Source of the DNA: Nitzschia sp. pyKryTriq1
Taxonomy: Eukaryota > Bacillariophyta > Bacillariophyceae > Bacillariales > Bacillariaceae
DNA length: 64,000 nt
Direction: 5' to 3'
Assembly: GCA_956465555.1 (NCBI GenBank)
Contig: OY101116.1
Location: 186,001-250,000 of the forward strand
How positions within the stretch are numbered: the first letter of the stretch is position 1; the number at the start of each line of letters is the position of its first letter. The position numbers and the translations under genes are program-made. The notes below the pieces were generated by a model. It saw nothing but the letters and a program-made list of their open reading frames with translations, was not told the origin of the DNA and made no database searches. Of the stretch, positions 1 through 64,000 are shown in pieces.

Positions 1-1
1 T

Positions 2-340
2 TTCATGGACGACGAAGAGAAAATGCGAGACAAAAGGCGGAAAGAGCAGCGCGAGATGCAAGAAAAGATGAGAGAAGAATACCTAAAGAAGACGGCAGAA
101 ATGAATGAGCAGCGGCAACTCGAGAAAGAGCGTAGAAGAGGAGCAGAGAGACGACGAAATCTCGAACAGCTAGAACTACTAGATGGAATGGCACCAAAAG
201 AAGAGCAACAAGCAACATTGCTGAAAGAGCGAAAGATGGACGATGAGGACAGGGGGGACGAAAGCATAAAGAAAGGGGACCGGACAAGAGAAAGTGCTCG
301 AGGGACGGATCACCCAAAACAAACTGGTATGGAGTTGTAG
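2..340 (+). CDS. 3' end of a charged coiled-coil protein (partial)
   Basis: Open reading frame that is already open at the window edge and ends at a TAG at 338-340. An ATG lies at 5-7, but the frame continues upstream of it, so the gene probably starts outside the window. The roughly 112 visible residues are extremely rich in Lys, Arg, Glu and Gln with heptad-like spacing, which suggests a long charged helix or coiled coil. The last 40 residues are acidic/basic and look disordered. No domain is recognisable, so no function is assigned. It could also be a chance low-complexity frame; codon bias and length are only weak support. Confidence 0.4.
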   Translation, partial: FMDDEEKMRDKRRKEQREMQEKMREEYLKKTAEMNEQRQLEKERRRGAERRRNLEQLELLDGMAPKEEQQATLLKERKMDDEDRGDESIKKGDRTRESARGTDHPKQTGMEL

Positions 341-1921
341 TAGTGAGGGATTATCAGAAGGGTCGAGGGGCTGGTACGGTATCATAGAAAAGTGGCAAAA
401 CCGCGGTACTTTCATAGGAACTATGCATGTTCGGGTTGAATGATGTTGTGCTGACACGACTCCGTATTGTCGGCTGGCACAGCTGATGTAACCTCCAACC
501 ATGTTGTCGGTCCTGCTGGTACCGGTACTCCCTAACTTAGACATAATACTACCACGAATATAATATCATAAACATATCAAAGTATTTGGATCGTCTTCTC
601 TCTAGTAGTACTTGTACCGGTAGAGTAGAGCGTGCTACTATCATCATCTCTTCTAATGATAATCTTCTGAGCATTATGTCTCCTCTACTACTACTGTACT
701 AGCTTGTAGTACTAGTAGTAACAGCAAAGATACGGTCAGTGACTCATCTGACGTATGAACAACGAATGAATAGCAAATCCTCATCACAATGGCAACGCGG
801 ACTAAAAGTAGTACCGGTATGCTCCAAAGGCTCCGTTTCGCTCATCGATGTTATGCAATCACAGATTGAAGATTCCTTGGTAGGAAAGTACTTGGTATTT
901 GGTGGTTTTTTTCAGCCATCTCACTACTAATAAGGACTACTTCTTGACTGCAAATAATTGTGATATTGTATGTTACTGGTACCACGCATTCATTAGCTGG
1001 AACACGTGGCATGACGCACGCATGCATAGGTGCGTGGTCGACGAGGACACCGACCGTACCATTTCGCTCAGGTTCTCTCTTCTCTCCACTGGTTTTGTGG
1101 ATTGCAGATATTGCATTGAGCAATAAATGCTGGGAATGCAAGTTCGCAGGCACTTTGTTCGACTAATTATTAGCTGGCCGTCGAGCTGACGGGGGCAAGG
1201 TTCTGATTACGTACAGGTATGATACGCTTCGACAAGAGCGCTACGAGAACAATAGATACCGTGCAGATATAGATATTGGAGAACAAAGAAGAGGAAGATA
1301 CCTGATAATTCTCTGGTTTTATCCGAGATGGCAAAAAGTTCTTCCTCGTCTTCAAAGAGACCCTATTTTATGAGATGCTTTGAGTCAAAATCGGTGAATT
1401 CAAAACCTCTCCTGAGCTAACCCACGTAGCAATAGTACTAGAAATGGTTCATTCGTTCTTCAATGTTAGAAAGTGCCCAGTGAGATTTCGGAGGAATAGT
1501 GGTTCATGTTCGGAGAAGCGGGCGTCGGTACTTCGTACAAATAAAAGAGCGTAACTACCTTGAATTTGTCTTCAACACCGTCAATGCACTATTTGCTTCG
1601 GTGGATGCCGCTTCTCTGAAGCCTCCCGCCCAGCTCCCGCCTACGGAAAGTCATTTTGAACGTATCATAATATGTACTCTAACTTGAAGCTTGAGCAACA
1701 ATAGTTCTGCCGGAGGAATACCTGTAGATTCTTCCGGAGGAGAAGCAATTTCCTTTATTTATTCCTTTAAACCGAGGGCATATACGTTCGGCACCATAAT
1801 TGTCCGTCGTCAGAGCGACTCGCCACCTACCCGTGCCCAACGAACGAAGATCGATGCAGAACCGATGAAAAGCAACAAAAGTTCATCCCCATAAAATTCA
1901 CCTTCGAAAATCGAAAACATC
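341..1921. other. Intergenic, no supported gene
   Basis: About 1.6 kb between the coiled-coil tail and the HSF gene. Only short overlapping frames on both strands, none with a recognisable motif. It contains scattered self-complementary words of the GTAC/CTAGTAG type (for example around 590-720) that recur in most intergenic stretches here. The last few hundred bases are presumably the HSF promoter and 5' UTR. Confidence 0.5.
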
Positions 1922-2948
1922 ATGATGTACCAAAACCAGGAAGACGCTATGATCTACAAGAACGAAGACAAAGCCGATGGCCAAGTTACCGGTGCTGCGG
2001 CACAGGTCCCTCCTCCGCAGTTTCCCTTGCGCCTTCACGACATGCTTGATCAAGCCGAACAAGAGGGCTACCAGCACATCGTTTCGTGGTTGCCTGAAGG
2101 CAACGGGTTCCAGATTCATGATCCTGAAGCCATGCTTCCGATCCTCCAGAAGTGTGGTTTCAATCAGAGCAAGTATAAGTCCTTCTTGCGTCAGCTGCAG
2201 AACTATGGCTTCCGAAGGTAAGCGAGGAGTTGCGCTATTTTGTTCATCAACTTGCTCCTCTCTTTGCTCTTTCGCTCACACAACTTCCAAATTTTGTGCT
2301 GCTCCTCTCAGGGAAATTCGCGGTCCCCTCAAAGGCAAATGCACCCACGAATTGTTTGCTCTAGGACGAAGAGAGCTTTGTCAGAACATGAGAAGAATCC
2401 GAAAGTCGGGTTCGGAAGATAGTTTCAACCTCAAGCCTACCAAGAGATCAACTGGAAGTATTGCATCCCAAGCCATCGCCCTGAGCGAGGGACAGGGATA
2501 CGCTCGAGCGGCACTCTCGGCTCCCTCCATGACAGGCAACGCAAGCTTTTCGAGCACAGGAATGAGCATGAACTTTGCAAGGATGGGCTTGATGAACAGC
2601 AATAATAACAGCTCTTACAACAACGGGAACAGCATGAGAAACGCCAACTTTGATTTTGTTCCCAAGGCTCCTGTGACGATGGGTTCAAGACTTACCAGCG
2701 ACAAATCTCGGCACCACAAGAGTCTTTTGATGAACGGAGCGGATCAGCTAATCTGGGACATTCAAAAAGAACTATCGAAAGTCAGTAATCAGAAATCGTC
2801 CGCACAACAAGATTTGGAACCTCTCAGTTTCCGTAGTCCTCGTTCGGCCCTTCCTCTCGTCATTGATGGGATGAACGAACGGGAAGTGACTGAGACGATG
2901 TGCTCTATCTTCCTGGAAGAACCATCTCTTGAAGACACGTATGCTTAA
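1922..2948 (+). CDS. Heat-shock-factor-type DNA-binding protein
   Basis: Two exons, 1922..2217 and 2312..2948, giving 310 aa. The 94-bp intron runs from GTAAGC to a CTCTCAG acceptor and splits an Arg codon (AG|G). The HSF DNA-binding domain spans roughly residues 34-120: FPLRLHDML, then HIVSWLPEGNGFQIHDP, QSKYKSFLRQLQNYGF (recognition helix and wing start) and, after the intron, the HELF..GRRELC segment that closes the fold. The C-terminal half is Ser/Asn/Gly-rich, as in activation regions, and I see no clear oligomerisation coiled coil. HSF-like regulators are the largest transcription-factor family in diatoms; targets cannot be inferred. The intron position inside the domain, just after the GFRR wing, supports the join. 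Confidence 0.9.
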
Positions 2949-2994
2949 GTGCAACGATCAATTTTGCCGCTCGAAACATTCAAATCAGGTTGTA

Positions 2995-3000
2995 AATAAA
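2995..3000 (+). terminator. Putative poly(A) signal of the HSF gene
   Basis: An AATAAA hexamer about 50 bp after the HSF stop codon, overlapping a TGTAA word. The position suits a polyadenylation signal, but diatom signals are degenerate, so this is only suggestive. Confidence 0.3.
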
Positions 3001-3336
3001 TGTCAATAGTCGAATTCAGGCCTTAATGTATTTTCAGTTTTCAGTATCTAGCCAATATACATAATAGGAATATCAGTATGGAATACGGTTGCTTGGTGAC
3101 GATTTCCAGCTTCGAACACACTTTTCGCTGTTTGTACGTGTAATACTAGTAGCGCTCACGTCCTTTGATTGAGTTGTCCTCCCTGCCAGAGATGTCGAGT
3201 GGTCGTCTATTTCGATCCAAAGTCAGCCATGCGGTGTGTTCAATGTCTTTTTCTTTGGCACTCATTTGATCGAATATTAGTCTCCTACTACGCAGTTGCT
3301 CTGGCCACCATCATGTACGAGGCTGCTGCTTCTTAT
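3001..3336. other. Convergent intergenic spacer
   Basis: 3' flanks of the HSF gene (+) and the acyltransferase gene (-), which converge here. Nothing else recognisable. Confidence 0.4.
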
Positions 3337-5381
3337 TTATTTGGCTTCTTGTTTGGGTTCGGCACTCTTCAGTTCCTCCCACTGTTTGCCATCCAACCAT
3401 GCGTGTAGCTCGTCTTTGTGCAAATCCACTCCTTTGGTTGCAAATTGACCCACAACGGCATTAAAAGTTGCCAGGAACTCATCGCCCGACTTTTTGGGAA
3501 AAATTATTAGGATCCAAAGGTGATAGATATATAGATAGTTGATTGTTTAGACGACGAGTTAGCGAGATATAGCGAGTGACGAACGAACGAACGAACGAAC
3601 GAACGAACGAACGAACGAACGAACGAACGAACGAACGAACGAACGAACGAACGAACGAACGAACGAACGAACGAACGAACGAACGAACGAACGAACGAAC
3701 GAACGAACGAACGAACGAACGAACGAACGAACGAACGAACGAACGAACGAACGAACGAACGAACGAACGAACGAACGAACGAACGAACGAACGAACGAAC
3801 GAACGAACGAACGAACGAACGAACGAACGAACGAACGAACGAACGAACGAACGAACGAACGAACGAACGAACGAACGAACGAACGAACGAACGAACGAAC
3901 GAACGAACGAACGAACGAACGAACCTACCTTGTACCTGCGCCCCTTCGGATAGACTCGGATGCGTACTTCTCTTCCAGTCACAGTCATTCCGATATCATC
4001 CCGTGCATGCCAGAGTCGATGCGTTCCGTGCAATGCCATCATTTGGATGGGCCGTTTCGACATTTTAGCCAGAGTGAAGGCTCCTGGAAAACAAGGCAAC
4101 AAACTATCTTCGGGGTTGGGATTCAGCTGGCCTTCCGGCAAAATCCCAATATCAAAACCCTCATCAAAGGCTTTTTTGGATTGTTTCAACAAGTTCTTGA
4201 AAGACGCAAGATCATAATCGTTATCTTCTCCCGCCTTGTTGGCAGCCATCTGGACTGGAATAAAGCCGCACTGTTGGAATAGTAGTTTCGTGATTGGATT
4301 GTCTTCCAGTTGCTTCCACTGATCAATCGATCAATCAATCAATCAATAATTTCGACAGAGTTGAAAGGAGTAAATGAGTAATAATATGAAAGACTCGATA
4401 CAATGAAATGATATGATATGATATGATATGATATGATATGATATGATATCAAACAGGCAAACAAGAAAAAAGGAAGACCACATCATCACACCACACCAAC
4501 ATTATACGTACGTATACAATCTTGATGGGTCGTTTTTGCTTTCCACGCAATTTCTTATCGGCAGCCAGTAGCATGAAGACATCCAGCTGGGAACTATGGT
4601 TACAAACCCAAATTGATGGCTCGGGTGGCTCTGATAATGCTGATGCTTCCACCATGACAGGATCATTATTACTATCATCATCATCGTCGTCATCGTCGTC
4701 TACATCATTAATATGCGGAGGAATGGCGTCAATTTTGCAAAAGGGAATCAGTCGAAGCAACCAACGAGCACAAAATTGACCGGCCCTGAGTGACAATTGT
4801 TCTTGCCGAAGTTTGGAAATGAGACCCAACCGATGGAGAATAAAAGGTGGAAAGAGAGCGATCGGTAACGTCAAGCACATGGAAGTAATGAACATCATCA
4901 TACCAATCTTTATATGGAAAGAAAAGGAAGGAAGGAAGGAATGGATGAATGAAAGCATGGATCATCGAAAGGTTAGAAGATGACTCGTAAGAAACAGTAT
5001 CAATATCATAATGCCTATAGTAGTCAACAGGAAACGAGTGTACCTACGTACCTTGGTAAGAGCCGCCGAAATTTTTCCCAACGGTTTGACAGACCTGGGG
5101 GAGGAGGAGGAGGAGCCTTGTTGAAACAAATAACTTTGTACTGCCGCATCACTATTTCTCGATGATGAAGAATCCAGGACCGAGGCCCGCAACTCCTCGA
5201 CACAACTCCTCGCCCGTGGTGTCACGCTATACCGCCCAGCGGCATGATGCAAAGTACCAGTAATAGTAGTAAAGCCCTCGGTATCCTGGATAACAGTACT
5301 GGCACAGAAAACGAGAATACCCAGTAGTAGCATCCTGCTCGACATCCACGCTGCGCCAACGGATGGAAACTTCATAATCAT
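3337..5381 (-). CDS. 1-acyl-sn-glycerol-3-phosphate acyltransferase (LPAAT), plastid type
   Basis: Transfers an acyl chain to lysophosphatidic acid to make phosphatidic acid in glycerolipid synthesis. Four exons on the minus strand: 5381..5052, 4907..4512, 4318..3929 and 3489..3337. All introns are phase 0; the product is 422 aa. The N-terminus has a hydrophobic signal-like stretch followed by DTEGF, resembling a diatom plastid signal plus transit peptide (inferred). Exon 2 carries a membrane segment and the catalytic H-x4-D box NHSSQLD (H214, D219). Exon 3 carries the glycerophosphate-binding block GILPEGQ (E304), with Gln where many family members have Thr, and the conserved LPCFPGAFTLAK. 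Oddities: a run of nine Asp after the membrane segment, and 86 GAAC units in the last intron. The last exon was found only through its splice acceptor and frame (starts SGDEFLATF). Confidence 0.88.
3581..3924. repeat. (GAAC)86 microsatellite in an LPAAT intron
   Basis: A perfect run of 86 GAAC units (344 bp) lies just inside the donor of the last LPAAT intron (3490..3928). Because four-base units close every 12 bases, the run has no stop codon in any frame. On the minus strand it reads as repeated SFVR in phase with exon 3. Confidence 0.98.
4409..4449. repeat. (ATATG)n microsatellite in an LPAAT intron
   Basis: About eight copies of a five-base ATATG unit inside the second LPAAT intron (4319..4511). 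Confidence 0.85.
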
Positions 5382-6259
5382 ACTGCGAGCAATCCTTCTT
5401 CTTGTCTACCAAAGCGAGGATCGTCGGACTTGCTATCAAGCAGCACGGTACGCAGTAAAAGATGCGGGGTTGATGCCAAGGTCCCGAATCCTTTTCTTTG
5501 GTTCAACAAACGAGAGAGAGGATGTGTACGTCTCTTGCTGCTTGTAGAGTAACAACAGAGCTGTTGGGACGCACACTTGGATGAGTGCATAATAGTACCG
5601 GTACGGTAGTAGTGTCATAGTCTCGCGTCATCGCGTCTCAATCTTTTTGTTGGCATTCTCGTTGAGAGCCAATCAGATCGGAGAAAGAAGCACACGATTC
5701 TCGCTGATGTCATTCAACTGCTCCTCTGCGCTATTTTGCCTTTCGTTGACCCAATTTCGTTCCCGAGCAGGATGACGTCAAAGAATTAAAAATCCTGGAG
5801 AGCACGAACAATAACGAACACACCAGTGACGACCAATTGGAAAAAATTACCAGCACCACCACCCGCTATGAACTATTATTACCCTCGATTCTTCACCCTT
5901 CTCATCATCCCTGGTAATCTACTACTAGTAGATAGAAGTGTAGCGACTTTGAGAAGCGCCAAAGAACTAATACTAGTCGTATAATTTCGTGTCGTTCCTT
6001 GGCCGAGGAGTGAAGAACAGAAATTTGGGAATATTAGCTATGCTGTAGTATAGTAGGTCTTGATCCTCGTTGTTGGATCGTTGTATTTCGTAGTAACAGC
6101 AGCACGCCATACTATTATTCCCGTCTTCAGAAACCATTCATTCATTCATTCATTCATTCATTCATTCATTCATTCATTCATTCATTCATTCATTCATTCA
6201 TTCATTCCCGTCCCTTCCCTTCCCTGTCGTGATGCCTTCCTAATCAACTAGCTAGCTAG
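5382..6259. other. Intergenic with ATTC microsatellite
   Basis: Upstream region of the LPAAT gene and downstream region of the glycosyltransferase-like gene. No convincing coding frame on either strand. Holds an ATTC run at 6136-6207. Confidence 0.5.
6136..6207. repeat. (ATTC)18 microsatellite
   Basis: Eighteen tandem ATTC units (72 bp) just downstream of the glycosyltransferase-like gene, followed by short GCTA and GATG runs. Confidence 0.95.
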
Positions 6260-7440
6260 CTAGATGGATGGATGAGGCTTCTTATATTTCCTTCCATCCA
6301 AATGTACAATCATAGGTGGACCCTCACCCTGTTTCCCGTACAGATAGGTTCCCCAATAGGAGCAATTTTGTGCGCCCAAGTCATTCATCACTGTCTCCAT
6401 GGCGCGTACGCCCTCCCAATCCTCCTCCTTGAAGGTGCTACTATTATTGGAAAAGAAGAACATTTCATCGTAATACGACTTGCGTGTGAAATGATTGCTG
6501 GTAGTGAAACAACAACAACCACAACAACAACCACGACAAGAAGCAAGAAGAAGAACAAAGTATGGTAAAGAAACAACAAACAAAAGGAGGCAATCGCGTC
6601 AGAACAACTCGTCGAGGGTACAAGTTCTTATGTACTCGAGTAGTACATTAGTAGTACATTATAGTACATTGGTACTTACTTGTCACTCCACGTGTGCGTC
6701 TTGGCCAATGCAATACCATTGGCTTCCAAGTCGACTTTTGTCCCACACAGGCCCATTATTTTGTCTCGATTCCTCACCAACGTCTTTCGTCGACTGAAAC
6801 GAACCAGTCGGACTTCCTCTGGATAATCTCGAAAGGTTTGGACGAGTGCTGGATGATCAATGGGAGAAATAAATGGAAAGTCGTGTTGTATCAGGTATAC
6901 AAACTCCGTACGCACTGCTTTTTGCATGGCCATGCGGACGTTGCCCACAAGATAAATCTGATGCTCCTGTGGCAGAATTGTAATGTTTCTGTTGCTGCTG
7001 CTGCTGCTGCTGCTGTTGTTGTAGGCTGCACCCAGCGATTGAATATATTGATTCAGAACCATCCGACTGTCTTCTTTCCTACCATTCTTCGGTAGTCCAT
7101 CCACTGTAATGATAATGGGCGTGTCTGAAGGAAGACCTTGGATGTGTCGAAGCGAAGCAATCGTCTGGTTGATCAGCTCCAGGGATGGATGACTTGGAAT
7201 CAGACTGGAAGTAATAATTATTGTCGTGTCAGCAGCAAACACTGGTGCTGTATTCTTATCCGACTTTGGTGACGACTCCTGCTGGATAGCTGCTGTCGCC
7301 GGGTCATCCTCACTGTAATGATGATAGGGTCTTCGGAATCGAAGGAGATTCAAGAATGCGAGGAGGACTAGCAGCGTGGTTGCTGCCGCCATTTTGGTTT
7401 GACGACGATACGAGGATGAGGAGCGGTGGTGCTGCACCAT
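6260..7440 (-). CDS. Type II membrane protein, glycosyltransferase-like
   Basis: Two exons, 7440..6680 and 6497..6260, 332 aa. The 182-bp intron splits an Asn codon (AA|C) and restores the motif SDNNHF. A basic N-terminus, a single hydrophobic helix at about residues 18-32 and a lumenal remainder give Golgi-type topology. The ectodomain begins with a strand-helix unit (TTIIITSSLIPSHPS, then TPIIITVDGLP) and has TEFVYLIQHDFPF, resembling the acidic centre of nucleotide-sugar enzymes. It ends with YYDE, CSYWGTYLYG and HLDGR motifs that I recall from unassigned diatom proteins. A GT-A-like transferase is an inference; donor and acceptor are unknown. A Ser run (about residues 144-150) is encoded by a microsatellite. 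Confidence 0.72.
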
Positions 7441-7523
7441 GATGATGATGATGATGATGATGAGGAGGAGGAGGAGGATGATATCTTTTATGAAAAATAA
7501 TGCACTCTTGTCATCTGATGAAC

Positions 7524-7670
7524 TTAATATGATTCTTTGCCCAAGAGGCTGCCTTTCCGAGATGTGTGGTATTCGTCGGAATGCACACGTTTTTGTAGTA
7601 AAAGCTCAACGAGAATGAAGAACGGCAACAAACCGATGATGACAAGAACAAGAAGTTCAGATCTGTCCAT
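7524..7670 (-). CDS. Possible 48-aa single-span membrane protein
   Basis: A short minus-strand frame from ATG at 7670 to TAA at 7524. It has a charged start (MDRSE), one strong hydrophobic helix (residues 6-26) and a basic, polar tail. An upstream in-frame stop sits near 7723. A neighbouring frame (MAGALHVHPFNGNP, ATG near 7762) could be a first exon spliced to it across a 47-bp GTGAGC...AAG intron, keeping phase 0, but that is very short for an intron. No homologue recognised. It could equally be untranslated sequence of the gene downstream. Confidence 0.25.
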   Translation of the reverse strand: MDRSELLVLVIIGLLPFFILVELLLQKRVHSDEYHTSRKGSLLGKESY

Positions 7671-7972
7671 ATTCTTGTGGGCGACGATGCGGGAGTAATA
7701 TCTCTCCCGGCGCGCTCACGGGGTTTCCGTTGAACGGATGCACATGGAGCGCGCCGGCCATCATTTCCCGCCACCGAATAAATAAGAAGAAGAAGATGAT
7801 GAAACTGGAAGATCGAAACTCGCTCGGAAAATAACGCAACGATGATGGTAGAACCATACTTACTTGTGCTATTGCGTCATAAAAAAAGCAAGCTTATTTC
7901 TACAATCACCTTTTAAAAAATTTGATTTGATTCCGATACGTACACGTACGTGAAAGCTTTATTTGAACGAGC
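7671..7972. other. Intergenic, putative promoter of the R-SNARE gene
   Basis: About 300 bp that probably holds the start region of the VAMP7-like gene on the plus strand. No distinct element recognised. Confidence 0.35.
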
Positions 7973-8899
7973 ATGACGATCGTATACGCAGTGATTTGTC
8001 GGGCACGAGATGCTGGTGTTCTGGTGGAGGTCGCGACCGAAGCCTTGGATGGAAGCAACGCTCCGCAAGTGACCACGGCGCTTATGGAGCATCTTCGCGA
8101 TCATCCAGCGGCCATGAAAGAGGGCGACTTGAAGACGTTTGTACATCGTAACGGCAATGGTGACTGGGATGGCGACGACTTTTTCAGTCAATTCATGCAG
8201 GCGTGTACTGTATCCATCACCACCAGTGACGATCTGGATTTAGGCGCAGTCCAAGAATATTACTTTCATTTATGGTACCACGCGGGTGTATTTTATTGCT
8301 GCTTGTCCGACAATCCACAACCAAAAGAACAAAAAGTGTGAGTACTCTACTGGAGTTACGACGTTCTGCTCGCTCTGGTCGGTCCTGCTGTATGAAGCAA
8401 TATCAATGCCCACTCACATTGGACTTCTTCTCTTCTTCTTCTTCACTTCTTCTTTTACAGCAACTTTGCATTCCTGCAGGCGATCGCAAATGACTTTACA
8501 GCTGCGTACTCGGCGAGACGGATTCGCAATTGCAACGCCTATGCTCTAGACAAAGACTTTCGACCGACGCTGAGAACCGCACTGGACTATTACAATACAA
8601 ACGCCAAGAAGTTGAGTCAGGATGCCAAGGTCAATGCATTGATGGCGCAAGTGGAAGATATGAAAAAAGTGCTGGGAAGGAACATGACTCTAATGATTGA
8701 CAGAGAAACCAAAATTGATCGATTAGTGGAAAAATCACAACAAACGCGCAGGGATAGCTTGGTATTCAAGCGGAAATCGATTCGAATGAAGAGAGAGATA
8801 AGAAATAAGTCTTGGAAGATGACGCTCTTGATGGCGGGATCCGTTTGTCTTATCTTTCTCATTTTCATCTTCACCGGCATTCGAAAAGGTTGGCTGTAG
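7973..8899 (+). CDS. R-SNARE with longin domain (VAMP7-like)
   Basis: Membrane-fusion protein that pairs with Q-SNAREs on endosomal, vacuolar or plasma membranes. Two exons, 7973..8337 and 8461..8899, 267 aa. The 123-bp intron (GTGAGT...TTTACAG) splits a Val codon. The N-terminal 150 residues fit a longin domain: MTIVYAVICRARD start, EYYFHLWYHAGVFYCCLSD strands, then after the intron FAFLQAIANDFTAAY. The SNARE motif runs about residues 175-240 (LMAQVEDMKKVLGRN), with Arg203 in the zero-layer position (MIDRETK) as in R-SNAREs. A single C-terminal membrane anchor covers about 242-261. VAMP7 rather than YKT6 is preferred because the tail is a transmembrane helix, not a prenylation box. Confidence 0.9.
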
Positions 8900-9491
8900 G
8901 CTTTTTTAACAGGTTATAGGTTCAGCCCTGGATGTTAACGTGACTGTGATGCAGAATATCGATATAAGGCCCATTCTTGGTTGTTGATGGTGTTCCAATG
9001 AGAATCGACTTCTACTACTAGGATGAAAAATGAGCTTTGGAACAAAAAGTCATTGCATATGGCGGCGCTGTTGATGGATGGGAGGGACCCCATCTTTCTC
9101 CGTGTATGGATGTTCCTTTCCACCAGCATCCGAAGGTTTGGTTTCAAATGAAAGACTTTAATCAAAGTGGACGCGATGTAACAGTGTGTCGATCGATGCG
9201 AGGCTTAGTATTTGCAATGACTAAAGGAGACTATTCATTCGTAATGATAAAGCTGCTACACTTGTCAACTCATTAACAACCATGTGTATAATCGTCTATT
9301 TTGCAAATTTGAATACCTATTATGCAGCAAACACTTCGAAGCAATCGCAACAATAATGTAAATGCTGTTTCAGATTATTGACGGAAGACCCAAACTACTA
9401 CTGTACTGTACGAGTACTGAGTACTGTACTGGAATATACTGTCTGCATTTTTTGTTCTTTTGGGTCTTGGTCGAGTTTCTCGGCATCTAGC
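8900..9491. other. Convergent intergenic spacer
   Basis: 3' flanks of the R-SNARE (+) and LPOR (-) genes. Short frames only. Around 9400-9440 there is a dense run of GTAC/AGTACT words. Confidence 0.45.
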
Positions 9492-11107
9492 CTACTCTTC
9501 GAGCTTACCACCTTTGTACATTTCCTTCTTCGATAAACCGACCGCTTCTCGGCTCAAATCCCACATTTTCCTGGCAGTCTTTTGATCCCGGACAGCATCC
9601 GATTGCTCGTTCTCGAAGATCTCACCACCCGAGCCGCCGGCTCCCCTCGGCTTTCCATCGGGGCTCCAACGACCAACGGTCTGGGCGCCTCCATTCCAAC
9701 TCCAGTAGACTCCAGACTTGTTACATTGAGGATCATCGATGACTTGAGCAAGACGCTCTCCAGCTTCCTCCTCGCTGACGTATCCACCGGTGACATACTT
9801 CATGAACAGTGGGAAGATCTGACCAAAAAAACGAAAGAAAGAATCATGTGAGCAAAACATATAGGGATCGATATTAGTAGTACGATGATCCAGCAGGTAG
9901 GGCACAGAATACTTACTTTTCGGAACCAAGTTCTCTTTTCACGGAAGAGGGCGGTCTCGGCGATGCAACCGGGGTACATGCTCGAGAATATAATGCCAGT
10001 ATCATCGTGGTATCTTCGGTGAAGCTCAGAAACCGTCATCATGTTGCAAACCTATATGGGAATAAAAGAGGGACGGTGAGAGAGTTTTCTAACGAAGCAC
10101 AGACAATGAACGAGAAAATCATTCTTTTTCAGAGGGTCTCCCGTACCTTGGCATCCTTGTAAGCTTTTGCGCCAAAGAAAGGTTTTCCGTCCGCCATGGC
10201 AACAGGTTTTCTCGCTCCCTTTTCAAAACCTTGAAGCTTTCCAAGATCCGCTTGTGGGTAAACAAGACCTCCACCGACAGTGTTTGTATTTCCAGTGATA
10301 GATCCAACAATGCATACACGGGCCCCCTTGGCCTTGCTCATATCGTCCAAGAGCAAATTGACAAGAAGGAAATGCCCAAAGTGGTTGACACCCATGGACA
10401 TTTCGAAGCCATCATCAGTCCAAGCTGGCTCTGGGTCCTTGGGCTTGTAAACAGCAGCGTTGCAGATGAGGTGAGTCAGAGGCCGAGCCGATTTGAAGGC
10501 CTTGAGGTTCGCAACGAAGTCCCGAACACTTTGCAGACTGGCCAACTCGAGCTTCATGACCGTGTAGGAGTTTTCAGGGAAACCATTTTCCTTGGCAACT
10601 GCAAAACGACAAGGAACGAGAAGAACGATGATGATGGTGTGTCAGCAATAGTATTTACGTCCAAGAATTTCCCCCTCAAATCGATAACCAATAAATAGTC
10701 GTACCTCGCTTTCCCTTTTCCACGTCACGGACGGCCATGACAACAAAGTATCGACCGGTTTTGGCTAGAACCTTGGCACACGCCAGTCCTAGACCCGACG
10801 AAGCACCCGTGATGACGACCAGTTTTCTCAAACCGATTTTAACACCACCCAGCACCTTTGGAACCTCCTTTTCCTCTGGCGGGTAGTACTTTTCGGTAAT
10901 GTCCACATTTTGAAGAAGAGCGTTCAACTCAGTGCTTGAACAGTGCTTGTTCACTGCTGCTTGTTCCATCATCGAGAAGACTTCATGACCGACGGTGGTG
11001 GGAGCAGGAGTAGTAGCGACACCACCACGAGCCACATTCCTCGTCATGGCTGGCATGAAGCCCATCGCGAGCGACGCGAGACATGCGATAGAAATAAGAC
11101 GCATCAT
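9492..11107 (-). CDS. POR: Light-dependent NADPH:protochlorophyllide oxidoreductase
   Basis: Reduces protochlorophyllide to chlorophyllide in light, a plastid step of chlorophyll synthesis. Four minus-strand exons: 11107..10705, 10598..10147, 10051..9917 and 9818..9492; 438 aa. Every junction restores conserved sequence (KRVAKENG, DAKVCNMM, FRKIFPLF). It is a short-chain dehydrogenase: Rossmann TGASSGLG at 100-107, catalytic YxxxK at Y281/K285 (AYKDAKV). The 3' half matches [40 protein letters not shown], and a C-terminal [15 protein letters not shown]. The leader [19 protein letters not shown] has a hydrophobic signal peptide ending near a Phe, the diatom plastid import pattern. Two adjacent ATGs exist; I start at the first. 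Diatoms usually carry more than one LPOR gene, so which paralogue this is remains open. Confidence 0.95.
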
Positions 11108-11751
11108 GGTTGTTCTTGTTTATGTATGTTCGTATGTCGACGAATCAATCACAACGACGACGACGGGAGTGCTTATTAAAATCCTATGGTCTCGAAGATC
11201 GAAGCTTTATATTGATGCGGAGAATGCTTTGAAGGTATATCTCGCGGGAAAATAGAGATCAATCGAAAACATCAGCAATCATCAGCACAGCATCAGCAGC
11301 ATCGATACTTCAACATTCGGGTCCCCTGCCTGTGTGCTCTCTTCCAAGTGGAAGGTTTTAAAAAAAAGGTGAGTCAGAGATTTGGAGGCTGCGGGATCGA
11401 TCGCCCCCCGCCCCCATGAATGAATGCATGAATGAATGACGTTGGTGGTTGAACTATGAATAAGTGTGCGCCTATGTACATACAATTACTATGATGAATG
11501 ATATCAATATTATGGTAAATTAATCATAAATACGAACGAAGGCACACACGACCGATTCATTTATGACTCTTGAAGATGAGGGCAATAATACTTCACACGT
11601 AGTAGGCAAGAAGTACGTACTAGCATCTCAGGGCCCGATCTTGCTTGAAATTTACGAGTACCGGTGGTACAATTACCGGCGCGGTATCGATATAGTTTGA
11701 CTTCTTGAGGCGGGCGTGGGGGTCATCTTGCTTTTAGGTTCGTTTTGTTCG
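11108..11751. other. Divergent intergenic region
   Basis: Shared upstream region of LPOR (-) and the diatom family gene (+). A light-regulated promoter would be expected for LPOR, but I cannot identify individual sites. ATGA-rich microsatellite around 11415-11440. Confidence 0.4.
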
Positions 11752-12510
11752 ATGGTTCCACCTACTGTTTCTCCAAGGCACCGCATTCACTCTCACTTTT
11801 CCATGACCCATGACCATATTGTGAATAGCGCAAAACCTTTGGACATAATGGCAGCAGCAGCAGCAGCATTCAAGCAAGAAGTGTCTTCGAAAAGGGTTGA
11901 ATTCCATCCTTTGGTCAACTTTTCATACATCCCACACAAGGAATTTTACACCCCACGGCAAAAGAGATTTCTGTGGTACGGATCGAGCAGCATCTTGGAC
12001 ATTGCAGCGAGGAACGCCGAGACACTGGTGTTGATAACATCGGGAAAGTTGTTTCCAGACGATGATGGTGGTGATGGCAATGGCAATGATGATGGCGAAT
12101 ATTGTCGGAGAGGATTATTTACGAGGCGGGAAAGCCGACTACGTCTTGGTACTGCTCAGGCCTCTCGGGAAGCTGTCTTTCGTGCGCAAGAAGCTCAATT
12201 CAACGAGGGCTACGTGAACGAACAAGAGATTGCTTTGAAGTATTCCAAGGCGGCTTACGCAAGCCGTCTAGAGGCAAGAAATCAGGGTGCACGGGATGAG
12301 TCCGATAGCCCAGACAAACCCATGTTTCGTCAGCAGGCTAGTAGTACTACCACAGGTGCAGGTGGTGGTGCTGGTCGTGGTGTGGTGAAACAACAAGCAG
12401 CCTCTTCCTCTCGGCGTCGGCACTCACTGGTTGGAGATTCTGGTCCCAGCAGCGCCTCTCCAGCTCGCTATCAGCCTCGACGAAGAATATCAGCCCTGGG
12501 GCACCTATGA
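11752..12510 (+). CDS. Diatom-family hypothetical protein (FHPLV/RFLWYG motif)
   Basis: Single-exon frame, 252 aa from the first ATG; a second ATG at 11803 is an alternative start. The core (about residues 45-185) has RVEFHPLVNFSYIPH, then RQKRFLWYGSS, a GLFTRRESRLR segment and an amphipathic helix rich in Ala, Gln and Glu (AQASREAVFRAQEAQFNEG). I recall this order of short motifs from many small diatom proteins of unknown function. An Asp/Gly low-complexity insert separates the two halves, and the tail is Ser/Arg-rich. No enzymatic motif, signal peptide or membrane helix. Function unknown. Confidence 0.7.
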   Translation: MVPPTVSPRHRIHSHFSMTHDHIVNSAKPLDIMAAAAAAFKQEVSSKRVEFHPLVNFSYIPHKEFYTPRQKRFLWYGSSSILDIAARNAETLVLITSGKLFPDDDGGDGNGNDDGEYCRRGLFTRRESRLRLGTAQASREAVFRAQEAQFNEGYVNEQEIALKYSKAAYASRLEARNQGARDESDSPDKPMFRQQASSTTTGAGGGAGRGVVKQQAASSSRRRHSLVGDSGPSSASPARYQPRRRISALGHL

Positions 12511-13046
12511 AACGATGTTTCTCCACAGCACACCATAGATTGGAATACTGTAATACAAAGGCTGGGTCAGAAGATACTGTACTAGGACGAATTCTTGGTT
12601 GAAGTCGATGCTAGTGCACCAGAAGTTTCGTCAGTAGCCTATTATCCAACTTCTTAGTAAGCGCTACATTGAAGTTGGCGGTAGAAAACAATAATATCAA
12701 ATGCTGGTCACCGACGGACGACTCCTCGTACTTTATGATAGTAGTATGGAACAACAATGATATTAGTTTAGTGTGCATGTAGTAGTATTGAAAACAAAAC
12801 AATGATACCGCACCCGCCCCTGCGTAATACTTGAGAAAAACGAGCAACTGTAATTTCCGGAACTAAAACTTGGTGGATTGAGGGGCATACGAAGTAGAGG
12901 AGTAGTCATCACCGCGGCCCTCGGTTGCCTCGTACTACCCACACGAACGGGTATAGTAGAGCAGTTACTGTACTAGCAGCCAACGCACCCCGGAGAAGAA
13001 TCATCAATCCAGCAGCAGCACCCCGACCAAGAAACCACCAGAGAAT
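12511..13046. other. Convergent intergenic spacer
   Basis: 3' flanks of the family gene (+) and the mitochondrial protein gene (-). Nothing recognisable. Confidence 0.45.
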
Positions 13047-14196
13047 TTACTTCTTGAGACCGTTCAGCTTCATTTCCTGTATGTCCGAAAATAAAAGTAA
13101 TATATCGTACAACAGAAGCAAATAATATGAGTCAGAGTCGCCGATATCAGGACAGCAACAAAATTCCCCGACCGATGATAAACCATTACTTGTATGCACT
13201 TACATGGTCGTTGAGCCCAGAGTTGCCCCAATCGTACCAGCCGACACCCTTAACGGTGGAGTACTGTAGACCACAAAAGATGAAAGAGCAAGAATAGCCA
13301 AGAACACAAAACGTCTCGTTAGAAAAATGATGTTTTTTCTTCATATATACCAAGAGGATCCATGATTTTCTTCTCTCGAAATATTTTACTTACGGCCAAG
13401 GTGGCGGGGAGGAGGGACGAGCCGAGCCAAGTGGCACCAGCGGCTGGGCCGGCCACTTTGGCAACGACGAGAGGAACGTAAGGTTCGAACCAAGCAGTGC
13501 AAGAACCAATGTAAGTCGAGTAGAGACCAGACGTCAATTCCTCCGTGCGGGCGCCTTCATGAGCAGGGTTGAAGGCCGCATCACCGGCACAGTAAACGGC
13601 GACACCGCTGAAGATGAAGAAGAACGTGTGTGCGACAAAGGCAGCGGGGGATTTGGCAAAACAAAGAGGGCGGCCCAAAAATCGAGCAAAGATACCTTGA
13701 GACATGTGATCCGTGATCGCCAAGCATCCAGCAACACCGACGATGTGCTCCGTGCGGGTGCCCCAGAACGGTTCGGCGACTTCGCGGCCGATGAATTGAT
13801 TGAAATATCCATAATCCATCTGTTTTACAGTAGGAGGCAGGCGACGAGAGGACGAGCAAAACGTTAAAGTGAGACACATCACATCACATCATATCACATC
13901 ACATCGCATCACAGCACACATGATTTGTAGACGACTAGGAATTCCAATCCAACCGCCGCTTGTTGCAATCATAAACAATCCAGCACAAAAACACAAGAAC
14001 TGACCTTTTGGGTAGGATGCTGGATGAAGTTGGAGAGAAAGTCGGCCAACATGTAGGTGCCGAATGTGGTTGCGACGGCAGCCGCCAGACCACCAGCAGC
14101 CGCTTCCTCAGTCGAGGCGGAGGAAGTAGACTTGGCTCGCCTGACCACGTTCTTCGAGAGGCCCAGGATGGAGGTAGCAGATCTTGAAAACAACAT
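13047..14196 (-). CDS. Mitochondrial membrane protein of unknown function
   Basis: Four minus-strand exons, all phase 0: 14196..14005, 13819..13394, 13263..13204 and 13076..13047; 235 aa. The start MLFSRSATSILGLSKNVVRRAKS is a textbook mitochondrial presequence (Arg/Lys/Ser-rich, no acidic residues). The mature part has Ala/Gly-rich hydrophobic stretches near residues 35-60, around 87-105, 118-135 and 168-205, with conserved-looking turns such as WGTRTEHIVG and GVGWYDWGNSGLNDH. The last two exons are only 20 and 9 codons and were found from splice sites plus frame. I do not recognise a named subunit; an inner-membrane complex component is an inference. The divergent antisense frame over exon 1 is judged a shadow. 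Confidence 0.75.
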
Positions 14197-15901
14197 GTTG
14201 ATTGACGGGGCAGTGTTTCTTTTGCAATGTGTGGCTCGAGAGGAAATTGTGGGCCACAACGACGGTCGTTTGGTCGTTGACCTTGATGGGAAGCATGTTG
14301 GAAGTTGGAAGATCGTTGGCAGCGACGAAGAGGCGAAGAAAGGATTCTCGTATCTTTTGGATGATAGGGCGAAGGACCGAAGACTTCATTTATGGCCGGA
14401 GATCGCGAAGAATAAGTACGAACGCGCGTGGAATCCTACCACAACCCGGACTTCGCCTTGTTTTGCAAATGCATGGGCAGTTATAATTGGTGGTTGGTTG
14501 GTGTCAAGCTTGTCGCCGGCCGACCTTCACCCGCCTTATTAGTTTTTTCGATCCAGTGCTTTCTTCGTGTTAAAATTGTCTAAAGCGGGAGAACCCGAAC
14601 CTTGCTGTAACCTTTTGCCAAGCAAACTTCCAGAAGTGCAAGGGAACTAGAACACTACAGTACATACTGTACCAGAGTACCGAACTGTCGATATCTCGGG
14701 GAGTGACCCCTGTATGTCCCCGAGAAGCAACGAAGGCGATGGACAACGTTGGTAGCGGCACTGTAGTAGTGATGGAGAAATGATGGCTCTCACCTAAAAA
14801 CCTAAACCAAACGTTCTAGTAGTAGCACACCCTCGCCCTCGCCCTCGCCCTCTCTCGCCCTACTGTCTGTAGCTCTCTATCTAGCTCTCTACTACTATGT
14901 CGTAAAGCAGCGGAAAAGAGCAATGTCTAATTTAGGAGCTAATACTAGTACTACACGTACTACACGTGTAGTACCACCTTGTTGTTGATGGTCCTCCTCC
15001 GAGAGTAACAATGATGAATCTCTGCTCTAGTAGTAGTAGACAGGAGAATATAGTACAATCTGCCATTTTCATTATCACCTAGGCACGTGCTTAATGAAGA
15101 ACAACTAGAGTGAACTTTTCCGGATTCTTCATTGCTTCGTCCTCGTCGGGCCAAATGATTTGTTAACGGCAGCTTCTCTCTTGCTGGACAGGTGCGACGA
15201 CGACGACGACGAAGACGACGACGACCAGGCGGGGTAGTAGTAGTAGCGTTGGTGGAGGAATCAACAATCACCAATATCATCATCATGATGTCGCAACCGA
15301 CAAAGGTTTCAAGTATAATGAAGAACGTACTACCAGACCTAGTTGCTTCTAGCTAGAGTACTAGTTGGATTGATGCTCGAAAGAAGAACAAGAACAACGT
15401 CCTTTATGTTCTTATTACTACAAATTCTTGACTGCCTTTTTGGAATGTCAGCGGGGGATTTTTCTTCTTCTCGAAAGGGTTGTGTCTAATATACCGCAGT
15501 ACCGGTATGATGATAGTAGCCAAGATGCGTTGAATTTGACGCAAGTGCAGTACCAGTACTGTACTGTAGCGTACAGTCGTAGCACCACTGACTGTCTATG
15601 TGTAAACAGCCTGGGAAGCGCTATTTCCCTGTGACACTGGCTGGGATCATGATGCGCCCCAAGTATACTGTAAACCACAGAGTCACTCGGCTCTCGCTCC
15701 CCTTTCTCTCTCTCTCTCTCTAATATTCTTATATATTTTTTTGAAACATCATCATGGACCCATTCTTATGATGATGATGATGATGATAGACGAAGCATCG
15801 TTCGATCCCTCTTACATTCCCCGGTCAATCCGTCCACTATCATGCATTGATCCATGATGCTTGCTCTTCGAATACGAATACTCTCTCTCCCTCTCTCTCT
15901 A
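14197..15901. other. Intergenic, repeat-rich, no supported gene
   Basis: 1.7 kb. Includes a (CCCTCG)-type run at about 14829-14862, CGA triplets near 15190-15225, several dense AGTACT/CTAGTAG patches (14940-15030, 15290-15370, 15540-15580) and a CT run near 15705-15720. No frame with recognisable protein signal. Confidence 0.5.
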
Positions 15902-16945
15902 CTAGAGCAATAAGAGACACAAAATGACAAAGCAGGCCAGCATGAGTAGCAATCTGGATAGATATTCGGAAGCTGCACCCGATTGGGCATCCAAAGAGTC
16001 GTCTGCAGGATGACCACCACCACTACCACCACGAGATCTATGATGGAGCGGTGGCACACGAGAACTCCCTCCTGCCGCGGATGTCGTTGCTTGTTGGATC
16101 GAGAGTAAAAGACCATGAGTCAGTGAGCCCCGATGTCCCGTCGGCGTGAGAGGGGCAACCCAATTAGGGTTGGTTCCATATCGTTGAGGTGTGTGGGGTG
16201 TGGTGGTGGTTGTTGTGGAAGAAGAGGAAGGAGGAGAGATGGGATGTCGAGGAGATTGTGCGGGAGGAGGTCTTGACGGTACCGCCGTACCACTACCAAT
16301 ATCCGCAGAATTCTCGCTGTCTCGACGACTCCGAAAGCGTAACCTTTGTCGCAACCCAGTAATACTCTCCCCCGCTGCTACTCCCATGTCGGAATATACA
16401 ACTTGTTCATTGTTCTGCCCCGTGGTCAACGGCTCGCTCTCTCTGGACCTGTTTGTATTGTCGGAGTCTCCATTTTCATCGATATTGTTGTTGTTCGACA
16501 AGCAAGTAGTAGTAGTAGCAGCAGCAGTAGCAGTAGTTTGTTCCATTAGAGACTCTTCTTCTCTCTGGCGAAAAGAGTCATCACTTTCGTCGGATTCCCT
16601 CACGTAAATCGGAACCAGTGTAGGAACCGAACAAGGAGCCTTGCACACGGGGCAGACTCTTCGATGATTCGAATCACTGACCAAAGGTTGTTGTGGAATG
16701 GTGATGATTCCCAAACTGGCTCGCTCTCCAGGATACATGCCCGGTTCCAACCACCGAAACAAACATGGCCAACAATACAGATGACCACATAGCGTCGCCA
16801 CTGGGTCAACCACGGCCTCTAAGCAAATATTACAGCAGAATCGAGAATCGACACCACCACCACTTGCCGTCTTGGAATCTTGGCGAGATAATATCGATCT
16901 GGATGCATCTGACGACTCCTCTGTGGCTGTGGCTAGGGAATTCAT
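15902..16945 (-). CDS. RING-type E3 ubiquitin ligase, tail-anchored (RNF5/RNF185-like)
   Basis: Single exon, 347 aa. A C3HC4 RING finger near the N-terminus: C38/C41 (CNIC), C53, H55, C58/C61 (CGHLYCWPC) and C98/C101 (CPVC). The loop before the last pair is unusually long (36 residues). The middle is Ser/Thr/Asn/Pro-rich and probably disordered. The last 20 residues (about 328-347, [16 protein letters not shown]) form a single hydrophobic tail anchor. An N-terminal RING plus C-terminal anchor is the layout of RNF5/RNF185/RMA ligases in ER-associated degradation, although these usually have two C-terminal helices and are shorter. The start is the first ATG, with Ser/Thr-rich residues before the RING. 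Confidence 0.85.
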
Positions 16946-17756
16946 GGTGGTAGATTGCTTCTTCTTTCACGATGAGAGATGAAAAACCACGAACTTGACA
17001 CTCACTCGGAAGAGACGACGACGACGACGACGACTCCAAATACAAGTATTATGTGTTGACGTAGTTCCAAATAATGTTTCAGCGGCGCCGGTGGTGGTTG
17101 TAGCGACAAGACAGAAACAGCGAAAACAATCAAAAGCTATTCCTACATACTACCATCAACATCCGGTTGTTGTTGTAGTTGACAAAACGTTCGCAATCAT
17201 CAATCGTGATCCATCGATCATCATGCTCAACGCGCTGCGTGTGCTATGCGTGTGTCCGCTGCGTCGTGTGACGACGATCGAGCGATGATGACGAAGCAAT
17301 TATTTTTGGTCTTGTTTCGTCACGCTCCCCTTTATTTGTACGCACACGGGTTTCAAAAATTGGTTCGACTGTTTGGACTGACTTCAATTGACGACGCAAG
17401 GACGACGATGTTCTTCGACGCACGGACGCGGAGATACCGGTAGGCAGGCGTTGAATTTGAATAGTCGTCGTCGTCCCGCTGCGTGTGTTGCGGCGTAGAA
17501 ACTTGGTACAATCCTACGGGAGATACTCCCACCGGTGCCAAAATGGCGCTCATAGCGGGAAAGCTATCGCGTACTATGGTACCAAGCAAAAGCTTTTCAC
17601 GACGTCGGTCCCGCGAGAGGGTCATCGCTAGTAGCGATAATAGTCGCTGCGGTCGTCGTCGTGCCTAGACATCTTGTGTCATTCTCATACCAGGTACTTT
17701 GTACAAACATCAACAAGGTCCATCCCATACAGTACCATACAACAACAATACGTACG
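16946..17756. other. Divergent intergenic region
   Basis: Shared upstream region of the RING ligase (-) and the export-adaptor gene (+). CGA/CGT-rich. No coding frame convinces. Confidence 0.4.
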
Positions 17757-18815
17757 ATGACATTGTTAGGTTCTGGAGCCACCTTCTCCATGGGGTCTGC
17801 CACTGTGGGTAGCGGTGACCCATCCATGGGAAAATCTCTTGGTAGGTCGTCGTCGTGAATCATCACCTTATTTGTGTGTGGGTGTGTGTGGGTGTGTGTT
17901 TGTTTGTCGACAACAACTGTGCCTGAACCAGGGGAGACCGTCACACACCCAAGCTGTGATTATCGATGATTTTGTGTTGCGTTTTGGCGTTGGTGCTGTC
18001 TCTCTCTAATATCACGATGATGAGGATGAGGATGAGGACGACGATTCGACGACTGACGCCGCTTTGAATACGAACAAACAAACAACCTTCCCCTTCTTCT
18101 TGTCGACTGATCCGTTTTCACATCCCCATCACCCATACCCCGCATGTATGTATGTATGTATGTATGTATGTATGTCTACTTTGTATGTTCAGATGAAATG
18201 ATTCAAGATCGACGCAAGACTCAAACGCAGGAATCGAAACGTGGTCCAAAGAAACCTAGCGCAGTCGATCGTTCCGTGGCGAGTGGTAGAGCCAAACGAG
18301 AAGCGGCCTTGAAAGAGCGTCGGGGACTTTCTCAGACCAAAAAGGCGACGCCCATGGCAATTGAGAACGAAGTAAAGCGTCAGACCCAAAAGACGGCCAT
18401 TGAGAAGAAGAACAAGGAAAAGAAAGCGACGGGGGGTCGTATTGCACTGGATTCGACAGCGCGTAATATCAAAAAGAAAGATAAAAAGGGAAAGAAAGAT
18501 CCACCTGCGACCGCAATCTTGGGAATCAAAGCGCCCTCCAGGAAGGCCATCGAGGCCGCCATCAAAGGAATGGAAGACGCCGGATGTAAACCTCCAGCGG
18601 GGCACCAAGTGGTCATATCATTCGTTCCTTTTCCCACTACTCCACGGGCGGAACCGCAAGGGAATAAGGTTGGCGGCAAGAAGCCAGATTTCGGCAAAGG
18701 GAGAGGTGGTGGCGGTCCTGCTTCTGACAAAAAGGGAAATGGTGGCAGAGGCAGAGGTGGCGGGGGAAGAGGAAGAGGATCCGGTGGTGGACGAGGCGGA
18801 GGCGGCCGGAAATAG
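17757..18815 (+). CDS. mRNA export adaptor-like protein with UAP56-binding motif and RGG tail
   Basis: Two exons, 17757..17841 and 18193..18815, 235 aa. The 351-bp intron splits an Asp codon (G|AT) and the join creates KSLDEMIQDRRK at about residues 26-37. This fits the UAP56-binding motif of ALYREF, UIF and CHTOP-type export factors (LD-D/E-I/M-I-x-x-R). The middle is strongly basic (Lys/Arg/Ala/Thr), with a short folded-looking piece around residues 150-185 (AIEAAIKGMEDAG...HQVVISFVPF). The C-terminus is an RGG/GRG box of about 45 residues typical of RNA binding. No RRM is visible, so it is closer to UIF/CHTOP than ALYREF. Nuclear TREX-linked mRNA export is the inferred role. Without exon 1 the reading frame would begin with meaningless repeat sequence. 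Confidence 0.72.
18143..18174. repeat. (ATGT)n microsatellite near the splice acceptor
   Basis: About eight ATGT units in the intron of the export-adaptor gene, ending some 20 bp before the acceptor at 18191-18192. Open in the exon 2 frame, so it can look like coding sequence. Confidence 0.9.
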
Positions 18816-19265
18816 GCGGATTTCGGATGAGCTTCTGTCGAATTTATAATTTCCATGCTATGACCAAGCATCTCTCTATGAAAGAAATCTCCTGCCAACA
18901 ATCGTGTCCGTCGACCAAGGGCATGAGGCTGGTCCTTGACGACTTGCAACGAACTCTATTTGTCGATTATCTAGTTTCCAATTCTCTGATTCATTCATTC
19001 ATTCACTACTCTACTCTGGGCTGCGCTCGCCAATTTGCTGTCGGATTTACTATGTAGGAAGGAGATGGGGATGGACTTCATGGGTCGTGTGCATGATGTC
19101 GACACGTCCATGAGGAGCTTGGAAGAAAGTCTTTTGCTAGCTACTACGTGCTACATTCGAGTGGGCGGCAGTTTTCCATAAATACAATGGCAGTGTTCTT
19201 TCATTTTTCTTGTAAAGCGCGTACTAATTTTTAAGAACTACTAGTAGTAGTACAATTAGCTAGTA
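18816..19265. other. Convergent intergenic spacer
   Basis: Between the export-adaptor gene (+) and the small coiled-coil gene (-). Nothing recognisable. Confidence 0.4.
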
Positions 19266-19556
19266 CTAGGTGCCCAACTTAGCTTGGAAGGCGTCGAGAT
19301 ATCTCTTGTTCGTATTATACCGCGCTCGGGCTGTCTCATACAAGTTCTTGGCGCGGATTTGTGTTTCAATAAGTTCGGGTAGCTCGGTATCATTGACCTG
19401 TAATCTTTCTTGCTCTTCTTTCGTCAGTTCCTTATAATATTTCGCCTTGACATCGGCTAGCTGTTGCTCCGCCATTTCTAGAGCTTGTTGGCACACTTTC
19501 ATGTTTTCTTCGGACTCGTCAGTGGCGGCCTGAAGTTTGGCGATTTTGTCCTCCAT
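19266..19556 (-). CDS. Small coiled-coil protein
   Basis: Single frame of 96 aa from ATG at 19556. Almost wholly helical: two Glu/Lys/Ala/Gln-rich helices (about residues 2-52 and 60-92) separated by a QVNDTELPE turn, suggesting a helical hairpin. Its size and shape resemble small prefoldin- or BLOC-type subunits, but no diagnostic residues are present and I assign no function. Ends in GT before TAG. Confidence 0.6.
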   Translation of the reverse strand: MEDKIAKLQAATDESEENMKVCQQALEMAEQQLADVKAKYYKELTKEEQERLQVNDTELPELIETQIRAKNLYETARARYNTNKRYLDAFQAKLGT

Positions 19557-21184
19557 GATATTGAGTCTACTACTCCTACTCCTACTACCTATACTACAGA
19601 GTCAGTAGTCTACGTACGGTGGTACTCGTAGTAGAGACAAGATGCTTATCGTCGATGATCGGTTCAGTTGCCACCAAGGGACGACGATGAGCGAGATTGT
19701 TCAGATTTCATTCCATGCATATAGGCCATGTTATTCATTCATTAAAATTCATCGTCAATTTTGGATTTTATGGATTTTGGCACATGATGACTTCCATTGG
19801 TTTTGACCCCCGATTGTTGGAGAGGGATGGAGTACGACCCTCCTACCCAAAAGGAGCCCCCGACCCACCTGAACGGAGATAGCGTGGCACGAAATCAGAC
19901 CGTTCAGCTTTGTTTCATCGGATACAATCCCAAGTCGGCGTGGCAAATTCCATTATAAAATAACGGAAATAACTTCCTCTTCGACGACAAAAAATCGCCA
20001 ATGCCGATGGTTGCCAACCCGGACCCTCCTCGATGCGTCTCCGAGGAGAGAAGGAATGAGCATTGATAGTATTGTTCAATCAAGTAGACTACACGAGCGA
20101 AACGTATACCTACTCTCTAGTCGTAGAGATTATGATCAGTCCTCTCTAGAGTAGAGAGTACTATCTACTAGAGTAGAGAAAGAGAGAGAATATCCTATCG
20201 AGTGGGAATAAGACCGGTTCGCCACCGCAAGACTACTATGGTACCGGTACCGCAGTACTTGTAACAAGGTACGAGTAGAGGCGATGACGATGACGACTGA
20301 TGCACTTTTACGCGGTACCAGGTACGGTAGCTCCCTCCAGTTCCGGTAAAGATTTTGCCTCCGACCAACAAGAGCAACGCGCAAAGAGCGACATATCGAA
20401 CACGTGTTACTTTTGTTTGTCTGGCCTTCCACCCGTTCGCGATTCGTGCGGAGCGTGAGGGAAGTTCTCGTTCATACGACCGGCCTGCGCGCGCCCGAAA
20501 CGGAGTGGAGAACCCCATCTACCATCGATCGCGTAGAAACCCACGCTATTATACGCTTCGACCCGGCGGCGGCGGCATCGTCATGCATCCAAGCAGAGGG
20601 CGCGGGTCAAAATCAGTCATCCATCCATTGCTACGCTATCTCATCATCATCGACGCCCTTCTGTTCCGAGATTCCATCTCTTCTGGAACGAAACGTCCCA
20701 CAACAATCGCTTTATCGAAGTTTTTGCCGTTATCGCTGTTGTACCGATAGTCGTTATTGGATAGAGGGATAGTAGACTTTTGACTGCATGCGGCTTGCTG
20801 AGCTGACGATTTGGAATTGGTGTTCCGGTGTAGTTTTCTCGTTCCAACGTAGGCTCCGGTAGGAATTCTACGCGACGCGAAGAGGAGCCTGCGCCATTTT
20901 TTCCGCGGCCCTGTTTTGCTTTTTTTGGCGTGAAACAAGCAAGCTAGCAAGTAACAGCGATCGATTGATTGATCGCGCACCAACCGACCGAGACAAGCTC
21001 CACCACTACTGCATTGAAAGGGTTTCGTTTCATCCTCTCTACCATTACAAGTAAGGAAGGAAGGAGACTGGGGTAGGCTCAGTTCTGACTATTCCCAACT
21101 CGGAAGCAGCATCTCTACTAGATAGTGCCCAATCTCCCACAGAAGTTTGTTTGTTCATTGATCGACCGACAATATTATTATATT
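19557..21184. other. Intergenic, putative WEE1 promoter region
   Basis: 1.6 kb upstream of both the small coiled-coil gene (-) and the WEE1-like kinase (+). Dense CTAGTAG, AGTACT and GGTACC palindromic patches at 19560-19640 and 20100-20340. Frames around 20355-20983 overlap on both strands and carry no recognisable motif. Confidence 0.45.
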
Positions 21185-24100
21185 ATGGCAACCACTCCGC
21201 AACCATCCAAGGCCCTCCACACGAGTAGTGGGGAGGACGAGACCTCTCCATTCTCCATGTTAAAGGGTCGCTACGAGTACAACAGCGGTGACTACAATGA
21301 TGAAAATGATCAACAACAACAACAAGGCGGCGCTGCTGCTGGTTTTATTCTCCGAACGAGAAGCCTTGACGAGGCGAATGATCGTCACCATGGCGCTCAT
21401 CAGCAGGGAGGCGGAGAACACGAACACGCGGACCGGGAAGAGGCGGCCTCCTCGGCGTCAGCAGCAGTAGGAGCAGCAGTAGCCCTGCACTCGTCCTTCG
21501 ATGTTGGCATGCTTCGAGACCGAGACCGAAGTGGGAGCCCGTTATTCTTCTCGGAACAAGATCAAGAACATGACGAGGACGATGGTGAAGACTACTCGTA
21601 CGAGTACGGCGAACTTTCTGGGAAGAAACACCTCCGTCCGAGAGCTACTGTCTTGGAGGACACTCTAGAAGCCAACCCTCCGGGGACAGTGCGCAAACAA
21701 CCTAGAAGGACGACAGTGACAGCAATGGGCGCCGCCATCTCCAGCAAGACACCCGCGAGGCCGAGGCTACGGCCTCCAGGTGCCATGAAGAAAAGCGCCA
21801 GTAGCACCACACCGTCCTCGGCCGCGAAACGCCGACGAGCTCACTGGCAAGTGGGTGACTCTTCTCCCGTATCTTCGTCGCCATCCTCTCGTGTGCCTCC
21901 AACGACCCCGTTTCATCCTCAAGCTCACCCTCCAATCACTTCTCCGCCCACGACGAACAGTTGTGTCAAGCTGGATGGTTCCATTTTCGCCAGGCATCAA
22001 GGAGCACCACTGACGAGTGGATCGTCTAGTAGTACCTTCTTTGCTCCCTCCTCACCGCCCGCATTCACGCCCAACCACCAAACGCCAGGGCCTTTCGGTG
22101 GTGGTGGTACCGGCACCAACCAGAAGTCCATGTCCAAGTGGCACAACACTGGTACTACCGCAGCAAGTAGTACACGTACTGCCTTGTTGGAAACGACCAT
22201 CGAGTCGTCGCCGTCGTTTTTGGCGGCGGACGATCACCATAGTGTCGATACGTCCTCTCCGACCACAACCCGTTTCCGGTTCACCTCCTTCCCGGCCTCG
22301 TTACCGCGAGTGAATAACCACCCAAGAAATAGTCCATCCTCTTGTCATCCCGATTCGTCCTTGCGCAAACGAATTCCGTTTGGTGCTGCTGCCACCGAAC
22401 CCGAAGAACAGGATCATCATCACAACAACAACAACAACAATGCTGCAAACAATACAAGTTGCACGAATCAATCGATGAGCAGAGACGATGATGCGGGGAC
22501 TCAGAATACCAGCATTAGTAGTTTGTCCGCGGAAGGTGGAGGCGGTGGTCATCATCAGCATTTGGCAGCGGCTCCTGGAGCTTTGCCTCCCACTATTTTG
22601 GATCTCCAACAGCAACAAATTGAACAGGAACAACAAGAAAATGATAGTATGCGACCGATTCATGCCAAACTCTTTGCCGAAGATGAAATCTTTGGATACA
22701 GTGATGACGACGATGATGATACAGAATCCTCGGCAGTCGGAGACATGGTGGGACGAACGAGACTGAATTTCAACAATGCGCTCAGCCCTCTTGACAAGGA
22801 TGGACCATCGAAAACAAAAGGAGCAGGTGCGTTCTGTCTGTACTCGTATTTACGACTCACTCGTCGTGGGTAACATTGTTGTCTATTATATTTCTATCCC
22901 ATTCTGTTTCTCACAATTCCTTTGTTTCTGCCATAACGATGATCAGACTTTAACAACATGGACCTGACCAATACCTACGATCAGCGCCGCATCAACAGCT
23001 TTCCGTCGTCACTTTCCTCTCATACGCACATGAATAACCTTTCGGGATGCGAAAATGTGGGCGGGGGGTTTACTCCCGCAAGAGGAGTAGGAACATCATC
23101 ATCGAACCACCGCCAAGACCAGCATCAGCCCTTGACACCCCGAGAGGTCGCGCTGCATTTCCACCTCGACGAAGACTATTCTCCCATTCAAGGATTCAAA
23201 GACGACTCGGGTCGCTGCGAGATGCATGACCCGCTCCCATCCCATTCGGAACATTCCTTGTTTGGTCAAGGACTCCTTCCTCGCCGAAGAAGTAACAACC
23301 AAATGGATAGTGTGATGATGACGACGATGATGAAAGAAGAGTCTTCGTCCACTGGCTCGGGATCTGCGAATGGCAAATCGCGCCGCCTTCGTCCCATGCC
23401 AGATATGTCCGCCTTTGAAAGCAGCAATACTCACGGTGGCACCATGTCCTCCTCGCGAGGGGATCGATCGAGCGACGACAGTGCTACTCTGGATAGCAAG
23501 CCGTCGTCCTCCTCCCAGCAACGTTTGACTTGCCCGCCCACCCCGGTTCGGACGCCCGCGTGGGCCAATGAAGGAGGCGCCCTGGCTCGTTTTGGGCGTC
23601 AGAGCTCTCTCATCACCACCAAAGTGTTGCTTTCCGTCCCATCTCAAGTGGTCGAGGGCAGGTGTTCGTTGGAGAATTCGGTTCTCGATGACGACAGCAA
23701 AGCGGGTGTGGGATCGCAGAAGGAGGATGGGCTCGCGACAAGTAACAAGCTAAACATCGCAACCCTTCTAGCTCCCAGTTTGACCGCTGGTGGAGCAGGA
23801 CAGGGCGAAGAACCACCAGGCCCGGCCGCCGTTGCCAAGATTCCCAAACTCCACGCCCCTCCAAGGTTGACGAGACGTGTCCCTCCAGGACAAGAAGTGG
23901 ACTCGGTGATTTCCTTTTCAAATGATTTCGAAATTCTTTGCGTTCTGGGCAGTGGGGCCTTTGCCGACGTGTACAAGGTCCGATCGGTGAAGGACAATCG
24001 ACTCTATGCCGTGAAGCGCAATCGACGTCAATTCCGAGGCAAACGGGACAGAGACATGGCTCTGGCGGAAGTGCAGGCGATGCAACGATTGGAAAGTGTG

Positions 24101-25069
24101 TACGCCGAAACAAGCGGAACCTCATCTCAATCCGCCGAAAAGAGCAGCTACTGTTTGTACTTGCTCTTTTTCTACCGAGCGTGGCAAGAAGACGGGTACT
24201 TTTTCTGTCAAACCGAGCTATGTTGCCGCGACACGTGCCGAGAGCTCCTGGATTCGTTGAGGCTTGTCTGGAACACTGCCAAGAATCGGTATCCGAGTCT
24301 CCGACGACACCTCGAAAGTCCAGGCATGGCTCCCACTGGAAACGAAGATGATGCTGCTGTGCGCCCGGTCCCTAACGACACGGTTTGGAAGATATGTCAC
24401 GACATCGCTGCTGGATTGTCGCACATTCATTCCCATGGTATGGTCCATCATGACATCAAACCATCTAATATCTTTTTCGTCGCGCATCCTCGATTTGGTG
24501 CCATGTGCAAAATCGGCGACTTTGGCATGGCTGGCGAAAGTGGTTCCTCGGCGGACGGACTAGAAGGCGACACTCGCTACATGCCACCGGAGTTACTTGC
24601 GTTGGGAAACAGGCATCCTAGCGGTGACATTTTCAGTCTCGGGCTTACCATCTACGAGATTGCCAGTGATGAAATGACAGAGATGCCTTCCGAAGGGCCT
24701 CAGTGGCACTTTCTTCGCAGCTCGAATGGCCCCACTCTTCCGAAGGAACGAGGAGTGGAGCTTTTGCAACTAGTCCAAGCCATGACCGATCCGAACGAAC
24801 TCAAACGACCTACTGCTGACACCATTCTGAAGAGTCGGAAGGTTGTCGACGTGGGACATGGATGTGATCACTTCCTGAGGGACTACATTCATGACATTGA
24901 AGCATTTGATCAAATGGAAGAGGAGCGACTGGCAATGGACTGTCACGAAGATCAAACTCCGAGAAATGGTTCTCATCGTTCAGTCATGCCGGCTCGAAGT
25001 CCTAGTTTGTCGATGCTCATGTCCAATCCTCCGAATCTACTCTCTCCCGTGGCCAAATGCATACACTAA
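21185..25069 (+). CDS. WEE1/MYT1-like cell-cycle protein kinase
   Basis: Two exons, 21185..22826 and 22947..25069, 1254 aa. The 120-bp intron splits an Asp codon and gives GADFNNMDLTN. WEE1-family kinases put inhibitory phosphate on CDK1. The first 870 residues are low-complexity and rich in Ser-Pro/Thr-Pro sites (for example CPPTPVRTP), as expected for a regulated N-terminus. The kinase domain is about 873-1190: glycine loop GSGAFADVY (882-890), Lys904 in YAVKRN, a catalytic loop VHHDIKPSNIF (D1050) and DFG at D1072, then TRYMPPELL. The HHD catalytic loop (not HRD), 'DIKPSNIF' and 'GDTRYMPPELL' are characteristic of WEE1. The insert between helix C and the hinge is long. Start at MATTPQ; an in-frame region upstream lacks a good ATG. 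Confidence 0.88.
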
Positions 25070-25184
25070 AAGGGCCTTGAAATCCCTACTTACATCTTTC
25101 ATAAACGCTTCACTAAATTCCACTACTAGTAGAGAGGGAATCAAAGTGTTCATTGCTTTCATATTGCTAGTGTACTAACTGTTG

Positions 25185-26306
25185 TTATAATACTCGGAGC
25201 TTTACGAACCGATCCTTACCGAACATGTCTTTGAAATCCGAATCAAACGCGACACCTAGTGATGGCGTTGCCTCGATCCACTCCTTTATCATCTTTGGAT
25301 GGGTCGGGTCGACCTCCATCCAGCAAACAGCCCCGGAATTGCACCAGCTCGATAGTTTCGTGACGATGACTCGAATTACATCCATTCCATCGTCTCCCCC
25401 ACAAAGTGCATGTGTATTCTCAAATTGGACAACGTCATTTGATAACGACGCCATGTCACGTTGTGGAATGTAGGGAGGATTGCTGACCACGATATCAAAA
25501 TGATGTTTTGGATCAAATTCCTGGGCCGAGCATAACATTGCCTTGTAGCAGCTCATCTCGCTGGGTTCTAGTATTCGCTTGGCATTTTCGTTGCTTGTTT
25601 CGATTGCCACAGGATCTATATCGATCGCTTCCACAAACGCATCGGGCAAATGTTCTGCTAGAGACAGTCCGATAACACCAGTACCGCAACCAACATCGAG
25701 AATGTGTATTGGCGATTCGGTCGTCTCTTCAATGATTTTCATGACTAGTTCTTCGGTTTCGGGTCGAGGGCACAGCAGTGGAGCTCGTATGGATATCGTG
25801 TAATCCAAAAAGTCCCACTGGCCCAAAATATATTGGATGGGTTCGTGATTCAGGCGACGCTCCAACTTGCTTCGAAAGTCCTGCGCTTGATCCGGAGTCA
25901 GCTTGACACTTGCCAGGTCTATTTGAATAACTTCTCGAAATCCTGATTCCCAGCTAAGCTTCAAAGAAGCTGCCAGTAGATGCTGGACTGACAAATCTGG
26001 CTCTGTCACTTGCCCGTCCTCCAAACACTTCGTGGATTCTCGTATTGTTTGTTGGACAGTCCACCCTGACATATCTTCGACCATCAGTAACCGCCCATTG
26101 TTCTTCAATCTAATAACCGTATTACTCAATAAAGGACTCTTGAAATGATTATTTCGGGGCCGAGCAAAGAGACGGGAACTCGTAGCACGACCGATAAAGG
26201 CCTTGGAAAGCTTCCCCATCATCATCAGCATCAGCATCACTGCCAGGAAATAATAATGGACAACGCCAATGTGATTGTTCCTACCGGTGTGCAAAAAGGA
26301 AACCAT
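25185..26306 (-). CDS. Release factor glutamine methyltransferase (PrmC/HemK family), organellar
   Basis: Methylates the GGQ glutamine of class I peptide-chain release factors. Single exon, 373 aa. About 75 N-terminal residues are a hydrophobic then basic presequence (LSKAFIGRATSSRLFARP), suggesting plastid or mitochondrial import; the 'KAF' after a hydrophobic stretch favours plastid. The PrmC N-terminal helical domain is at about 80-165 (HEPIQYILG). The Rossmann methyltransferase domain follows, with the SAM loop DVGCGTG at 204-210, acidic DIDP at 229-232 and the catalytic NPPY at 276-279. The end (ALCGGDDGMDVIR, GKDRFVKLRVL) is typical of the family. Convergent with the WEE1-like gene, 115 bp apart. 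Confidence 0.92.
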   Translation of the reverse strand: MVSFLHTGRNNHIGVVHYYFLAVMLMLMMMGKLSKAFIGRATSSRLFARPRNNHFKSPLLSNTVIRLKNNGRLLMVEDMSGWTVQQTIRESTKCLEDGQVTEPDLSVQHLLAASLKLSWESGFREVIQIDLASVKLTPDQAQDFRSKLERRLNHEPIQYILGQWDFLDYTISIRAPLLCPRPETEELVMKIIEETTESPIHILDVGCGTGVIGLSLAEHLPDAFVEAIDIDPVAIETSNENAKRILEPSEMSCYKAMLCSAQEFDPKHHFDIVVSNPPYIPQRDMASLSNDVVQFENTHALCGGDDGMDVIRVIVTKLSSWCNSGAVCWMEVDPTHPKMIKEWIEATPSLGVAFDSDFKDMFGKDRFVKLRVL

Positions 26307-26576
26307 AAGGACGAAACTGCTTGATGATTCTTCGCTCCCACAATAAGAAAGCGATGCAATTCGTCAATGACTTTGTTACATATTACTCTACTAGATAAAT
26401 AATTTGAGAGCCTATACAATCATCTCCAAGGACAAGGATCCCATCATCCTCGTGTGAATTCAAAAAACAACATTTTTTTGGACGGTCTTATCGGCCATCA
26501 TCGCGGCCCGCATGCATCGGCGTTCGAAAGTTGGACGTTTTCAAGAATTATAGTATTGTCAACCCCTCTCACCATC

Positions 26577-26694
26577 GGGAACGACCATACCAGCATGACA
26601 GCACCACATCCCGTCCGCTCTGTGAAGTTAAGCATGCTCGGGCTCGGTTAGTACTACGGTGGGGGACCACGTTGGAATCCCGAGTGTTGTTCTC
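26577..26694 (+). rRNA. 5S ribosomal RNA
   Basis: About 118 nt. The ends pair as helix I (GAACGAC with GTTGTTC). Conserved 5S words are in order: CGACCATACC, GTGAAGTTAAGC (loop B/C region), GTTAGTACT, GGGGGACCAC (loop E/helix IV). These also make up the internal A-, IE- and C-box promoter. A T5 tract at 26695-26699 immediately follows, fitting a Pol III terminator. One copy only is present in the window, not part of a tandem array. Exact ends are uncertain by 1-3 nt. Confidence 0.93.
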
Positions 26695-26699
26695 TTTTT
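26695..26699 (+). terminator. Pol III T-tract terminator
   Basis: TTTTT directly after the 5S rRNA 3' end, followed by another T-rich patch at about 26704-26708. Confidence 0.75.
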
Positions 26700-27452
26700 G
26701 CCTTTTTTGCATCTTCAAAGGAATAGTATTATAACTAAAATTAGACAGTGCACTTTTTCGCTGCTTTACGATATAGTAGTACTACTAGTAGACTGTGGGG
26801 ATAGTATACTTGTACCGTTAGAGAGTTCGAAGAGCTGAAAGTCTATATGCTCTACTCGACGACCGAGTTCTTAGTAGAAGAAAGAGGGAGAGTCTAGTAC
26901 TCTGGAGTACTCGTACTGACCTGTAACAAATAAGAACTTCCGTTCGAGAGAAGAGTAGTCCTCGTCCTCGTACAACGAAGGCTACTAGTAGTACTTTTTG
27001 CTTCGCTACTAGTTGTACCTGGTACTCTAGAGAGGAAACGTTTCTAGATCATGTGGCTGGTGATTGAGCCCACCGCACGTCAGTCGGTTCCTCTATGCTA
27101 AAGTCCTTTCCTAGACGGAAGTGGCGACGACGCGAAAGAGGATACACCATCATACCGGTAGCCTCTCGTCGGGTTCTACTGCGTACTACTTACTTCGGAT
27201 TGTACAAGTACACCTATACTACTAGTAGAGTACTACCGGCTAGCTGGAGTACAGATGCTTCGAACAAGCCGGCAAACGATAGCCCTTTTACCGAGGCGCC
27301 TGGCATTGATCGTACTCATGTGTGCAGAAGATATTTTGTAGAGCCTCATATCCTCCACCATTATAGATAATTCCTGTTGTTTCGAAAAAAGATTCTAGCT
27401 TATGCTCTTTTTCACCAACGCATCCATTCATCCATCCAGGGATGCAGACTAT
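26700..27452. other. Intergenic, palindrome-rich
   Basis: No supported gene. Very dense self-complementary CTAGTAG, AGTACT and TACCGGTA words from about 26770 to 27060 and 27160-27250. Confidence 0.5.
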
Positions 27453-27916
27453 TTAAAAGCAATCCTTGTATCGTCGATCGCCCTTGCTTTGGAATTCGCC
27501 TCGGGTCAACGCATACACCCCATAAGGAAGCACCACGACATAAAAGAAGATCGATAGCACCACTTCCGGCGTGGCCTCAAAGGTACGTTCCGTAATTTCT
27601 CGACGTCCATTCCATTCTTCCACAAACTTGTTCTTTTTGACCTTATAACTTGCCGGAATGGGTCCACCTGCCATTTGGCGTCTGTATCATCGTCAAGTAA
27701 CAACCACAACAACAACAATAAAAGAATTGAAAGGATTTGGTTGTGAGATCGATGGAGCAATAACGCGGACGGAGTGACGTACAGACGACAACATCGACCG
27801 GAACTCGCCAATCGTTCTTGTCTTTTTGTCTTCCAAATAATCTCCATGGACTGAACTTACTGTTGAAGCCGATTCGCGGCAACAAGGCCTTGTCGTCTCA
27901 GAGTGGCAAATCTCAT
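27453..27916 (-). CDS. NDUFB4-like subunit of mitochondrial complex I
   Basis: Two exons, 27916..27861 and 27681..27453, 94 aa; the intron splits a Gln codon (CA|A). N-terminus MRFATLRRQGLVAANRLQQRQ looks like a mitochondrial leader, though it may be retained. The core KKNKFVEEWNGRREITERTFEATPE resembles the plant NDUFB4/B15 pattern 'NKFIEDW..ARENLEHNF' (from memory). It is followed by one membrane helix at about 58-77 and a short charged tail, the single-span layout of this complex I accessory subunit. The family is short and poorly conserved, so the name is a reasoned call rather than certain. Divergently arranged with MCM5. Confidence 0.62.
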
Positions 27917-28454
27917 TGTTAATGGTGCGATGCTGATATTATGGTGACAATGATGATGCGGGACAAGGATCGAAGTAGAGGAAGTCGTTGTGACTTGCTG
28001 CTTTTCCTTTGTGTGTGTTTGTGTGTGTGTGTGTGTGGCATCGTGTTGCATCGTGTTGCGTCGCTCGTCGCTGTACATAGCTGCTGCGAGGTCTCGCGAG
28101 CAAGAAGTACGAGACGAAGACTTCGCACGAAACTCGACTTCTTCGACCTCTTAACGTACCTGTGGCTGTATTGTTGGGGGTTTCGTAGCCTTCCAGTGTC
28201 GGATTGTCTGTCTGTGATATTTTTGGCGCGATAAACTGCCTCCGGAAAGCGCCCAACAAACCCAACAAACCCACCGCGCGTTGGACCTTGCGGTAACATG
28301 CATCGCTCTGCTGCTTGCTGATATGCTCTCTGCGGCGGGCTTTTCATTCATCATCATTGGTGCTTTTTTCTGTTGACGACTCTCACTCTATTATTCCACT
28401 CTACTAGACTAGAATATACTCCTACGGCATTGATTGATTGAGCATTATTTTAGT
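27917..28454. other. Divergent promoter region (NDUFB4-like / MCM5)
   Basis: About 540 bp shared upstream region. Contains a TG dinucleotide-rich tract at about 28010-28040. A cell-cycle element (E2F-like GGCGGGC at 28335-28341, close to the MCM5 start) is plausible but unproven. Confidence 0.4.
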
Positions 28455-31253
28455 ATGGATTTCGACGAGACTCGATTGTATTATTCGCATCAGCAGCTGC
28501 AGCGTCCGCACAATGACGCTACCCACGCTGATCAGGAAGAACCCGCGATGGACGAGGACGAAGACGCGGTCGATTTGAAGGCTGTCCGACGCCATTTTCG
28601 TGAATTCTTGAGTAAGTAAAGTACTAGTAAAGAAAGCAATGCTGGGTATGCCACTTTTCATGGATACGTACTCACATGACACATGACACATGGCGATAAT
28701 TCTTTCTCTAGGAAATTACCGCTTGGGCGCTCAGCGGTATGTGTACCGCGAGAAATTGCTCCGCATGCACCGGCGTCTTTCCGATACCGACGCTACTACC
28801 AAAGCTGCCGCTGCCGCTGCCACCGGCGATGGCAATAAAAACTCTGGCAATACGAGCAACACTGCCATGTTGGAAGTGGATGTGGCGCACTTGAGTGAAT
28901 ATGACGGATCCTTGCTGGGGTATTTGCGGGATCAACCCGCAACGATTTTGCCAGCCTTGGAACTGGCGGCCGCCGACGCCTTGCAAACGCTCTTGTACGA
29001 TCAGCAGCAGCGTCGACCGCAGCAAACCATGGGCGGTGCCGGGGACGAAGGAAACGATGAAAACGATCCAGGAGAGGGTAATGCGGAGGGAACCACGAGT
29101 AGAGGTAGCAACAAGCAGGACGACGATGGTGACCGAATGATCATTCAAGTCTTGCTCAAGGGAAACTTGGCCTTGACGCAACTTCGAGGCATCAAAAGTG
29201 AACACATGAATCGCTTGATCAAATGTCCGGGAATTGTCATTTCGGCGCAACCCGTCCGCTGCCGAGCCGTCAAGCTGGTGGTGCGCTGTGCTCGTTGCCT
29301 CGATACCCAAACGGTGCTCTCGTCGGAGGGACCCTTTGGTTCGGTACAGCTGCCTAGCCGATGTGCAGGTCCTACGCCCCAAGAGTGCGGATCCTTCCCG
29401 TATAGCGTAGTGCCCGATGAATCGCAGTTTTGTGATCGACAAACGCTCAAGATTCAAGAAGCGCCCGAGAAGGTACCTACTGGAGAAATGCCCCGCTCGG
29501 TTCTGGTAGCTGTCGAGCGAAGTCTCGTGGACAAGGCACCGCCTGGCACAAGAGTCACCATCTTTTGCATTCCTTCTCTCTACACCAATGCGAACGCTGG
29601 CGGCGCCCGAAGTGTGTATCTTCGAGTGGTTGGAATGACTCGGGATCATCAGGTGGGAGACTCGGCACAATTCACTCCCGCCGAAGAGGAAGCATTTTCG
29701 CAGCTGGCGCGGAACCCCAATGTTTATGACATTCTGACTCGGTCGGTCGCTCCCAGTATTCAAGGATCGTATACTGTGGATATCAAGAAATCCTTGATTT
29801 GTATGCTCATGGGCGGGACTCGGAAACGACTTCCTGACGGAATGCGTCTGCGGGGAGATATCAATATTCTGCTCATGGGAGATCCGTCGACCGCCAAGTC
29901 GCAATTCCTCAAATTCATTTCCAAAACATCACCCATCGGTATTTACACTTCTGGGAAAGGTTCGTCTGCCGCGGGGTTGACTGCCAGTGTGGTCAAGGAT
30001 GCACGAGGAGAATTTTATTTGGAAGGAGGAGCTATGGTACTCGCGGATGGTGGAATTGTATGTATCGATGAGTTTGACAAGATGCGACCAGCAGATCGAG
30101 TGGCGATTCACGAAGCTATGGAACAACAGACCATTAGTATTGCCAAGGCTGGTATCACCACTGTACTGAATAGCCGCTCGGCCGTTTTGGCTGCTGCCAA
30201 TCCCGTCTTTGGACGATACGATGATTTCAAGTCGGCTGCTGACCAAATTGACTTGATGACCACCATCTTGTCCAGATTTGATATGATCTTCTTGGTACGG
30301 GATATTCGGGAAGAGGAACGGGACCGTATGATTTGTCGACATGTCATGGGAGTGCACATTCAGAATTCGGGGTCTGCTGGAGGGCCTTCCGCTACCATTG
30401 GTGGTGGGGATGGGGGCCTGGCCTTTTTGGCATCGGCCAATGCATTGGCATCCGATGAAAGCGGAGCAGACGCCAGGTGAGTCGAGTCGGGTCGAGTTGT
30501 TTCAGTATCTAATGCGATCATGTTAGCGTAGCATGGATGTGTGAATGTTTGTGATTGATAATATTCTCGCTCACTCCATTTTCCCCGGTTCGTTTTGTAT
30601 GTAGAAACGAGGCCATGTCGAACTCACCGGAAGCGATTGCCGAAAACGTCATGCAAGTGGCTACCACGGGAGTTGGAGAATTGGCGATTCCTTCCATGAA
30701 AAAGTATATCCAGTACTGCAAGGCCAAGTGTCAACCAACTCTCTCGGAAGAAGCCGGCCAAGTATTGACCAGTTCCTATGTCAAAATTCGAGACGATGTC
30801 CGTAAAAACAACATGCGGGCCAGTGGTGGGGATGGTTCGGGTCAAGACAATCAGTCTGTCATTCCAATTACTGTTCGTCAGCTAGAAGCTCTTGTACGAA
30901 TCTCGGAAAGCCTTGCCAAGGTTCGCTTGGACTCGCAAGTTCGCATTGAAGATGTCAATGAAGCCCTACGACTCTTCCGTGTCTCGACCATGGCTGCCAA
31001 CTCGGTAGATCAAACCATGATGGACAAGTCTATACAGATTGGAACTGGCAATCGGGAAGAGATTGATCGCGCCCAAGGATTCCTTCGAAGTCGTCTTGGC
31101 GTGGGAAGTATGGTCAACAAGCAAAAACTACTCGAAGAAGCATCTGGCCAGGGCTATAACATTATGGTAGTCTCTCGGGTGCTATCCGTCATGGCGATGC
31201 AAGGAGAAATCTTGGAACGCAATCAAGGCCGGTTGCTCAAGAGAATCAAATAG
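28455..31253 (+). CDS. MCM5: DNA replication licensing factor MCM5
   Basis: Subunit of the MCM2-7 replicative helicase. Three exons, 28455..28611, 28712..30476 and 30605..31253, 856 aa. Junctions restore FREFLRNYR and DARNEAMS. The N-terminal domain shows MCM5 features (RHFREFLRNYRLGAQRYVYRE, LEVDVAHLSEYDGSL, QVLLKGN..TQLRGIKSEHMNRLIKCPGI). A zinc-binding region has CARC and later Cys pairs around CAGPTPQECG. The AAA+ core has Walker A GDPSTAKS at 442-449, Walker B CIDEFD at 503-508 and the arginine finger SRFD at 573-576. Asn/Gly/Asp-rich insertions occur near residues 85-100, 150-190 and 655-690. The C-terminal winged helix follows the LRSRLGVG segment. MCM5 rather than other MCMs is chosen from the N-terminal matches. 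Confidence 0.95.
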
Positions 31254-32538
31254 TAATGCAAGAAAACGCAAATTAAATTAATATAAAAAGCGTTGAAAGA
31301 AAGGACTGTAGCAGTGTCGGCGACTGTCGATTTTCTATGGGCCCAACTCAAAAGATGACCTTTACCCCCCATCCAAGTAAGTGGAGCATTGGCTCGTCAA
31401 AAAGTGACAAAGCCGAAGGCAGCTACCAGGCTTGATGATTCGGATCAAAGTCGTTGATGCTTGGTAGAGACAAATTCTTCCACCAGCATGTTCGAAACTT
31501 TCTTTGACTTCGACTCAACACTCCGACGAAGATTACTAGTACAAGGAGAGATTCGAACAACTGATGGTACCCGACATCTGATTCCTGATCGGGTGCTGCT
31601 GGAGGAAAAAATAGACGGACGAGTAAAGGGTACCGGTGGGTAGGCTACTACTCTAGTAGTAGCAGTTGCCGTGCCGTGCCGCGCCATAGTAATAGTAGTC
31701 TACTAGTACCTAGTCTACTACCTACGGTAGTACCGGTGGCAGAGGATGATCTGAAATCGGAAAATCGGAAAACCAAAAGCCCGAAAATACGTCACGATTG
31801 GGGTCACCCCGCACGCGCGACGCAAAGACGACGACTGACTCGAATGAGTGCTTCATCATCAATAAAAAGGCGAATTTTCTTCCATCACATTATTTACTGC
31901 AATGACCGCCGCCAGCTAGTAGCGATCGATCATTGCGCATGGTTTCTGTCGTGCGAGCTGGGCTGGTCTGGGGTGAACGTTTTCAACCGACGTTGGCAAT
32001 AACCACCACCGGTATTTAAGCCTACCGGTAAAATCGGCGGAACCCCACGAACTCCCCGGGCGCTAAAGTCGCCGCAAAAACATTATCGCCTCGTTCTCAT
32101 CAAAAACTAATAAAGACGAAACTACAAGCGTACTCCGTCCCGCGTGCACGAAACTTACGGTTTACGTCGTCGCTGTTACGCAAAGACTACGTGCTCTCTA
32201 CCGGTAGTCTCCGTTCTACTGGGTTCACCCTATGGTACCTGGTACGCTCCTGGACTGCGTACAAGTACCGTGGTTTAGAAAGACAGACGCCACCTGCTAA
32301 AGTACCAGGGACGCACAGTAGCACGAGTACGAAGAATGCTACTTATGTACAACATCAGGTAGGTTTGGTATGTACCAGTAAAACTCTAACGTAAATAAAT
32401 TCACGACAAAACGTCATAGTAATATGCTCACAACGCTTGCCGCTTTTTAATTGTCATGATAATCCTGCTACTCTACTCTACTTTACCGGTATCTGCAATC
32501 TGTAATAACATCCAGAAGAAATAAGAGCATAAACTACT
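31254..32538. other. Intergenic, no supported gene
   Basis: 1.3 kb between MCM5 and the CRAL-TRIO-like gene. Palindromic TACCGGTA/CTAGTAG words at 31620-31740 and 32190-32290. Confidence 0.5.
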
Positions 32539-34635
32539 ATGAACTTCCTTTCACTAATGCAAGAGGAAGCCATGCCACCGGCGCAATTCTTTCCTAAGGA
32601 GCGAGGAACCTCCCGAGCAGGAATACCTGATGATTCCGATGATTCTGATGAGGAGTCTCCTGATCTGCTTGAGAGAAGTGTTTCTTCCTTTTCAAATGAA
32701 AGCCACGAGAAGGGTCGTGCTCTTGATCTACATGATCAGTCGCCTATTCGCGGGTACCCGACCCCGCCACCTCCCGACATTGAAAGCCTGGCGCTCGATG
32801 ACGTCGATCAGTTGTTGGCAGAAGAGATGACCAGGCTGTCTTTAGCAGAACGGGAGAAGGTGCTGGAGGATTTACATGCCATCGCTGACCAGCGTTCCGA
32901 TGAGCCATCACCCGAGATGCGAGCACAGCGGCTGATGGAATTTCAAGAGGCTCTGGAGTCCTCTCATATGATACCGCCGATCCAAAAAGGCGCCTACGAT
33001 CTGGCATGTCGCATCGATGCTTCCTACGTTCAGAACGAACGCCTTCGCGTAATGTTTCTGAGGGCCGACTATTGGGATCCCTGCAAGGCAGCACTCCGTT
33101 TCACAAAACATTTTGAATTCAAGCTGGATCTGTTTGGCCAGGATTTGCTTTGCCGTGAAATTACTCAAGATGACCTGGATCCGGGTACTCTGGAGGTTTT
33201 GTATAGTGACTTGGTTCAGGAGCTGCCTCTTCGGGATAGGGCTGGAAGGCTTGTGAGCATTATGATGCCCGATCCGAATAATGGAACTATTCTTCAAAAG
33301 GTATGAACAAGTAATAGTTCTCCCCGAACTCCTATCTGCTGATATCTCATCTTATTGCTTGCACAATTTTTGAATTGTATCATATCCACGATCAGAAACG
33401 ACGGATATTTTATGCCAACATGGTGAAGATTCAGGACGAAGAGACGCAAATTAAGGGACTGGTTCGAATTGTATGGGTTGCCAATGTTGGGATGGACCGT
33501 GCCGCAGTTTGGGAGACAGCGAATTTGTTCGCTGCTTTGCCAACACGGCTGCCGGTCACCCACATTTGTATTCCGGATGGGAAACGACGAACCTTTATGA
33601 ACGGATCTGCATTATTGGCACTGTCTTTCTATGCATTAGAGTCTTTGACGCGAATACGAATCAAGTCTCATTTTGGTAAGATTCGCTTGTTCACCACCTA
33701 ACTGATGTATACTACTTACGATGCCACTTATCGAACGAATTTTTCTCACTTTTCAATTTTCATCACTTGCATTCATGGTAATCATCAGGCACTCCAACTG
33801 AATTAAAAAAAGAGCTCACAACTTTTGGCATACCCTCTTTTCTCATGGACATATCCAAGGATGGCAAAGTCATTGTACCGCACGTCAACATGAAGTGGAG
33901 TGCTCGTCGTTTAGAAGAACGGAGCTTGTTGTGGAAGAAGCAAAATCTCTCGATACTACCACCACGAACACTCAGAATGGACCGTGATTTCCCACCAGAT
34001 TTGCACCCTATGAACAGTTTCGTGAGCACCCAGAGGACTTCTGGCCTCGGTGATTTTGGACTTTCAACCAGCTCAGATGATGATTCTCTTCTTTCTGCGG
34101 CTATTCCTTCCAAACAAGTCAACCCAATTACTTCGACGACACCACAGCACCATCGAGAAGATCTGATTTTGTCGATGTCTTCGAGATTGGTCGCAACCAT
34201 ACCTAGCAATGAAGATGTATTGCTGGGCCGCGGTCGCGTGTTACAACGTCACGTGGTACGTACATACGATGTGGAATTGCTCCTCGCCTATTACCTGTGC
34301 GACAGGATACAATTATTTCTTACCGCCATGCTGCTCATTATACCCGTTTGTCCATTCCTTTTCTCCACCATAATGTTACATCATAGGGAAACATCCATTT
34401 TCGCGAGCTCATTGACACTCGGCAGTCAGTTTATGATGCTGCCTCCAAAACGGAAAAGACCGCCATGGCTGTTGATCTTGTTCGATTAGTAAAGACACGC
34501 TATCATGGTCGATTCTTGAAGGAAATGGGATCCGGCTGGATAGAAATACCGGACATCCTTGCCCGGAAGAAAGTTGCCGATTGCTTTCGTACTACACGGC
34601 ATCGAAAGAAGCAGCGAGCCAAGAATGAAACTTGA
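32539..34635 (+). CDS. CRAL-TRIO-like protein with C-terminal GRG/QRH domain (DUF6824-like)
   Basis: Four exons, 32539..33300, 33396..33675, 33789..34255 and 34387..34635, 585 aa. Residues about 110-400 fit a Sec14/CRAL-TRIO lipid-binding fold as seen in a large diatom family: ERLRVMFLRADYWDPCKAA, KLDLFGQDLLC, LPLRDRAGRLV, ..GLVRIVWVANVG.., THICIPDGKRR and, after the third splice, GTPTELKKELTTFGIP. The C-terminal domain (about 490-585) has DVLLGRGRVLQRHV, then across the last intron GNIHFRELIDTRQSVYDAA, KTEKTAMAVDLVRLV, GRFLKEMGSGWIEIP and a basic KKVADCFRTTRHRKKQ end. I know this as DUF6824 (name from memory). Function unknown; lipid sensing plus an unknown C-terminal role is an inference. 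Its 3' part is duplicated in inverted orientation downstream. Confidence 0.8.
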
Positions 34636-35000
34636 TGACTTGCTTCGCTGACGCTAATGATATTTTCTCGTAATGCTCAAGTAATTTCCATGCCGATGAT
34701 GCCATTGTTAGTAGACAAACTCTACCAGTACGAGTGGATGACATCGCAGTGCGAGTGAACGACGAGTATCAATACTTGTTTCTCGTAGAGACAACCAAAT
34801 CAGCGTAAGATGGTTTTGCCGCCACTGCCGGTTGCATCAGCAGTTTATTGGAATCATCATTGTCCACCATTCCGCGTCGTCCGCACCTGCTTTTTGCTTG
34901 CTGGAATGATAGTATCGTAGTACTTCAGCTTTCCCAGCAGTCTCGAAAGTATGATGGTGGTGCGCAGAGAGCGAGCAAGGCATGCAAATATGTTCGTAGT
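34205..35000 (+). repeat. Left arm of an inverted duplication
   Basis: From within exon 3 (about 34205), through the last intron and last exon, to about 34642, nearly identical to the reverse complement of about 35710-35287. After a gap of some 290 bp the match resumes at 34938-35000 (paired with about 35275-35204). The paired introns (131 and 121 bp) and paired last exons (249 and 246 bp) differ by a few substitutions and small indels. Confidence 0.9.
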
Positions 35001-35291
35001 ATGCTGGTAGCACACAGAGCCTCGGCCTCCTCCTCGGTCGACCCGCGTCACTGATGACGACGACTCACTCACTTTTTACTACTTGACATTCTTTTGTTGA
35101 CCATGATGGATCATAGTACATCCCTTCCTACAACTAGTACCAGTACTACTCACTAACTAACTCACTGATTTATCGCGTTAGGCTCAACGGTTTCGCCGGA
35201 GTCGTCTACGAACGTATTTGCATGCCTTCTTGCTCGCTCTCTGCGCACCATCATCATACTGTCGAGACTCTTGGGGAATGATTCGAAGTCA
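34636..35291. other. Loop of the inverted duplication
   Basis: Non-coding DNA between the two converging stop codons. Holds the resumed inverted match described for the arms; the central part (about 35001-35203) is unique and includes GTACT/CTAGTA palindromic words. Confidence 0.6.
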
Positions 35292-35710
35292 TCAAGTTTC
35301 ATTGGCTCGCTTTCTCTTTCGATGCCGTGTAGTACGAAAGCAACCGGCAACTGTCTTCCGGGCAAGGGTGTCCGGTATTTCTATCCAGCCGGATCCCATT
35401 TCCTTCAAGAATCGACCATGATAGCGTGTCTTTACTAATCGAACAAGATCAACAGCCATGGCGGTCTTTTCCGTTTTGGAGGCAGCATCATAAACTGACT
35501 GCCGAGTGTCAATGAGCTCGCGAAAATGGATGTTTCCCTATGATGTAATATTATGGTAGAGAAAAGAAATGGACAAACGGGTATAATGAGCAGCATGGCG
35601 GTAAGAAATAAGTGTATCCTGTATAGGCGAGGAGCAATTCCACATCGTATGTACGTACCACGTGACGTTGTAACACGCGACCGCGGCCCAGCAATACATC
35701 TTCATTGCAA
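35204..35710 (-). repeat. Right arm of an inverted duplication
   Basis: Reverse-complement counterpart of 34205-35000, including an intact splice donor (GTACGT at 35658-35653), acceptor (AG at 35539-35538) and the last exon. It lacks about 290 bp found 3' of the stop codon in the left arm. Confidence 0.9.
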
Positions 35711-38700
35711 GGTGTGGTTGCTGGAACTCTCGAAGAGGTCGGCAGTGGCGGATCTTCTTCTACTTGGTGCTGCTGTGTACGTACTGGTACCACATGACGT
35801 TGTAACTCGCGACCGCCTCCCTGTAATACATCACCATTGCTAGGTGGTGTGGTTGCTGGAACTCTCGAAGACGTCGGCAGTGGCGGATCTTCTTCTACTT
35901 GGTGCTGCTGTGCACGTACTGGTACCACATGATGTTGTAACTCGCGACCGCGGCCCTGTATTACATCACCATTGCTAGGTGGTGTGTTTGGTACAACTCG
36001 CGAAGAGGTCGGCAGTGGCGGATCTTCTTCTACTTGGTGCTGCTGTGGACGTACTAGTACCACATGACGTTGTAACTCGCGACCGCGGCCCTGTATTACA
36101 TCACCATTGCTAGGTGGTGTGTTTGGTACAACTCTCGAAGAGGTCGGCAGTGGCGGATCTTCTTCTACTTGGTGCTGCTGTGTACGTACTGGTACCACAT
36201 GACGTTGTAACTCGCGACCGCGGCCCTGTATTACATCACCATCGCTAGGTGGTGTGTCTGGTACAACTCTCGAAGAGGTAGGCAGTGGCGGATCTTCTTC
36301 TACTTGGTGCTGCTGTGAACGTACTGGTACCACATGACGTTGTAACTCGCGACCGCGGCCCTGTAATACATCACCATCGCTAGGTGGCGTGTCTGGTACA
36401 ACTCTCGAAGAGGTCGGCAGTGGCGGATCTTCTTCTACTTGGTGCTGCTGTGGACGTACTAGTACCACATGACGTTGTAACTTACGACCGCGGCCCTGTA
36501 ATACATCACCATTGCTAGGTGGTGTGTTTGGTACAACTCTCGAAGAGGTCGGCAGTGGCGGATCTTCTTCTGCTTGGTGCTGCTGTGGACGTACCGGTGC
36601 CACATGATGCTGAAACTTTCGACCGAGGTCCTGCAATACATCTGCATTGCCAGGTGGTGCGCTCGCTGCAAATCTCGAAGACATCCTCGACCGCAGCAGA
36701 TTGTCTACTTGTTGCTGCTGTAGATTTTCCAAAACTTGGTGCTGCTGTGAACATATCGACAGCAGAAGATTGTCTACTTGCTGTTGCTGTGTACGTACCG
36801 GTATTACATGACGTTGTAAACCGCGACCAAGGCCCAGCATTGCAGCATCTGCATTGCCAGTTGGTGCGCTTGCTGCAAATCTCGAAGACATCCTCGACTG
36901 CAGCAGATTGTCTACTTGCTGTTGCTGTGTACGTACCGGTACCACATGACGTTGTAAACCGCGACCAAGGCCCAGCATCACAGCATCTGCATTGCCAGGT
37001 GGTGCGCTTGCTGAAAATCTCGACGACATCATCCTCGACTGCAGCAGATTGTCTTCTTGCTGTTGCTGTGTACCTACCGTTACCACATGACGTTGTAAAC
37101 CGCGACCAAGGCCCAGCATTGCAGCATCTGCATTGCCAGGTGGTGCGCTTGCTGCAAATCTCGAAGACATCATCCTCGACTGCAGCAGATTGTCTACTTG
37201 CTGATGCTGTGTACCTACCGGTACCACATAACGTTGTAAACCGCGACCAAGGCCCACCATTGCAGCATCTGCATTGCCAGGTGGTGCGCTTGCTGAAAAT
37301 CTCGACGACATCATCCTCGACTGCAGCAGATTGTCTTCTTGCTGTTGCTGTGTACCTACCGGTACCACATGACGTTGTAAACCGCGACCAAGGCCCACCA
37401 TTGCAGCATCTGCACTGCCAGGTAGTGCGCTTGCTGAAAATCGCGAAGACATCATCGACTGCAGCAGATTGTCTACTTGCTGTTGCTGTGTACCTACCGG
37501 TACCACATGGCGTTGTAAACCGCGACCAAGGCCCAGTAATACTCCATCTTCATGGCTAGGTGATGTGGTTGCTCCAAATCTCGATGATATCCTCGACAAC
37601 TTGTGCAGATCTTCATCTTCTTGTTGGTGCTGTGTTGTCGTCGTCGAAGCAATTGGGCCTTCTTGTTGGTGCTGTGTTGTCGTCGTCGAAGAAGTTGGGT
37701 CTTCCTCTTCTTGTTGGTGCTGTGGTGTCGTCGTCGTGGAAGAAATTGGTGGGTCTTCTTCGTGTTGGTGCTGTGTTGTCGTCGTCGAAGAAGTTGGGTC
37801 TTCCTCTTCTTGTTGGTGCTGTGGTGTCGTCGTCGTTGAAGAAATTGGTGGGTCTTCTTCTTGTTGGTGCTGTGTTGTCGTCCTCGAAGAAGTTGGGTCT
37901 TCCTCTTCTTGTTGGTGCTGTGGTGTCGTCGTCGTTGAAGAAATTGGTGGGTCTTCTTCTTGTTGGTGCTGTGTTGTCGTCCTCGAAGAAGTTGGTTCTT
38001 CCTCTTCTTGTTGGTGCTGTGGTGTCGTCGTCGTTGAAGAATTTGGTGGGTCTTCTTCTTGTTGGTGCTGTGTTGTCGTCCTCGAAGAAGTTGGTTCTTC
38101 CTCTTCTTGTTGGTGCTGCGGTGTCGTTGTCGTCGTCGTTGGAGAAATTGGTGGGTCTTCTTCTTGTTGGTGCTGTGGTGTCGTCGTCGAAGACGTTGTT
38201 ATTTCTTCTTGTTGGTGCTGCGGTGTCGTTGTCGTCGTCGTTGAAGAAATTGGTGGGTCTTCCTCTTCTTGTTGGTGCTGTGTAGTCGTCGTCGTTGAAG
38301 AAATTGGCGGGTCATCTTCTTGTTGGTGCTGTGTTGTCGTCCTCGAAGAAGTTGGTTCTTCCTCTTCTTGTTGGTGCTGCGGTGTCGTTGTCGTCGTCGT
38401 TGGAGAAATTGGTGGGTCTTCTTCTTGTTGGTGCTGTGGTGTCGTCGTCGAAGACGTTGTTATTTCTTCTTGTTGGTGCTGCGGTGTCGTTGTCGTCGTC
38501 GTTGAAGAAATTGGTGGGTCTTCCTCTTCTTGTTGGTGCTGTGTAGTCGTCGTCGTTGAAGAAATTGGCGGGTCATCTTCTTGTTGGTGCTGTGGTTTCG
38601 TCGAAGAAGTTGGTGGGTCTTCTTCTTGTTTGGAAGGATTAGCCACAGGAGCAAGGGAATGATCGTCATCATCACCATCACCATCACCATCACCACCATC

Positions 38701-39062
38701 ATCATCATCATCATCTGGTGCTGAGCGGGATCTTCTTGCAGGTCCAAAGTCATCACTCAGAGGACATGATCGCTGCTCGTCCATTGTGGTGGAGTTTGTA
38801 GTAGATGACGATGGTAGCGTTAGATCATCCTTTGCGGCCAGGTAGAGAAGGCCCAATGGAAAGAGGAGATATGGCGAGTAGACGGCCGTGGTCATGGCAA
38901 TTTGGAGAGGAGTCATCGTCATCGCAAGTTCCGAGGAGGGGGAGCAGGAGGAGGAGGACGACGACGACGTCCAAAAGGTAGCCAAAATGGGAATCATCGT
39001 AGTCGATACATGCGACCCATAGATGATACACAGTGTTTGGAACCATCGAGGATAATGCCGAA

Positions 39063-39093
<31 letters not shown>

Positions 39094-39435
39094 AGCACGA
39101 GCATCGGCATCATCATCATCAGCAGCAGCAGCCTCGCTGATGTAGGAGTAGTAGTAGTCGTTCTGCTTTGACGTCATGACCAACAGGGCCACGACGAAAA
39201 ATGCGAGTTGGAAACACACCTCTCCCAGCACAAGCGCTTGAAACCACGGTGGACTGCTGGGATATCGCATCAAAACATCTCCAAATAAATCGCAATACCA
39301 CTCGACCAAATCTCGTAACGGTTGTGGATACCACGTTGAAAAGGCACCTTGAGCATCGATCAGCAGCGTAATGGGAATGTGCGATGCGAAAAAGATCAAG
39401 TACGCATCCTTGATGGCACCAGTAAGAACTCTCAT
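35292..39435 (-). CDS. Chimeric TMEM97/EXPERA-like membrane protein with repeat array and DUF6824-like tail
   Basis: Two exons, 39435..35659 and 35537..35292, 1340 aa. Residues 1-207 match the four-helix EXPERA fold of TMEM97 (sigma-2 receptor, sterol-related ER protein): FFASHIPITLLIDAQG, WYPQPLRDLVEWY, PPWFQALVLGEVCFQLAFF, LCIIYGSHVSTTMIPIL, VYSPYLLFPLGLLYL. An Asp/Ala run interrupts the second loop. An acidic linker (about 208-270) leads to Thr/Gln/Glu repeats (TPQHQQEEEDP type, about 275-605). Next come about 14 copies of a GRG..LQRHVV unit, 45-50 residues each; the last has the neighbour's exact form DVLLGRGRVLQRHV and is spliced to a complete DUF6824-like tail (GNIHFRELIDTRQS...). The tail exon is about 95% identical to the adjacent gene. 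Seen: fusion, phase and intact splice sites. Inferred: recent origin by inverted duplication, and expression. Confidence 0.75.
35720..36640. repeat. 135-bp tandem repeat array (coding)
   Basis: About seven units of 135 bp (45 codons) recognisable by the recurring CATGACGTTGTAACTCGCGA word on the plus strand at spacing 135 (near 35792, 35927, 36062, 36197, 36332, 36467, 36602). Each encodes a GRG..LQRHVV motif and a VEEDPPLPTSSRV spacer on the minus strand. Confidence 0.95.
36641..37560. repeat. Diverged tandem repeats (coding), GLGRGLQRHVV type
   Basis: Six older units of about 135-140 bp that share the LQRHVV core but have a VGTQQQQVDNLLQSR spacer. One unit contains an additional internal duplication (about 36680-36790). 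Confidence 0.9.
37609..38635. repeat. Short Thr/Gln/Glu coding repeats with a 261-bp higher-order duplication
   Basis: More than 15 units of about 42-60 bp built on CTTGTTGGTGCTG (plus strand). A 261-bp block is repeated almost perfectly: a GTGCTGCGGTGTCGTTGTCG word occurs with 261-bp spacing near 38112 and 38373, marking a recent duplication inside the array. Confidence 0.93.
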
Positions 39436-40242
39436 AATGATATTATTGTACTACTACTACTACTACTACTACTGCTGGTAGTAGACGAGGTGCTTTATTG
39501 GGTGATGACTAACGTGTGTTACTCGTACGTACAACACAAATGCAACTCTGTGTGTGTGTGATATGTTGTTTTGCCGCTCTTTCCTCGTCTCTCATCGTCG
39601 GAACGAGAAACCTCGCCTCCCCGCGCTCGTCGCTCGCCGTAGCGTCTCGCGCTCGAAGAAAAGAAGAAGAATGAAGAATCGCGAGAAATACTGTAAATAG
39701 AAACCAGTATCCAGCATCCCCCCGCGCACTACCTGTACCGGTACGAGTACAGTAGTACGAGTAATGTACCGCATCCGGGGATTCGTACGAAGCCAGACGG
39801 TAAAGTACGCTCCCAGCGACACCCAACCCTTACCCCTTAGTCATCTTCGAGAAAAAAACGGTACTGGTACTGGGCGGTCAGATAGAAGAATCATCATCAT
39901 CATCATCATCAATTCCGCACGGCTCTTACGTACAGACAGTATGCTTTCCACGTAAAGATTCCTCGGGCTTCGCGCAATGCGCGATGGCCCGTCTGTCATC
40001 CACCGATCGACCGTCGCGTCCGTGGGATTATGCATGCGTCATCATCGTCCAGCGATCCTTTTCATTGCGAGAGCTAAAGATCCTTTTTCGCTATTATTCT
40101 GCCGCAATGAATCATCATCATCATCATCATCATTCATCATCATCATCCCTCATCATCATCCCCATCCTCGTTCTCCCTTTCTTCTCGACCTCAGAAGAAC
40201 AAATATCGACCATGCTACCGGTATACTGCTGTTCAAAATAGA
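39436..40242. other. Divergent intergenic region
   Basis: Shared upstream region of the chimeric gene (-) and the exonuclease gene (+). Contains CAT-triplet runs near 39893-39910 and 40109-40165. No convincing gene. Confidence 0.45.
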
Positions 40243-40541
40243 ATGGTGAAAAGGTCGTTGTTCCGCCTGCTCTATTACTTCTCATTGTTCTTTGTTTATT
40301 TCGTCGGACCGTCCCATTCATTTCTTATTCTTTTGACGACTCCAACGACTTCGACTTTGTCGCAAACAAGGCACAAAAGGGCGCCGCCGACGACGACGAC
40401 GACCACCACGACGACCGCGACGGCGACCACAGCAATAAAATATCAACTACAGCAGCGTCCGCGTCCACGGCAACGTCATCAAGTTCCAGTTCCAGTTCCA
40501 GTTCCAGTTCGAATGTTGATGGCCATGCAAGACGACGACTC

Positions 40542-40575
<34 letters not shown>

Positions 40576-40885
40576 GACGACGACTCGAAGAGGAATAACA
40601 ATGTTAGTAGTACCTCCTCCTCGTCGCCTCAATTTTGGATGCCTCGACAGGCACCTATGGAAGGCTTTCGAAGTAGAGACAACAGCAGCAGAGATAGCAG
40701 AGACAGCAGAGACAGCAGCAGCCGTAGTAGTCTCGATTCCTTGTTGGATACCATTGTCGAATTACAGTCCCAAAAGTCGAATTCCATTCGAATCATCCAA
40801 GACTCTCAAATTCCCAAGGATCTATCGACGCGGCACATTAATTCGATCGTCTTTACCCTCAACCTACCACCACCACCACCACCAC

Positions 40886-40923
<38 letters not shown>

Positions 40924-42245
40924 CCTTCCATCCAACCACAACCGCCACCACCATTTATATTGGCCATTCTCGATCAGCAAGATCGGGTCAATGTGACCAA
41001 GTTGGAACAAGTCGTTGTAGAATTATCATCATCTGCATACTCATCTGCATACTCTTCTTCATCATCATCTTCATTATCTTCCTTTTGGATCGATGGAGAT
41101 GAACGGCGCGATCTTTTGACCTTGGCACCGATGGATCAATTGGTTCATATTTGTGGCTTTGCGGCGGGGACGATACCTCCGATTATCGGATTGATGTTGA
41201 CGACAAACCGTCATCCACCACTCTTGACTATTGTGGAACAATCGTTGTTGTCGTCGTTGTTGTTGCCGGTCGATGATGAGCATGATGATGATGATGATCC
41301 TCCTCCTCTAAAATCTTCATCTCTATCACCACCATCATCATTGATATTGAGGGGTGGGGGTGGTAGACTCAATCAATCGATTCTACTTTCGATACAAACG
41401 CTTCTAGGAGACAGCAGCAGTAACAGCAACAGCAACAGCAACAGTAACAGCAGCAACCATCATCATCGTATTCATGTTGCGTCCTTTCGACAACAGCCAC
41501 AGCATCAGCGGGGAAATGCCGTTGGTGGTAAATCCTCCTCCTACTACTCGTGGTCTTCGTCATCATACCGAAAAGCAACAAGGAATGATGGAGAAGGGGA
41601 ACGGTATCAAAAACCCTATTTTTGCGTGGCTCCGCCTGACAAAAAACTTGCCATGGAAATTATAAACAGTGGTGACGACGAAAACAAAGACGGGAGAAGT
41701 ATTACATCATCATCAACATCAACAACAACAACAACACCACTACCACCGCTACCCAAACCAGAATGGGTAGCCGTCGTCGGTCGCATCTCGGGGGTTCGAC
41801 AAATGGCACGGCGACTTGTCTTTTGTGATTTGGCACCTCCCTTGCTTTCTTCTACTACTGGTGATAATGCTGCTGATGATGATGATGATCTTCATCCTTG
41901 GAGATCCCCAGATCATGGTGGTGGTCAAGACATGGCAGTGCAACTGATTTTGGGCAAGACGCTTTGTCAACAAGTGGGAGTCGAAAAGGGAGAAATGATC
42001 ATGCGACGCCTGCTCAAAGTAGGACAGCTGGTAATGGTACAAGGAAAGACGAATGTTGGGAATCGGAATAGTCTCAAGAACTGGGTCAGCAAGACCAGTT
42101 TGGACATTGTCGTATTTGACATTCAGACATTGCACACAGAAGAAGAATCCTCCAGCAGCAGAAGCAACGTTGGTTATTGGAGTAGTACAAGTGCTCCTAC
42201 TGCTATTACTGCTGCAAATAAGAATGGTGGAACATTTTCAGAATC

Positions 42246-42278
<33 letters not shown>

Positions 42279-44051
42279 GTCTCGAAATAAGAGGGCTGGG
42301 CTGCCGAACGAGGACAATGAAAATAACCTGCCTTTTCTCAAGCTTGAGGACATGTATCCCGAGACTACATTGGACGATTCTGTCGAAATCGTGGACGATC
42401 AAGCCGGGATTCAACGATTTCATATACAGCTCCAAGAATGGTTACGACTAGATGAGACCCATGATGGTGATGGTGATAATGATCCTGACCCTGGTCGGGT
42501 AGGTCTAGTGGGTATAGATTGCGAATGGAAGCCCAACTTTTTGGCAGGAGACGAATCGCAACCCGTCTTACTCCTACAAATTTGTCTACATGATCTCCAG
42601 CAGACGTATTTATTCGATTTGCAAGCACTGTTACGTCCGCTTTGTCCCAATAAGACGGAATCCATGACAAAGACAGAAGAGGCACTTGCCGATGCCATTT
42701 CCTTGCTGTACAAGACGAAACGACTCATCAAGGTGGGATTTCAAGTTCATAACGATTTGCAGCGATTGGCGGCCAGCTATCCACACATTCATTCGTTTAC
42801 GTACGTCAATTCCGTCCTCGAAATTTCCAAACTGGGAATGCAAACAATGCAAATGATGACTACGAAGAATACAGCCAAGCTGGAAGCACTACTTGGCGGC
42901 GGCGGGATGAGACGAGCACGAGTAGTCACTTCGTCTCTGATCAAAATGACGGAACGATTTGTGGAACGGACATTGAACAAGGAGCAACAGATCAGTGACT
43001 GGTCCGTCCGCCCCTTGAGCGCCGCTCAAATCGAGTATGCGGCTCTGGATGCCGTGGTCACGCCCTTTATTACCGAACGATTGTTATCGAGTGTCGGTGC
43101 CCGCTTCTTTTATAATCATGATGATGATGATCATCATCATGATCATGATCAGCAGCAGGAGATGATGATGATGATTCCAAGCTTGGGGCGTTATGAGGGC
43201 GATTCCGCCTTTACTGGATTCCTTTCAAGTTGGAGATTCATATTGTTACATGCCATGGAAGACCAAGTACCGATTCAACGTTGGAATGCCAAACGCCTGG
43301 TCGGCGATACGTTTTTGGTACAACAATCTTGGACGACGGGAGAATCAGAACCTCAACTACCTACGAGACCGACGGGACTCAAAGAAGAGATGGATGCACC
43401 CTTTGTCGATCTCAATGGAATTTCCCGAATTCCGTCACATACAGTCTCGATTGACCGGCTCAAGATCGATTCGATTCTAGGAACCTGGATGACGAAATCC
43501 AAAGAACGATGTGTCATGGAACTCGTCAATGCCGCCAGGACAGACCATGCTGACGACCTGGAACAAGAACAAGAAGAGCAAGGAGAACGACTACTACCTA
43601 GTACTACCAGCAGGAGCAGCAGCAGCACCAAATTAGATTTTCAGGCTCGATCAGGCTATATCGAAATGGAAAATGCCGTTGTGTTATTTGTGACCCTTCC
43701 CGCCAACAACAATAATCGAAAAGGTGGTGGTGGTGGTGGTGGTGGTCTATCGCGTAGCTATCCCAACGAATGGCTTGAAGATGGATCCATCTTGACATGG
43801 TTTATCAAAGAGTACGAGTGGAAAGGTGGTACGACACGATTGGCCCAGAAAATGATGATGATGATGTCCGACGACGAGGAGGATGAGATCAACAACGACA
43901 ACAACAACAACAACGACGACGACGACAATAACAAGAAGCAGAAAAAGAACGATGTGATTTTGTTTGTACGACGCGGCAAGGGCATCTTTTTTTGTTGTGG
44001 ACGATGTCGTGTCGTCACCTTGAGTGATTTTGACAACAAGAAGAAGATGAA

Positions 44052-44091
<40 letters not shown>

Positions 44092-44207
44092 GAAAGAGGA
44101 GAGCTTCTTGGTCGAGATTCTGACCAATGGAACATTCATAAACTCTTTCTTCTTCTCACCGACTTTGGGCGTCTCCAAGAAAATGACGACTTTTTGGATT
44201 TGGTCAA

Positions 44208-44240
<33 letters not shown>

Positions 44241-44355
44241 GCGGCGAACACGACCAATCACCAAAAGTACTATTACCGGTACTAGACGAGGAGGAGGAGG
44301 ACGACGAGACGACGATGAGGATGCGCAAGACCAACAAGAAGAAGTTTACTACTAA
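40243..44355 (+). CDS. Multidomain YbaK-like / OB-fold / DEDDy 3'-5' exonuclease protein, plastid-type leader
   Basis: Single exon, 1370 aa. The leader (MVKRSLFRLLYYFSLFFVYF, then SHSF) is a signal peptide followed by Phe, the diatom plastid import pattern. Residues about 165-390 resemble YbaK/aminoacyl-tRNA deacylases: HINSIVFTL, a VNVTKLEQVV helix, LVHICGFAAGTIPPIIGL and ILRGGGGRLNQSI. About 505-632 is a probable OB fold (WVAVVGRISGVRQMARRLVFCDL ... LVMVQGKTNV). About 750-945 is an RNase D-like exonuclease with complete DEDDy residues: D759/E761 (IDCEWKP), D838 (VHNDLQRL), Y932 and D936 (YAALDA). The C-terminal part (about 1169-1320) has SYPNEWLEDGSILTWF and FVRRGKGIFFCCGR, a module I cannot name. 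Poly-Gln, Asn, Ser, Pro and Asp runs separate the modules. tRNA or RNA quality control is an inference. Confidence 0.8.
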
Positions 44356-45167
44356 CGATTCCTCTAGGTAGAGTAGTATTAATAGCTGTCGAAAATCTAC
44401 TGCGTCTAGTAGTAGTAGTAGAGTAGAGAGATAAGTAGGCGAGGAGCATGCGTATCGTACCACTACTAGTAGCAGCGAAAAAGTGTACTAGAGTACGTGT
44501 ATGGTCTAGTAGTACTACTGGTGGTGGTAGTAGTACTAGCAACTAGTACCAGAGTACTCACTCGACACACTCTACTACTATCAGATACTACTGGTACTAC
44601 TACTTGTACCTTCACGGCGGGAGAGGAGGAAATGCGGTCCAGCTAGTACTAGAGAGATTGCTACTCTACTACTAGTGCTACTACTAGCTACTACTACTAC
44701 AACGCTACTACTACCTCTAGTAGCTAGCACAGTACCGGTAGGGTCCATCAAATCGAATATCATCTGTTTGTACTTTGTACGTAGTACGTACGTCAGACCT
44801 CGCAGAGTATTTGTGACCGACCAAAGAAGCAAGAGACCTCGAACAGCATAAATAATAGTCTCGAACGCCGCCGAAAAAGAGAGCCACAACGGACACACGC
44901 AGCAGCATGCAGCATGCACCCGCACGAACGGAAAATCAAAATGGAACGCAAAGGATCGAGATACAAATAGCGTCGCGGCGAAACCTGCGGAATGCGCGGC
45001 ATACCGCTAGATTACGAGATACTCAGCACGAATGAAGCGCGATGCGATGCGATGCGAGAAGTGACAATATATACGATATAGCACGAAGGAAGAGAGAAGA
45101 GAGTTCACTGTACCTTTCAACAACAACAACATCAACATAATATATTCAAAGAAGTAGTGGCATCAGG
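44356..45167. other. Intergenic, palindrome-rich
   Basis: 0.8 kb dense in CTAGTAG, AGTACT and GTACGTAC words (44375-44790). Presumed promoter of the TMEM184-like gene at its end. No coding signal recognised. Confidence 0.5.
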
Positions 45168-46635
45168 ATGTCATCGAGAAGAGCTGCTGCTGCTGCTGCT
45201 GCTGCTGCTGATCAAGATGATGATGATGAAGCCATGAAGAATAATAATCGCAGCAGTGGCAACATCAAAATGTCTCCGACTCCATTTCGCGGTGTGCTGA
45301 TGCTGGAAGAGGAAACGACGAAGAATAACCATACAAGTACTGCACCGTATTCCGGGCTTCCGGCAATTCCTGGAATCCAAGAAAGTCCTGGCAACAACAA
45401 CGGCGGCGGCGGCAGCAGCAGCAGAAAGAGTCACCATCAAAGTCATCATCATCATCATCATCATCATTATCAAGTGGAACAAGACTCTTCCGCGGCAGCA
45501 GCAGCATCAGCATCGGCAACCGCAATCACTTTGGCAAATCCGCTGGCTCCTTCTACCTCTACCTCTACCTCTACTACTGCGGATATAGTACAAGTACCAC
45601 CAGCGACTCCACTCTCGCCGCAACCCCAAATTGTGCGTTCGAGAAAGGCGTCCAGCAAGAAGAAAGATCATCATCACCAGCAGCACCAGCATCGCCACCA
45701 GCATCATCATCATCATATTTCTTCTTCCTCTCATTCAAAAACATCCGATGGTAGCAATGAACGAAAACGTCATAGACGAAAACGACACCACAGTAGCAAC
45801 GATCCTAGTCACCATCAGGATCATCCTTCCGATCTTTCACAGACAGCTGCTGTTGGTACTGCTGCTGCTTCTTCTTCTTCAGGAAGTCCTTCCAAACGTT
45901 CCTGCTCTTCCTTTTGGCTGGCGGCTACTACTACCGGTAGCAAATGTTGTGATCGGACACTGGTACGATCGACCTTGTCGTTCATGAATATACTCGCACG
46001 AATCTTGTTTTGGTGTTCGGCGGGGGCCTCGGTCGCGGCAGTTCTTTGGTACTCGTATGAACTCAAGAAACATGGGTAAGTTTTCGTTAATAGTCTTGGT
46101 GGTACAATACGAATATTGTTTCATATTCTATTCTATTATGTGATTATTCTCCTTCTAACGCTATATCCATCACCTTCTTCTCCTTCTCCTCTTCTTGTAC
46201 CGATACAGAACGGATCCACATTTGATTGCCTGGTTTTCGGCCGGCGCCTTTGTATTGTTGGGATTCCCCATTTCCATGTACGGGATTGTCATGCATCTTG
46301 CCAATTACAACCAACCCAATGTACAAAACTATGTCGTTCGAATCCTTTGGATGGTACCCATTTATAGCATCGAATCTTGGTTGTGCTTGCGATACAAGGA
46401 TTATGCGATTTACATTGAAACATTGCGAGATTGTTATGAAAGTTATGTCTTGTACAGCTTTTTACAATTTCTCATTCAAGTTCTGGGAGGAGAAGAAGCA
46501 TTGATACTTATGCTCAAGGACAAATCACCGACACGAGGAGTACACATGTGGGGACTCCAATGGTGTGTCAAACCATGGCTCATGGGACAACCCTTGCGCA
46601 AAACATTTGAAAGCGCACCTCCTCCGATGATGATG

Positions 46636-46666
<31 letters not shown>

Positions 46667-48453
46667 AGGACACAGAAATGACAACGACATCACCGACAAT
46701 GGCTCCTCCTCCACCACCACCACGAACACTCAAACGGGTACATTGGACGAGTCCCTTTTTTGTCCAATGCAAATTTGGAGTCTTGCAATACGTCTTGTTG
46801 AAGATTATTTTGAGTGTCATGGTCATGGTACTCGAAAAGTATGGTGTCTACAAGGAAGGAGATTTTACACCCAAGGGCGGATACCTGTATATTTGTATCT
46901 TGACCAATCTCAGTCAATGTTGGGCATTGTATTGTCTCATTTTCTTTTATTATGCCACCAAGAATGAATTGTCCAATATCCGACCCGTCGGAAAATTCTT
47001 GAGCGTCAAGGCCTTGGTCTTTTTCACCTGGTGGCAATCCTTGGCCATTTCCATCGTTTATCAAATGGATCTCATTCCTCATTATCATGGAGGAAGTGGA
47101 ATGGGATTGGGTGGAATCATCATTTCAGGTGGTGGTGCGGGTGCTAGTGGTGCTGCTGGTTTTGGTGGTGGTTTTGGCACTACTACTGCGAATGCGAATA
47201 CAGACGATTCCATCATGATGATGGATCATCATGCGAGTGGGGATGGTGCCGGAGTATTCATGCCCTTGACGGCCGAAGAGGCGTTGCGATTGGATGAATT
47301 TGGAGGAAGTGTCTTGTCCTCCGATTCGTCGTCGTCTTTCTTTTCTTCCACAGGAGGAGCGTCGCAAGCAGCACAGGCAGTTGTGCAACAACAGCAACAA
47401 CAACAACAACAACAAGAATGGTCCCCCGAAGATGTCGCCAAGGGATTGCAAGACTATTTGATTTGTATTGAAATGTTTGTGGCTGCCATTGTTCATATCT
47501 TTGTCTTTTCCCATACCGAGTACGATCCTCAAGCCGTCGAAGCTAGAACTCGGGCCTTGAATCAAACACCTCATAAAGATTGGAACAAGCGATTGGGACG
47601 CAAAGGCAAACAACAACAGCAACAACAGTTTCACGATAACAATACGTGGGACAGCAAGAGTGCATGGAGTGGAACCACCAATACATCGCGAGATGCGGAC
47701 AGTCAATACAATACTAATTTTGAACTCGCGTCCCTCTCGAATAATCATCAACATCCAAATTATCATCATCAAAGTATGACGGCATCGGCAGTGACAGTGG
47801 CCAATGGGTCGTTTGACGATGAAGATGATTTGCGGATTCATCCTCTGGATCGACTCGATGAACGATCGCGGGACAAGGGAGAAGAAGAAGAAGAAGAGGA
47901 TGATGGCGACGATGAGGAAAACAGGGAACGCAAACCGCTCTTGGCTCTGGATCCAATTGAGGACGACGAAGATGGTGGCGCCTCGTCCCTACAGTCCCTA
48001 CAATCTAGCATCTTGCACGGCTCTAGTTCTTATCTGGATGGTGGTGGTGATGGCTCTTCTTCTTCCTCCTCCTCTTCATATTCGTCAGGTGACGACGAAG
48101 ATGAAGCCGATGTGGAGAATCCTCGCATGACCTCTGCATCCGCATCGGTTCCATCCATGGGAAGAGGATCCCCTTCGAGAGGTACTGGTGGTGGTGGTGG
48201 TACTACTCCTACTCCTAGTCGTACTCGTAATCCGGGTTTTGTCAGAGCCCTGTTGGATTCGGCCATTCCACAAGATTTACGAGACAATACTGTTGGAATC
48301 ATCAAGGGAGATTATGTGGTGGAAAAGAAGACATTGTTGCATCATGCGGCAACTTCGGACAGTTACGATTTATTTTCACGAGTCGGTCTCCGACGTCCCA
48401 AGAAACCTTCTTCGATCTACACTAACAAGTCCAGCAGCCAATCTGTCGACTAA
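45168..48453 (+). CDS. TMEM184 / organic solute transporter alpha family membrane protein
   Basis: Two exons, 45168..46075 and 46209..48453, 1050 aa; the 133-bp intron splits a Gly codon. Long polar N-terminus (Ala, His, Ser and Lys runs), then the seven-helix OST-alpha/TMEM184 core from about residue 280 to 770. Family signatures visible: WFSAGAFVLLGFPISMYGI, PNVQNYVVRILWMVPIYS, WLCLRYKDYAIYIETLRDCYESYVLYSF, FKFGVLQYV-like segment (CKFGVLQYVLLKI) and KFLSVKALVFFTWWQS, DYLICIEMFVAAIVHIFVFSH. A Gly/Ser/Gln-rich insert of about 100 residues splits the last two helices. The C-terminal 280 residues are acidic, Ser-rich and probably cytosolic and phosphorylated. Substrate unknown; relatives act in steroid or organic anion transport or vacuolar/endosomal membranes. 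Confidence 0.85.
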
Positions 48454-48692
48454 CTGCTGCAGTCTATCATACTCTACCCTACTACTAGTATAGAGACAAA
48501 AAGTTGAATTATAGCAAATAGTATAGATCACTACATACATACTCCATTCGAGTACCAAAACGATCTGAGAAGGCACATGGCTACGAAGATTGGGCGTTGT
48601 TTGTTTTCAGTGGTAATCTGGGTTCTATTCTTTCTTGTATCTACTAGTATTGTGCATTTTTCCATATATTTATCCCCGTCATCGGCATCAAT

Positions 48693-49868
48693 TTACAACA
48701 TTGCGGCAGCAATGGCAACCATTGACATAGTGGCAGCGGCGATCGAGGTGGAGCTAGCTCCAGAGTTGGATGTTCGGGCTTCAGCTTGGGCAGTGTCGAA
48801 TTGCAAGTCGAACTCGGCGGCACCGGCTCCGTCACCTTGCAAGTCACGGTCGGCAGCTCGAAGTCGACGACGAGTGTTTCCGAACTGCATCGATGCCACA
48901 CCGGCTCCATCAACGGTTCCTACGTTGGCGTAGAACTGGGCGAACAAGATCGTCGAGAAACGGCAGGTCGACTGACCGATGCACGCAGCGGCGTCGTAGC
49001 TGGTCAACAAGTTGCCGGCAGCAACGCCGTCAGCAATGGCAAGTTGGTTGATGCCTCCTCCCTTGGTGAACGTGAAGTCGTCAATCGAACGCATGAAGAT
49101 ACCATCGGCCTTGGCTTCATCTTCGGGGGTGACACAGACGTGGATGATTTGACCTTGGTTTCGGGGAAGAACACGGGTGGCTTCGTCCAAAGGAGCAAAG
49201 GAGTTTTCAGTGCACTCGAATCCACGAACCTCGTAGGCTTGGTTGGCAGTACGGACGAGACGGTTCTTGGGGGCAACGTTGATGGTACCGATCTGGAATC
49301 CGTCGGTCAAGTCAACGGTGAGAGTAATGAGGGTCTCAAGGAAGTTGACTTCGACAGGGGTGGTGATGCCCAACCTGGTATCGGTCCACAATCCGAATCG
49401 AACGCAGAAACGGACTTCGGCAATCAATTGGTTGTCAACAGTAGTTTCGTTGTAGATATCGCTTGTTTGTTGTGAGATGGTCTGGGGGTCGAATTCAGCG
49501 ACAATGGTGGCTTCACGACCGTTGAAAGCACCACTATCCAGCATGGTGGCGCTAGGGTTGGCGAAGTCGGCGGCAGCTGAAAGCTGCGCGCTTTCAAGAA
49601 GGAAGGGCCCGGGAGCAGCCCACATGGCACTGCTGTCGAGCGAGGCGGTCGGATTGGCAGCAGTGTCAACTTGACAGTCCGGAGCCTTCCACAAAGTAAA
49701 CTTGGGCATGCCAGAGTTGATGTAGTCGGTCACTGGGAAGGTGAGATTGAAAGTATTCGCGTCGAATTTGAAGAGCGGCTCTTGCAGAGCCCACTTCTCA
49801 GCGAGGGTGGCACCTTGGGCAGAGGCAACAGCGGCCGTGGTGGCAGCAACGAGGGCGGTGAACTTCAT
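48693..49868 (-). CDS. Secreted or cell-surface protein, unknown family
   Basis: Single exon, 391 aa. Clear signal peptide (MKFTALVAATTAAVASA, cleavage near residue 17-18). The body is beta-rich with paired Cys and repeated strand patterns (VRFCVRFGLW, VNFLETLITLTVDLTDGF, IIHVCVTPEDEA, CIGQSTCRFSTILFAQFY). An NTRRRLRAADRDLQ segment near residue 333 looks like a dibasic/RxL processing site. The C-terminus is hydrophobic (SIAAATMSMVAIAAAML) after small residues, so a GPI anchor or membrane tail is possible. I recall similar proteins in diatom genomes without an assigned role; no enzyme motif seen. Codon use is unusually regular and GC-ending, like a highly expressed gene (impression, not computed). 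Confidence 0.75.
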   Translation of the reverse strand: MKFTALVAATTAAVASAQGATLAEKWALQEPLFKFDANTFNLTFPVTDYINSGMPKFTLWKAPDCQVDTAANPTASLDSSAMWAAPGPFLLESAQLSAAADFANPSATMLDSGAFNGREATIVAEFDPQTISQQTSDIYNETTVDNQLIAEVRFCVRFGLWTDTRLGITTPVEVNFLETLITLTVDLTDGFQIGTINVAPKNRLVRTANQAYEVRGFECTENSFAPLDEATRVLPRNQGQIIHVCVTPEDEAKADGIFMRSIDDFTFTKGGGINQLAIADGVAAGNLLTSYDAAACIGQSTCRFSTILFAQFYANVGTVDGAGVASMQFGNTRRRLRAADRDLQGDGAGAAEFDLQFDTAQAEARTSNSGASSTSIAAATMSMVAIAAAML

Positions 49869-51005
49869 GTTTGCTTTGTTTTTGGTTTTGTTGTTGTTGT
49901 CGTTAGTTTGACGGCTTTGGCTTTTGGGAAATTGTGAGACAATTGGAAGGTCGAGGATTGGTTTTCTGGTTTGTTTTGTGAAATCCTTTCACCTTTGTTG
50001 CGGTCATCAGTCATTGGTTGTGTCTTTCGGCGCTTTGCTCGAGCTAAGCCCCACGGTGAATAGATACGCCGTAATTATTTTTCGGAGGAACTTATTTAGC
50101 GTTGTCATCAAACAGCACGAGGGATGACAGATGACAGAAGAGGATGATGACCCTCACCGACCACCACGTGCAGTATCCACGAGGAACTGCCACGTCACAC
50201 ACATGGATACGTTAGGTATGTAGTATGGAATGAATAGAATACATGCGCGCCAGGCAGGCCTCGCCGACCCGATCGTTAGCGAGCCGGCGGTCTACTCCCG
50301 AGGACTGTCTTGGCTCACAATTCTTATTGAAAATCATATTGTTCTCTAAGGATAGAGCACTGTAATTACAGCTATACCCCTTGGGTGAACATTAGTAAAC
50401 AAAGCTAACAATCATATTACTGGAGTGAGTTCGACGAGGTGTTGGATGGCGGCTCGTTTCGATGAGGAACTCAACAAGTACGTCTCGTCGTATTCGGGAG
50501 ATACAAATCCTCGAGATGTACTCGAGGAATACATCAAGTCCGAAAAGTGCAAGAAACCAAAGAAGGTGGATCCAGCGACTAGATAGGTTCGTGCCTGGGA
50601 AGAGCAGACCAACTTTAGCTACTGTAACATCAACACTGAATTACAACGCGGGGCTGAGGAAGTGGTCCCACTAGTCGAAACGTCAGCTGACAGCGTACAG
50701 ACTATACACGTAGTACGGAGATTTCCACAAAAATCACACGATGAAAAAAAAATATTGTCTTCCTGGTACTTTATTGATATTTCACTGCAGTATCTAATTT
50801 ACAAATAGGTAGTATTATTACTGTAGGTTTATTGTTTGGGGCTTCGGGTTCATGTCATATAGATTTATCAACATCACATCACCAAATAATGTGAAATGGT
50901 TCTCACAATTCCGTCTTCGATACCATGTTGTAGTACCTGTATGTTATTAGAAGAAAGAGAGCAGTGAAAGAAACATGAACGACACCAGCCCACAAAAATC
51001 ACACG
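49869..51005. other. Intergenic with one possible small frame
   Basis: 1.1 kb upstream of the secreted-protein genes on either side. Apart from the 46-codon frame noted at 50446-50586, nothing is recognisable. Confidence 0.4.
50446..50586 (+). CDS. Possible 46-aa charged peptide or gene relic
   Basis: ATG to TAG frame with a natural-looking amphipathic composition (MAARFDEELNKYVSSY, then VLEEYIKSEKCKKPKK). No upstream extension, splice partner or homologue recognised. Could be a remnant of a decayed gene or transposon, or chance. Confidence 0.2.
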   Translation: MAARFDEELNKYVSSYSGDTNPRDVLEEYIKSEKCKKPKKVDPATR

Positions 51006-52239
51006 ATGAAGTTGTCGACTTTGATGTTCACTGCTGTTGTTCTTTCCCCTTTCTTCTTGATGGCGGAGGGGGACATCGTCGCCGCAGAGGTAAGAAGAAG
51101 ATAGACGACACTCGTCGAGTCCTTTTAGTTTCGTCAGCTTTTTGTTGTTGTCAACAACGTGCGGTCGTATACTACTCCATGAGAACTAGTACATGAGATA
51201 CCCATCATTCTCGATCATCAGGCACCATTCTCACCTTCTCCGTCCTCCCGCCATCATGCGCTGCTTTTGCTGCTTGCGGTGCTATTATACCATCACTCCC
51301 CCTTTCTTCATCATAGGATCATGTTGCTGCTTCATTGTACAACAAGAAAGCCGGCGAGGAAGACGGGGGCCAACACCGAACTCTTCGCACGCCCAAAATC
51401 TTTATCCCGGGTCCCTACACCCCAGGAGAGATTCCGCCTCCCGGTCAGGATCTTATCGTGACTGCTGACAGTAACATGTGGGATGATTCCCGTATCAACG
51501 TTATATTTCTTCAAAATATTCTCAACTACATTCTTGCCACTGGTCCTCGGGCTGCTGCCACTGGATTATTTATGCATTCCGGCAACAGAACTGGTTTGGG
51601 CTTTGGCACACGCAATCCGCTCACCTTCCGGACCACTGTGACTGCTGCTGGGTATACTCTTACAGCACCGGGGGATGGACAAGTCTTACCAAGCGCCATT
51701 CCTCGTGGTATCAAGGTTCTCTGGTTGTGGCTTCCGAATGTGGCTAATTTTACAACTGCCCAAGTGAATGGAATCAAACTGTTTGCCGCCGAGGGCGGGA
51801 GAGTTGTACTGTCGGGTGAGGACGGATTTGCCGGCAGCAATTCAAACCCCATCCTCAATACTCTCTTGGGTCAGTTGGGATCGGGCATGTCAATCGGTCC
51901 TGATGATATTTTGGGGCAATTTTCTGCCACAAATATTGCACCGGCGCAGTTGACCACTGGTGTGACGCGGGTAGACTTCTCTAATGCTGCTTTTATAAGC
52001 ATCAGAGCTGGAGTGGTGAGTTCCTTTCTTGCTGTCTTGTTTGTGGTGGATGTCAATAAGTTTTCAAACAAGTGGTGCACCAAACTCACTTCAAGTTCTC
52101 TTATTATTATTATTATTATTTGTCACAATTCCCATCACGCGACCTCCACCAGGATGCAAGTCTTATCCGATATCCCTACGATTCTACTAAGACTCTCGTT
52201 GGGGTGACCCGAATCAACACCACCAAACTAGCCAAATAA
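51006..52239 (+). CDS. Secreted protein, GATase/DUF4350-like (tentative)
   Basis: Three exons, 51006..51089, 51317..52015 and 52153..52239, all phase 0; 289 aa. Exon 1 encodes a clean signal peptide (MKLSTLMFTAVVLSPFFLMA). The body has DLIVTADSNMWDDSRINVIFLQNILNYI, IKVLWLWLPNVANFTTAQVNGIKLFAAEGGRVVLSGED and NPILNTLLGQLGSG. This order (a W-L-P strand, then 'F..EGGR.VL', then a 'N.LL..LG' helix) resembles bacterial DUF4350/glutamine-amidotransferase-like folds, without a visible catalytic Cys nucleophile. A structural or adhesive extracellular role is as likely. The exon 1 call rests on the signal peptide, the GTAAGA donor and frame continuity with no intervening ATG. Confidence 0.65.
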
Positions 52240-53237
52240 TAGGGGACGGACAACAAGGCGCATACCCTCCCACGGGAGGACGAGCGAGGACGACGACGAC
52301 GCGACTCCATATATCATATATACCGGTAGTAGTAGGAAGGAGCAAGCAGCAAGACAGCGAGGGCGGCCGAACGGGAGAAAGGAATCAACACCAGCACCAC
52401 CGCCTACTAGTAGTAGTATTTTTTACCCTTTCGTCGTTCAGAGTTATTCGAAACGCAAGTGTGCTGTGGTAATACGAATCATCATCATCATCATCATCAA
52501 GAAGCAAGAATCAAGAAGCAATATACGATGCCGGCGACGGCGACGGCGACGACTCTATATACTAGTAATAATATATCCTCCATAGTATAATACTACTATA
52601 CCTGTATGTATCCTCCTCGGCATGCGCATATATTAGGGGGACGCGATGAGGAAGAATCATCCAAACGACAAAAATTGGGGGAAGCCCATAACCCAATATT
52701 CAAATAATAAAATACATCCAGTACATACATAAAGATGCGAAAAAATGACACAACATCATGAAGAATTACTACTGTATTGCAGCAGCATAGCTGTCTTTGT
52801 TCTCTACAAGTACTGTACTGTACATACTGTAGTAGGCACTTGTACCGGTACAGTACGAGATACTCTCTCTCTCTCTCTTTCTCTCTCCCTCTTTCTCTCT
52901 GCAAGTACTCTACTAGAGAGCTCTCTCTACTAGAGAGACTGAAAGACACTGAAACGAGGAGATAATCCTGTAGATCGCACCGTACCGGCACGTATTATAT
53001 TTTCAATAGCACCACCAGCAGCAGCAGCAGCAGCAGCCAACAACAACAACAACAACATCAGCCAACAACAACCAATACTAATAAATTACAGTATATTATA
53101 TTTTGCCGTGACGAAAATAATAATGTCCTCTGGAGAGCCAACGTGATTCTTCTTCCTTGCAGCGCACACAGTACTTGTACAGTATTAGCGGGGCGGCGGC
53201 GTGTTACAAGCAGCGCAGTGCTGTGCAGTGCTGTAGC
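52240..53237. other. Intergenic, repeat-rich
   Basis: 1 kb with CGA/CGG triplets, a CAT run (52475-52500), a palindromic GTAC cluster and CT runs (52800-52930) and CAA/CAG runs (53010-53060). Presumed promoter of the sugar transporter at the end. Confidence 0.5.
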
Positions 53238-55394
53238 ATGTCTCCCCATCCTTCTCAAGTTCAAGCTCATCATCAGCAGCATCATCTATTACCATCCTGG
53301 TTTATCATCAAAGTGACGTTGTGGACATCGCTCGGAGGATGTTTATTTGGTTATGACATGGGTGCCATTTCCGGCGCCTTGCCGCCCATGGCACAATCTC
53401 TGGATTTTGCCGATAACGAGCCACGACAAGAATGGGTCGTGTCCATTTTATATTTAGGAGGGGGTTTGGGTGCCTGCGTGGGTGGAACGCTTTGTGATGT
53501 CTGGGGACGGAAGAAGAGTATAATCGGAACCGACATGGTCTTTATGTTGGGCGCCCTGTGGTTGTCCCATTTGGCCCACTCCTATGGGAGTGTCTTGGTG
53601 GGGAGATTCATTGTGGGTGTGGCCGTGGCGGTGTCGGGGATTGCCAATGTCGCGTATTTACAAGAAATGGCTCCTACCGAATGGAGAGGGGCGATTGTAT
53701 CAGTGAATGAAGCGTGTATCAGTTTGGGATTTCTACTGGCCTATGTGGCAGGATATGCGTACGCCGGGAACGGAAACAATGCCAATGCTAATAATGAAGA
53801 CAATGACAATGATAATGAAGCGTGGCGGAGAATTTTTGGATGGGCTGGAGTTCTGGCTTTGATTCAAGTCGTTGGAATGTGGAGAATGCCCGAGTCGCCC
53901 GTTTGGTTGGCGGAACAAGGAAGACTGGAAGAAAGCCAAGAGGCCTGGAACATGATTCAGAATGGAGGGCGGCGGCGCTCTATTACTACTACCAATGATG
54001 GCGGCAATAACAACCATGACGAAACTTCTTTCCACCAGCCTTTAAGAACAGTTTCTACTCCATCATCAGCATCATCATCAGCATCAGCATCAGCATCATC
54101 GTCATCATTTATAATCAGCAACTCGCAAAAACAACAAAATTCACACCATGACCATCCTAATCCAGATGATCATGATATTGTCACCACCTCGTTTACATAT
54201 CAATCGGCTCAGACACCGAAACCAGACGAGTTTCATTCCTTTGAATCCTTGGATCAGCTCAACAACGTGGTAGAACCATTATCAACATCAACATCATTAC
54301 CATCATCATCATTATCATCATCTTTCAGAAAGAAGAGGAACAACCATCAGTGGCTGGCAAAAGTACGAGAGACAATGCGGTCTATACTCCATACGGTTCG
54401 AAAGTATCGTCGGCAGAGTTATATTGCCTTTTTTCTAGCAGCCACACAACAATTCTGTGGTCAAACCAGTGTGTTGAATTACGCTCCATATATCTTTGCC
54501 GCCCAAGCTTCGGGAACGGACGATCCACCACCACCCGCTTGGTCGACTTTGGCCATTGGAGGAGTCAAATTTGTCGTGACTGTCCTGGTCATTTGGAGGA
54601 TTGAACATGTCGGGCGGCGGACACTTTTACTTCTGGGTATGACCTGCATCAGTGTGGGAATGTTGGCCTTGATTGTTGCCTTTGGTGGCTCGTCCTCGTC
54701 CTCGTCCTCATCGAATGATGATGATGATGATAATAATAATGGTAATCCAGGAGCAGACTCGATGACGACGTTCGCCAATCTCAAAACCTTTCATCTCGCC
54801 CTGCCGGGTGTTTTATTAGTGGTATGTGGATATTCCATGTCCTTTGGTCCACTGACATGGCTCTTGACGGCCGAACTCTTTCCTACAGACATTCGTGGAC
54901 GTGCCTTGGGTGCCAGTACCATCCTTACCTATCTTTGTGCCTCATTGGTCACACGAACCTTCTTGTCGGCTTCTTCTGCGGTAGGACCGGCCAAAGTCTT
55001 TGGAATATATTGCATCATCAATACTTTGGGGATCGTATTCGCCTATCTTGCCATTCCAGATACTGGAGAAAAGACCGTGGAACAAATTGAAGATGCTCTT
55101 CAAACTATGTGGTGGTGGAGATACGATTATGATGCGATTCTTCTATCTTCTCAACAAACAAGAACAATGACAATCGAAGAACAAGAGGAACTTACTACTC
55201 ACAGTAGTAGCAGCCGCAACAGGAGCAAGGACAGATCCTCGGACGACTACGCTTCCTCCGGCAACGGTGCTACCACAAGTGCTCGTACTCGTGGGCAAAA
55301 CATGATTGAACTACTGCATTCTAATAGTAATGGCACGGATGGCTCCTCGTCATCGCCATTCATACCCAAAGTTGGCGGCGGCGAGATTACATGA
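53238..55394 (+). CDS. MFS sugar transporter (SLC2/proton-sugar symporter type)
   Basis: Single exon, 718 aa from the first ATG (MSPHPSQV). Twelve-helix major facilitator with nearly all sugar-porter signatures: GCLFGYDMGAISGAL in helix 1, DVWGRKKS after helix 2, GRFIVGVAVA, EWRGAI, PESPVWLAEQGR before the central loop, QQFCGQTSVLNYAPYIF in helix 7, VGRRTLLLLG, GPLTWLLTAELFPTDIRGRALG and PDTGEKTVEQIE at the end. The central cytosolic loop carries a roughly 150-residue Ser/His/Asn-rich insert, and there are Asn/Asp inserts after helices 5 and 9. Substrate cannot be fixed; the motif set is shared by glucose, xylose and inositol carriers. In helix 7 a Thr replaces the usual Asn of QQxxGxN. Probably plasma membrane or vacuole. 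Confidence 0.92.
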   Translation: MSPHPSQVQAHHQQHHLLPSWFIIKVTLWTSLGGCLFGYDMGAISGALPPMAQSLDFADNEPRQEWVVSILYLGGGLGACVGGTLCDVWGRKKSIIGTDMVFMLGALWLSHLAHSYGSVLVGRFIVGVAVAVSGIANVAYLQEMAPTEWRGAIVSVNEACISLGFLLAYVAGYAYAGNGNNANANNEDNDNDNEAWRRIFGWAGVLALIQVVGMWRMPESPVWLAEQGRLEESQEAWNMIQNGGRRRSITTTNDGGNNNHDETSFHQPLRTVSTPSSASSSASASASSSSFIISNSQKQQNSHHDHPNPDDHDIVTTSFTYQSAQTPKPDEFHSFESLDQLNNVVEPLSTSTSLPSSSLSSSFRKKRNNHQWLAKVRETMRSILHTVRKYRRQSYIAFFLAATQQFCGQTSVLNYAPYIFAAQASGTDDPPPPAWSTLAIGGVKFVVTVLVIWRIEHVGRRTLLLLGMTCISVGMLALIVAFGGSSSSSSSSNDDDDDNNNGNPGADSMTTFANLKTFHLALPGVLLVVCGYSMSFGPLTWLLTAELFPTDIRGRALGASTILTYLCASLVTRTFLSASSAVGPAKVFGIYCIINTLGIVFAYLAIPDTGEKTVEQIEDALQTMWWWRYDYDAILLSSQQTRTMTIEEQEELTTHSSSSRNRSKDRSSDDYASSGNGATTSARTRGQNMIELLHSNSNGTDGSSSSPFIPKVGGGEIT

Positions 55395-56016
55395 CGAGCC
55401 TCCCACTGTTCTCTAGATTAGCAGACACAATATGAGTAGAGATATTATACTATATAGTGTTGGTACAAGAAGCTCGGTAGCTGATATTCGCCGTAACTAG
55501 TAGTAGCAACAAACTATGATATTGCTTTGTTTTGCTAGCTAGTAGTAGTAATTAGACATGATCGTAGACATCCTGACTGTTCCTGTCGTAGTCCGTACCG
55601 GGTAGTAGAGAGCGAGAGAGAGAGAGAGAACCAGGAGTACATTTTACTCCTCGTGAAGACGAGAACCGGTAGATGTTTTTATCTCGTGCAAGTGCCGACG
55701 TAATTGTATTCGAGTACTAGTAATAGTAGAGGCCCAAGAAGAGAACTTCGCCAATCCGGCCACTTCATGCGTGGCGGATGATAGAACGACTGAGGCAATA
55801 ATAATTGTCCATTGACATTTTTGTGGGCTTATTATCTCACTCCATGATCCTCCTTGCCAGAATTCCCACAACGATTATTCTCTGACCCTCTCCTATCGCG
55901 AGCTTTCTTATACTTACTCGTAATTCGCTTTTCTCTTTTTCGCTTTGCGATCTTTGATGCTCCTATGCCACAATAACTATTTTTTGAAGACTTCTATATT
56001 GTTGGCCATCAACACC
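55395..56016. other. Intergenic
   Basis: Between the transporter and the SVTKFNLE protein. GA dinucleotide run at 55613-55630 and CTAGTAG words. An in-frame ATG at 55957 could extend the next gene by 20 residues. Confidence 0.4.
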
Positions 56017-57018
56017 ATGAATCCTTCTTGCCCTTGCTGTGTTTGCGTTCAAAACAAGACGCTCACTATTCCAGATTGGTTCAAAGAGTCGGCGGAGGTC
56101 CAAATCCCGCTGAAAGGAGAAGAGAACGATGAGTTTTCGGTCGTCAAGACGAAACTGGAGGAACGATCTCTCCCTACGAGTAGCTTCCGATCCACAGATG
56201 CCGATCTCTCCTCCTCCACCGAGGCTTTGTCTTCGGAGTCGGATGTCGATAGTATCCCTGATCCTAATTCAATATTGTCTTCCAGTGGTCGCAGCTTTCG
56301 GATATCCATGGATGGGAACATCAACCAACATCATGAACCGCTAGTAACAAGCTGGAAAGAACCTTCGCTCGTTTCTTCTCCTCCATCTACTCGATCCCTT
56401 TACCGATCTGCTTCCATCGGTAGACAAAACGAGTCTATCGACAGATATGGATACGATCAACCAGCATCATCCTTCGAAGAGGAGCGACAGCAGCAGCACA
56501 AGTCTCTTTCGAGAATCGAGTCCATGCCGGCAAGACTTCCTCCCAGAGAGCCCCGCATGCGACGACGATGCTCGGTCACCAAGTTCAATCTGGAGGACAC
56601 CTTTCAACGGGTTCAGATGGACGATAGAAGAGCAGAAACATCCTTTGATGGTGTGCCACCGACGACGCTAGTACCACCAGAGCCCGCTCCTATTCAACCT
56701 GAAATGATGATAAACAAGCGGCGCCCAAGGCGAAGATGCTCCATCACAAAATTCAACCTGGAAGCTAGTACTACACTTCATCAGGTCCAGCAACGCGAAG
56801 TTGGGCTTCCTGATACCGTGTCGAGTGAATTATCACCAGAACATCCTTCGTCTTGGTCACCACCGCCAAGTCCCCTGGACGATCTTTGGAGTAAAAAGGA
56901 TTCTTCTCGTTTCTCCTCCCCAGGTGATTTCAAACAGCAGCAGGGAGGAGGATTGGCTGCCACACCCGAATCAAAGAAGAGATTCAAGGTCAGGAACCCC
57001 TGGGGGCGTGCTGCCTAA
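56017..57018 (+). CDS. Ser-rich protein with duplicated RRRCS-V/I-TKFNLE motif
   Basis: Single exon, 333 aa from ATG at 56017, which has an ACC context; an upstream in-frame ATG at 55957 has a poor context and would add a hydrophobic stretch. A cysteine-rich start (CPCCVCVQ) could be palmitoylated. Two copies of a basic motif, RRRCSVTKFNLE near residue 190 and RRRCSITKFNLE near 245, each followed by a similar VQ-containing stretch, look like phosphorylation or docking sites (R-R-x-S). The rest is Ser/Pro-rich and disordered. No enzyme domain. I recall similar motif-bearing diatom proteins but no function. Confidence 0.65.
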   Translation: MNPSCPCCVCVQNKTLTIPDWFKESAEVQIPLKGEENDEFSVVKTKLEERSLPTSSFRSTDADLSSSTEALSSESDVDSIPDPNSILSSSGRSFRISMDGNINQHHEPLVTSWKEPSLVSSPPSTRSLYRSASIGRQNESIDRYGYDQPASSFEEERQQQHKSLSRIESMPARLPPREPRMRRRCSVTKFNLEDTFQRVQMDDRRAETSFDGVPPTTLVPPEPAPIQPEMMINKRRPRRRCSITKFNLEASTTLHQVQQREVGLPDTVSSELSPEHPSSWSPPPSPLDDLWSKKDSSRFSSPGDFKQQQGGGLAATPESKKRFKVRNPWGRAA

Positions 57019-57367
57019 TAGTAATAATGGAAGAAGTATTGATCTACTCTAAAGTTATACGTAGTACTATGGATCGTACGTAATGGAAGTCTTGGCAACT
57101 AGGAGTACTAGTAGGTGTTTCCACAAAGCGCCAATGCCATGACAGTTAGGAAAAGCATCATGTCTCCAGGTCACGGGAAACATACCAGGTACACGAGTTA
57201 GACAATTGAGAGGGAGAGGGAAAGAAAGTACTGTCTACTCGTACCAAGTATCACAGGTATGGAGTAGTTGATTTTGAGGAATCTTCTGCCGAGTCGTGGG
57301 AGTCTGCACTACTCTCGTCGTGACTGTCGCTTCCTTCGACTTCTACTAGTACCTGTACATCCTCTCT
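57019..57367. other. Convergent intergenic spacer
   Basis: About 350 bp; nothing recognisable besides short GTAC/CTAGTA words. Confidence 0.4.
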
Positions 57368-58456
57368 CTAGGCCGTGATGTCAGAGGACCGACTGCCTCC
57401 CATGCCAGTAGGAGCATCTGCCATGACTTGGTCTCCATCCGGGACAGCGATACCTCGTCGGGCAAGCTCTTGAGCCATTTCGTCATTGAGTTCGGCAACA
57501 CGCTTGGCCTCGGCCAAATATAGTCGCCCTTTCTCTTCCATGAGCTTTGGGAAGGATTCCCACTCAAACATCAAACAGTTCAGTTCGCGTTCCAGGCCTT
57601 CCTTTTGCATCTTCAGGGTAGCGGCCTCCTCCTTGGCTCTACTATCAGTACACATTGTAGTCTTGTTAGACGACGACGAGGCGACCAACTCACGAATACC
57701 TTTGACCTTTTGCTGCTCCATGGCATTCACTTTGAGACGATGCTGATGAGCCAACTGGCGAATAGCTTGGAGATTCACTTGACGCTCGCGAGCTGTCTCT
57801 TCCATCTCGTATGTTTTTTGTTGAATCTTGGCACGCGCACCGAGAAGTTCATTGTGTTGGAACTGATTCTGAGGAGGAAAGAAGAAGAACAAGACGAAGG
57901 CTGCTGTAAGAGAAGAACACCCTTCACTAGTAGAAACAACATAGACAAGCCAGCGACGACATTTCAAATCGTGTTCCTTCTTTCACCTTACCTTCTCTTG
58001 CAAGTCATTGACTTCAGCCTCGAGCGGACCCAAACTTGCTTGTACCCTCTCCTTCGATTGGACGATCTTCTCGTGTTTTGCTTTCAAGTCGGCAACAATC
58101 TTGGCAAGGGCTTGCTGCTCTTCTTCGGCGAGACGAAGACGCTCTTCCGCTTCCGCCTTGGCGCGATACTCCATGTCACGGTCGCGTCGTAGATTCTGAA
58201 TCGCTCCTGCGAGCTTCTGAACCAGCGGCTGCTGCGGGGCCGTGGAGCGCTGCTGCGCAAAGTTGTTGCCACCGCCGTTTCGGTTGTTGTTGTCATGGTG
58301 GTAGTTGGACGAAGAGTTGTTCATGTTCATGTTGTTGCCGCGATTCATCGTCAATGATAGCGATTGTGCTTGTTTGAAGGCGTCGTACGAAGATGCGATG
58401 GCGATGGGATTGGGATTATTGTGTGCTGCCCTTGCTGTTGTTTCTTGTTCCATCAT
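57368..58456 (-). CDS. Coiled-coil protein of unknown function
   Basis: Two exons, 58456..57992 and 57868..57368, phase 0, 321 aa. N-terminal third is Asn/Ser/His-rich and disordered; from about residue 88 to 300 it is nearly continuous coiled coil (RRDRDMEYRAKAEAEERLRLAEEEQ, then ARERQVNLQAIRQLAHQHRLKV). A short acidic tail ends in SSDITA. The first in-frame ATG is at 58456; there is a stop upstream, so a longer start is not available without another exon. Cytoskeletal, ciliary-derived or scaffold roles are all possible; none is supported. Confidence 0.7.
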
Positions 58457-60418
58457 CCGCTCATGAAGAGAGAGCAATGCTGCGGGACTTTTTCCGTACC
58501 GGTATCATTCGCGTCTAGTAGCGATCCGCGATGGCCGCATCGCAGAGCCCGTACCGCAGAGAAGCGCAATACCTGTCGGCACGAACTTTCAGTTCACGAG
58601 TCAGCCGATTCACGAAAGCAGTCGAATGAGTCGTCAATACAACAGTGGATGGTCGTACCGGTAGCGAGCGAGAAATCATGATCATTATCGAATCTGCTTC
58701 ATCACCAACCCATACACGAGCCTTTCTTTCATAGCTTGACCAGTTCCGGCAATCTTGCAGATCCTCGCCAACAACCGCACAGAGAAAAAAAACAAGAAAT
58801 CGTGCGTTCGTCATGCCGAAGAAGATACTAAATCTCCTCGCAAGAAGAATCTGCTTCGTCCAGGCAGAAAAGGTCCAAGGGAGTCTACTCCACCTAGGCG
58901 AAGCAGCTTGTAGTACTTTCAGGTGCGAAAAAGGTTGCAGATTTCATTCTGTGTCTCCAGAAGTGACACCATCATCGTACTTGTACCATCGAGCTTGTTG
59001 TTGGTTGAATTCATCGCGAGGACTCCTCCATGCTCCTTTTATTGCCCAGCTCCTTCTTGAAAAAGTTAAATCGCCGGCGACCCATTATTTATTCATGAGA
59101 ATCATCTTGCTCAGCGCCGATGACCTTCTAAAAATCTTGGGCCGCGCTCTTTAGGCTCTACCACCACGGAGAAATGAAAGTAAATATTTCCTCCATGCAT
59201 ACTTTCCATGACATGTAGACCACCTGTTGAACCCATGATATCCTCGTCACAAGAATAGCATCATTCAAATGTTTTGGTCCAAAAGTCCTGCTGCAGCAGC
59301 AGTAGCAGTATCAACAACAGCAACGCAATAATCGCGCGACAGAGGAGACAGCAGCGCATGCAACTTCTTGCAATCATTGCAGAATCCCAGATGCACAGCA
59401 CATAGTATTAGGTTTCGCGCCCACTATGGACGAACCTATAATGTGATGCGGCCCAACTATTTCGTCGTGCCTGGAACACACCGGCATCATCTCCTCCCTT
59501 GGATCCGCTCCTGACCACTACAGTGCGTGGTCGTCGGCAGGAAGATTTGCACTTGCTTTCCTGCTCGTACCAGAGAAAATAATAATCCCGCGAGACAAGC
59601 AACGACAATACTGCTGTCTTCAATAGTTGTTGGTTGCCAGCATTATTATTTCTTGTTCGACGGTATGCTTCTGCAGGAAGAATAGAGGAGACAGTGCAGC
59701 TGAGTATCTTTTACCGCATTACTCTTTACTATTACACAGACAGCGTTCAACTGGAAATCGAAAACATGGGGGGGAGCGAGGAATGTGGAATCATCCAAAT
59801 ACAAAACATCAGTTTCAGATTTAAAAACTGGCCCAACGCACGGAACTCAATTGTCATCACATAGATAATAATAGCCGGGGAGCACGGCACAGTCTGTGGT
59901 ATGTATTTTTTTAAAAATTGCAGGAGACTTCCGATGCGAGTGCATCAGACGCGTTCTATTTTTTTAACTACTACGAAGTCTGGCGTCCTCCCGTTTAGCT
60001 GATGTAATTGCGGTATGGGCCCAAGACGTTTCAACATGATTTTGCCAGTTCCACACAGAACGTGTACGACGTACTGTAGTGAAAGACATTCGATTCTACC
60101 TCGCTCGCTGTATGCTCGTTGTTCTGTATGATGGATACCGTTCCGTTCGCCTTGTTCTCTACCGGGACATCATTTATCATCTGTTGACGCCGGCCTTCTT
60201 CTCAGGTTCAACGCACGATCACTGCCAAGAAGGTGCTGAGAAATCGATTTTTTTGAAAATATAGGGGGAAGCATGCGCAGAGAACATGCTGCATCGCGGC
60301 GGCCCCGGTGGCTTTTACGAGTATTTCGCAGCATAAAATCGAGAGGGCAACGAAGCAACAGCAACATAACTTTTTCCTTTCCTTCCTCACACCAGCACAT
60401 TCGAACAACCCAATAAGT
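58457..60418. other. Intergenic, no supported gene
   Basis: Nearly 2 kb. Several overlapping frames (for example an ATG frame at 58813-59154) but none with recognisable motifs or plausible composition. CAG/CAA triplets near 59290-59330. Confidence 0.45.
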
Positions 60419-61318
60419 ATGATGAGGTCAGTCGACGAAATCAACAACGATGTCGGTGCCAGCATGACAGAGGCATTGCTGGGAGGAGCACCAGGATCTC
60501 CTGCTGCTTCCACCACGAACAGCAGCAGCGGCCGCAGAAACAAACTAATCAGCAGAAGACTCTCCCAAAACAGGAACGGCGAGCATCATGTTGGTACTGC
60601 CGCTGCCCCGCGTTCAACATGGGGCAGTATCTTTACTACACTTCGATTCAAGATGCTACTCGTAGGGTTTTTCGTTGGCTACTTGACAGAGGTTCTATTT
60701 GTCAAGAACGCCAGGGAAGGGCATGTCAACTTTTTTGACGACACCACCCACGCCAAGGTGGTCATGGTGATGGCCCGATCCGAGGACGAAAAGACGACGA
60801 GTCATCCTCTTGTGATTCAAGCTCGGGCTTCGGATCGCATCAGCGTCCATATTGAATCTTGGAGTGATCTCATATTTTACGAAATGTCGTATCTCTTTGT
60901 GGATGTCTTCTTCCTCGTCTATGTCATAATCTTGGCGCGGGCCGTCGTTCGAGGGGGGTCATCCGGAGAAAGCAGCAACAATTCCCCTCCCTTGAACATC
61001 CAACTCGCAATCCAGGCGGCCAATTGGTTGTTGGGAATGGTGCTTGGCTTGGGGGGCTCGCTTTGTCTAACTTTTGGAACCCATGCGTTCCTTTCGAACA
61101 AGGTTTGGTCGTTCCTGGGCTGCATGGTGATTGGAGTGCTCTTGTGTTTTATGATGTATTTTCTTGCGGGGGAAATCGAAAAGGTCTTTTACCCGGATCG
61201 TTTCACATGCGACGGAGAAGAACGACGAGAACGACAAGAACGTCCTCGGGGGGACGAAGCAATGGAGGACGAGGACCACGATGATGGCCCGGCGTCTTAT
61301 GCGGCGCACATTGTCTAG
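60419..61318 (+). CDS. Multi-pass membrane protein, unknown
   Basis: Single exon, 299 aa from the first ATG (MMRSVDEINNDV). After a polar N-terminus there are four clear hydrophobic segments: about 79-95 (MLLVGFFVGYLTEVLFV), 159-178 (YLFVDVFFLVYVIILARAV), 200-222 (WLLGMVLGLGGSLCLTFG) and 233-252 (FLGCMVIGVLLCFMMYFLAG). A loop of about 60 residues joins the first two. The C-terminus is highly charged (ERRERQERPRGDE). A near-consensus NPPLN-type segment is absent and no family is recognised. Function unknown. Confidence 0.65.
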   Translation: MMRSVDEINNDVGASMTEALLGGAPGSPAASTTNSSSGRRNKLISRRLSQNRNGEHHVGTAAAPRSTWGSIFTTLRFKMLLVGFFVGYLTEVLFVKNAREGHVNFFDDTTHAKVVMVMARSEDEKTTSHPLVIQARASDRISVHIESWSDLIFYEMSYLFVDVFFLVYVIILARAVVRGGSSGESSNNSPPLNIQLAIQAANWLLGMVLGLGGSLCLTFGTHAFLSNKVWSFLGCMVIGVLLCFMMYFLAGEIEKVFYPDRFTCDGEERRERQERPRGDEAMEDEDHDDGPASYAAHIV

Positions 61319-62055
61319 ACGAACTCCTGCTGCTCATTCTACATGTTTGTTCTCTCTTTCCTACTATGCATGATCCTGCTGTCATTGTTGTTACTGCTGC
61401 GGCTCGCACTATTCTAGAGTAGCCAGTGGATACCACAAGGTAGTAATACTAGAATCCCTGCTATCATTTACTACTAGAATACGACTATTACTACTCTCTC
61501 ACTACTACGACCTCGTCTCTCTACTACTAGTTCAGCAGGCCACCACCAACTCTATATTTACTAGACTAGATGCCAGCAGGGAAACCCCAGAGGAGAGAGG
61601 ACGACCGAATGGGATACCGCCGCCATATGCGAACTACTGGCGGTGGCTGGACCCCGTCTGCTTCAGGGAAGTTCTTGGTCGTCCTCGTGCATGTCCACAG
61701 TCGTAGATCATGGTGATCTCTTCTTGCACAGCAGATCCGTCAATTTTAGAAATACTGTACGTGGTCTACGCAGAGTACTACTAGCAGAGCGAAACCGCAT
61801 CATCATGCGAACCAAGATCGATCATCGCATACATCATCCTGTAGTATTTTAAATAAAAAAATATGACCCATCTATTACCATGACCCGTCGTCCATCGTTT
61901 TTTATTGTTTCCGCCGGAGTAATAATATACAGCGAGCGAGCGAAAATCGGAAAAGCCCTCGTCTTGGATGACACACTCGGAACGGCAGAAACGCCACGTG
62001 GAATAATCACAGCGCCCCATCTCCCATCCTCACATCTTCTGACACCGGTACACGT

Positions 62056-62177
62056 ATGTTGAAGAGGGACTTCGATCGGAAGAGTCCAACACCGAGCGAA
62101 GGACGGACGCTGATGATTCGATCAAGGACGATTCGCTCACGGACGAATATGGATGAGTGACATCGATCTTGGATCTT
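62056..62177. repeat. Direct repeat copy A
   Basis: 122-bp block that matches 62234-62331 almost exactly apart from a 24-bp segment in the middle present only here. The two copies lie 56 bp apart. Confidence 0.95.
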
Positions 62178-62233
62178 AGGCACTATTCGTTGGATCAACT
62201 GAGCTGGGAAGTGACCAGGATATCGAAGGGAGG

Positions 62234-62331
62234 ATGTTGAAGAGGGACTTCGATCGGAAGAGTCCAACACCGAGCGAAGGACGGACGCTGATGAGGACGA
62301 ATATGGATGAGTGACATCGATCTTGGATCTT
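62234..62331. repeat. Direct repeat copy B
   Basis: 98-bp copy of the 62056-62177 block, lacking an internal 24-bp segment. Confidence 0.95.
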
Positions 62332-62835
62332 GCAATGTCTATTGCGATCGCTGACAACCTTGGGTGTGATGAGATCTAACACTTTACAAATGTCTCTTGA
62401 ACCATGATCGAATATGTGATATGTATTAGAGACATTCGAGACGGTTATCAAGATGAATGTCAGACGTATTCTACTGGAGGAACAGTCCCAGCTAGAACAG
62501 GCAAATATCTAGTGTGGAATCTAGAACATTGGATGTCAAGACGGAGCTATGGATTGATCGTGAAGTTAATCTTGGAATCAAGATTGTGATCTTGAAAGAG
62601 AAAACGGATAGAGTAGAGTAATCAATCTGTATAGCTCACAATTCAAAAGAGGATATACAGACGTGTAATATCTTGAGTTGTGCCACGGGAATTTGATCAC
62701 TCTCGTGTAGAACAATTGTTGACTACGTGGATTCAATTCTACAGTAAAGTTTGTCAGTCGTACGTACAAGTACAGTATTTCGATTACTTTAACACACGTA
62801 CAGCACCACAGTACCAGGAACCTGTACAGGTGCTG

Positions 62836-62935
62836 TGTACTGGGACAGTACAGTAGAGTAGAGTAGAGTAGAGTACAGTACAGTACAGTACAGTACAGTA
62901 CAGTACTTGTACAGTACAGTATGTACGTAACGGTA
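62836..62935. repeat. (AGTAG)n and (CAGTA)n low-complexity palindromic repeat
   Basis: Runs of AGTAG followed by about eight ACAGT units and a GTAC-rich stretch. Largely self-complementary, so it could fold as hairpins. Confidence 0.85.
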
Positions 62936-63413
62936 CTTGTGTGGCGGGTCCCTCTGCCTCGCTGGCCCAGCCGTGAGAGGTATCAATAGCTACCGTACCA
63001 GTACCGGTTATCGGTACGAGTACAGTACTGGTACTGTAGTAAAACAAGATGGTACTGTACATTGGTGCTGGTTCTCTACCGGTATTATTCATGTATTATA
63101 ATATTGTTGTTACTGATACAATTGTTTGCTCTTCTTTTTATTCGTCTATTTGATTGAATGAAATTCATTTTTGTTCTGTTGTTTAGTTAAAAAAGCGTCT
63201 GCATCCCATCCGTTCATCTGGTGTATTTCGCAGGTGATGGGGGGTGGCTCGGGGAGAATAGCACAATGGCTGTTGCCTTTCGGGGCGACGTGAGTCAGTC
63301 GCTAGGAGAGGCGATCCCCGCCGAGAGAAGGAGAGAGGGAGCACGGGCACATTGATTCAAGAAGTGCCAAAACAAACATCACGTACTGTTCGTTGGTTGG
63401 TTTCTTAGTGCTT

Positions 63414-64000
63414 TTACGCAATCAACTGTTCCAAGAGGTTGCCAAAGACGATATCATCTTCAATCTCTGCTCCCAAGTTGTCGGGAAAGTCAAAGTCTTG
63501 AAAGAAGGACTCGGCTTCGCCGTTCAAGAGCTGATCAACTTCTGACCAGTTGTTATTGTTGCTGGGTTGTTGTAGTTGCGGCATCATAACAGGCTGTTGT
63601 TGTTGCTCGTCTTGAAAGGGATCCAGATAGTGAAAGGTCTTGCTGCCAAAGGCCAGGACCACATCATTGTCCAGCTTGCTAAAGAACGTGCTTTGCTGTT
63701 GCTGCGGCATGGCCATCATGGTGGAGGTAGGAGAGGACATGGTCATACTAGGAGCAGCTTGTTCAGCCTCGCTCACCCAAGACATGTTCCAAAAGTCTGG
63801 TTCTTGATCGGGGTTGGAGCGGGCACGAACTCCGGTTCCCTTGACCTTGATGCGTTGGATGCTGTGGGCTAGGAAACCACGGTCGCGGAGAAAGAGCTCG
63901 TGGTAGTATCCGCCGCGATCTCTTCCGCGAGTCAATCGCTGAAAGCCGTACAAGTTCAACTGGCGCTGGAAACTGGCAAGCTTGGAGAGTTTGAAGAAGC
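63414..64000 (-). CDS. Heat-shock-factor-type DNA-binding protein (5' part outside window)
   Basis: Minus-strand frame entering from the window end and stopping at 63414; 194 residues visible. It opens inside the HSF domain: FFKLSKLASFQRQLNLYGFQRL (recognition helix and wing), then RDRGGYYHELFLRDRGFL, IQRIKVKGTG, which completes the fold. The remaining 120 residues are Gln/Asn/Met-rich with an acidic, aromatic end (EAESFFQDFDFPDN, DDIVFGNLLEQLIA) that resembles an activation region. No coiled coil. The SFQRQLNLYGF helix is the canonical form, unlike the SFLRQLQNYGF variant of the HSF at the other end of the window. The real start is beyond 64000. Confidence 0.9.
   Translation of the reverse strand, partial: FFKLSKLASFQRQLNLYGFQRLTRGRDRGGYYHELFLRDRGFLAHSIQRIKVKGTGVRARSNPDQEPDFWNMSWVSEAEQAAPSMTMSSPTSTMMAMPQQQQSTFFSKLDNDVVLAFGSKTFHYLDPFQDEQQQQPVMMPQLQQPSNNNNWSEVDQLLNGEAESFFQDFDFPDNLGAEIEDDIVFGNLLEQLIA

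Follow-up and report, generated by a model that had tools for sequence, protein, structure and literature searches.

How does a gene that begins with a TMEM97-type membrane domain come to end in a domain carried by its convergent neighbour? The question is raised by two genes in the window, the whole stretch of 64,000 nucleotides from the diatom Nitzschia sp. pyKryTriq1 that was analysed here (all positions are those of the window). We give a probability of about 0.66 to the reading that the second of them, gene B, is genuinely chimeric, predicted from its sequence to have been formed from the 3' part of gene A and a TMEM97 gene. This figure covers a chimeric gene of such origin; the gene conversion and the passive tail for which we also argue are further steps, and the competing views of both are compatible with the chimeric core.

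32539-34635, plus strand: gene A, 585 aa, a CRAL-TRIO-type lipid-binding part and a C-terminal DUF6824 (spliced frame)
32539-33300, 33396-33675, 33789-34255 and 34387-34635, plus strand: the four exons of gene A
35292-39435, minus strand: gene B, 1340 aa, two exons encoding an EXPERA/TMEM97 domain, an array tail and DUF6824 (spliced frame, no internal stop)
39435-35659 and 35537-35292, minus strand: the exons of gene B, with the intron at 35658-35538
38803-39435, minus strand: EXPERA/TMEM97 membrane domain of gene B, end approximate (Pfam and PDB 7m93)

Results

Two parental sources, one of them common to the intact neighbour A, are joined in one frame in gene B. The TMEM97-type domain that the initial annotation had proposed is confirmed by Pfam (EXPERA, PF05241, 45.4 bits in two stretches against a curated cut-off of 25.7) and by the solved sigma-2 receptor 7m93 (E=1.3e-18). 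Both EXPERA halves are there, with a low-complexity acidic/alanine insert separating the matched halves, and the HIPITLL(I/M)D, FxD and E...FQL motifs align with 7m93. FGDVLM of gene B is aligned with FKDPLL of 7m93, and the conserved acidic residue is present. An excerpt of PMC4263179 gives D56 as the most conserved EXPERA position; read from the 7m93 alignment, the acid of the gene B FGD is its predicted counterpart. As a putative mark of TMEM97 we took a lysine-rich C-terminal ER retention signal: in gene B the membrane part is followed by KDDLTLP, and the C-terminus, RHRKRKRANET, is basic, without lysine in its last four residues. No other EXPERA place was matched in the genome (E up to 0.001); besides its own gene, the gene B protein found a single weak match there (E=0.19, two stops), and viral contigs held no close relatives of the TMEM97 part.

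The domain of another family at the 3' end of gene B proved to be DUF6824 (PF20710), which the spliced protein matches over positions 1-83 of 84 at 72.3 bits (cut-off 27); in gene A the same domain scores 72.8 bits at aa 490-571. Pfam makes no CRAL-TRIO call on gene A itself, and it names CRAL_TRIO_N in three of the seven members of the gene's CRAL-TRIO family profile. That profile matches retinaldehyde-binding protein (RLBP1) at E=1.5e-16, in support of the CRAL-TRIO-like nature first assigned to gene A.

The 3' part of gene A does recur in reverse as the 3' end of gene B. Positions 34139-34641 of A are the reverse complement of 35778-35286 over 462 of 506 columns (91%), and 34930-34999 matches 35278-35206, inverted, in 64/73 columns.

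34076-34999, plus strand: span of gene A of which parts recur inverted in gene B (the exon 3 end, the last intron with exon 4, and portions of the 3' flank)
34642-34929, plus strand: 288-nt block of the gene A 3' flank without counterpart in gene B (7 nt there)
35000-35205, no strand: 206-nt spacer between the two inverted arms (from the match limits)
35292-35537, minus strand: last exon of gene B, second half of DUF6824
35538-35658, minus strand: 121-nt intron inside DUF6824 of gene B, copy of the last intron of gene A (34256-34386)
38592-38667, minus strand: 5' edge of the A-derived sequence in gene B, matching A 34076-34145 (score 54)

The limits first drawn around this copy were too tight. 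A 34076-34145 matches B 38667-38592 with a score of 54, which none of 1000 shuffles reaches (826 other windows score 33 at most), so the copy takes in a longer stretch of exon 3, and by this match the copied piece begins at A 34076 or further upstream. Homology upstream of 38667 is not significant: 13 shuffles in 1000 and 3 windows in 648 attain its score. A genome search with 35000-38000, simple repeats skipped, returned six matches, all at this locus. The last introns of A and B are both GT-AG and phase 0, joining QRHV to GNIHF; frame and splice phase are thus kept in both copies, as had been noted. Between the arms there are substitutions and indels, among them a 10-nt indel in the intron, and the 288-nt flank block is either a deletion in B or an insertion in A.

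The direction of transfer can be read from the relatives of gene A. Its paralogue A', 46 kb distant, has the same four-exon plan, including the same intron within DUF6824. At least 150 DUF6824 places occur in this one diatom genome, and the order CRAL-TRIO then DUF6824 is found in 55 of 85 loci, the reverse order in four. Upstream of DUF6824, gene A has the CRAL-TRIO part and gene B has EXPERA instead. Because A' has the whole exon plan of A and the family's usual arrangement puts CRAL-TRIO ahead of DUF6824, these comparisons identify gene A as the donor of the shared sequence and gene B as the recipient, as originally supposed; gene B as donor is ruled out on the same two grounds. Of 12 DUF6824 open frames located, 10 were scanned with Pfam for partner domains, and none was called in any of the 10 at E up to 0.01.

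Inside the copied piece of gene B sits a repeat of about 3 kb.

37625-38650, minus strand: array zone 1, units of 14-20 codons, QHQQEEDPP(I)SSTTTTP (family D1 spacings, unit list)
36748-37593, minus strand: array zone 2, units mostly of 46-47 codons with the first half of DUF6824, LGRGLQRHVV (family D3)
35659-36591, minus strand: array zone 3, 45-codon units with the first half of DUF6824, GRGRELQRHVV (family D2)

The units of zones 3 and 2 (135/141 nt) are made of the gene A linker, the first half-domain and the first intron bases, and they align with gene A across the exon-intron border. Ten of 13 heads read LQRHV as in A; the others read LQRYV, FQHHV or LQHHV, and none reads SQDHV as in A'. 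The repeat is not a separate linker: its composition indicates that it grew out of the transferred exon. The 15 spacings of family D1, at 48, 51 or 54 nt, are all divisible by three. Such a period easily maintains open frames in arrays, which we counted against the coding argument; long open frames occur elsewhere in the array too, for example one of 344 aa on the same strand.

The high identity of the two copies had been taken as the sign of a recent event. This account is too simple, because the identity is a mosaic. A and B show no difference over the opening 168 nt of exon 4, a stretch in which A and A' have a dS of 0.97. The last zone 3 unit is chimeric: gaps apart, its left half, of array type, differs from A at 18/69 positions and from the previous unit at 3/73, and its right half, of A type, at 0/50 and 8/47, respectively. 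The 3' flank and the 5' edge, which lies outside the regular array, are more diverged than exon 4. The mosaic fits an older transfer, repeat growth and then gene conversion. The longest identical run is by itself only modestly unusual (P about 0.025 if differences were evenly spread), so the case for conversion rests mainly on the last unit; a conversion-like tract (4/240 differences) is also seen in exon 1 when A is compared with A'. Inverted arms of high identity may owe it to gene conversion, not to youth.

It is possible, and we hold it as a minority view, that the same chimera arose in one recent event without conversion, and that only the array evolved fast, through slippage and unequal exchange. 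The identical start of exon 4 and the intron (4/121 differences) agree with this, as do the six differences and one-codon gap of exon 4, all confined to its last 80 nt, and tandem arrays generally change fast. The diverged flank and 5' edge, the switch point within the last array unit and the similar tract between A and A' all speak against it.

The initial annotation also saw a fusion joining an ER membrane domain to another domain. In sequence the two are joined in frame; that B gained a working new domain is doubtful. Gene B has Thr where A, A' and every one of the 30 DUF6824 loci sampled (the top scorers among 150) have Lys (K80 of the A domain), a criterion near the domain end that was defined from this genome's own copies. 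The same Lys is found in 9/9 further CRAL-TRIO-type frames judged by eye and is invariant in a 14-row DUF6824 alignment from which B was excluded; because Thr replaces it, we label B a homologous copy and not a working member. No purifying selection was seen by pN/pS in the codons of zones 2 and 3: in the coding frame the ratio is 0.99 for zone 3 (six units) and 1.31 for zone 2 (three units). One shifted frame of zone 3 gives 0.44, below the coding frame, so the array offers no positive evidence for coding constraint. The loss of the constant Lys and the unconstrained array codons together make a function of the tail doubtful; the near-equal DUF6824 scores of A and B were counted against loss of function.

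Alternatively, the tail may function, gene B tethering DUF6824 and its binding partner at the ER membrane with TMEM97 in place of the CRAL-TRIO part. The complete domain profile, the preserved frame and splice phase and the lipid-related families of both partner domains would suit such a role, which we consider unlikely given the Thr at the constant position and the lack of codon constraint. Nor does DUF6824 itself lend independent support: we found no literature under that name, a 14-domain profile had no match among solved structures up to E=1, a single domain matched only a designed protein (E=0.21), and a two-row AlphaFold prediction had a mean pLDDT of 54.

It is improbable that the TMEM97 transcript ends or splices before the array, leaving the DUF6824 copy as mere downstream DNA. 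TMEM97 relatives usually stop shortly past the fourth helix. Against this, gene B runs for 1259 codons without a stop from ATG to splice donor; its tail frame has none in 3132 nt, and the other two minus frames have 30 and 33. The scanned stretch 38745-36936 holds no GTACGT, GTAAGT, GTATGT or GTGAGT, though GTAGGT occurs from 37497 on.

All 14 half-domain heads (13 in the array and the one at the true donor) have an in-phase GTA[C/G]GT downstream, which in the array sits two codons beyond the true donor position. Were the array a ladder of alternative splice donors, each of them, spliced to the one last exon, would preserve the frame and restore DUF6824 with two extra residues, and one gene would yield TMEM97 proteins with graded tail lengths. 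We think this very unlikely: the motif follows each head because the repeat unit spans the exon-intron border, inheritance from A explaining it without selection, and such splicing would take introns of about 250 nt to nearly 2 kb, longer than any seen in A, A' and B (95-131 nt).

Assemblies tend to fail where inverted arms with little between them lie next to a long array. An artefact of that kind, be it one read folded back or a repeat that was collapsed or expanded, is nevertheless scarcely credible and is ruled out as the main reading: substitutions, the 10-nt indel and the 288-nt block set the arms apart, and the array, with units that match A, is in one arm only; the array length as assembled could be wrong.

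Discussion

We favour a chimeric origin of gene B, whose TMEM97 frame runs via the gene A linker into the DUF6824 exon of A with the original intron retained. The order of events would be a transfer of the 3' part of A, inverted, to a convergent TMEM97 gene, then amplification of the transferred exon into the array, and then gene conversion between the inverted arms, which would have made the arms alike again from the end of exon 3 through the intron and over most of exon 4. The product may be an ER-type four-helix TMEM97 protein that keeps its sterol-related job and carries a low-complexity tail in the cytosol, some 1100 residues long, with DUF6824 at its end. As the constant Lys is gone and the array codons are under no measurable constraint, the tail would be tolerated rather than used; a working membrane part with a tolerated tail is the most likely prediction.

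If the locus is transcribed, a single place would show the donor and the acceptor of a fusion, the piece that was copied, its intron and the repeat growth that came later. It would suggest that the DUF6824 family, with its at least 150 places, can take over what looks like a single-copy membrane gene of sterol type via an inverted copy of a convergent neighbour. We found no such fusion in the listed literature on TMEM97 in diatoms, including the excerpt of PMC4263179, and no diatom chimeric gene by inverted duplication; among the matches listed from the broader literature, including an excerpt of PMC7335047, nothing was on point.

Gene B resembles TMEM97/MAC30/sigma-2 receptor (EXPERA, PF05241) in its two EXPERA halves and in the motifs aligned with 7m93; it differs in the low-complexity insert between the halves, the apparent lack of a lysine-rich end after the membrane part and the long tail ending in DUF6824. 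With the CRAL-TRIO-DUF6824 genes A and A' it shares the phase-0 intron in DUF6824, and its last exon is near-identical to that of A, but it has TMEM97 instead of the lipid-binding part, a linker of about 1000 residues and Thr for the constant Lys. In exon shuffling, an exon and an intron are carried along together, as in gene B. Partial (segmental) duplication of a neighbouring gene likewise yields chimeras in which a copied gene part makes a new frame; gene B departs from such chimeras in the inverted copy between convergent genes, in the growth of an array across the exon-intron border and in probable conversion from arm to arm. It is a new case of a known process.

Structure and identity of the two genes

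Two convergent neighbours are compared here:

32539-34635, + strand: gene A, CRAL-TRIO-DUF6824 gene, four exons, 585 amino acids
39435-35292, - strand: gene B, EXPERA/TMEM97 gene, two exons, 1340 amino acids

Gene A ends in a DUF6824 domain (Pfam, 72.8 bits), and its first part receives no Pfam name. CRAL_TRIO_N matches three of seven family members, gene A, by its own table, not being among them. Because the seven-member profile matches retinaldehyde-binding protein (E=1.5e-16) and tocopherol transfer protein (about 2e-10), the CRAL-TRIO label given in the initial annotation is correct despite the silence of Pfam. The TMEM97-type membrane domain proposed for gene B is likewise borne out by an EXPERA domain at its start (Pfam, 45.4 bits), for which a search extending up to E=0.1 returned one solved relative alone, the sigma-2 receptor TMEM97 (E=1.3e-18).

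The genome covered by our searches totals 40.65 Mb over 20 contigs. The EXPERA family, searched up to E=0.001, has no place there besides gene B, and the gene B protein finds, besides gene B, a single weak match (E=0.19, two stops); the silicon-transporter family has eight places above its family cut-off, which marks the organism as almost certainly a diatom. Within gene B, an acidic and alanine-rich low-complexity insert encoded by trinucleotide runs (39052-39138, - strand) separates two EXPERA halves. Elsewhere in the window, the 3'-5' exonuclease family PF01612 matches a gene at 40243-44352 (+ strand, E=6.3e-13) whose 1370-amino-acid frame is rich in homopolymer runs of Asn, Asp, Ser, Gly, Pro and Ala.

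An inverted copy and its donor

The reported inverted 3' copy is clearly present: 34139-34641 of gene A matches 35778-35286 of gene B in 462 of 506 columns, and an intron of 131 nt in gene A and 121 nt in gene B is retained inside the DUF6824 domain, GT-AG and phase 0 in both. The match resumes between 34930-34999 and 35278-35206 (64 of 73 columns), and a 288-nt block in the gene A flank has no counterpart in gene B. An additional piece of homology links 34076-34145 of gene A with 38667-38592 of gene B; its score of 54 compares with a maximum of 33 among 826 control windows and is reached by none of 1000 shuffles. Homology further upstream, beyond 38667, is non-significant, its score being reached by 13 of 1000 shuffles and 3 of 648 windows.

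Gene A is the donor, as had been proposed, because its paralogue A', which lies on this contig at a distance of about 46 kb and in opposite orientation, shares its four-exon plan and in-domain intron, and because CRAL-TRIO followed by DUF6824 is the prevailing order in the genome. The CRAL-TRIO part occurs in 102 pieces, grouped into 85 loci, and a DUF6824 place lies within 2 kb downstream in 55 of these and upstream in 4; gene A itself is counted among the 30 loci lacking one, its intron-split domain having failed to enter the list. Conversely, the CRAL-TRIO part lies upstream of 56 of 150 scored DUF6824 places (out of 237 candidates). Among the 13 array heads of gene B (the initial DUF6824 half-domain in each unit), ten have LQRHV as in gene A and three carry close variants of it, while the A' version, SQDHV, is absent; the copy therefore departed from gene A after the A/A' split, or was converted by gene A later.

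DUF6824 forms a very large family in this genome, with at least 150 places, 94 of 150 having no match to the first part of gene A within 2 kb upstream. Pfam named no partner domain in any of ten DUF6824 open frames scanned. Two stretches on different contigs, at C1:4352064-4360000 (L077) and C3:3217001-3224937 (L078), are 99.6% identical over 7940 aligned columns, the match reaching an end of each compared stretch, which leaves the borders only partly defined; this is a recent duplication that includes CRAL-TRIO-like matches.

Expansion of the transferred exon

Gene B contains three tandem-repeat zones bounded by the edges of the A-derived homology, with units of 14-20 codons in zone 1, mostly 46-47 in zone 2 and 45 in zone 3. 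Since the units of zones 2 and 3 align with gene A over the linker, the first DUF6824 half and the exon-intron border, and since an in-phase GTA[C/G]GT follows all 14 heads, the true head included, the array represents an expansion of part of the transferred exon. Zone 1, which has no half-domain, probably shares this origin, judging from its location and a TTPQH-type motif. Over 3132 nt the coding frame has no stops; the two remaining frames on that strand have 30 and 33. Codon constraint was not found among six zone 3 units (pN/pS 0.99) or three zone 2 units (1.31), and one shifted frame in zone 3 gives 0.44. The array frame is open, and the unit substitutions lend no support to residue-level selection.

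At one DUF6824 site, lysine occurs in gene A, in A' and in all 30 sampled loci, which as the best-scoring of 150 lean towards the consensus, and, by eye, in nine of nine CRAL-TRIO-type frames outside that sample; gene B has threonine. Two further domain columns that differ between genes A and B vary among copies, and at one of these gene B agrees with A' while gene A differs. Sequence and profile searches returned no solved relative of DUF6824, and we found no literature on it. The TMEM97 part is probably the working part of gene B, with the tail tolerated.

Timing and probable gene conversion

The initial annotation took the fusion to be recent. Exon 4 indeed begins with 168 nt that are identical in genes A and B, a stretch in which dS between A and A' is 0.97; the whole exon has 6 differences in 246 positions and a codon gap, and the intron 4 in 121 and a 10-nt indel. 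The longest identical run, taken alone, has P of about 0.025. A single recent event followed by fast evolution of the array is possible. The last array unit is a mosaic. Gaps apart, its left half has 3 differences in 73 sites against the preceding unit and 18 in 69 against gene A, and its right half has none in 50 against gene A and 8 in 47 against the preceding unit. This array-type left and A-type right fit conversion between the inverted arms after array growth, and the recent date is only partly upheld.

Between A and A', dS is 0.17 in exon 1 and 0.86 in exon 2. Positions 32932-33171 differ from A' (C2:170957-172993) at 4 of 240 sites, the rest of the exon being more diverged; this near-identical tract shared over 46 kb looks like gene conversion.

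Taken at the level of sequence, gene B is a chimeric gene model that is well documented and whose history is unusual; the general kind of such chimeric gene is already known.
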